Shown here piece after piece: positions 1 to 36,163 of a stretch of 36,163 nt of DNA (the stretch's first letter is position 1; each line of letters opens with the position of its first letter). The DNA comes from Candidatus Poribacteria bacterium (GTDB lineage: Bacteria; Poribacteria; WGA-4E; WGA-3G). The stretch is from positions 1 to 36,163 of the forward strand of contig JAJECK010000063.1 in assembly GCA_022822085.1 (NCBI GenBank), given 5' to 3'. The notes beneath the pieces are model-generated. The model was not told the DNA's origin, ran no database searches, and was given only the letters and a program-made list of their open reading frames with translations. A program made the position numbers and the translations under genes.

Positions 1-2488
1 AATTTGGAATTGAAACTCACATTAGCTGCATAATCACCAGATAGAGTCCTTTTAATCGCACCAATTTGGAATTGAAACCGGATTTTAGGTTGCATAGTTA
101 TAGAGTGCTGTATCTTTTAATCGCACCAATTTGGAATTGAAACCTTGCATGTTCGCTTGCTTATGAGATTGATGTTGAAAACACAACTTTTAATCGCACC
201 AATTTGGAATTGAAACCCGCCAACGCCAAATCCTGATGATCTACAGTAACCTCCTTTTAATCGCACCAATTTGGAATTGAAACTTTGTAAATTTGTTGCC
301 GGTTTCTTCGGCAGTGACATCTTTTAATCGCACCAATTTGGAATTGAAACACTGATAGGACTTACGCCCCTGTAGGATTACTACGTTCCTTTTAATCGCA
401 CCAATTTGGAATTGAAACTCTGTCTTTTTCCCAATCACTTATAGCCGCGCTTGACTTTTAATCGCACCAATTTGGAATTGAAACACAATACTTCAATCTG
501 CTTTCATTGATAGATGAACCGCTTTTAATCGCACCAATTTGGAATTGAAACTCAATTCGAAAAGGTGGTCGTATAGTGCCTCGGTTGTCTTTTAATCGCA
601 CCAATTTGGAATTGAAACACGGAATTAGCAACTGAAAAGGAAGGAAAGATGTATACTTTTAATCGCACCAATTTGGAATTGAAACTTTATTAACTCCTTG
701 CATAAGGGAATCTGCGTTTATCTTTTAATCGCACCAATTTGGAATTGAAACGATTTTGAGGGATCAATAAGGATATGGAGACCTTTAACTTTTAATCGCA
801 CCAATTTGGAATTGAAACTTGGAAGTTGAAATCACTGCGGTTGATATTCTGAACTTTTAATCGCACCAATTTGGAATTGAAACTTTCACTGGCTTCTCTT
901 AACGTCATTCCCGGATTTTCTCTCTTTTAATCGCACCAATTTGGAATTGAAACTTCCCGTTTAGATATTGTATGCATCCACGTTAACGGACTTTTAATCG
1001 CACCAATTTGGAATTGAAACACTGATGATGCTGTAGATGCTTATATATCTGAAATGGAAACTTTTAATCGCACCAATTTGGAATTGAAACCCCTCTGTTT
1101 CAAGAGATTTCAAGATTCGATCGTCATAACTTTTAATCGCACCAATTTGGAATTGAAACGTCGTAAATTTTAGCACAAACTCTTTTGTGTCTTCAGGCTT
1201 TTAATCGCACCAATTTGGAATTGAAACCTGAGGGTTGAATATCATCGCTCGGTTGCACTGCGGTACTTTTAATCGCACCAATTTGGAATTGAAACGTCAA
1301 GTTCCGTAGCAGCCTTTATACCCGCTTCACTTTTAATCGCACCAATTTGGAATTGAAACCTGAGGGTTGAATATCATCGCTCGGTTGCACTGCGGTACTT
1401 TTAATCGCACCAATTTGGAATTGAAACCCAGTTCTGACACAACAGACCGTTTTAGTTACCGCTTTTAATCGCACCAATTTGGAATTGAAACATTACATGC
1501 ACACGGGCTGAACGTAGGTTTGGGAACTTTTAATCGCACCAATTTGGAATTGAAACTGACTTCTCGTACGAAGTTTTGATGGTTCTATCCTTAAACTTTT
1601 AATCGCACCAATTTGGAATTGAAACAGCGGTGGTAAGTATAGGTTCGGTGTAATCGGGGCCCTTTTAATCGCACCAATTTGGAATTGAAACACAACGGAA
1701 TAATCATTATAGAACCTCAAAACGATAACTTTTAATCGCACCAATTTGGAATTGAAACCGGTATCGTACGAATATTAACGGTTTACATGAAGACTTTTAA
1801 TCGCACCAATTTGGAATTGAAACACTATATACCGATGATGTTGATTGAAACCCGCTTTCTTTTAATCGCACCAATTTGGAATTGAAACGCGATTGACAAG
1901 TATGACCACAATGGGGGGCATGATCTTTTAATCGCACCAATTTGGAATTGAAACGTTGCTTGGCGTGATGGTAGATATATCTATCCTACACTTTTAATCG
2001 CACCAATTTGGAATTGAAACCTCACCACACAGGAGAACCCAACGATGCCATATAACTCACTTTTAATCGCACCAATTTGGAATTGAAACGCCGGTTGGTT
2101 TCCCTTTATTCCGTCCCGACGCACGCCTTTTAATCGCACCAATTTGGAATTGAAACGTGCCTACAAGTGGCTTATCGTGTTGTACGTACGGGCTTTTAAT
2201 CGCACCAATTTGGAATTGAAACTGATTTCTTCTTCGGGTTGTCTGTGCAGCTCATTCATCACTTTTAATCGCACCAATTTGGAATTGAAACTGTCAATAT
2301 TATCGGTTTCTGGGCTGACCCGATATCTTTTAATCGCACCAATTTGGAATTGAAACAGAGACGCAACGAGAACGACACCAGAACGAGAAAACTTTTAATC
2401 GCACCAATTTGGAATTGAAACCCAAAGACGCACCACAACCACAGGAGCAAACATGGACCTTTTAATCGCACCAATTTGGAATTGAAAC
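1..2488 (+). CRISPR. CRISPR array 1, 38 repeats (first cut by window edge)
   Basis: A 30-bp repeat, starting CTTTTAATCGC and ending GGAATTGAAAC, recurs 38 times with 37 spacers of about 32-43 bp. The first copy (1-16) is truncated by the window start; the last is 2459-2488. All copies look identical. The ATTGAAAC 3' end is typical of repeats used by type I and type III systems, which suggests + strand transcription with the leader lying left of the window. Two spacers, 1228-1265 and 1360-1397, are identical. The last repeat is intact, although trailer-end repeats often decay. No cas gene is visible, so the subtype is unknown. Short ORFs read across the array are artefacts of the repeat. Confidence 0.98.
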
Positions 2489-2490
2489 TT

Positions 2491-2519
2491 AAAAAACGGT
2501 TTAAACATATTTTTAACCG
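2491..2519 (-). terminator. Minus-strand terminator at the array 1 edge
   Basis: Read on the minus strand, the stem CGGTT/AACCG (with further A-T pairs and a bulge) is followed by TTTTTT. It would stop minus-strand transcripts, such as that of the TPR-like gene at 2728-3135, before they run antisense into array 1. Confidence 0.55.
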
Positions 2520-2640
2520 CAATAAATAGTTCATGACATGATTATCATTTTGTTATTATTTTTCAAACGATTGTTTATATTATTGAAATTAGATTATTAG
2601 ATAATTTTTCTCACATGTATCACATGGAGGTGTAAAATCG

Positions 2641-2862
2641 ATGTTGTTTAAGAAAGAACGTGTTATTATAGAGTCTAAACCTGATGGTTCTAACAAACAT
2701 ATTTATGCTTGTTGCACTGATCAAAAATCAAATTTTTTCCCCATACCAATCAATAAGGTTAAACATCTTTTTAAGGATGAGAAGTCTTTTTCTGAATTTA
2801 TCAGGATTGCCCATGAAATTCTCATGGACTCCAAGAGAGGCAATGAAATCAAAGAACAATGA
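2641..2862 (+). CDS. Hypothetical 73-aa protein
   Basis: I do not recognise the family. The ATG follows a strong ribosome binding site (GGAGGTG at about 2625) at good spacing, which is the main reason to believe this frame. The product is hydrophilic and mixed alpha/beta in composition, with two cysteines (YACC) and no membrane segment. Its 3' part overlaps, in antisense, the 3' end of the TPR-like gene on the other strand, so at least one of the two C-termini is probably not native. It is the first gene after array 1, but nothing in the sequence links it to CRISPR function. Confidence 0.55.
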   Translation: MLFKKERVIIESKPDGSNKHIYACCTDQKSNFFPIPINKVKHLFKDEKSFSEFIRIAHEILMDSKRGNEIKEQ

Positions 2863-3135
2863 ATCCAATTTAACTTTGAATCTGTTATAATAAGCATCTG
2901 ATAATTCTAATGTGTATTCCTTTCTTTCATTAAAGAAGTCGATAGCTCTGTCAAAACCGTATATAGCATTTTCAAAATTACCGAGATTAGCTGCATCTAT
3001 GCCATCATTATTGGCTTTAACAGCCTGATTATAACGATGATCATCATGTAAATCTTGGTTCGTCTCAAGTCGTATATAATCTTTGATTATTGTATCATTT
3101 TTATCCGTTAGGTATTCAGCAGTTTCTTCACTCAT
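2728..3135 (-). CDS. TPR-like protein, possibly with a non-native C-terminus
   Basis: The product is 135 aa. The ATG at 3133-3135 is preferred over the one two codons upstream because AGGAG lies 6 nt before it. Residues of about 30-75 have the pattern of one tetratricopeptide repeat (Ala and Gly at helix contacts, then AIYGFDRAIDFF and AYYNRF), a fold used for protein-protein contact. After the second half-repeat the sequence stops looking like a TPR exactly where the frame runs antisense to the small + strand gene. The gene may therefore be a truncated TPR gene reading through foreign sequence. A promoter (3192-3221) and terminator (2491-2519) on the same strand fit a single-gene unit. Confidence 0.6.
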   Translation of the reverse strand: MSEETAEYLTDKNDTIIKDYIRLETNQDLHDDHRYNQAVKANNDGIDAANLGNFENAIYGFDRAIDFFNERKEYTLELSDAYYNRFKVKLDSLFFDFIASLGVHENFMGNPDKFRKRLLILKKMFNLIDWYGEKI

Positions 3136-3191
3136 AGTCATCTCCTAATTATTAGGTTGGTTGCATATTGTATGTTTGTCTGCTGAAAGTA

Positions 3192-3221
3192 ATTATACTA
3201 TGAAATGATGGTATATGTCCA
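3192..3221 (-). promoter_or_regulatory. Sigma-70-like promoter for the TPR-like gene
   Basis: On the minus strand, TGGACA is separated by 18 nt from a perfect TATAAT, about 55 nt upstream of the chosen start. Confidence 0.55.
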
Positions 3222-3297
3222 GTTGATTTTTGGTATCGACAAGGGTTTTTATGAAACAACTATCATTTTGTGATAATTCGTAAAACGATATTTTTCG

Positions 3298-3326
3298 TTG
3301 ACATGATTTTGAAAATATGTTATAAT
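3298..3326 (+). promoter_or_regulatory. Consensus sigma-70 promoter before the transposase
   Basis: TTGACA, 17 nt, TATAAT: a perfect match to the consensus. It lies about 165 nt upstream of the transposase start. The preceding sequence (TCGTAAAACGATA) resembles a motif found before the coiled-coil gene promoters at 6371 and 7113. Confidence 0.75.
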
Positions 3327-3355
3327 ATTAACATAATGATAGTTTTAAATGTGAA

Positions 3356-3463
3356 AAACGAGGGCGGGCGTGCCCCCGTTTACCATAAAATTCAGAGTTG
3401 CGTTTAATCTGAATGGATTTAGGTTAATATATTTTATATCATTTTCGGAAAAAATGCAACTCT
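3356..3463 (+). promoter_or_regulatory. Structured 5' leader of the transposase
   Basis: Two hairpins lie between promoter and gene. The first (3356-3381) pairs AAACG with CGTTT and GGGC with GCCC, separated by one A-C mismatch, with no T-tract after it. The second pairs 3394-3405 (AGAGTTGCGTTT) with 3452-3463 (AAATGCAACTCT) over 12 bp with one G-T wobble. Such leader hairpins often limit transposase expression; that role is inferred here. Confidence 0.45.
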
Positions 3464-3492
3464 TTTAAATTCAATTTTAAAAGGGTATTTTT

Positions 3493-4377
3493 ATGAATTT
3501 GTTAGAAGTGATGGAACGCTTTCCAGATCAGGAAAGTTGCATTAAATTTCTTGAATCTGTGCGTTGGGGTGATGAACCGAAATGCACACATTGTGGAAGT
3601 AATAGGGTTAACAGTCGTCATGAGCGTAAAGAGAATTTGATTGGTAGATACAATTGTCAGGATTGCAAAGCGTCATTCAAGGTGACGTGCAATACAATTT
3701 TTCACCGAACAAAGATGCCGTTGCAAAAGTGGTTTTTAGCAATATCGTTGATGATCAATGCTAAGAAAAGTTTGTCCAGTCATCAGTTAGCACGTGATTT
3801 GGAATTGAATCAGATGACTGCGTGGAATATGATGCAGAAAATACGTGCGGAAATGTCTAAAAAAAGTAGTGTATTATTGAAGGGTATTATTGAAGCGGAC
3901 GAAACATATATCGGTGGTAAACCTCGTAAGCGTAATAAGCGTGCTGATGATGAGCCTGTGAAGCGTGGTCGTGGGACGAGTAAAACGGCTGTTATTGGTG
4001 CTGTTGAGCGTGGCGGTCATGTAATTGCTAAAGTAGCAGATGATTTGACGGGACAAAGCATAATGAGATTTATCAAAGACGTTGCAAGTGTTGACGAATC
4101 GGAACTTATGACTGACGAATATAGAGGCTATCTCACTATTGGTAAGGAAATGAAGCATCATATCATAAATCATAAGGAACAGTATGTAGATGGTGATGTC
4201 CATACTAATACGATAGAAGGGTTTTGGTCTCTATTGAAACGCGCATGGTATGGAACCCATCACCATTACTCAGTCGTATATACGCCTTTATATGTAGCCG
4301 AGGCCTGCTATAAATATAACTATAGGAACCATGAAAATGTGTTTGATAAGTTTATATCCGATAGTATGATTATATAA
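3493..4377 (+). CDS. IS1595-type (ISXO2-like) transposase
   Basis: The product is 294 aa and looks complete. The N-terminus carries a zinc ribbon (CTHC at 31-34, CQDC at 55-58), followed by a helix-turn-helix at about 96-120. The ISXO2-like RNase-H-fold catalytic domain shows D136 (EADETYIGG), D208 (MTDEYRGY) and the HTNTIEGFWSLLK block (N239, E242, K249). This order is the classic IS1595 family layout. AAAAGGG lies 7 nt before the ATG. I could not define terminal inverted repeats or target duplications with confidence, so the IS boundaries are open. The product would catalyse cut-and-paste or copy transposition and may explain part of the island between the two CRISPR arrays. Confidence 0.9.
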   Translation: MNLLEVMERFPDQESCIKFLESVRWGDEPKCTHCGSNRVNSRHERKENLIGRYNCQDCKASFKVTCNTIFHRTKMPLQKWFLAISLMINAKKSLSSHQLARDLELNQMTAWNMMQKIRAEMSKKSSVLLKGIIEADETYIGGKPRKRNKRADDEPVKRGRGTSKTAVIGAVERGGHVIAKVADDLTGQSIMRFIKDVASVDESELMTDEYRGYLTIGKEMKHHIINHKEQYVDGDVHTNTIEGFWSLLKRAWYGTHHHYSVVYTPLYVAEACYKYNYRNHENVFDKFISDSMII

Positions 4378-4391
4378 TATTTTTGCTTTAT

Positions 4392-4652
4392 TCAACGTTT
4401 TTTCCAATAACCACGTGATATATTTATAACTTTCCCATCTAATTTTAATTGTTTCAAAGCAGCTGAAACATATCTTGGCATTCTCTCAGCTCCACAAGGA
4501 AAGTCGTCTATCCTAATATTTAAAATACCTGCACTATTATTATAGTTAATTCTATCTATAATATTTGATCTTTTCCAAACTTTGTTATCTGACAGAATTT
4601 TAAGTATTGCGATTTTAAGCTTTGTAAAAACTTCCGATTTTAAATCACTCAT
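4392..4652 (-). CDS. Small winged-helix-like protein (Mrr N-domain-like)
   Basis: The product is 86 aa. AGGAGA lies upstream of the ATG, in a leader (AATTAGGAGA) nearly identical to that of the TPR-like gene. The helical N-terminus followed by SAALKQLKLDGKVIN and RGYWKKR resembles the recognition helix and wing of the winged-helix domain found at the N-terminus of Mrr-type proteins. No nuclease domain follows, so a DNA-binding or regulatory role is the most that can be proposed. The gene converges on the transposase, with 14 nt between the stops, and diverges from a short + strand RNA gene at 4753. Confidence 0.55.
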   Translation of the reverse strand: MSDLKSEVFTKLKIAILKILSDNKVWKRSNIIDRINYNNSAGILNIRIDDFPCGAERMPRYVSAALKQLKLDGKVINISRGYWKKR

Positions 4653-4717
4653 AGTAACTTTCTCCTAATTATTTAAATAAGTCACTACTCATATATAAAA
4701 ATCGTATCAAAACCATA

Positions 4718-4746
4718 TTGACAATGATTTTTGTTTGTGATATAAT
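4718..4746 (+). promoter_or_regulatory. Consensus sigma-70 promoter for a short RNA
   Basis: TTGACA, 17 nt, TATAAT, a perfect match. No plausible + strand gene follows before a terminator about 75 nt downstream. Confidence 0.75.
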
Positions 4747-4752
4747 ATTTAA

Positions 4753-4828
4753 ATGTGAGTAATAACTAAATTGGTGTTGTTTATCACTAATGCAGTTAGA
4801 ATGTGATGATTCTAACTGCACTTTTATT
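4753..4828 (+). ncRNA. Putative ~75-nt small RNA with partial CRISPR anti-repeat
   Basis: The RNA is predicted from a consensus promoter (4718-4746) and an intrinsic terminator: TGCAGTTAGAA (4791-4801) pairs with TTCTAACTGCA (4810-4820) and is followed by CTTTTATTT. No ORF fits. The 5' half contains CTAAATTGGTGTTGTT, which can pair with the CRISPR repeat segment AATCGCACCAATTTGG: 9 nt are exact Watson-Crick matches, and G-U wobbles extend the run to 12 pairs. The complementarity is short and may be chance. The terminator hairpin also sits just past the stop codon of the minus-strand 58-aa gene. Confidence 0.5.
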
Positions 4829-5004
4829 TAATCTTCAATTACATTGTTAGTTTCATGGTCAGTTTCATCTTCTGACTTCAAGATTCTCGAAACAGGTCCC
4901 CAAAACAATATAATTAACAGCGTTAACACACATAATCCAACAGTATACCAACCACCTGCTACAAGTGCTGAAAATAATGCAATCCATCCCATAATACATC
5001 CCAT
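4828..5004 (-). CDS. 58-aa single-pass membrane protein
   Basis: This ORF is short but convincing. AAGG lies 7 nt before the ATG. The N-terminal 35 residues are almost entirely hydrophobic (FSALVAGGWYTV, then LCVLTLLIILFWG), followed by a positively charged SRILK and an acidic tail (SEDETDHETNN...IED). The charge pattern suggests one membrane segment with the acidic tail in the cytoplasm. It lies 58 nt downstream of the FGE-like lipoprotein gene on the same strand, so the two may be co-transcribed. I do not recognise the family; similar sizes occur among holin-like proteins, small toxins and accessory membrane subunits. Confidence 0.65.
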   Translation of the reverse strand: MGCIMGWIALFSALVAGGWYTVGLCVLTLLIILFWGPVSRILKSEDETDHETNNVIED

Positions 5005-5062
5005 AGTAAAACCTTGTTATAGTTGTGCGTATAAACACACTTTTTGTTAATTAACTACATAC

Positions 5063-5986
5063 CTATTCTATATCTTTGACGAGTCTTATGCCGATGTCCC
5101 ATGCAGTCCATGGATCACTATCAAAGAATCCACGTCTTGCTACGAGTATACCGTCATGGAAGTTGTTATTATGATCTGTTCCGTATTTTGTATTAGCAGA
5201 AGCGCCTCTAACAACGGTGGTTTTTTCACCGTTATAGATGACGTGCCAGTGTGGTAGTTTGAAGTCGGGTCCGGGTTCAGATATTGTAGGATTTTCGTAT
5301 TGATGTAGGTTATATGCATCGTGTCTATAGTAGTCAATGCACATTTCACTAGCGTTTCCAGACATGTGTTGTAGTCCGTATCCGTTTATATTATCACCCC
5401 AATCTGATTTTGCTGGAACCATTCTACCTTGAGATGTATTTCCAGTTCTGCTCATCCAGTTGAAGTTAGACATTTGTTTGCCTGTATTATAATTGTAAGG
5501 TGGTTCTGTTCCCCATTCATAAGGCATTCGTTCTAGTCCACCGCGTGCAGCGTATTCCCATTCAGCTTCAGTTGGTAATCTTTTTCCGACATATTCGGCA
5601 TAGGCTTTTGCATCGTCATAGGATATGCCGATGATAGGCCAGGATGAATCATAGAAACTTTTGTGATTTGGATGGAATAGTGATCTTTTAACAGCAGTAG
5701 GATATTCCCGACCTGTATCATCACAAAATCCTTTATATTCTTTTACTGATACTTCATATTTATCCATATAAAATGCGTTTATATATACTTCATGTTCAGG
5801 TGCGTTTTTAATTAAGTTATCACCCATAGTAAATTCGCCTGCAGGAATAAGAACCATGTCATCAGGTATTTCTTGCGTGTCCTCAATATCAGGTAATATG
5901 TTATTGACTAATTCATTATCAAAACATCCTTGAATACATACCAAACAAAATAATAATACTAAACACAATCGTTTAAAAGCAAACAT
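5063..5986 (-). CDS. FGE/SUMF1-like lipoprotein, probably non-catalytic
   Basis: The product is 307 aa. The start at 5986 is chosen because GGAGG lies 7 nt upstream and the signal peptide begins there. The signal peptide (MFAFKRLCLVLL...) ends at IQGC, giving a probable lipid-anchored Cys21; Gln before the Gly is unusual. The mature part is one FGE-sulfatase domain: MVLIPAGEFTMGD, KRLPTEAEWEYAARGG, GNASEM and the closing GIRLV. The active-site cysteines near the C-terminus of true formylglycine-generating enzymes are absent (the VVRGASANTKYG region has none), so a binding or structural role is likelier than sulfatase activation, although two sulfatases lie in this window. The 5' leader carries a near-palindromic hairpin (GGGATAGC...GCTATTCC) shared with the small RNA at 6173. 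Confidence 0.85.
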   Translation of the reverse strand: MFAFKRLCLVLLFCLVCIQGCFDNELVNNILPDIEDTQEIPDDMVLIPAGEFTMGDNLIKNAPEHEVYINAFYMDKYEVSVKEYKGFCDDTGREYPTAVKRSLFHPNHKSFYDSSWPIIGISYDDAKAYAEYVGKRLPTEAEWEYAARGGLERMPYEWGTEPPYNYNTGKQMSNFNWMSRTGNTSQGRMVPAKSDWGDNINGYGLQHMSGNASEMCIDYYRHDAYNLHQYENPTISEPGPDFKLPHWHVIYNGEKTTVVRGASANTKYGTDHNNNFHDGILVARRGFFDSDPWTAWDIGIRLVKDIE

Positions 5987-6013
5987 GCCGATTCCTCCAT
6001 TAGTAGTTGTAAG

Positions 6014-6196
6014 GAATAGCTTGCTATCCCCTGTCACTAATAGTAAATCGGCATTGTTATAGATCTGATTGTTGTTTTGAGTACATTTGGTCCTAGAATT
6101 AATTATTTATAGGTCCATTCGCGTACTGATAATTTATTTGACAATCAGATCTTACCGTGCTATACTTAAAGAGACAAGGGATAGCAAAAACTATTC
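6014..6196. repeat. Inverted duplication of a promoter and leader region
   Basis: The FGE-like gene's upstream region on the minus strand (6084 down to 6014) and the + strand stretch 6123-6196 share an ordered series of blocks: GTACT, ACAATCAGATCT, TGC, TACT, GACA, GGGATAGCAA and CTATTC, with small length changes. The two arms diverge from each other. The right arm has a full TTGACA/TATACT promoter; the left arm keeps a weaker version. Confidence 0.6.
6138..6166 (+). promoter_or_regulatory. Sigma-70 promoter for a short RNA
   Basis: TTGACA, 17 nt, TATACT. An intrinsic terminator follows within about 90 nt and there is no ORF. Confidence 0.7.
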
Positions 6197-6252
6197 ACTT
6201 GTTATCAAAACTTGTTGCAGGGTTTTCTTTTGTGGGATAACCCTGCAATTTT
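6173..6252 (+). ncRNA. Putative ~80-nt small RNA sharing the FGE-like mRNA leader hairpin
   Basis: The RNA is bounded by the promoter at 6138-6166 and a terminator whose arms TTGCAGGGTT (6215-6224) and AACCCTGCAA (6239-6248) precede TTTT. The 5' end can fold GGATAG with CTATTC around an A-rich loop. This is the same sense and nearly the same sequence as the hairpin in the leader of the divergent FGE-like mRNA. The RNA could titrate whatever binds that leader; this is inference. Confidence 0.55.
6215..6252 (+). terminator. Intrinsic terminator of the short RNA
   Basis: A 10-bp stem, TTGCAGGGTT/AACCCTGCAA, with a 14-nt loop is followed by a T-run. Confidence 0.7.
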
Positions 6253-6292
6253 ACATCAATATTATAAAACAATCATTATCGTTTGTCAAATT

Positions 6293-6340
6293 AAAATAAG
6301 GGTTTTATTAACCTTGTTAGGTTAATAAAACCCTTATTTT
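6293..6340. terminator. Perfect 22-bp inverted repeat, bidirectional terminator-like
   Basis: Arms 6293-6314 and 6319-6340 are perfect complements around a TGTT loop, with A-rich and T-rich outer ends (AAAATAAGGG.../...CCCTTATTTT). It can terminate from either side. The matching hairpin in copy 2 (7034-7081) keeps the stem through a paired T-A to G-C change. Confidence 0.7.
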
Positions 6341-6370
6341 ATGAATGTATAAATTATCGTAAATGATACG

Positions 6371-6399
6371 TTTACTTTTTGATTGAAGTATGTTATAAT
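6371..6399 (+). promoter_or_regulatory. Promoter of the first coiled-coil gene
   Basis: TTTACT, 17 nt, TATAAT. The inverted repeat ATCGTAAATGATACG lies directly upstream of the -35 box and is conserved in copy 2, so it may be an operator. Confidence 0.6.
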
Positions 6400-6465
6400 A
6401 CATTTGGCAACTAATTAACGTTATATATTTTAGCAGGTTACATTATAAATATGAGGTATATAGTG

Positions 6466-6738
6466 ATGACACAAGAAAAATTCCAAGAGCATGTGCTAAA
6501 AGAATTATCAGAAATAAAGAATCTATTTATCAAAAATGAACAAGATCACTCAACGCTTTCTACTAAAATAAGTGATGTTCATTCAGAACTGTCTACTAAA
6601 ATTGAATCTGTTAGAACGGAAGTTGAATCTGTTAGAACGGAAGTGCATAAGCAATTCAATGTATTTTTGAGATGGTCTATAGGCACGGCTATAGCATCTA
6701 TAAGTATTGTTTTTGTATTAGCAAAATATGTCACATAG
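6466..6738 (+). CDS. Coiled-coil/TM small protein, copy 1 (90 aa)
   Basis: The start at 6466 (MTQEKFQEH) is chosen because GAGGT lies 8 nt upstream; an in-frame ATG at 6451 is possible. An N-terminal helix (FQEHVLKELSEIKNLF) is followed by a heptad-repeat coiled coil (KIESVRTEV, then ESVRTEV again) and one C-terminal membrane span (IGTAIASISIVFVLAKY). The layout resembles DUF1640-like and Bdr-like coiled-coil membrane proteins, but I cannot name a family. Copy 2 at 7208 is nearly identical apart from 11 residues of heptad sequence (SDVHSELSTKI) present only here, so the coiled coil varies in length. The gene lies in a module whose second copy abuts CRISPR array 2. Confidence 0.8.
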   Translation: MTQEKFQEHVLKELSEIKNLFIKNEQDHSTLSTKISDVHSELSTKIESVRTEVESVRTEVHKQFNVFLRWSIGTAIASISIVFVLAKYVT

Positions 6739-6763
6739 CAAAAGGGGTTTTGCTAACCTAAAT

Positions 6764-6915
6764 AACGTGAGCTTGATAAATAATTTAGGGCGGGCCCAAT
6801 AGGTTAAGATCCCTCTTAATAAGGGGATTTAGGAAGTTAAAAACACCGAAATAACGGCTTTTTCTGCTCAATTTGCGCCCATCTTGAACTTCTAAACTTT
6901 TTTCAAACTCACGTT
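6764..6915. mobile_element. 152-bp MITE with 4-bp target duplication
   Basis: The terminal inverted repeats are AACGTGAGCTTGA (6764-6776) and TCAAACTCACGTT (6903-6915), with one mismatch. AAAT flanks both ends (6760-6763, 6916-6919). The otherwise homologous second module copy lacks the insert (CCTAAACAGGTG near 7468-7476), giving an internal empty site. There is no coding capacity. Confidence 0.85.
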
Positions 6916-6918
6916 AAA

Positions 6919-7012
6919 TAGGTGAATGAAGCACACAACCTTTATTTATGTATCAATAATATTCACAAAATGATAATTTTGTCGTTTGTGTCATGAACGT
7001 GTCATTGCGCAG
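6919..7012 (+). promoter_or_regulatory. Orphan CRISPR leader-like sequence
   Basis: This stretch is clearly homologous to the sequence leading into array 2 (7472-7578), sharing AACCTTTATTTATGT and ATAATTTTGT, TTCACAAAA and GTTTGTGTCAT. No CRISPR repeat follows; the next module copy begins instead. Confidence 0.65.
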
Positions 7013-7033
7013 TCTTTTACACTTTGTCAAATT

Positions 7034-7081
7034 AAAATAAGGGGTTTGTCAACCTTGTTAGGTTAATAAACCCCTTATTTT
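7034..7081. terminator. Inverted repeat of module copy 2
   Basis: 22-nt arms (7034-7055, 7060-7081) surround TGTT, as in copy 1. Relative to copy 1 one pair has changed on both sides (T-A to G-C), one is now a G-T wobble and one is mismatched, which suggests partial selection for the stem. Confidence 0.6.
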
Positions 7082-7112
7082 ATGAATGTATAAATTATCG
7101 TAAATGATACGG

Positions 7113-7141
7113 TTGTTTTTTTGATTGAAATATGTTATAAT
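7113..7141 (+). promoter_or_regulatory. Promoter of the second coiled-coil gene
   Basis: TTGTTT, 17 nt, TATAAT, at the same place in the module as 6371-6399. Confidence 0.6.
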
Positions 7142-7207
7142 ATATTTGGCAATTAATTAACGTTATATATTTTAGCAGGTTACATTATGAATATGAGGTA
7201 TATAGTG

Positions 7208-7447
7208 ATGACGCAGGAAAAATTTCAAGAACATGTGCTAAGTGAATTATCGCAAATCAAAGATCTGTTTATTAAAAATGAACAAGACCACTCAATACTT
7301 TCTACTAAGATAGAATCCGTTAGAACGGAAGTTGAATCCGTTAGAACGGAAGTTCATAAGCAGTTTAATGTATTTTTGAGATGGACTATAGGGACAGCTA
7401 TAGCATCTATAAGTATTGTTTTTATATTAGCAAAATATATCACATAA
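7208..7447 (+). CDS. Coiled-coil/TM small protein, copy 2 (79 aa)
   Basis: Paralogue of the gene at 6466, with the same start logic (GAGGT 8 nt upstream of the ATG at 7208; in-frame upstream ATGs at 7187 and 7193). It has the same N-terminal helix, a shorter coiled coil with two ESVRTEV heptads, and the same membrane span (IGTAIASISIVFILAKY). The stop is followed by a CAAAA...TTTTG hairpin and then the array 2 leader, so the gene ends about 130 nt before the first CRISPR repeat. Most differences from copy 1 are silent or conservative, which suggests the protein is under selection. Function unknown. Confidence 0.8.
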   Translation: MTQEKFQEHVLSELSQIKDLFIKNEQDHSILSTKIESVRTEVESVRTEVHKQFNVFLRWTIGTAIASISIVFILAKYIT

Positions 7448-7471
7448 CAAAAAGGGTTTTGCTAACCTAAA

Positions 7472-7578
7472 CAGGTGAATAATACTTAAAACCTTTATTT
7501 ATGTGTCAATAACATTCACAAAACGATAATTTTGTTGTTTGTGTCATAAACTATTCATTGCGTTTTTAACGGTTATAA
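7472..7578 (+). promoter_or_regulatory. Probable leader of CRISPR array 2
   Basis: An AT-rich stretch directly before the first repeat, on the side opposite to the decayed repeats. It contains an inverted repeat, ACAAAA...TTTTGT, that is kept in the orphan copy at 6919-7012. The position and conservation support a leader driving + strand pre-crRNA and spacer integration. Confidence 0.65.
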
Positions 7579-9893
7579 CTTTTAATCGCACCAATTTGGA
7601 ATTGAAACAAATGGTATATCTATATATGCTAATGGACAATTGACTTTTAATCGCACCAATTTGGAATTGAAACTCTATCATTGACAATTCTATTTGACAA
7701 TCTGATAACCTTTTAATCGCACCAATTTGGAATTGAAACTATTGTATAGACTATCCTATAGGATAGGATAAGACTCTTTTAATCGCACCAATTTGGAATT
7801 GAAACTGGAACTACACGCACTGCTGGAGATGTGAGACCGACCTTTTAATCGCACCAATTTGGAATTGAAACCGAAAAGTTCAACATATTTCACCTCATTT
7901 ATTTTTGCACTTTTAATCTCACCAAATTTGAATTGAAACATTTCTGACATATCACCTTAAGACATTAGTTCTTCTCTTTTAATCGCACCAATTTGGAATT
8001 GAAACTAAAACACGCAGCGGGACGTTTTGAAAAGGTGAAAAAACTTTTAATCGCACCAATTTGGAATTGAAACGGAACATATGCAGTATGCTGCACCTGA
8101 CAGTATGGTTCTTTTAATCGCACCAATTTGGAATTGAAACACGATTAACGAATTGATAGCATAAACACAAGATTCACTTTTAATCGCACCAATTTGGAAT
8201 TGAAACCATCATACTCAACATCTGAATCAACAAAAATAGAACTTTTAATCGCACCAATTTGGAATTGAAACTAGTTTGACGGTCAAGCTCAGGATTGCCT
8301 GTGTCTAACTTTTAATCGCACCAATTTGGAATTGAAACGAAAATCAATCGGATCTATCAGTGGTCCGAATGGTTTTACCTTTTAATCGCACCAATTTGGA
8401 ATTGAAACTCCCATCCTCTGCATTTGAAGTTGGCTGTCTTTAGTGCCTTTTAATCGCACCAATTTGGAATTGAAACTTTGCCACTTGAGAAATGGAAAGA
8501 ACTTGACATAACAGTCAACTTTTAATCGCACCAATTTGGAATTGAAACTTGAGGAGAACATGAAAGAACAAATAACACGAACAGACCTTTTAATCGCACC
8601 AATTTGGAATTGAAACAAAGATGGCAAGCATTGCCTCGTTGTACAACTCGCAACTTTTAATCGCACCAATTTGGAATTGAAACCAGTCTAATCGTTTAGA
8701 TAGATTAGCAGAGGAACGCAACTTTTAATCGCACCAATTTGGAATTGAAACTGACTTGCCTGCCTCCACTACGTCCATAGCATCGGGGACTTTTAATCGC
8801 ACCAATTTGGAATTGAAACGAACTGCTTAAGAACATACAGGACGCGCCGAAGGAAACTTTTAATCGCACCAATTTGGAATTGAAACTGAGAACAACCGCG
8901 TCTAAATGGTGCAACTTCATAATTTCTTTTAATCGCACCAATTTGGAATTGAAACTACAGCATCTATCATAAACTTCTTGCCTTTTTTGACCTTTTAATC
9001 GCACCAATTTGGAATTGAAACTTTGATTGATTATGATTGATTACCAACTCGTATTACTTTTAATCGCACCAATTTGGAATTGAAACTTTTTAATTCTGTC
9101 AATTTTATATAAGTTATATATATTCTTTTAATCGCACCAATTTGGAATTGAAACTTACACGTGACCCCGAAGTACGTGAAATTGAAGGCTTTTAATCGCA
9201 CCAATTTGGAATTGAAACTTCGTTTCGTTAACTTCTACTTCACGGGTGAGGTTTCCACTTTTAATCGCACCAATTTGGAATTGAAACGCGTAAAATTGGT
9301 ATGTGACTCGGCAAGTCCTCTACCTTTTAATCGCACCAATTTGGAATTGAAACTACGTATAAGGTTTTGTAATAGATGAGTTCTGGTGGGCTTTTAATCG
9401 CACCAATTTGGAATTGAAACAAACCTTATCATCAGTGATAAAAGGTGCGATTTCCTTCACTTTTAATCGCACCAATTTGGAATTGAAACGATGCATTGAC
9501 TGCTCGGACATAGACATTATAGTTTTCTTTTAATCGCACCAATTTGGAATTGAAACACAGATATAGGTGACTCTGCACTTGTCCGATATGATGTCTTTTA
9601 ATCGCACCAATTTGGAATTGAAACTTATGATTCCTCCCCGTTACCGTTAGTTTCAGGTTTCCTTTTAATCGCACCAATTTGGAATTGAAACATTCCTAAA
9701 GCATATTTTGATAATGCTATTAATAGGAACTTTTAATCGCACCAATTTGGAATTGAAACTTTTTTAGTATGACTTGCCTATAGGCAAATTTTTAAACTTT
9801 TAATCGCACCAATTTGGAATTGAAACAAACATGTTTAATTTCTTTATGTTCAGAATTAGGAAACTTTTAATCGCACCAATTTGGAATTGAAAC
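7579..9893 (+). CRISPR. CRISPR array 2, 35 repeats
   Basis: The same 30-bp repeat as array 1 occurs 35 times, with spacers of about 34-42 bp. Repeat 6 (7910-7939) is altered inside the array (CTTTTAATCTC and ACCAAATTTG) while all others look identical. The leader lies left. The right end passes into a tRNA gene in a spacer position and then into degenerate repeats, as expected for the old end. Two spacers (7740-7775 and 9760-9795) contain perfect palindromes centred on CCTATAGG. Confidence 0.98.
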
Positions 9894-9898
9894 TCTGA

Positions 9899-9971
9899 CT
9901 CCCCGTAGCTCAGTGAACAGAGCATGAGGTTTCTACCCTCAGTGTCACAGGTTTGAATCCTGTCGGGGAGT
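9899..9971 (+). tRNA. tRNA-Arg (UCU), located between CRISPR repeats
   Basis: A complete 73-nt cloverleaf. The acceptor is CTCCCCG/CGGGGAG (7 bp), followed by U8 A9, D stem GCTC/GAGC, anticodon stem TGAGG/CCTCA with loop TTTCTAC (anticodon UCU, reading AGA/AGG), 5-nt variable loop GTGTC, T stem ACAGG/CCTGT with loop TTTGAAT, and discriminator U. CCA is not encoded. U8-A14, G15-C48 and G18-U55 are all possible. The usual G19-C56 pair appears to be A19-U56. The gene lies between an intact CRISPR repeat ending at 9893 and a degenerate one starting at 9974, with only 5 and 2 extra nt. Confidence 0.9.
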
Positions 9972-9973
9972 CC

Positions 9974-10205
9974 CTTTTAATCGCCCGAATTTGTGATAGA
10001 ACCCTCTTCCTCTTATCTTGCTTCCCCCCTTCCCCGCTTTCTTCTAATCGCACCAATTTGGAATTGAAACTCATGATCTTTATAGAAATTCACGCTCTTA
10101 AATGAACTTTTAATCGCACCAATTTGGAATAGAAACGCAAATTGCAGCTTGCATTGACATGTATAATGTGTTAAACTTTTAATCCCACCAATTTGGAAGT
10201 GAAAC
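9974..10205 (+). CRISPR. Degenerate distal repeats of array 2
   Basis: Four repeat-like units: 9974-10003 (strongly changed, ending GATAGAACC), 10041-10070 (one change), 10107-10136 (one change, GGAATAGAAAC) and 10176-10205 (two changes), spaced by 36-39 nt. Spacing is normal, so these were once regular array units. They are now past the tRNA and decaying. Confidence 0.85.
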
Positions 10206-10282
10206 AAGAGATAGCATAAGTGATTATCGTAAAAAACTTCAAAACCTACGGGAGCAACATAAATGAACAGACATAACTCAGG

Positions 10283-10311
10283 TTGGGACAGATCAGGCAT
10301 TGGAGTATAAT
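10283..10311 (+). promoter_or_regulatory. Promoter-like site before the 35-aa ORF
   Basis: TTGGGA, 17 nt, TATAAT, about 28 nt before the ATG at 10339. The -35 match is weak. The sequence GTTGG..GATCA..CATTGGA here is repeated imperfectly within the start of the ORF. Confidence 0.45.
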
Positions 10312-10338
10312 ATATAAAACCATATAGGAGTATAAACA

Positions 10339-10446
10339 ATGCGTCTACGTTGGTCCGGATCAAACATTGGATGTACAATCTTCTCTTTATGTGTCGGGGC
10401 TATAATGGTTGCTATCACCATAAAAATCATCAGATGGATATTATGA
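10339..10446 (+). CDS. 35-aa putative membrane peptide
   Basis: An ATG with AGGAG 8 nt upstream opens a 35-codon frame: a basic N-terminus (MRLRW), then one hydrophobic span (CTIFSLCVGAIMVAITIKII) and RWIL. A promoter-like site precedes it. It stands alone in a 246-nt break within the decayed end of array 2 and ends 5 nt before the next repeat-like unit. Small single-span peptides of this kind include type I toxins and regulatory peptides; nothing more specific can be said. Confidence 0.45.
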   Translation: MRLRWSGSNIGCTIFSLCVGAIMVAITIKIIRWIL

Positions 10447-10451
10447 GCAAC

Positions 10452-10746
10452 CTTTTAATCGCACCAATTTGGAACAGAAACACATCTCCCCGTACCGTCC
10501 ACTTCCAGATAGCGTCTTCCTGTACCATAGTCTTCCAGATTGCGTTTCCCTGTACCGTCCACTTCCAGATTGCGTGCTTCTAATCGCCCCAATTTGGGAT
10601 AGAACCCTCTTCCTCTTATCTTGCTTCCCTCTTCCGTACCGCATTCTTTCAGATTGCGTGCTTCTAATCGCCCCAATTTGGGATAGAAACTTCTTCCCTC
10701 TTCCGTACCGCATTCTTCCAGATTGCGTGCTTCTAATCGCACCAAT
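10452..10746 (+). repeat. Scrambled tail of array 2 with short tandem repeats
   Basis: Repeat-like units lie at 10452-10481, 10577-10606, 10661-10690 and 10730-10746 (truncated). The last three share a diverged form (CTTCTAATCGC, GGGATAGAA). Between them, about 30-bp units containing TACCGTCCACTTCCAGATTGCG-like sequence repeat in tandem (about 10493-10575, again at 10633 and 10700). The stretch after 10577-10606 copies the stretch after 9974-10003 (CTCTTCCTCTTATC...), so this tail grew by duplication, not spacer acquisition. Confidence 0.75.
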
Positions 10747-10835
10747 GATGCTTTTTTATTAACAACATTTCGTGAATAGAAAAAGGCAAAAATGAACCTA
10801 TGATATAATACCTTACGCAAAATTAATTAATATGG

Positions 10836-11000
10836 TATACTAATGACAGTGGGCGTCCCCATCAACACAATTGCAGCACAGTTGACAACTGCATCATATT
10901 TCTATACTAATGACAGTGGGTGTCCCCATCAACACAATTGCAGCACAGTTGACAACTGCATCATATTTCTATACTAATAACAGTGGGTGTCCCCATCAAC
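10836..11000 (+). repeat. 67-bp tandem repeat, 2.5 copies, upstream of the dioxygenase gene
   Basis: Units start at 10836, 10903 and 10970 (the third partial) with very few differences. Each full unit holds the perfect 13-bp palindrome CAGTTGACAACTG and a TTGACA...TATACT pair with a short 15-nt spacer. The last copy ends 43 nt before the start codon, so the repeats may set promoter or operator number for that gene. Confidence 0.85.
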
Positions 11001-11042
11001 CCTTGTAGACACTTGAAACAAAACATTAACACAGGAGACACA

Positions 11043-11894
11043 ATGGCAACACAAGAACAGGTTGACTTTTTTCAGGAGAACGGATATCTCAGATACGGCA
11101 AAGTCCTAAACAGTGATGACGTGGAAGCTATGCGCGACGGATTGGATACAATCATAGAATTAGAACTCAACGAAGGCGACGATTCATCGCCAGAATTCAA
11201 ATATGGGCATGACCGTAAAGGAGAACAACTCAATAGAGGCAGAGGACATCCACGCGCGATCCACCAATTTGTCAACATGTGGAAACGTGAAGCAAGTTAT
11301 GAAGCAGCCATCCACAATCCGTTAATAGCAGGAACAGCACGCGCACTATTAGAAACACCTGAAGTGCGACTCTGGCATGACCAAGTCATTTCAAAACCAC
11401 CACAAGATAACGGACATTTCGGATTTCATCACGATTTCTTCTTTTGGCCCCTCAGTCCTCCGAATATCGTAAGTTGCTGGCTTGCATTGGATGATGCTAC
11501 GGTAGACAGCGGATGCATGCACGTCATGCCGAAAAGCCACAAAGATGAACGCTTCTCAGTTGAAGCAAAAGCTGCCTTCAATGCGGAAATAGCAAAGGCA
11601 CAAGAAGAAGGACGCGAACCACCCCCGAACCCCTGGACAGAAAGACGGAGTTTAGATATAAGTCACGGCACTCCAGTAGAGTTGAAAGCAGGCGAGTGTA
11701 TGTTTCATCACTGCCTAAATTGGCACGGCACACCTCCGAATGTAACTGACCATCAACGTCGCGCATTTGTCATGATCTTTATGGCACAAGGTGTACGATA
11801 CAACAACGCACAATCACCAGGACATGTCCTTGTGCCGACTATTGAGGTAGAAGATGGAGAACCCCTTGTCGGTGATGCGTTTCCGGTAGCATAA
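11043..11894 (+). CDS. Phytanoyl-CoA dioxygenase (PhyH) family protein
   Basis: The product is 283 aa. The start at 11043 is chosen for the AGGAG upstream and the typical opening (TQEQVDFFQENGYL). This is a non-haem Fe(II)/2-oxoglutarate oxygenase of the double-stranded beta-helix fold. The iron ligands are visible as H129-x-D131 (FHHDFFFW) and H228 (NWHGTPPN), with R239/R240 to bind 2-oxoglutarate. It is probably cytoplasmic, as no signal peptide is seen. The substrate cannot be told from sequence; the family hydroxylates many small molecules. It opens a co-directional run with an ATPase, a DUF4276-like protein and two sulfatases, and is preceded by a 67-bp tandem repeat that may regulate it. 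Confidence 0.92.
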   Translation: MATQEQVDFFQENGYLRYGKVLNSDDVEAMRDGLDTIIELELNEGDDSSPEFKYGHDRKGEQLNRGRGHPRAIHQFVNMWKREASYEAAIHNPLIAGTARALLETPEVRLWHDQVISKPPQDNGHFGFHHDFFFWPLSPPNIVSCWLALDDATVDSGCMHVMPKSHKDERFSVEAKAAFNAEIAKAQEEGREPPPNPWTERRSLDISHGTPVELKAGECMFHHCLNWHGTPPNVTDHQRRAFVMIFMAQGVRYNNAQSPGHVLVPTIEVEDGEPLVGDAFPVA

Positions 11895-11912
11895 CAAGAT
11901 TTGGGTAATGAG

Positions 11913-13169
11913 ATGCAGGATTCCACGTTTATTAAGAGAGTTATTCTGAAAAACTATAAGAGTATTGCAGCATGCAATGTGCAGTTGCAGCCTCTGACGT
12001 TTCTCGTAGGTCGCAACGGGTCGGGCAAAAGCAATTTCCTTGATGCATTGCGATTTGTTGCTGATGCGTTGAATTACTCTTTAGAGCACGCTATACGCGA
12101 TCGTGGCGGTATCAATGATGTCCGTCGTCGTTCTCGTGGACACCCAAACCATTTTAGCATTCGACTGGAGTTTGCTCTACCCAACGGTTCATCAGGACAC
12201 TACGCCTTCCGAATCGGAACACGTTCCCCAGGCGGTTATGAAGTTCAAACAGAAGAGTGTATATTGTATTGTAAGGAACTTTTTACACATGAGGTATATT
12301 TCCGTGTTGATAGCGGAAATGTAATGGATACAAGTCTGGAAGTTGCCCCAGCGGCTGCGCCTGATCGGCTCTATTTGGTAAATGCTTCAGGATTGCCTGA
12401 ATTTCGACCTGTCTACGAAGCATTTTCTCAGATGGGATTTTACAATCTGAATCCAGATATAATCCGAGAACTGCAAGCACCAGACCCTCGCAAGGTACTT
12501 ACACGAGATGGGGGAAATCTCACGAGTATCTTTGCTCAACTGCCACAAACCGTACAGGAAAGCATTGAGGAATATTTAGCGGCACTCGTTCCTGGAGTGC
12601 ATAAAGTAAATGTCAAAGAGTTAGGGCATAAGGAAACACTGGAATTCAGACAGGATGTAGCAGGTGACGAATACACATGGAGATTTCTTGCAAATAACAT
12701 GTCCGATGGCACACTCCGTGTGTTAGGAATCTTGGTTGCACTGTTTCAAGGAGATGGAGTCAAACAAGATAGCGTGCCTCTAGTAGGAATTGAAGAACCA
12801 GAAATCGCACTCCATCCTGCAGCAGCCGGTGTATTACTTGATGCACTTCGGGATGCTGCTTACAAAAGACAGGTCTTAATCACTAGCCACAGTCCAGACC
12901 TCCTTGATGATAAACACTTGGATGTGAACTCAATCCTCGCTGTTGAAGCACATGACGGAAATACAATTGTTGCACAAGTAGACAAAGTAGGTAAATCTGT
13001 TTTACATGATCAGTTATGTACACCGGGTGAATATTTACGACTTGATCAATTTCAACCTGATCTTACCCAAATACCTAAAGGTCATGGTCCGAAAGTAAGA
13101 CAACTTGTACTATTTGATCCAAACGATAGCGATCCTTACAAAATAAAGAAAAAAGGAACGCCTGAATGA
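11913..13169 (+). CDS. AAA_21-type SMC/OLD-like ATPase
   Basis: The product is 418 aa from the ATG at 11913 (a TTG at 11901 would add four residues; neither has a strong ribosome binding site). The ABC-like ATPase order is clear: FIKRVILKNYKSI, Walker A GRNGSGKS at 33-40, signature MSDGTLR, Walker B VGIEEPEIALHP and the ITSHSPDLL switch. There is no long coiled coil and no fused nuclease domain, unlike OLD. The stop overlaps the next gene (ATGA at 13166-13169), so the pair is translationally coupled. Such ATPases next to small Toprim-like partners act in several phage-defence systems (OLD, PARIS); a defence role here is inference. Confidence 0.88.
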   Translation: MQDSTFIKRVILKNYKSIAACNVQLQPLTFLVGRNGSGKSNFLDALRFVADALNYSLEHAIRDRGGINDVRRRSRGHPNHFSIRLEFALPNGSSGHYAFRIGTRSPGGYEVQTEECILYCKELFTHEVYFRVDSGNVMDTSLEVAPAAAPDRLYLVNASGLPEFRPVYEAFSQMGFYNLNPDIIRELQAPDPRKVLTRDGGNLTSIFAQLPQTVQESIEEYLAALVPGVHKVNVKELGHKETLEFRQDVAGDEYTWRFLANNMSDGTLRVLGILVALFQGDGVKQDSVPLVGIEEPEIALHPAAAGVLLDALRDAAYKRQVLITSHSPDLLDDKHLDVNSILAVEAHDGNTIVAQVDKVGKSVLHDQLCTPGEYLRLDQFQPDLTQIPKGHGPKVRQLVLFDPNDSDPYKIKKKGTPE

Positions 13170-13762
13170 AGGTCAATATTGGATGTGTCGTTGAGGGAAA
13201 AGGAGAGGTTAAAGCCGTACCAATATTAATTCGACGTGTCGCAGCAATCCATTACCCAGAACTTGACCTTGACATTCCTACTCCCATCCGATTTCCGAGA
13301 AATAAGGTGCTTCAAACAGGTGAACTTGAACATGCAGTTGGAATAGCAAGTCGGAGCATCAGCAAACAAGGTGCTATACTTATTATTCTTGACAGTGATG
13401 ATGACTGTCCGGCAGAATTGGCTCCGGCATTACTACATCGGATTTCCCCAGTTTTTCACAATATTCCGATTGCTGTTGTCCTCGCTAAACATGAATTTGA
13501 GTCTTGGTTTCTCGCATCAGCGGAATCTCTACGTGGGAAAAGAGGATTAAAAAGTGATATTAATACGCCAGAAAATCCTGAAGCAATCCGTGGAGCAAAA
13601 GAATGGTTGCGTCGCAGAATGCAAAGAGGTAAGACATATAGTGTTACACAGGACCAACCAGCACTTGCAGCACAATTTAACCTTGAACAAGCACGGCAAG
13701 CAGATTCGTTCGACAAATGCTACCGAGATATAGTCCGTCTCCTTGAAGAATTGCAACAGTGA
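13166..13762 (+). CDS. DUF4276-like protein, partner of the ATPase
   Basis: The product is 198 aa, overlapping the ATPase stop by 4 nt. The opening CVVEGKGEVKAVPILIRR, then ILIILDSDDDCP and VVLAKHEFESWFLAS, match the DUF4276 pattern, which resembles a Toprim fold: a Glu in the first loop and a DSDDD acidic cluster that could hold a metal. A nuclease or primase-like function in the coupled ATPase pair is plausible but not shown. The C-terminus is helical and charged. It is followed after 52 nt by a sulfatase gene with its own ribosome binding site. Confidence 0.8.
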   Translation: MKVNIGCVVEGKGEVKAVPILIRRVAAIHYPELDLDIPTPIRFPRNKVLQTGELEHAVGIASRSISKQGAILIILDSDDDCPAELAPALLHRISPVFHNIPIAVVLAKHEFESWFLASAESLRGKRGLKSDINTPENPEAIRGAKEWLRRRMQRGKTYSVTQDQPALAAQFNLEQARQADSFDKCYRDIVRLLEELQQ

Positions 13763-13814
13763 ATGAGCAATAAAACTATCACACTAATTTACCAACTAAA
13801 ACGGAGAATACAAT

Positions 13815-15218
13815 ATGGAAAACAAACCAAATGTGATTTTTGTTCTAACAGATGACCAAGGACCTTGGGCAATGGGGTGTAGCGGCAATGATGAAGTCCG
13901 AACCCCTTTTATTGACCAACTCGCCGATGAGGGCACTCGATTTCCCAATTTCTTTTGCACAAGTCCTGTCTGTTCACCAGCACGCGCAAGTCTCATGACC
14001 GGACGTATCCCCTCAGCACACGGCGTACACGATTGGATCCGAGATGGAAATATGCCACCTGATCCAGCTCGGTACCTTGAAGGATTGACATGCTATTCTG
14101 ATGTACTCGCAGAAAACGGTTACACCGTAGGATTGAGTGGGAAATGGCATCTCGGAGATAGTCTAACACCTCAACACGGTTTCAGCCACTGGTTCGCTTT
14201 GCCGACAGGTGGGAGCCAATATAATAACGCAAATATGATCCGAGACGGGAAAGTAGAGCAGCAACCCGGCTATCTCACGGATGTCATCACAGATGATGCG
14301 TTAGAATTTATTTCTGCAAATAGTGAAGGACCATTCTATCTTAGCGTCAACTATAACGCACCCCATACACCTTTTACAGGACACCCGCAAGACATCGTAG
14401 ATTCTTACGACGATTGTCCGTTCAAGACCTGTCCACAAGAACCCTTACATCCGTGGGCAGTACAAGGCGCAGCAGCACACATGGGCAATCGTGAATCGTT
14501 GAAAGGGTATTATGCAGCGATAACAGCACTTGATCTAAACGTTGGACGCATTTTAGATCGGCTCGCAGAATTAGAGCTCCGCGAAAATACGCTTGTCGTT
14601 TTTAGTAGTGATAACGGCTACTCTTGCGGACATAACGGATTTTGGCACAAAGGCAACGGCACATTCCCACTGAATATGTATGAAAACTCAGTGAAAGTTC
14701 CCTTTGTAATCAGTCAACCCGGTAAAATACCAGAGGGACGCGTGAGTGAAGCAATGGTCAGTCAATACGATTTCATGCCAACACTCTTAGATTACCTCGG
14801 TCTACCGGACCCGAATGACGATTTGTCACCCGGTAAAAGTTTTGTCCCCGCACTGACAGGAGAAACAAACGATGCTCAAGATGAAATCGTCGTTTTTGAC
14901 GAATACGGACCTGTCCGCATGATACGTACGCAAGAGTGGAAATATGTCCACCGATACCCTTACGGCCCCCATGAACTTTACAACTTAGAGAAAGATCCGA
15001 AGGAACGTAAAAACCTGATAGATGAGAATGAAAATAATGCCCTGATTTCTGATATGCGTCAACAGATGGGCGCGTGGTTCGAACGATATGTTGACCCTGA
15101 ATTAGATGGGGCAAGATGTTCAGTCACAGGTGGCGGACAGGCCGCAAAACTTGGGGATGGAAATTACGGTGAAGATTCCTTCCATCCCAGATATGCACCA
15201 CCACGCAGAAATGTTTAG
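13815..15218 (+). CDS. Formylglycine-dependent sulfatase, no export signal
   Basis: The product is 467 aa; GGAG lies 8 nt before the ATG. It is a type I sulfatase of the alkaline phosphatase superfamily: metal ligands D13-D14 (LTDDQG), the modification motif C53-S-P-A-R (Cys to formylglycine), GKWHLGD, APHTPF and SSDNGYSCGH. It would hydrolyse sulfate esters, perhaps of polysaccharides. No signal peptide is present, unlike its close paralogue at 15814, which is strongly similar across the whole length. A true formylglycine-generating enzyme is needed; the FGE-like protein at 5063 lacks the catalytic cysteines, so maturation must come from elsewhere. Confidence 0.95.
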   Translation: MENKPNVIFVLTDDQGPWAMGCSGNDEVRTPFIDQLADEGTRFPNFFCTSPVCSPARASLMTGRIPSAHGVHDWIRDGNMPPDPARYLEGLTCYSDVLAENGYTVGLSGKWHLGDSLTPQHGFSHWFALPTGGSQYNNANMIRDGKVEQQPGYLTDVITDDALEFISANSEGPFYLSVNYNAPHTPFTGHPQDIVDSYDDCPFKTCPQEPLHPWAVQGAAAHMGNRESLKGYYAAITALDLNVGRILDRLAELELRENTLVVFSSDNGYSCGHNGFWHKGNGTFPLNMYENSVKVPFVISQPGKIPEGRVSEAMVSQYDFMPTLLDYLGLPDPNDDLSPGKSFVPALTGETNDAQDEIVVFDEYGPVRMIRTQEWKYVHRYPYGPHELYNLEKDPKERKNLIDENENNALISDMRQQMGAWFERYVDPELDGARCSVTGGGQAAKLGDGNYGEDSFHPRYAPPRRNV

Positions 15219-15439
15219 ATACTTTGCCCCACGGTAAGCGTGGTTTCCGAACCTCGCTAATGAATAGTACTGTGTCTACCCGACCTACGGAAGAATGGTC
15301 CAAAAATAATTAGAATTGGTATTAGAATGGACAGTCCAATAGTTTCTATTTATAGTAAAATCGAAAAATATATGCACACTTTTGGTCCGTTATAGTGAAA
15401 CCTATAATTAAACGGACACTTTTGTACTGCAAACTGTCC

Positions 15440-15549
15440 GAAGATTAATTTATTAATTCGGTCTTTTTTATCCGTACGAGGCAGGTGTCCTCTGTCGCTG
15501 GCGAGGTTTCCTAACCTCGCCACAGGACCGAAATATTTTCTTAATCTTC
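15440..15549. mobile_element. 110-bp MITE-like element, copy 1
   Basis: Ends GAAGATTAA and TTAATCTTC are inverted, with a central hairpin GGCGAGGTT/AACCTCGCC. Copies lie at 15583-15692 and 25991-26103. It is non-coding. Confidence 0.8.
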
Positions 15550-15582
15550 ATTTAGTTTGCGGACGTTCGGCACAAACTAAAT

Positions 15583-15692
15583 GAAGATTAATTTATTAAT
15601 TCGGCAATTTTTTGTCACACACGAGGCAGGTGTACCCCTGCTGGCGAGGTTTCCTAACCTCGCCACAGGACCGAATTTATTTATTAATCTTC
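15583..15692. mobile_element. 110-bp MITE-like element, copy 2
   Basis: Same element and orientation as copy 1, 33 nt away. The flanks of the two copies are mutually inverted (AAACTGTCC/GGACAGTTT outside; ATTTAGTTTG/CAAACTAAAT inside), so the pair forms a large nested palindrome (15431-15701). Confidence 0.8.
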
Positions 15693-15813
15693 GGACAGTT
15701 TGTCCTACAGCATAGGCAGCAGTCTCGGTTTTCCAATCGAACCGATCATAATGTCCAATTAATTCTAAAGTTACTATAATCCAAAATCTACAATAGTTGA
15801 TAAAGAGATTGAC

Positions 15814-17361
15814 ATGTCAGATCAAGATAAAAACACAAGCACAAATATTTCGCGCCGAAGTTTTTTGAAAAACGTAGGTACAGGTGCAGTAGCTGCTTCA
15901 GTCGCGCCAACGGTATTGCTTGGTGCAGAACAAAAAGGAGGAAATCAAATGGAAAATCAACCTAATGTCATTTTTATTCTAACCGACGACCAAGGACCTT
16001 GGGCAGCAGGATGTTGCGGCAACGATGAAGTCCGCACACCTTTCATTGACCAACTCGCCGATGAAGGCACTCGATTTCCCAACTTTTTCTGCACAACCCC
16101 TGTCTGTTCTCCCGCACGGGCAAGCCTGATGACCGGACGCATCCCATCAGCACACGGTGTGCACGATTTTTGCCCCGTTGGAAACCTGCCCCCTAACCCT
16201 ATACGCTATCTTGAAGGACTCACTTGCTATACCGACGTACTCGCTGAAAATGGCTACACAGTCGGATTAAGTGGTAAATGGCATCTCGGTGATAGTTTTT
16301 CCCCGCAACACGGCTTTAGTCACTGGTTCGCATTACCCAGAGGCGGCAGCAAATATAACAATGCTGACATGATTAGAGATGGAAAAGTAGAGCAGCAACC
16401 CGGATACCTCACCGACGTAATTACAGATGATGCATTAAACTTCATCTCTGCAAATAAGGAAAGTCCCTTCTACCTGAGTGTTAACTACAACGCACCGCAT
16501 ACACCTTTTACAGGACACCCGCAAGACATCGTAGATTCTTATGATGATTGCCCGTTCAAAACGTGTCCACAAGAGGCTTTACATCCGTGGGCAGGGCGCG
16601 GCACAAACCAACACATGGGGAATCGTTCTTCGTTAAAAGGATACTTCGCAGCAATAACAGCATTGGATTTAAACGTTGGACGCATCTTAGAACGACTTTC
16701 TGATTTAGGTATCCGTGAAAACACCCTCGTCGTCTTTAGTAGTGATAACGGTTATTCATGCGGACATCACGGATTTTGGCATAAAGGCAACGGCACGTTC
16801 CCGCTGAATATGTACGAGAATTCTGTCAAAGTGCCTTTTATCATGAGCCACCCCGGTAAAATTCCAGAGGGGAAGCAAAGCGAAGCAATGGTCAGCCAAT
16901 ACGATTTCATGCCAACACTCCTTGATTATCTCGGTTTACCTGACCCGAATGACGATATGTCTCCTGGCAGAAGTTTTGTCCCAGCATTATCCAGAAAAAC
17001 CAACGATGCCCAAGACCGCGTCGTTGTTTTTGATGAATACGGACCTGTCCGTATGATACGCATACAAGAATGGAAATACGTCCACCGATACCCTTACGGG
17101 CCGCATGAATTGTATGACTTAGTGAATGACGCGGGTGAACGAAAAAATCTAATAGATGACAAATCTCATAACGCGTTAATAAAGGATATGCGTAGACAGA
17201 TGGGAGCATGGTTTGAACAGTATGTCATCCCACGATTAGACGGCACAAGATGTGCAGTCACTGGCAGAGGACAAGCCGCGAAGATTGGGGATGGCGTGTA
17301 CGCTGAAAATGCTTTCCGGCGCAGAGACACCGAAACACGACAGAATAGACGAAATAGATAG
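15814..17361 (+). CDS. Tat-exported formylglycine-dependent sulfatase
   Basis: The product is 515 aa, a paralogue of the sulfatase at 13815 with a 45-residue N-terminal extension holding a twin-arginine signal (SRRSFLK) and a hydrophobic stretch ending near LLGAEQ. The catalytic domain has DD in LTDDQG, C98-S-P-A-R, GKWHLGD, APHTPF and SSDNGYSCGH. Tat export would place it outside the cytoplasm after folding, with formylglycine formed first. An internal ATG at 15949, preceded by a perfect AAGGAGG 7 nt upstream, matches the start of the paralogue, so a leaderless cytoplasmic form may also be made. Confidence 0.95.
   Translation: MSDQDKNTSTNISRRSFLKNVGTGAVAASVAPTVLLGAEQKGGNQMENQPNVIFILTDDQGPWAAGCCGNDEVRTPFIDQLADEGTRFPNFFCTTPVCSPARASLMTGRIPSAHGVHDFCPVGNLPPNPIRYLEGLTCYTDVLAENGYTVGLSGKWHLGDSFSPQHGFSHWFALPRGGSKYNNADMIRDGKVEQQPGYLTDVITDDALNFISANKESPFYLSVNYNAPHTPFTGHPQDIVDSYDDCPFKTCPQEALHPWAGRGTNQHMGNRSSLKGYFAAITALDLNVGRILERLSDLGIRENTLVVFSSDNGYSCGHHGFWHKGNGTFPLNMYENSVKVPFIMSHPGKIPEGKQSEAMVSQYDFMPTLLDYLGLPDPNDDMSPGRSFVPALSRKTNDAQDRVVVFDEYGPVRMIRIQEWKYVHRYPYGPHELYDLVNDAGERKNLIDDKSHNALIKDMRRQMGAWFEQYVIPRLDGTRCAVTGRGQAAKIGDGVYAENAFRRRDTETRQNRRNR
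15935..15951 (+). promoter_or_regulatory. Internal ribosome binding site and ATG in the Tat sulfatase
   Basis: AAGGAGG (15935-15941) lies 7 nt before an in-frame ATG (15949-15951) that opens MENQPNVIF, aligned with the start MENKPNVIF of the paralogue. It is stronger than anything before the upstream start. Confidence 0.6.
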
Positions 17362-17387
17362 TAAGTAGAATTAACTGATTATAACGA

Positions 17388-17521
17388 CAGGACTTACGCA
17401 TTCCTCCTTGATAAGGGGGGTTAGGGGGTGGTAAATGGTGCGATATTTCAGTGTTTTTAGTCTTTTTAACCCCCTAACCCCCCTTATCAAGGGGACTTTA
17501 AGAGAAAATGCGTAAGTCCTG
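17388..17521. mobile_element. 134-bp MITE with AGGACTTACGCA ends
   Basis: The terminal inverted repeats CAGGACTTACGCA(TT) and AATGCGTAAGTCCTG are perfect, and AACGA is duplicated on both flanks. A long internal inverted repeat (CCTTGATAAGGGGGG.../...CCCCCCTTATCAAGG) would fold the whole element into one hairpin. It has no ORF. Confidence 0.88.
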
Positions 17522-17568
17522 AACGAGTTATGCTAAATAACTATTTGTTAACATTGTTTCACATAAGC

Positions 17569-17655
17569 CAGATTGCGTCTTTGTAGCGTCCGCTTCCAGA
17601 TTGCGATCTTTGTACCGTCCGCTTCCAGATTGCGCATTGGGGATAGCACAACTTA
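17569..17655 (+). repeat. Tandem TACCGTCCGCTTCCAGATTGCG units
   Basis: Two to three units of about 32 bp, closely related to those in the tail of CRISPR array 2 (10493-10575), and followed by ATTGGGGATAGCAC, which resembles the diverged CRISPR-repeat end there. Farther on, a GGGGCGAGG.../CCTCGCCC hairpin lies at about 17736-17755. Nothing else is recognised in the 17362-17818 gap. Confidence 0.7.
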
Positions 17656-17818
17656 CGTTATGTTACAAAACGCTTGCGAGTTTGATGTCCTCCGCGATTC
17701 TGACAACACATGCCAAAAACTTTACACACCCGTAGGGGCGAGGTTACCTCGCCCGGACGATGAAGGTGTCCTATTATGATTTATGAGATATACTGTACTA
17801 ATGTATAAAAGGAGTAAT

Positions 17819-18664
17819 ATGGCACGTGCGTTTGCACCCGGCAACATTTCAAGTGTCTTCAAAATAATACCGCACACAGACCCGGCACGTATGCACTCCC
17901 TCGGAATGGGCTTCACCGTTCAAGAGGGTGTAGAAGCAACTGTTTCTGAACATCAACACACACAGATATTCTTCAACGGACAAGACATCAATTTTCCAAC
18001 TGTCCTATCTGTGATTGAAAGGCTAATCCAAAACACAAACATATCTGGTATAAAAGTCCATCTTATTTCTCCGCTACCTCTTGGATGTGGATTCGGTTTG
18101 AGTGGCGCAGCCTCACTCGCTACAGTCTACGCTCTCAACAAACTGATTGGAACAGATAAAGATAATGAAACTTTAGCAATGATTGCACATGTGGCTGAAG
18201 TTGAGAATCGGACAGGGTTGGGTGATGTCTGCTCGCAATACCACGGCGGATGCCTTGTTAAGTTGAAGGAAGGCGCACCTTTAGTCGCAGACAAATTGCC
18301 GATTCCCGAACAACCTATCTATTACCGGTATTTTGGACCGATTCAAACCAGCGAAGTACTCAGAAACAAGGAACAAGCAAAACGTATCAACAGTGCTGCC
18401 GATAAAGCGTTAGCCGTTTTGCACAAACTTACCAGCACAGAATCAACTCCAGAGCTGTTTACAGCATGTTTTGCTATTGCGAAGCAATTTTCCATAGATA
18501 GTGGATTACTTGCTGATCCTCGAGTCATACAAACGATCAAACAAATTGAGAAAACAGGTGGTGTCGCCTCAATGATTATGCTTGGAAACGGTGTCTACAG
18601 CACACAAGCTTTTGACGGAGCAACGAAAACACAACTCTCAAAAAATCCTGCTCGTCTCATCTAA
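17819..18664 (+). CDS. GHMP kinase, pantoate kinase-like
   Basis: The product is 281 aa. The ATG at 17819 follows AAAGGAG at 4 nt and opens MARAFAPGNISS, the typical GHMP/pantoate kinase start. The ATP-binding loop is LPLGCGFGLSGAASLATVYALN, the glycine-rich variant seen in archaeal pantoate kinase, in place of the usual PxxxGLGSSAA. The third motif may be GGVASMIMLGNGVY near the C-terminus. The archaeal enzyme phosphorylates pantoate in CoA synthesis; most bacteria use PanC/PanK instead, so the substrate here should be read with care. It is the first gene of a co-directional run with gaps of 22-50 nt. Confidence 0.82.
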   Translation: MARAFAPGNISSVFKIIPHTDPARMHSLGMGFTVQEGVEATVSEHQHTQIFFNGQDINFPTVLSVIERLIQNTNISGIKVHLISPLPLGCGFGLSGAASLATVYALNKLIGTDKDNETLAMIAHVAEVENRTGLGDVCSQYHGGCLVKLKEGAPLVADKLPIPEQPIYYRYFGPIQTSEVLRNKEQAKRINSAADKALAVLHKLTSTESTPELFTACFAIAKQFSIDSGLLADPRVIQTIKQIEKTGGVASMIMLGNGVYSTQAFDGATKTQLSKNPARLI

Positions 18665-18714
18665 AACATCCGTTTTGCGTCTAATGCTTATACAATCAAT
18701 AATTTGGGGTTGTA

Positions 18715-20670
18715 ATGCGAACAATTGGCACACTTATTTTTGTCCTTCTTGTTACATCTTCAGCCTTCTGTGCAGTGGAATTTGAGGATGTGAACTTTGG
18801 ATTCAACAATGGGTATAAATCAGGGAAGTGGACACCGTTGCATGTTAACCTGCGGAGTCAAAATCAACCCATTACGTTCAGCGGAGAACTCACGGTCGAA
18901 ACTCGTCATATATACACGGATGAACCTATTTTCAGATATGCCACACCACTGCAGTTGAGTAAAACGGATCGGAAACAGAACACATTCTACATCTACTGTC
19001 CAAAAACTACATTTAAACTTTTTATGCAATTAGATCAATCAGGCGAAGCCGATAAGCAAATTGAGACATCTATATCAGTACCACATGTAACGCACGAAAT
19101 AACACCACCGACATCCATCGCAAGCAAAGACTATCTCGTGTTAGTGTTAGCTCCAAGTGGAGACAAATTACAAAGGATAATTGATCGCAAACAATTAGAT
19201 GACGAAGGCACGCAGGCACATGTTAAATATCTATCAAATTCGCGAGCAATGCCGACAAGGTGGATAGGGTATGATGCCGTTGATCTGGTTATTCTTCGTG
19301 AGGTATCACTAACAGATAAACGTGTCCTAAAATCGCAGCAGTCAGCACTTTTAGATTGGGTACAACGTGGTGGAACACTCATTTTATCAGGCGGCAGCAA
19401 TTTTCAGTACCTAAAAGGCAGTTTCATCGAACACCTACTTCCGACCAAATTAGTCCGTGAAGAAACAATCAATAACATTCCAACGGCTTTACAAAATCAG
19501 TTCGGATTAAATTCTGAAGACAACTCATCTACAACCCATGTCATATCAACGTTCAAAAACATTCATTTTGAACCGAAACAAGGATGCCACACTTTACTCG
19601 GCACAGATGAACAGATATACATTGCGAAACGAGACTTCGGCAGTGGACAGATTATATGCTTCGCGTTTGATTACAATGCACCCCCCTTTTCTGAGTTGAA
19701 GGCTGGTGAGGTATTCTGGAAATGGCTACTCAAAACACACGGAAAATCGCAGAAACTCTATGCTGAACGATACGCACCTTTTCGGCAACACGAAGAAAAA
19801 TTACATAAACAGTTCCTGTCAAAAATGCCGACACAGATTCCGATCATAAAACTACTGTCTATTGTCCTGCCAATTTATCTGTTGAGTTTTGGGGGTTTTC
19901 TATTGTATACCGTCCAAAGTGGAAAATCTTCACAGAAAAGGAATCGTAATTATTGGATTGGCGGTTTAATCTTCGTGCTGGTATCTGTTAGTGCCATCGG
20001 TCTGACGCGTGTAGTCCTACCTAAAAATATAACTACAGAAAAATTTTCTATTTTATCAATTTATCCTGAACGGAAAAATGCCCACTTGCAAAGTTATGTA
20101 TCGCTTAGGACTGCAGCACGCACACATACCTCAATACCACTTACACCAAACACATTTATTCGTCCTTTGATAAAGAAAACTATTGCTGAACCACCGCAGT
20201 TATCTTACGGTCCAACAATCCAACTGCGAGACATTTCTGTAGAACCGTGGAGACCCAGCACTTATGTGATGGAGTCATTTTTCCCTTATGATATATCCCA
20301 AAATGAGGTCCAATTGGAGAATGTATGGAAAATATCTGGTGAAAAAGCAAACTATTTGGGAGCAATTACCCTTGGTAGAAATAACCCAGAATCATTGGAA
20401 TCACAGATCAGAACGATAGAAAAATTACCACCCTATGACGGTCTCAGTGAAATTCAGACGGCGTATGCCAAAATCTTACAACAAGAGGGTCTGCTTCAGT
20501 ACCTGCTGAAAGATGTTGAAGTTCAAAAACGCAAAGTCCTAATTGGATGGACATCTCAATTGAATCAAATGCCATCAGCACTTCCGATAATCTCAGAGGA
20601 CAAAAATGATAACACTATTGCGGAAACATTCGTTATAATGTATATTGATGAAAAAGGTAAAGAGATATAA
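18715..20670 (+). CDS. Exported membrane protein with a GATase-like domain
   Basis: The product is 651 aa. A signal peptide (MRTIGTLIFVLLVTSSAFCA) is followed by an N-terminal beta-rich region and then a segment (DYLVLVLAPSGDKL..., DLVILREVSLTDK, LLDWVQRGGTLILSGGS) typical of class I glutamine-amidotransferase-like domains that are usually non-catalytic in membrane proteins. Two membrane spans follow (about 380-405, IKLLSIVLPIYLLSFGGFLL; about 415-440, WIGGLIFVLVSVSAIGL), then a C-terminal beta-rich part of about 200 residues. I do not recognise a named family. Its position before a sugar kinase and an ABC ATPase suggests a membrane complex, but no permease is present. Confidence 0.75.
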   Translation: MRTIGTLIFVLLVTSSAFCAVEFEDVNFGFNNGYKSGKWTPLHVNLRSQNQPITFSGELTVETRHIYTDEPIFRYATPLQLSKTDRKQNTFYIYCPKTTFKLFMQLDQSGEADKQIETSISVPHVTHEITPPTSIASKDYLVLVLAPSGDKLQRIIDRKQLDDEGTQAHVKYLSNSRAMPTRWIGYDAVDLVILREVSLTDKRVLKSQQSALLDWVQRGGTLILSGGSNFQYLKGSFIEHLLPTKLVREETINNIPTALQNQFGLNSEDNSSTTHVISTFKNIHFEPKQGCHTLLGTDEQIYIAKRDFGSGQIICFAFDYNAPPFSELKAGEVFWKWLLKTHGKSQKLYAERYAPFRQHEEKLHKQFLSKMPTQIPIIKLLSIVLPIYLLSFGGFLLYTVQSGKSSQKRNRNYWIGGLIFVLVSVSAIGLTRVVLPKNITTEKFSILSIYPERKNAHLQSYVSLRTAARTHTSIPLTPNTFIRPLIKKTIAEPPQLSYGPTIQLRDISVEPWRPSTYVMESFFPYDISQNEVQLENVWKISGEKANYLGAITLGRNNPESLESQIRTIEKLPPYDGLSEIQTAYAKILQQEGLLQYLLKDVEVQKRKVLIGWTSQLNQMPSALPIISEDKNDNTIAETFVIMYIDEKGKEI

Positions 20671-20717
20671 TCTCACGGTATAACGATAAAACGGTAGGAT
20701 ATGGGAGTGTGTAAACA

Positions 20718-21653
20718 ATGGATGTGTTATCACTCGGAATTTTTGTCACTGATGTACTCGGAAGGCCAATAGACAGTTTCCCTGAAAAAGGAAAGCTCGT
20801 CCTTTTTGACGAACTGGAAATACACACTGGCGGTTGCGCAAACAACACCGCTATTGCACTCTCACGACTCGGTGTTTCTGTCGGCGCGATGGGTAAAATC
20901 GGGAACGACAATTTTGGAGAACTTATCCAACAGACCCTTACAGAAAACCACGTTGACACTGCAGGGATTATTCAAGATTCAAACGCAAATACTTCTTATA
21001 CCTTCGTAGCCATCGCTTCTGATGGAGAAAGAAGTTTTTGCCACTACATCGGCGCAAACGGCGAATTGAACGCAGATGATCTCAATTGGGATATAATAAG
21101 AACTACTAAAATTCTGCACATCGCAGGGGCATTTGTCATGCCAAAATTCGATGGACAACCGATGGCAAATGTGCTTCAAAAAGCAAAAGAATTAGGGATA
21201 ACAACTTCACTTGATACCACATGGGACGCTACAGGAAAGTGGTTGGAAACGTTGGAACCGTGTTTGCCCTTCGTTGACATATTTCTACCGAGTTTAACCG
21301 AAGCAGAACATCTAACAGGTCTATCTGAACCGAGCGATATTTCAGATTTCTTGCGGAACTACGGCATCCACACCATCGGAATAAAAATGGGAGAACAAGG
21401 CAGTTACGTCTCAACACCAGAAGAACAACTTTTTGTCCCCGCGTATGCTGTAAATATCGTCGATGCGACTGGAGCAGGAGATGCTTACGTGGCGGGTTTC
21501 CTCGCAGGAACGGTCCATGGATGGGATCTTAAAAAGACTGCCGAGTTGGCTTCTGCAACCGGGGCTGCATGTGTCACTGCTATCGGCACCACTGCCGGCA
21601 TCAAAAACCTTGAAGAAACCTTAAAAATCTGTCAGAACAAGAAAATATCATAA
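20718..21653 (+). CDS. PfkB-family carbohydrate kinase
   Basis: The product is 311 aa. It is a ribokinase-like fold with both signatures: the N-terminal GGCANNTAIALSRLG (PfkB motif 1) and the C-terminal DATGAGDAYVAGFLAG (motif 2 with anion hole and catalytic Asp). It phosphorylates a sugar or nucleoside with ATP; the substrate is not evident. It is cytoplasmic. GGGAG lies about 10 nt before the ATG. It sits 47 nt after the exported membrane protein and 22 nt before the ABC ATPase. Confidence 0.93.
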   Translation: MDVLSLGIFVTDVLGRPIDSFPEKGKLVLFDELEIHTGGCANNTAIALSRLGVSVGAMGKIGNDNFGELIQQTLTENHVDTAGIIQDSNANTSYTFVAIASDGERSFCHYIGANGELNADDLNWDIIRTTKILHIAGAFVMPKFDGQPMANVLQKAKELGITTSLDTTWDATGKWLETLEPCLPFVDIFLPSLTEAEHLTGLSEPSDISDFLRNYGIHTIGIKMGEQGSYVSTPEEQLFVPAYAVNIVDATGAGDAYVAGFLAGTVHGWDLKKTAELASATGAACVTAIGTTAGIKNLEETLKICQNKKIS

Positions 21654-21675
21654 CAGCACTGTAGGACTCAAAATA

Positions 21676-22605
21676 ATGGAAAATAATGCAATCGTTCAAA
21701 CACAAAACCTATCAAAATGGTACGGCGAAGTGATGGGGGTAAATGATGTTACTTTGTCTATCCATCCCGGTATAACAGGCTTGCTCGGTCCCAACGGCGC
21801 AGGTAAAACCAGTCTCCTCAAATTAATGACAGGCCAACTCAAACCCAACATGGGAATAATCACTGTCCTAAATCAACCTGTCTGGAATAATTATCTTCTC
21901 ACAAAACAGGTCGGTTACTGTCCAGACATTGAATTGGCATACCAATTTATGACGGGTTATGAGTTCATCTCTTTTTTCGCAACGTTGAGCGGATATGCAG
22001 AATCTATGGTAAGAGACCGCACGTTTAACGTACTTGAAACAGTGGATATGCTTGAGGCAAAGGACAAACCAATCGGATCATACAGCAAAGGGATGCGACA
22101 ACGTATTAAACTCGCACAAGCACTTGTGCATGAACCTGAACTCCTGTTCCTTGACGAACCGCTCACCGGACTTGACCCTATTGGACGTAGACATGTCATG
22201 AATCTACTCAAAAAACTTGCTGAACAAGGCATCAGCATGGTTGTCTCAAGCCATATACTATATGAAATTGAATCCCTAACTGAAACGATCCTGCTCATCC
22301 ATCAAGGACGGATACTCGCAGAAGGCACTATCTCCGACATACGTGAACTGATTGATGAACACCCACATAAGGTATATTTAAGTGCTGACGAACCGCGCCG
22401 TTTAGCACAAGTCTGTCTCCCGTTTGATGACATTCTCAGTGTCACATTCGGTGATGAAGCGGGGGATGTTATCATTGAAACAGCAAAACCGGATGCATTT
22501 TATGCACGTCTCCCACAAATCCTCATTGAAAACGAACTAAACGTCTCCCAACTCTACTCACCTGACGACAATTTATCTGCTGTATTCAAGTATTTAGTGG
22601 GTTAG
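21676..22605 (+). CDS. ABC transporter ATP-binding protein
   Basis: The product is 309 aa: Walker A GPNGAGKT at 38-45, a Q-loop region, signature YSKGMRQRIKLAQA, Walker B LLFLDEPLTGLDP and the switch SSHIL. The C-terminal extension of about 90 residues is typical of ABC-2 type exporters (drug, polysaccharide or gliding/secretion systems). No ABC-2 permease gene follows; the next gene is the sigma/WD40 fusion, so the partner is encoded elsewhere or could be the two-TM protein at 18715. Only a weak ribosome binding site (AGGA) is seen. Confidence 0.93.
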   Translation: MENNAIVQTQNLSKWYGEVMGVNDVTLSIHPGITGLLGPNGAGKTSLLKLMTGQLKPNMGIITVLNQPVWNNYLLTKQVGYCPDIELAYQFMTGYEFISFFATLSGYAESMVRDRTFNVLETVDMLEAKDKPIGSYSKGMRQRIKLAQALVHEPELLFLDEPLTGLDPIGRRHVMNLLKKLAEQGISMVVSSHILYEIESLTETILLIHQGRILAEGTISDIRELIDEHPHKVYLSADEPRRLAQVCLPFDDILSVTFGDEAGDVIIETAKPDAFYARLPQILIENELNVSQLYSPDDNLSAVFKYLVG

Positions 22606-22724
22606 ATTACCGCCTCTGCAACTGAATCCACAATTATAATATTTATGTAACCATTTTACGCATAACCCGCGTCATTATATATTGAAACAACTTGAACAAA
22701 TCTGTCACTTTCTTGAGGTGTCCG

Positions 22725-25520
22725 ATGAAGCACAATGACGTAGAACTGGTCCACAATATCCTTGCTGGTGATGAAAACGCTTTTGTGAGTTTAGTAGAAA
22801 AATACCAAAAGCAGGTTCACGCTCTCGCGTGGCGGAAAATAGGTGATTTCCACATCGCAGAAGAAATCACACAAGACACTTTCCTCAAAGTCTATCAGAA
22901 ACTGAAAACCTTGAAAGACCCGAATCAGTTTTCTGGATGGCTCTATGTCATTGCAACCAACCAGTGCCGCGCATGGCTTCGGAAGAAACGCATTGACACT
23001 GAACCGTTAGAAGAGACAGATGTTGATAAGATAGAAGAAGCATATTCCCGATATGTTGCAGAAGAGAAATCAAAAGCAACGATTGAGACACAACGTGAAG
23101 TGGTGAAAAAACTGTTGGCGAAACTCAAGGAAAGTGAACGCACGGTCCTGACACTCCACTATTTTGGTGAAATGACGACTGAGGAAATCAGTAGATTCTT
23201 AGGTGTATCCACAAGTGCGATCAAACTCCGATTACACCGTGCGCGACAACGTTTAAAAAAGGAGGAACCGATGATTAGAGAAGCACTTAGCAATTTCAAA
23301 CTATCCCCAAACCTTACTGACAATATCATGCAAAGGATTGAACACATCAAACCCACTGCCCCATCAGGTAGCAAACCTATTATTCCGTGGGTAATAGGCG
23401 CGTCAAGTATCGCTTTGCTTATGTTAATGCTTGGATTAGGAAGTCGTCATAAGGCATATTTTCAACAACCCTATAGTCTGGATTCCCAATCTGAATTGGC
23501 AGTAGAACTGATTAATGCGCCTATTGTGTTGAATCTTGAGGCAAAGCCTGATAACCGAAATCAGTTTGGGCAAAATGCAGATAATCAAGGTAATAGTGAT
23601 GGTGATGGGCAAGAAGCAAACAAGGTTTTGTCTGATAAAGGTGACTATACACAATGGAGATTGCCAGAAAATGCTAAAGCTAGACTTGGTAAAGGGACTG
23701 TAAGCGAAGTAGCGTACTCTCCCGATGGAAATAGACTCGCTGTTGCAAGCGGAACTGGCATCTGGATATATGATGCACATACTGGAAAAGAACTTGATCT
23801 ACTCACTGGACATACAGGAAGGGTACGCACTGTAGCATTTAGTCCTGATGGTTCTACAATGGCAAGTGGTGGCGAAGACAATGCGGTCCGGTTATGGGAT
23901 GCTATAACAGGAGAACACAAGCAAACCCTTATAGGACATGAAAATATGGTGACAGGAGTCGCGTTTCATCCCAAGGGTAATATACTTGCAAGTGCAAGTT
24001 TTGATGCTACAGTACGACTGTGGGATGTGAATACAGGAAAACTTAAAAAAATAACACCAGAGGCACGAGGAGGCAGTATCACACAGGTTGTCTTTAATCC
24101 CAGTGGAGATACAATTGCAGGGTCAACCCTGACAAGTAATATGGTGGATTTATGGGATGCAGCAACAGGCAAACTTAAAACCACTTTGGAAATAGATTCC
24201 CAGTTTGCTGGTAATGTCGCTTTTAGTCACGACGGTGAAAAAATTGCTATCAATTGTTCATCGGATCATAATATACAATTTTGGGATGTATCAACAAGGC
24301 AATATGTGGGTACTCTTTACGGACATCGTACAAATATTATGGATATTGCCTTTAGTCCAGATGGAAACACGTTTGCCACTATGTCCTTTGATGGCACCCT
24401 ACGGTTGTGGAACTACAACGAAGAATTTCTACGGAAACTACGTCGTACAAATAGAAATCAACCTAAAGCAACACTCAATATAGATGAAATGCGACAGTTG
24501 GATTGGATGCATATCACATTTGGTCCAGATAGTAGCACAATTGCTTGTGCTGGAGAAGATGGAACAGTGTTGTTATTGGATGCTACCACAGGAATGCAAA
24601 AAGCATCTTTCTTAGGTCATACAAGGTGGATTTCCAGTATTACCTTTAGTCCAGATGGAAATATAATTGCCAGTGGAAGAGGTGAACAAGTATTGCTATG
24701 GGATGTTAACACCACAGAAAAAGTGACAACACTCAATACAAACGGGTTGAGTGTAAGCACTGTTGCTTTTAACCAAAGTGGTAGCACTCTTGCAAGTGGA
24801 AATAGAAACAATACGCTCCTTCTATGGGATATGGAAACAAAACAACTAAAGTCCAAGATTATAGTACCTCCGTTGGAATCCGATAGAGTGTCATGGATTG
24901 AAATTAAGAACATAGCATTCAGTCCTGACGGTAATATTCTCGCAAGTAGTGGAGGGAACGAAGACTATTCTTTGTATCTGTGGAATGTTGAAACTGGAGA
25001 ACTACAGGCAACCCTAAAAGGGCATAATAATAGTGTCCAAAGTATGGCATTCAGTCCAGATGGGAATACAATCGCAAGTTGCAGTAGGGAAAAGGAGATT
25101 ATACTATGGGATGTTGCAACGGGCCAACAAAAAGATACTCTCAAAAGTCATACAGATTTTGTTTATTGTTTGGCGTTCAGTCCAGATGGAAAAACACTCG
25201 CAAGCGGTTCAGGAATTAACGATGCGTCTATAAAATTATGGGATGTGGCAACTGGACAGTATAAGGCAAAACTCAAAGGCGATATGGGTTGGGTCTCGAG
25301 CGTCGCATTCAGTCCAGATGGAAAAACACTCGCAAGTGGAAACACAGATAAGCAGGTACAATTATGGGATATTTCCACAAAACAACAAATAGCCTTATTT
25401 GAAGGGCATAAGTCAAATGTTGAATGTGTGGTATACAGTCCTGATGGCAAAACGCTTGCAAGTGGAAGTTTCGATGGCACAATACTTCTTTGGGACCTAA
25501 CATCCTCCAGAAATAGGTAA
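22725..25520 (+). CDS. ECF sigma factor-TM-WD40 fusion
   Basis: The product is 931 aa. The start at 22725 is chosen because GAGGTG lies 7 nt upstream. Residues 1-180 are a complete ECF sigma factor: region 2 (FVSLVEKYQKQVHALAWR, EEITQDTFLKVYQ, GWLYVIATNQCRAWLRKKR) and region 4 (LTLHYFGEMTTEEISRFLGVSTSAIKLRLHRARQRLKK). One membrane span follows at about 220-239. After a linker rich in Asn and Gly come 14 WD40 blades (each ending LWD or a variant), enough for two seven-bladed propellers. The layout suggests a sensor outside the membrane tethered to a sigma factor inside, with release or clustering as the switch. Similar fusions occur in Planctomycetes and Poribacteria. No anti-sigma factor is seen. 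Confidence 0.92.
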   Translation: MKHNDVELVHNILAGDENAFVSLVEKYQKQVHALAWRKIGDFHIAEEITQDTFLKVYQKLKTLKDPNQFSGWLYVIATNQCRAWLRKKRIDTEPLEETDVDKIEEAYSRYVAEEKSKATIETQREVVKKLLAKLKESERTVLTLHYFGEMTTEEISRFLGVSTSAIKLRLHRARQRLKKEEPMIREALSNFKLSPNLTDNIMQRIEHIKPTAPSGSKPIIPWVIGASSIALLMLMLGLGSRHKAYFQQPYSLDSQSELAVELINAPIVLNLEAKPDNRNQFGQNADNQGNSDGDGQEANKVLSDKGDYTQWRLPENAKARLGKGTVSEVAYSPDGNRLAVASGTGIWIYDAHTGKELDLLTGHTGRVRTVAFSPDGSTMASGGEDNAVRLWDAITGEHKQTLIGHENMVTGVAFHPKGNILASASFDATVRLWDVNTGKLKKITPEARGGSITQVVFNPSGDTIAGSTLTSNMVDLWDAATGKLKTTLEIDSQFAGNVAFSHDGEKIAINCSSDHNIQFWDVSTRQYVGTLYGHRTNIMDIAFSPDGNTFATMSFDGTLRLWNYNEEFLRKLRRTNRNQPKATLNIDEMRQLDWMHITFGPDSSTIACAGEDGTVLLLDATTGMQKASFLGHTRWISSITFSPDGNIIASGRGEQVLLWDVNTTEKVTTLNTNGLSVSTVAFNQSGSTLASGNRNNTLLLWDMETKQLKSKIIVPPLESDRVSWIEIKNIAFSPDGNILASSGGNEDYSLYLWNVETGELQATLKGHNNSVQSMAFSPDGNTIASCSREKEIILWDVATGQQKDTLKSHTDFVYCLAFSPDGKTLASGSGINDASIKLWDVATGQYKAKLKGDMGWVSSVAFSPDGKTLASGNTDKQVQLWDISTKQQIALFEGHKSNVECVVYSPDGKTLASGSFDGTILLWDLTSSRNR

Positions 25521-25533
25521 GCATTTCGCGTCT

Positions 25534-25642
25534 ACCCGCGTCATTATATTGATATGACATTAAGCATTTTACAGTTTTCTTGAGGTGTCTGATGAAATTT
25601 AAAAGTCAATCAAAATGTTCAATTTTGCATAGAAAAACTTAA
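25534..25642 (+). pseudogene. Truncated copy of the sigma/WD40 gene's 5' region
   Basis: The stretch ACCCGCGTCATTATAT ... TTCTTGAGGTGTCTGATGAA repeats the promoter and ribosome binding site region of the sigma/WD40 gene (22665-22733) with the same spacing to an ATG. Here the frame (25592-25642) closes after 16 codons and has no sigma domain. It is followed by a CATAGAAAA...TTTTCTATG hairpin (25628-25652). Confidence 0.55.
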
Positions 25643-25744
25643 GTTTTCTATGATATAATAGTCCTCAAGAGAGTTTTCCTAAAAATGTTTCGTCAAAGTT
25701 TTAAAACGCGGATCATTTGTAAAGTGTTCTGACATTTTTGAGCT

Positions 25745-25889
25745 TGCATTATCCTGTTGTAGGTTCAACTCCTATCATCGGTGGGTGGCCGGGGATAATG
25801 CACGTGTTACCCCGTCAAGCAGGTTCGACTCCTGCGTGGGCGGGTGCCAGGGGTAACGCACGTCCTGCGGGGAGACGATAAACCCCGCA
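25745..25889 (+). ncRNA. Tandem structured RNA candidate with T-arm-like hairpins
   Basis: Two domains share one plan. Domain 1: TGCATTATCC (25745-25754) pairs with GGATAATGCA (25793-25802) and encloses the hairpin GTAGG-TTCAACT-CCTAT (25759-25775). Domain 2: GTGTTACCCC (25804-25813) pairs with GGGGTAACGC (25850-25859) and encloses GCAGG-TTCGACT-CCTGC (25819-25835). Both end with a G-rich segment (GGGTGGCC, GGGTGCCA) that can form a short third stem. The outer stems differ in sequence but keep pairing, as expected of a selected RNA. A third hairpin TGCGGGG/CCCCGCA (25866-25889) and an AAGGAG follow, as in a leader before a gene. It does not fold as a tRNA. No known riboswitch class fits by eye. 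Confidence 0.6.
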
Positions 25890-25913
25890 CTTTATACAGA
25901 AGGAGTTGCGATA

Positions 25914-26000
25914 ATGGAATCTAACGCTGAGAATGTCAATGTTACACCATTTCTAATATATAATGTCCCATTTTTGTACCACAAACTTTATGAAGATTAA
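25914..26000 (+). pseudogene. 28-aa ORF ended by a MITE insertion
   Basis: An ATG with AAGGAG 8 nt upstream, directly after the structured RNA, opens a frame (MESNAENVNVTPFL...) that stops at TAA inside the first bases of the 113-bp element at 25991. The product has no recognised domain. The mobile element probably truncated a gene once controlled by the upstream RNA; the rest is not visible downstream. Confidence 0.4.
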
Positions 26001-26272
26001 TTTATTAATTCGGTAATTTTTATCCGTCCGAAGCAGGTTTCCTTCCTCCGCTGGCGAGGTTTCCTAACCTCGCCAAATTACCGATTTATTTTCTTAATCT
26101 TCATTTAGTTTGTGTTCTAAAGCACTAAAACCATAGCAACCGTCCATGAGACAATATTTTATAGAAATGGTATAATGTCTCTTTTTTGTACCACAAACTT
26201 TTAGTTTGTGTTCTAAGCACTAAAACCATAGCAACCGTCCATGAGACAATATTTTACAGAAATGGTATAACA
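25961..26272. repeat. Tandem duplication, one copy interrupted by a MITE
   Basis: Unit A (25961-26171) and unit B (26172-26272) share TTTTTGTACCACAAACTT, AGTTTGTGTTCTAA, GCACTAAAACCATAGCAACC and GTCCATGAGACAATATTTTA. Unit A has the 113-bp element inserted; unit B does not. Each unit ends in GGTATAA, which may act as a -10 box. Confidence 0.8.
25991..26103. mobile_element. 113-bp MITE-like element, copy 3, with TTTA target duplication
   Basis: Ends TGAAGATTAA and TTAATCTTCA are inverted; the central GGCGAGGTT/AACCTCGCC hairpin is as in the copies at 15440 and 15583. TTTA flanks both sides (25987-25990, 26104-26107). The uninterrupted sequence in unit B (ACAAACTTTTAGTTTG, near 26192-26207) is the empty site. 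Confidence 0.85.
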
Positions 26273-27490
<1,218 letters not shown>

Positions 27491-27495
27491 TTATC

Positions 27496-27524
27496 TTGAC
27501 ATTTAATAATATTTTTGATAACAT
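27496..27524 (+). promoter_or_regulatory. Promoter-like site before the citrate synthase gene
   Basis: TTGACA, 17 nt, TAACAT, giving a leader of about 155 nt to the start at 27686. Confidence 0.45.
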
Positions 27525-27685
27525 ATTTTAACGTCGTAAATACAACCAGTCAGACAACTTTCATAATAGATAGAATCTGAGCACCTCACCGTCATTGCGC
27601 AACTTAAAATGAACATGCAAGCTGTGTTTTAATATATTTATTTATATGTTCCGAGACAAATCAGATTCTGTACGAAGGAGATTTC

Positions 27686-29242
27686 ATGTTGAATAAGAAT
27701 ACGGAGGCGAAGCAGGAAGCAGCGGTCAGTAAAATCTTGTCTGAAGTTCCCACTGCCTCTACGTACTCCCCTGTAACTGAATCGATGGATAGAGCGACAG
27801 AGTTAGGGGAGGGCAAAATTGCGGCAGCACTCAAAAGTTTCAGTTCTATGCCACAATCTACAAATGTTTTCGCCAACCCCGTGTTGCACCAAGCTGCTGT
27901 CAACTGTAAGGACGCACAGATAACACTAAATATCAGAAGTTTTGCCATTCGCGGTGTTGTCTCAGAGAGTGAAATTATCGCCAACAAACTGAGTCCAGCA
28001 ACCGTTATTTTCACAGGACTTTTTGGCAGAAAACCTGAAAAAGATGCTGATGGTATAGATGAAGAAAATGTTTTTTCAGAACTATTGAATGAGAAGTTCT
28101 ATAAGTTTACTGAAATCAGTAGAGAGGGATTAACAGGTAAACAACCCCTCACCAATCAAGTCGCAGAATTTGTAAAATCCTTCCCAGACGCCGGGCCTGA
28201 AGCAGCTATCCAACATTTCTCTACACTGCGCAAATTAAGTATACCGAATCAGCAAGGGGTTAAAGGCACAAGAGAACCTGAGTCGCTGCTATTAGAATTC
28301 ATTGATACACATATGGAAAACGTTGCCCTTGGCACAGTATCTGTTTACATGCGTCACCAGTTGAGAGAAAGCAGCGCGTTGCACCCACAAGTGCTTGCAA
28401 TGCGCGCAAACGACCTTATTTCAGAACATCAAAAAAGTGGAAAGACCGCATTCCAAACATGTTATAGTCTCCTTTTAGGCAGAGAAGCAAGTTCCATTGA
28501 ATCGAATATTTTAGAACGAATGGGAGTAATACAAACACACCACGGTTCTGCGGGGTCAAATGTTGTCGCTCGTTATCTCGCAACTTTATATGCTGGTGCC
28601 GTTTCCGATTTCTTTGTCGCTTCACAGATGGCTTTAGATGGAGACCGACATTTCGGTGCTATTCATGATATGACAGCATTTATCAATGAAATTGAGCCAC
28701 TTGATACTGAAGCAAGAGAGACAGCAATTCGTGAACGGATGCGCACCGCACTTCCAACATTTGGACATCCCATGATCGCTGCTGCCGGTAGATCCGATGA
28801 AATTCAACAAGACCCAAGACCCGCTATCTATTTCAACCCATTCATAGACGCCGTTGAAAAGGGAGAAATTCAACTCAGTGAGAGACAGAAAAAACGCTTA
28901 GCAATCATGCAACGTTTATATCAGATCGCTTTTGTTGAAGGAATTGTGCGTGCCGGACGTGAAGACGAACCGCCACTACGTCTAACGCCAAATACTGACT
29001 TCGGCGGATGGGCAGTTCAAGAAGGTTTAAACATCTATGAAACCGATAGGACATTTCTTACTTATATCTTCCGCGGATTTGGTTGGATTATGGATGCACG
29101 CGAACAACTACAAATGAAAATTATCCGTCCAGTCATTCCACCAGACCCAGAAATTATACCCAAACCTTCCGATGATATGACGATCGCTAACGAAGTTGTC
29201 GCACTACATGATCGGATGGCTGGTACAGAGATCTTTGACTAA
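27686..29242 (+). CDS. Citrate synthase family protein, long form
   Basis: The product is 518 aa; GAAGGAG lies 5 nt before the ATG. The citrate synthase active-site blocks are in order: HHGSAGSNVVARYLA near 285-299 (the equivalent of the HEQNAST block), H322 (DGDRHFGAIHDMTAF), H361 with PRP (PTFGHPMI...DPRPA) and D438 (NTDFGGWAV). These match the two His and one Asp used to condense oxaloacetate with acetyl-CoA. The protein is about 100 residues longer than usual bacterial forms, mostly at the N-terminus, and is divergent, so a 2-methylcitrate or citrate-lyase-like activity cannot be excluded. The next gene is isocitrate dehydrogenase, supporting a TCA-cycle role. Confidence 0.85.
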   Translation: MLNKNTEAKQEAAVSKILSEVPTASTYSPVTESMDRATELGEGKIAAALKSFSSMPQSTNVFANPVLHQAAVNCKDAQITLNIRSFAIRGVVSESEIIANKLSPATVIFTGLFGRKPEKDADGIDEENVFSELLNEKFYKFTEISREGLTGKQPLTNQVAEFVKSFPDAGPEAAIQHFSTLRKLSIPNQQGVKGTREPESLLLEFIDTHMENVALGTVSVYMRHQLRESSALHPQVLAMRANDLISEHQKSGKTAFQTCYSLLLGREASSIESNILERMGVIQTHHGSAGSNVVARYLATLYAGAVSDFFVASQMALDGDRHFGAIHDMTAFINEIEPLDTEARETAIRERMRTALPTFGHPMIAAAGRSDEIQQDPRPAIYFNPFIDAVEKGEIQLSERQKKRLAIMQRLYQIAFVEGIVRAGREDEPPLRLTPNTDFGGWAVQEGLNIYETDRTFLTYIFRGFGWIMDAREQLQMKIIRPVIPPDPEIIPKPSDDMTIANEVVALHDRMAGTEIFD

Positions 29243-29326
29243 TAATATTCTCCTTCATTATTCCCTAAAAAACCGATACGGTGTATTACCCTATAGATAT
29301 TCTGTGTGAATCAGAGAGGAATCACA

Positions 29327-30574
29327 GTGATTGAATTTGACCAATTAAAAGTTCCGACAACCGGTGAAAAGATTGAGACATCCAATGGGCAGATGGTCGT
29401 CCCAAATAACCCTATAATCCCTGTTATTGAAGGGGATGGTATCGGACGAGACATCATGAAAACGACGCGACGGGTCGTTGATGCCGCTGTCCAAACCGCG
29501 GACGGTGGTAAAAATCAGATCGTCTGGTTTGATGTGTACGCTGGCGAAAACGCCATGGATAAATACAATGAATGGCTACCACAAGATACCTTCAATGCGA
29601 TTGAACATTTTCGTGTAGCTCTGAAAGGTCCGCTGACAACACCTGTCGGAGGAGGCTTTCGCAGTTTAAACGTGACGTTACGTCAGGTCCTTGAACTCTA
29701 TGCGTGTGTGCGTCCTGTTCGTTATTTCCGAGGTGTTCCCGCCCCTGTCACGCATCCAGAAAAAATGGATGTTGTCATATTCCGTGAAAATACCGAAGAT
29801 GTCTACGCTGGCATTGAATGGGAACAAGGCACACCTGAAGTGAAAAAGGTGATTGACCTGCTGCGCACTGAAATGGGGGTTGAAATACGAGAAGACTCCG
29901 GTGTCGGCATTAAACCGATTAGCATTTTCGGAACGAAACGTCTGGCACGCATGGCAATTCAATACGCTATTGACCACGGCAGAAGCAGCGTCACCTTTGT
30001 TCACAAAGGGAACATCATGAAGTTCACCGAAGGGGCATTCTGCGCATGGGGATATGAACTTGCAAAAGAAGAATTTGCCGACACAACGATTACAGAAGCA
30101 GAACTCTACGACGAATATGATGGGAACGTCCCAGACGGTAAAATAATCGTCAATGACCGTATCGCAGATAGCATGTTGCAGCAAATATTAACCCGAACTG
30201 ATGAATATGATGTTATCGTTACACCGAACTTGAACGGTGATTACCTCTCCGATGCAGCAGCAGCACAGGTCGGCGGCATCGGCATGGCACCAGGTGGCAA
30301 TCTAAACGATGAAGTTGCACTCTTTGAAGCAACACACGGCACCGCGCCTAAATATGCGGATCAGGATGTCGTCAATCCGAGTTCGCTCATCCTGTCTGCT
30401 GTAATGATGTTAGAACATATCGGATGGCAAGCAGCTGCAGACCTGATTATCGCGGGACTCGAGAAAACTATTCTTCAAAAAAAGGTAACTTACGATCTGG
30501 AACGATTGATGGAGGGTGCGACAAAGGTTCGCACATCTGAATTCGGTGAAGCAATTATTGAAAACTTTCAGTAA
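29327..30574 (+). CDS. icd: NADP-dependent isocitrate dehydrogenase
   Basis: The product is 415 aa from a GTG at 29327, chosen for the GAGAGGAA just upstream (an earlier GTG at 29306 has no such site). It oxidises isocitrate to 2-oxoglutarate and CO2. Residue numbering runs close to the E. coli enzyme: S113, N115, R119 (RSLNVTLRQ) and R129 bind isocitrate. [31 protein letters not shown] and the metal-binding region are intact. [17 protein letters not shown] carries the Lys-Tyr pair typical of NADP rather than NAD use. It follows citrate synthase by 84 nt; aconitase is not in the window. Confidence 0.96.
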
Positions 30575-30608
30575 AAACATTCTGTTACGGTTTACAAGAG
30601 AACAACAG

Positions 30609-30746
30609 ATGTCATTAAAAACCAAAATCGTCCTGAGTGTCGGTTTGTTAGCAGGCATTGGTTTTGTCATGGTGTATGTGATCTATTATCTTCACAAACG
30701 CATTTTGGAAGAAGTTATTGCAATTCGTGAGCATATTGAGAGATAA
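30609..30746 (+). CDS. 45-aa single-span membrane protein
   Basis: MSLKTK is followed by one clear membrane span (IVLSVGLLAGIGFVMVYVIYYL) and a charged helical tail (HKRILEEVIAIREHIER). The start follows AAGAG at a plausible distance, 34 nt after icd, in the same direction. The family is unknown; the size and helical tail fit an accessory or scaffold peptide. Confidence 0.6.
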   Translation: MSLKTKIVLSVGLLAGIGFVMVYVIYYLHKRILEEVIAIREHIER

Positions 30747-30796
30747 AATATGTTTTGTGTAGACGTTACACACTTGGAGTTACAAAGAAGCAGATT

Positions 30797-31720
30797 ATGA
30801 AAAAAGCATTTATATTTTTTCTGATGGTAATATACTGCGCAATCTCAGTTTTTATAGTTGGTTGTTCTGAAAATGAAGAAGAAGCAACATTCATCAGTGC
30901 ATATCCTCCAAACAATAGCACAATCGACTCTGATGAAGTTATTACTGTCTCTTTTGATAATACACCAGTAACCTTAAACGTAGAGGTGCAAGGACAACGA
31001 GAAACGTCTTACTTATGGGAGTTAGATGGTAGAAATCTTACTGTTCGGGGAAATCCCGCCTTTTGGTCTGGTAGAGAGTATGTAATTATAATTACTTGGA
31101 CAACGGGCCGTAAAATATTGACCTACACTATACGTACGCCACAATCTCGTCCCGAAGTATCTGTTACGCCAGATGCGGCGTTTGTAAGTGCCTCACCCGC
31201 AGATGGAGATCTGGCTGCAAATGGCAGTATTAGCGTCACATTTGACAACAACCCTGGTGATGTAACAGCTACTGGTGGCGGTACAGTCTCTACATCCGGC
31301 AAAACTCGGACCATCTCACCTCCTGCAGCTGGTTACCCGGCTGGTGCACTTACCATTACAATTTCTTGGACAAACGGTGATGGATCCCAGGATCTTATTT
31401 ATAACGTAGTAGTCGCTGATGAAACCTCACCAGAAGTCAAATCCAGTAGTCCTGATAACGGGGAAGAAGGGGTTAGTGCTGATTTAGAAGAAATCACAGT
31501 GACTTTCACCGAACCTGTAACTGGTGACCTTATGCTACTTGATGGCGATGATGATCAAAATTGGGAGCAATCTACTGATGGCGACACAATAACCCTTACT
31601 GTTATTGCTGGTGCAAATCTTGGCAACGAAACCGAATACACAATCGCTGGTACAGTCAAAGATGGTGCCGGCAACGAAGCCAAAATTGAACTCACATTTA
31701 CTACTGAAGCTAAAGAGTAA
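30797..31720 (+). CDS. Lipoprotein with Ig-like domains
   Basis: The product is 307 aa. The start at 30797 is where the signal peptide begins (MKKAFIFFLMVIYCAISVFIVGC); the lipobox VGC gives the lipid-anchored Cys. The rest is three beta-sandwich Ig-like modules: about 35-110 (SAYPPNNSTIDSDEVITVSFD), 120-200 (SASPADGDLAANGSISVTFD) and 205-307 (KSSSPDNGEEGVSADLEEITVTFTEPV), the last of Big_5/SbsA type. These repeats commonly act as extracellular stalks or adhesive modules. It is the last gene before the restriction-modification genes. Confidence 0.85.
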   Translation: MKKAFIFFLMVIYCAISVFIVGCSENEEEATFISAYPPNNSTIDSDEVITVSFDNTPVTLNVEVQGQRETSYLWELDGRNLTVRGNPAFWSGREYVIIITWTTGRKILTYTIRTPQSRPEVSVTPDAAFVSASPADGDLAANGSISVTFDNNPGDVTATGGGTVSTSGKTRTISPPAAGYPAGALTITISWTNGDGSQDLIYNVVVADETSPEVKSSSPDNGEEGVSADLEEITVTFTEPVTGDLMLLDGDDDQNWEQSTDGDTITLTVIAGANLGNETEYTIAGTVKDGAGNEAKIELTFTTEAKE

Positions 31721-31818
31721 ATCTCTTATAACGTAGTGAGTCCAATTTTAGTCTTTTTATTGATATAGAGTATTAAGACAAAATCTAAGTTAGGAGTATC
31801 TCAGCAGACAGAGAAGAA

Positions 31819-33345
31819 ATGGAAAATTGCAAATCACTAATGACCCGGATGCACAAAATGTCGGATAACCTACAAATACCATTCAACTTTGATGGAAAAG
31901 CCATACCAGACAGACATTTTTCTCCAGATGGATATAAAGGATTCGCTGGATTTCACAAATATTGGGGAAAAAAACCTATTGAGGTGTGGCGGTTTCTTAT
32001 AGAAAATCTAACTTTACCCGATGATATTGTTTTAGACCCTTTTCTCGGATCAGGACTTATAGCTAAAGAATGTGTTAATCGCAATTGCAGATTTATCGGT
32101 TTCGATGTTAACCCAATTAGTATTGAATTAACGAAACTTTATCTGTGTCCTCCAGATTACACAGATTTAGGCAAAGCAATTTATGGAATTGAGAGAGCCG
32201 TTAAGTCACGCATCAATTCTATGTATCAATTGTCTGATGGAAATATAGCCTCACATTTATTATGGGACGATGAACAGATAACACGAGTTTGGACTAAACG
32301 CGGTAGGAAAAGGGAAGAACTTAACCTAACAAGATTAGAACTTGAGAATTTTCAAGGTGCTGAAGAATACCAACCTAAATGGGTAAGAGAACTCCGGTTG
32401 TTTGACAATACAAGGATAAATTCACAAAAAACGTTTACAATCAATCAATTATTTACGTCTCGAGCGTTAAGAGCAATTGACATAATCAAAGAGGAAATTG
32501 AGCAGCATTCTGGTAGTTTAAAGAGAGCATTGCATCTTATATTGTCTGCATCCGCGGGACAGATGTCCAACATGGTTTTTGCTGTATCAAACAGAGGTAA
32601 AACCAAGGGAATTGAGACAGATAAAATTGAGGTGGGGAGTTGGGTAGTTGGATATTGGTGCCCCGCACAACATTTTGAAATAAACGCTTGGAATTGTTAT
32701 GCAACCAAAGCTAACAAGTTGTTGAAAGCAGTTGAGGAGGACAGATATTCAAAGACAAGTGCAATTCCAGTTTCTCTGGAGGAGTTCCAAAATAAGGAAG
32801 AAGCTGTTTGTGTTCAGCAAGGGGATTCTGAACAATTTCTAAAATTTATTCCGACAGAATCAATAAAAGTTATCTTAACTGATCCACCTCACGGGGATAG
32901 AATTCCGTATTTAGAACTTAGTGAGATGTGGAACAGCATCATTGGACTTGATTCAAACTACCAAGAGGAACTTGTGGTTTCAAATGCAAAGGAACGAGGC
33001 AAAGATATCCCAACTTATAATAGAAAAATAACCTCAATTTTTCATCAATGTGCACGGGTTTTAAAAAAGGATGGATTTTTGGCAATTCTATTTAATGCAA
33101 GAACTGATTGTCATTGGCAATGTCTCAGTAATTTAGAGACGACTACCGAACTTGTATATCTCGGATGTTACCCAAGCGTATATTCTGCAGGGTCAGTTCT
33201 CCAAGATAATAGAAAAGGTGGATTAAAAACAGATTATGTTTTGTTGTACGGAAAGCAGATTAACGAGAAGAATCGCGCTAAAACCGTAGCGGCTTTTAGC
33301 AATGTAAAAGGCTGGACAACTCGCTATCCTAAAGAAAGTGATTAA
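31819..33345 (+). CDS. DNA methyltransferase (N6-adenine/N4-cytosine class)
   Basis: The product is 508 aa. The AdoMet site is VLDPFLGSGLIAKE near 75-88 (motif I, FxGxG) and the catalytic motif IV is LTDPPHGDRIPY, placed far downstream, about 280 residues later. A large insert, probably the target recognition region, lies between them. Motif IV is DPPH in place of DPPY, as seen in some modification enzymes. AGGAG is 22 nt upstream of this ATG, so an alternative start (M14, MSDNLQIPFNF) is possible. It is followed directly by an endonuclease-like gene, forming a probable type II restriction-modification pair. Confidence 0.85.
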   Translation: MENCKSLMTRMHKMSDNLQIPFNFDGKAIPDRHFSPDGYKGFAGFHKYWGKKPIEVWRFLIENLTLPDDIVLDPFLGSGLIAKECVNRNCRFIGFDVNPISIELTKLYLCPPDYTDLGKAIYGIERAVKSRINSMYQLSDGNIASHLLWDDEQITRVWTKRGRKREELNLTRLELENFQGAEEYQPKWVRELRLFDNTRINSQKTFTINQLFTSRALRAIDIIKEEIEQHSGSLKRALHLILSASAGQMSNMVFAVSNRGKTKGIETDKIEVGSWVVGYWCPAQHFEINAWNCYATKANKLLKAVEEDRYSKTSAIPVSLEEFQNKEEAVCVQQGDSEQFLKFIPTESIKVILTDPPHGDRIPYLELSEMWNSIIGLDSNYQEELVVSNAKERGKDIPTYNRKITSIFHQCARVLKKDGFLAILFNARTDCHWQCLSNLETTTELVYLGCYPSVYSAGSVLQDNRKGGLKTDYVLLYGKQINEKNRAKTVAAFSNVKGWTTRYPKESD

Positions 33346-33346
33346 A

Positions 33347-34435
33347 ATGTTGGATTTTAGTACTGCTGTGAGTCTGTTCAAGGACGATAAAATTCGTGAA
33401 CTCTCTGCAACAGACGAAGGAATGCGGTTTTTGAAACTCCGTTCACTTTCACGAAAAGAATATCTCGATTATCTTATCAATAAATTTAAAATAGATATTG
33501 GGAATAGCAAGAAAAACAACGAGAAGTTGAGATTAATCTACGAGTCAGACCTACGCTCGGTAAATATTGATGACGCTATAAAAGAATTGTTTGAAAAAGA
33601 ACGAAAAACTCGGCATGAAAACGAACAACAATTGATAAGTGAGTTGTACAAAGTTCAGTCTTTTGAATGGGGAGGTTTGCATCAAAACAGTTTAGAAGCA
33701 ACTATTGTAAACAGGTATGTGAAGAAAATAACTTCATATCAAACATTGTCCGATGCAATAGAAGGTGATCTCCATAATAGTTTGCGTGCTTACGTATTAG
33801 CTTCATGGTACAACCATTGGACTTCCATCATTATTGAAGATATTTTTAAGGAACATGTGAACGTAATTCCAGCAGTGGGACAGATAAAGAAAATTGACTT
33901 TTTTCTCAACAATAAACCGTTTGATTTGAAAGTCACATACCTACCTGAAGGCTACATTAAAGATTATAGAAAGGCAAGCGGATTACGTCCTGAATTGACC
34001 TTAATGAAAGACTTAGCGCGAAAATTAGATATTAGTTTTGACACGTCTGTTCCTGAATCAGTCCTAATTCCTGATGTATGGCGTAAACTTGACGATCATC
34101 CAAGTGATGATGCACACAGATTGGTCAGTGAATTATACGCATGCAGAGAGACATTATTAAACGAATCTATTGCTAATCCTGAACCTTTAGCACGATGGTT
34201 TTATGAAAAACAAGGTGTGCGACGTTTTGATGCTTCAAACAGGTTATTCTTAGTCATGGTAGATAAAAATAACTTTTTTGATTCATGGAAATTAAAGAGG
34301 GCAAGATCTTTGATTTCAGCACACGTAACAAAATATATAGAAAAAGTAGATACAGACGTTGGTTTTCAAATTGAGTTTGATTGGGATGGAGAAAGTTATT
34401 CAACTGAAGCGGATGTTATATTTGTCATCAAGTAG
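33347..34435 (+). CDS. PD-(D/E)xK endonuclease, likely restriction enzyme
   Basis: The product is 362 aa from the ATG at 33347 (a GTG at 33338 would overlap the methyltransferase by 8 nt). The nuclease core appears at IIIEDIFKE (E165), KKIDFFLNNKPFDLKVT (D184, D193-x-K195), a compact form of the D...(D/E)xK site. The N-terminus is helical and charged, probably for target binding. Position right after a methyltransferase supports a restriction enzyme; I do not recognise the specificity. Codon use looks AT-rich like its partner. Confidence 0.75.
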   Translation: MLDFSTAVSLFKDDKIRELSATDEGMRFLKLRSLSRKEYLDYLINKFKIDIGNSKKNNEKLRLIYESDLRSVNIDDAIKELFEKERKTRHENEQQLISELYKVQSFEWGGLHQNSLEATIVNRYVKKITSYQTLSDAIEGDLHNSLRAYVLASWYNHWTSIIIEDIFKEHVNVIPAVGQIKKIDFFLNNKPFDLKVTYLPEGYIKDYRKASGLRPELTLMKDLARKLDISFDTSVPESVLIPDVWRKLDDHPSDDAHRLVSELYACRETLLNESIANPEPLARWFYEKQGVRRFDASNRLFLVMVDKNNFFDSWKLKRARSLISAHVTKYIEKVDTDVGFQIEFDWDGESYSTEADVIFVIK

Positions 34436-34467
34436 GAACATAAGGAATGTAAGTAGGTTTCTGTTCG

Positions 34468-34511
34468 CTAAACTTCAATAGTCGCGAAGTTTAGGGAATA
34501 TTTAGTATAAT
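34468..34511 (+). promoter_or_regulatory. Inverted repeat and -10 box before the PIN-like gene
   Basis: CTAAACTTC (34468-34476) and GAAGTTTAG (34486-34494) form a perfect 9-bp inverted repeat overlapping the expected -35 area of TATAAT (34506-34511). There is no T-run, so an operator is likelier than a terminator. Confidence 0.5.
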
Positions 34512-34545
34512 GAGATTTCGCACACCTTAACATGAGGTAGAAAAA

Positions 34546-35703
34546 ATGGGGCCTCACTTGTTTCTTGATAAGTCTGTCTTACAGTCTCTTTCCGAAGAAG
34601 AAATACGGTGTCTCAACCAATACTATTTGGTTGTCTACGCGCCAGTTCAATTTATTGATATGCTTCTACAGAAAGAGGAAGACGGAATAGCAGAAATTGC
34701 ACACAAAATTCATCCAACGGATCCCTGCTATACAATGCATTATCGGATTTCCGCTGCCCTCAACCTACTTGATAGAAATTACCCAGATAGACGTCCATCA
34801 CGTATTGATGCCAAGCTTTCTGGTAAGAAGGAATTACCATTTGCACCTCACCCAGAGAAGGAAGTTTTGCGATGTTGGAAAGCAGGTGAATACGTTGCTG
34901 CCAAACAGGTTTTATCTAAAAGATGCCGTTCTTCAACCCGCTCTATTGATTTAGAAAAACTGCGAAAAGACTACAATTTTCCCTCTGTAACTTCATTTGC
35001 TGAGCTTAAATCCGCTACAATAGCGTTTTGCGACACCACTGACCCACAGCAACAGGCTGCCAATCTTGAATTTTTATTAGAAGAGGCGGACCTTATGAAT
35101 ATTGCAGAACCCATTCGTGAGAGATGGTTGGAATGTGGTAAACCTCCTTTGAAGGAATTCGCGCCTTACGCGTACTACTGTCTTACAGTTTTCACTGCGT
35201 TTTATACCACTATTGCAAACGGTCTGATCGACACCCCAACAAACCGTGTGGCTTTAGAATACCTGCTCTATCTTCCATTTTGCCAAGTCTTCTGTTCAGA
35301 TGACCTATTCCACAAGCAATTGGCACCAATTTTCCTGGGGGACATCAGAAAACAACAAGACTTTATGGATAGTTCCGAGTTGAAACAAGACCTAAACAAC
35401 ATTTATGCTTATTGGCAATCGGTTTCAGATGTAGAGCGCAAGGCATATCAGGAGAAATATGCATATTATCCGCCAATGCTATCGGATTCAATTACGGTGC
35501 AATTGTGGAAGAAATATATGCCTCCACGTACAGAACGTAGTTCGCGGAGAAAAGAATGGGATGAGATACTTACCGATTTCCATATAGCTTCTGCAAATTC
35601 ACAGGAAGAAAAGGAATTAATTCAAGAGATCGTAGACACAGTAAAAGAGGTAAGACGTGAACGAGCCAGAGCAGCGGCTGCGGATTTACCGAGCGACACT
35701 TGA
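34546..35703 (+). CDS. Large PIN-like domain protein
   Basis: The product is 385 aa; GAGGT lies 7 nt before the ATG. The N-terminus (LFLDKSVLQSL) has the first acidic residue of a PIN-like site, and YLLYLPFCQVFCSDDLFHK near 248-268 resembles the last strand and acidic pair of PIN nucleases. The middle is helical and unrecognised. The end is a charged helix (EVRRERARAAAADLPSD). It overlaps the next PIN gene by 47 nt. A role as an RNase in a toxin or defence unit is inference. Confidence 0.6.
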   Translation: MGPHLFLDKSVLQSLSEEEIRCLNQYYLVVYAPVQFIDMLLQKEEDGIAEIAHKIHPTDPCYTMHYRISAALNLLDRNYPDRRPSRIDAKLSGKKELPFAPHPEKEVLRCWKAGEYVAAKQVLSKRCRSSTRSIDLEKLRKDYNFPSVTSFAELKSATIAFCDTTDPQQQAANLEFLLEEADLMNIAEPIRERWLECGKPPLKEFAPYAYYCLTVFTAFYTTIANGLIDTPTNRVALEYLLYLPFCQVFCSDDLFHKQLAPIFLGDIRKQQDFMDSSELKQDLNNIYAYWQSVSDVERKAYQEKYAYYPPMLSDSITVQLWKKYMPPRTERSSRRKEWDEILTDFHIASANSQEEKELIQEIVDTVKEVRRERARAAAADLPSDT

Positions 35704-36034
35704 TACCAATATTTTTGTCCGAGCAATAATTCAGACAGATAGTCTTGTCAATGAATTAATCAAGCTTTGGCGCAACAGAAATTTCACACTTGTGCTACCG
35801 AAGATGGTTGTTGAAGAACTTCGGGACGTGCTATCACGCAGATCCATAATCCGAAGATATCAATATCCACTAACAAAAGCAACAAGCCTAATTGACGAGA
35901 TCAATCAGAAAGCGACTATTGTTGAAATTAAATCCTCATTTGAGTCCTGTCGAGATGTAAACGATGATCCAATAGTTGATTGTGCTATTCAGGAAAAAGT
36001 CCAATTTTTGGTATCTTATACCGTATTAACTTGA
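35657..36034 (+). CDS. PIN-domain protein (toxin-like), possibly truncated
   Basis: The product is 125 aa. The GTG start at 35657 has AAGAGG 6 nt upstream, inside the end of the previous gene (47-nt overlap). PIN signatures: LDTNIFVRA (first Asp), VVEELRDVL (Glu), CRDVNDDPIVDCAIQ (Asp pair). It matches the putative toxin-antitoxin PIN family, whose C-terminus usually runs into a GD-x-DLL motif. Here it stops at LVSYTVLT, lacking that motif, so a late frameshift or truncation is possible. An antitoxin is not obvious unless the preceding gene or the partial ORF at 36076 serves. Confidence 0.8.
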   Translation: MNEPEQRLRIYRATLDTNIFVRAIIQTDSLVNELIKLWRNRNFTLVLPKMVVEELRDVLSRRSIIRRYQYPLTKATSLIDEINQKATIVEIKSSFESCRDVNDDPIVDCAIQEKVQFLVSYTVLT

Positions 36035-36040
36035 TTATTC

Positions 36041-36069
36041 TTGCATATATTTTTTAGATATGTTATTGT
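36041..36069 (+). promoter_or_regulatory. Promoter-like site at the window end
   Basis: TTGCAT, 17 nt, TATTGT, just before the partial ORF at 36076. Confidence 0.3.
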
Positions 36070-36075
36070 GAACAG

Positions 36076-36163
36076 ATGAAAAAGAAAAAACACGAAGTTC
36101 TCCCACACTTTTCCGTAGAGGTTTTGAAACAAAGGTATCTTGAATGTGAATGTCCTCGGGAAC
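36076..36163 (+). CDS. Partial ORF at the window end
   Basis: An ATG opens a basic N-terminus (MKKKKHEVLPHFSVEVLK...) that stays open for 29 codons to the window edge. The ribosome binding site is weak. It is too short to identify. Confidence 0.35.
   Translation, partial: MKKKKHEVLPHFSVEVLKQRYLECECPRE

What the first reader, a model, noticed from the sequence alone, without database searches (positions are those of the whole stretch)
9894..9973. A complete tRNA-Arg gene sits in the spacer position of a CRISPR array
Between an intact repeat (ending 9893) and a degenerate one (starting 9974) the 80-nt insert is almost exactly one tRNA gene: 5 nt, 73-nt cloverleaf, 2 nt. Normal spacers here are 34-42 nt. 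Intact array units lie before it and decaying ones after it. If pre-crRNA is read from the left, RNase P and RNase Z would cut the transcript at the tRNA, setting the functional end of the array and releasing an arginine tRNA for AGA/AGG codons. It may also mark an ancient integration point, or a tRNA captured from a phage or plasmid.
Basis: partly seen in the sequence, partly recalled or inferred. Interest (0 to 1): 0.85.

Follow-up and report, generated by a model that had tools for sequence, protein, structure and literature searches.

The report
Foreign tRNA gene inside CRISPR array
A complete, well-formed arginine tRNA gene, unlike the bacterium's own and most like phage ones, sits where a spacer should be near the old, decaying end of a CRISPR array; it looks like a one-off capture by recombination, with no evidence yet that it does anything for the array.

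Summary
The gene is structurally intact, with A19-U56 replacing G19-C56. It is not the host's: the genome has a normal tRNA-Arg(UCU) elsewhere, and this anticodon-arm type occurs in none of 84 other genomes of the phylum but in 28 of 30 viral tRNA-Arg(UCU) genes found by a D-loop search. In nine congeners the genes flanking this CRISPR-Cas locus are neighbours with no tRNA between them, so it is no ancient anchor. The repeat on its right is a copy of a unit 0.6 kb further into the tail, which also holds a 246-nt insert and dispersed repeats. Capture by recombination in a decaying leader-distal tail fits better than normal spacer acquisition. A scan of 84,980 species genomes found no second case of the type searched. 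RNase P/Z punctuation of pre-crRNA is possible but untested. Best call: a rare, private capture of a foreign tRNA gene, function unproven.

The parts
7579..9893 (+). Second half of the CRISPR array: 35 repeats of 30 nt (CTTTTAATCGCACCAATTTGGAATTGAAAC), spacers 34-42 nt
9864..9893 (+). Perfect CRISPR repeat directly left of the tRNA
9894..9898 (+). 5 nt TCTGA between repeat and tRNA; its last two bases (GA) can pair with U73 and C74 and lengthen the acceptor stem to 9 bp
9899..9971 (+). tRNA-Arg(UCU) gene, intact cloverleaf, C1-G72, A19-U56, A20/C35/U36 present, U73, no encoded CCA
9974..10003 (+). Degenerate repeat (6 mismatches) right of the tRNA; with the next ~23 nt it is a diverged copy of 10577-10635
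10004..10205 (+). Tail units beyond the tRNA: pyrimidine-rich spacer, then repeats at 10041, 10107 and 10176 (1-2 mismatches) with 36- and 39-nt spacers
10206..10451 (+). 246-nt non-standard insert in a spacer position, with promoter-like site 10283-10311 and a 35-aa hydrophobic ORF at 10339-10446; found in no other held genome of the phylum
10452..10747 (+). Degenerate repeats (10452, 10577, 10661, partial terminal repeat ~10731-10747) interleaved with copies of a dispersed genomic repeat
1..2488 (+). First part of the array in the window (37 repeats); probably continues the array at the end of contig C88, next to the type I-B/III-A cas genes
2489..7578 (.). About 5-kb insertion (IS1595-family transposase and other genes, imperfect inverted repeats at its ends) that splits the array
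11040..11894 (+). PhyH-family gene that bounds the CRISPR-Cas locus on the right; neighbour of an SDR gene in relatives without the locus

Best explanation
The 80-nt insert is a complete, foreign-type tRNA-Arg(UCU) gene, probably from a phage or other mobile element, that ended up between two repeats of the old, leader-distal tail of a large type I-B/III-A CRISPR array. It most likely got there by recombination or template switching in the decaying tail rather than by ordinary Cas1-Cas2 spacer integration. It is today mainly a passenger. If the tail is transcribed, RNase P and RNase Z could release a tRNA from the pre-crRNA, but nothing shows that this matters to the cell or the array. Shown: the gene, its position, its intact fold, that the lineage's own tRNA-Arg genes are different, and that the site in relatives without the CRISPR-Cas locus has no tRNA. 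Inferred: phage origin, the recombination route and the lack of function.
For: Intact tRNA by two methods, cloverleaf optimal, with G19-C56 replaced by A19-U56, a compensated change also seen in L128 and in the tRNAs of G025/G028. Only 60-70% identical to the host's own tRNA-Arg genes compared, but up to 81% to viral tRNA-Arg(UCU). The UUCUACC anticodon arm is absent from the other 84 genomes of the phylum, with the positive control found, and present in 28 of 30 IMG/VR tRNA-Arg(UCU) genes and in phage ctEqG8, found by BLAST without that selection. The host has an ordinary tRNA-Arg(UCU) in a Pro-Arg-His-Arg-Lys-Leu cluster. Recombination: the right repeat and following ~23 nt copy a unit at 10577; the two flanking repeats differ at 6 of 30 positions, unlike the duplicated repeat that Cas1-Cas2 leaves; the length is far outside the spacer range; the same tail holds other odd inserts of 246, 95 and 54 nt. 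SDR and PhyH are neighbours without a tRNA in nine congeners.
Against: Overall identity does not separate phage from bacterial sources: tRNA-Arg genes of other families of the phylum also reach 79-81%. No source element was found in IMG/VR with a tight pattern. The nearly exact fit of the insert to a tRNA (5+73+2 nt) is not what random recombination predicts and hints at selection or at an RNA-based route. The intact tertiary pairs argue against long neutral decay.
Confidence: 0.62

Rival explanations
1. Aberrant spacer acquisition: Cas1-Cas2 integrated an over-long 80-nt prespacer that came from a phage tRNA gene, or from reverse-transcribed tRNA, and the right repeat decayed afterwards.
For: Spacers derived from viral tRNA genes exist: a 32-bp viral tRNA fragment is a spacer in Thermococcus nautili (PMC9897764). 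The insert begins right after a perfect repeat and is close to one whole tRNA.
Against: 80 nt lies far outside the 34-43 range; flanking repeats differ at 6 positions and the right one shares its changes with tail copies at 10577 and 10661; the genuine spacer in T. nautili is of normal length; Cas1 here is a plain 331-aa Cas1 without a reverse transcriptase part.
Confidence: 0.15
2. Functional punctuation: the tRNA is kept because RNase P and RNase Z cut the pre-crRNA there, separating useful units from the degenerate tail and releasing a usable tRNA-Arg.
For: Same strand as the repeats; intact fold with ArgRS elements A20, C35, U36 (sequence); the boundary between perfect and degenerate repeats lies at the tRNA. 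Engineered tRNA-guide arrays work this way (own knowledge; such designs appear).
Against: Found in one genome only: no match in 84 other genomes of the phylum and none in a scan of 84,980 species genomes. Near-intact units continue beyond it. A Cas6b already processes the repeats. U73 is unusual for tRNA-Arg and can pair with A-1, giving a 9-bp acceptor stem that may disturb RNase P, RNase Z and charging. The only recognisable leader lies beyond the 5-kb insertion.
Confidence: 0.08
3. Beneficial accessory tRNA: the gene backs up tRNA-Arg(UCU) against depletion, for example by a CreT-type RNA toxin of the CRISPR locus or a tRNA-cutting defence or phage nuclease.
For: H. hispanica CreT sequesters exactly tRNA-Arg(UCU) and over-expressed tRNA relieves CreT toxicity (PMC8501985). 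This locus has a degenerate repeat cluster between cas6b and cas8b, a known creTA position, and an HEC-01-like AAA/DUF4276 pair near by.
Against: No CreT-like ORF with a strong SD and tandem AGA codons was seen by eye in that interval; AGA is a common Arg codon here; the AAA/DUF4276 pair is conserved in congeners that lack the tRNA.
Confidence: 0.07
4. Assembly artefact: reads from a tRNA-bearing element carrying the same repeat were joined to this array.
For: Draft assembly in 158 contigs, with a 30-nt repeat present over 100 times.
Against: The order SDR - cas - array - tail - PhyH fits the synteny of relatives and the deletion scar in G014. Both sides of the tRNA are repeats of this array, and the right side is unique sequence, so a repeat abuts the tRNA in any case. 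The repeat family was not found in IMG/VR.
Confidence: 0.04
5. Integration scar: the tRNA is the attachment site of a mobile element that brought the CRISPR-Cas locus.
For: tRNA genes are frequent integration sites, and this one lies near the right end of the locus.
Against: A complete tRNA with repeats on both sides, no second copy in the genome, and no tRNA between the flanking genes in nine congeners.
Confidence: 0.04

Closest known systems
Viral tRNA gene fragment as spacer 10 of the Thermococcus nautili 30-1 CRISPR array (PMC9897764)
   Same: tRNA sequence of probable viral origin inside a CRISPR array
   Different: There a 32-bp fragment (T-arm and half acceptor stem) in a normal-length spacer; here a complete, foldable 73-nt gene in an 80-nt slot
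Phage-encoded tRNA-Arg(UCU) genes (e.g. Ruegeria phage vB_RpoS-V10, Cobetia phage Carin-5, phage ctEqG8)
   Same: AGTGRACA-type D-loop or C1-G72 acceptor or UUCUACC anticodon arm; up to about 81% identity in IMG/VR
   Different: Those two named first encode CCA and have G73; none found is a close source of this copy
CreTA modules (CRISPR-regulated toxin-antitoxin; PMC8501985)
   Same: Link between a type I-B locus, degenerate repeats and tRNA-Arg(UCU)
   Different: CreTA carries a toxin RNA that sequesters the tRNA, not a tRNA gene; no creT was seen here
Engineered tRNA-guide RNA arrays
   Same: tRNA in the same transcript as guide units, cut by RNase P/Z
   Different: Designed; here a single tRNA in a decayed array tail with Cas6b available and no evidence of processing

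Membership tests
Functional bacterial tRNA-Arg(UCU) gene | Cloverleaf with covariance-model score over threshold | tested here: met
Functional bacterial tRNA-Arg(UCU) gene | Tertiary pairs and ArgRS identity bases (8-14, 15-48, 18-55, 19-56; A20, C35, U36) | tested here: met
   Read from the sequence; 19-56 is A-U instead of G-C
Functional bacterial tRNA-Arg(UCU) gene | Discriminator A/G and encoded or addable CCA | tested here: inconclusive
   U73, no encoded CCA; the host's own tRNA-Arg genes also lack CCA
Functional bacterial tRNA-Arg(UCU) gene | Transcription, processing and charging | not testable with these tools
   needs RNA data
Ordinary CRISPR spacer acquired by Cas1-Cas2 | Length within the array's spacer range | tested here: not met
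   80 nt against 34-43
Ordinary CRISPR spacer acquired by Cas1-Cas2 | Flanked by copies of the same repeat | tested here: not met
   left repeat perfect, right with 6 mismatches, several shared with tail copies
Ordinary CRISPR spacer acquired by Cas1-Cas2 | Matches a foreign element | tested here: inconclusive
   phage-type tRNA, no exact source
Type I-B / III-A CRISPR-Cas locus | cas6b, cas8b, cas7, cas5, cas3, cas1, cas2 and cas10/csm genes next to an array with this repeat | tested here: met
Type I-B / III-A CRISPR-Cas locus | That the array of contig C88 and the arrays of the window are one array | tested here: inconclusive
   fits synteny and the contig ends, but the contigs are not joined
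CreTA module | creT: SD, start, tandem rare codons, stem-loop | tested here: inconclusive
   none seen by eye between cas6b and cas8b or in the array tail; no systematic search
tRNA att site of an integrative element | tRNA at the element border with a partial copy at the other end | tested here: not met

The most novel reading that the evidence does not exclude
A naturally tRNA-punctuated CRISPR array: the embedded tRNA is processed by RNase P/Z from the pre-crRNA, marks the end of the useful array and supplies a functional foreign tRNA, and the array tail can hold whole small genes (tRNA, 35-aa ORF) between repeats like cassettes.
Probability: 0.07. Interest if true: 0.75.

Novelty: new variant of a known kind. 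Interest (0 to 1): 0.4.

Why it matters
A partial viral tRNA in a CRISPR spacer has been reported and called the first of its kind; a complete, structurally sound tRNA gene in a spacer slot has not, as far as the held literature shows. If it is expressed it would be a natural counterpart of engineered tRNA-guide arrays. If it is not, it still shows that decayed array tails can trap whole small genes by recombination, and that tRNA annotation pipelines will count such copies as ordinary host tRNAs.

Tried and rejected
Ancient tRNA anchor: rejected by synteny. A need for AGA/AGG decoding: rejected, own tRNA-Arg(UCU) and (CCU) exist and AGA is common. Homologous tRNA in relatives' arrays: none in 84 genomes. 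The same junction elsewhere: 12 hits in genome contigs and 2 in IMG/VR, all single GAATTGAAAC matches with no array. Repeat-bearing viral contigs as a vehicle: none. Tight pattern for a source virus: none. CreT-like ORF, or tail spacers matching the insert's promoter: none seen. One search was a faulty pattern that missed its positive control; one search replaces it. Literature searches gave only the T. nautili fragment.

Full report
Observation. The window holds a CRISPR array with the 30-nt repeat CTTTTAATCGCACCAATTTGGAATTGAAAC. Between the perfect repeat 9864-9893 and a degenerate one at 9974-10003 lie 80 nt: TCTGA, a 73-nt tRNA, CC. ARAGORN and Rfam agree on tRNA-Arg(UCU), 60.5 bits, E 7e-11. 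The 109 ordinary spacers of the array are 34-43 nt long.

The gene itself. The fold is the cloverleaf. Bases expected for tertiary contacts and for arginyl-tRNA synthetase (A20, C35, U36) are present by inspection. G19-C56 is replaced by A19-U56, a compensated change that also occurs in tRNA-Arg(UCU) of G025/G028 and in viral locus L128, so its ancestor was under selection as a tRNA. Odd points: U73 instead of A/G, C1-G72, no encoded CCA, and two extra possible pairs (A-1 with U73, G-2 with C74) that lengthen the acceptor stem to 9 bp.

Whose tRNA is it? The genome has 48 tRNA matches, including an ordinary tRNA-Arg(UCU) in a Pro-Arg-His-Arg-Lys-Leu cluster, a cluster also seen in other families of the phylum. 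The CRISPR copy is only 60-70% identical to the host's own tRNA-Arg genes compared. No close copy exists in the other 84 genomes held of the phylum, and its anticodon arm type (TTCTACC) is found in none of them, with the positive control found. In IMG/VR a D-loop-based pattern gave 30 tRNA-Arg(UCU) genes, 28 of them with TTCTACC, best identity 81%; that pattern fixed the D-loop and base 39 but left base 38 free. Phage ctEqG8, found by BLAST without that selection, has almost the same anticodon arm. Overall identity alone does not separate phage from bacterial sources (79-81% for both), so phage origin is likely, not proven.

Where it sits. Contig C88 carries SDR, cas6b, a degenerate repeat cluster, cas8b, cas7, cas5, cas3, cas10 and csm genes, cas4, cas1, cas2, then a leader-like stretch and 40 repeats up to the contig end. 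The window begins inside a repeat, has 37 repeats, an about 5-kb insertion with an IS1595 transposase and imperfect inverted end repeats, 35 more repeats, the tRNA, a degenerate tail and then a PhyH gene. In nine congeners SDR and PhyH are neighbours (50-180 nt apart in eight, 1.2 kb in one) with neither repeats nor a tRNA. In G014 the start of cas4 is fused to a terminal repeat followed by the same PhyH upstream sequence, a deletion scar of the same locus. So the CRISPR-Cas locus is one insertion between SDR and PhyH, C88 and the window are very probably contiguous, and the tRNA lies at the old, leader-distal end, about 1.1 kb from PhyH.

How it got there. The degenerate repeat right of the tRNA and the following ~23 nt are a diverged copy of a unit at 10577 (88% over 72 nt). 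It shares that unit's changes, so it is not simply a decayed twin of the left repeat. The tail also contains a 246-nt insert with a promoter-like site and a 35-aa hydrophobic ORF and copies of a dispersed genomic repeat. The tail has thus been reshuffled by recombination, and I favour that route for the tRNA too. Over-long Cas1-Cas2 acquisition is the main rival. The near-exact fit of the 80-nt insert to one tRNA remains unexplained by random recombination.

Function. On the same strand as the array, the tRNA could be cut from a pre-crRNA by RNase P and RNase Z. Against an important role: only one genome has it, good repeats continue beyond it, a Cas6b exists, the recognisable leader lies beyond the 5-kb insertion, and U73 with a 9-bp stem may hinder processing or charging. 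AGA is a common Arg codon (11.6 per thousand), so supply of this tRNA is not an obvious need. The known link between type I-B loci and tRNA-Arg(UCU) is the CreT toxin (PMC8501985); no CreT-like gene was seen here, though the search was by eye.

Known precedents. A 32-bp viral tRNA fragment is a normal-length spacer in Thermococcus nautili, described as the first tRNA fragment in a CRISPR array (PMC9897764). I found no report of a complete one; the library holds only open papers. My scan of 84,980 species genomes covered repeats ending GAATTGAAAC followed within 30 nt by a same-strand tRNA with TAGCTCAG; other repeat types and orientations were not covered.

Verdict. Real, unusual and probably a private capture of a foreign tRNA gene in a decaying array tail. 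Interest is moderate; it would rise sharply if RNA data showed processing.

Noticed in passing
L064:3390-4000 (contig C88 13390-14000): Between cas6b and cas8b: about eight strongly degenerate repeats with an altered 3' handle (GGAATCAAC/GGAATCAATAC), a duplicated ~60-nt spacer-like unit, and, further on, an ORF resembling a cas8b N-terminal remnant; the position where creTA sits in H. hispanica.
   Followed up: partly
window 10206-10451: 246-nt insert between two repeats with a promoter-like site, a Shine-Dalgarno-like AGGAG and a 35-aa hydrophobic ORF (10339-10446); unique among 85 genomes.
   Followed up: partly
window 2489-7578: About 5-kb insertion with an IS1595-family transposase, an FGE-sulfatase-like gene and a tandem duplication (6282-7009 / 7023-7562) that splits the CRISPR array.
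   Followed up: partly
L157 (G014), about 220-380 nt upstream of PhyH: First ~81 nt of cas4 fused to a terminal CRISPR repeat: a deletion of the rest of cas4 through the array in a related genome, whose cas1 lies elsewhere in the locus.
   Followed up: partly
window 11916-13759: AAA ATPase plus DUF4276 pair matching the PADLOC HEC-01A/HEC-01B candidate defence models, conserved next to PhyH in congeners.
   Followed up: partly
window 1228-1265 and 1360-1397: The same 38-nt spacer (CTGAGGGTTGAATATCATCGCTCGGTTGCACTGCGGTA) occurs twice in the array.
   Followed up: no
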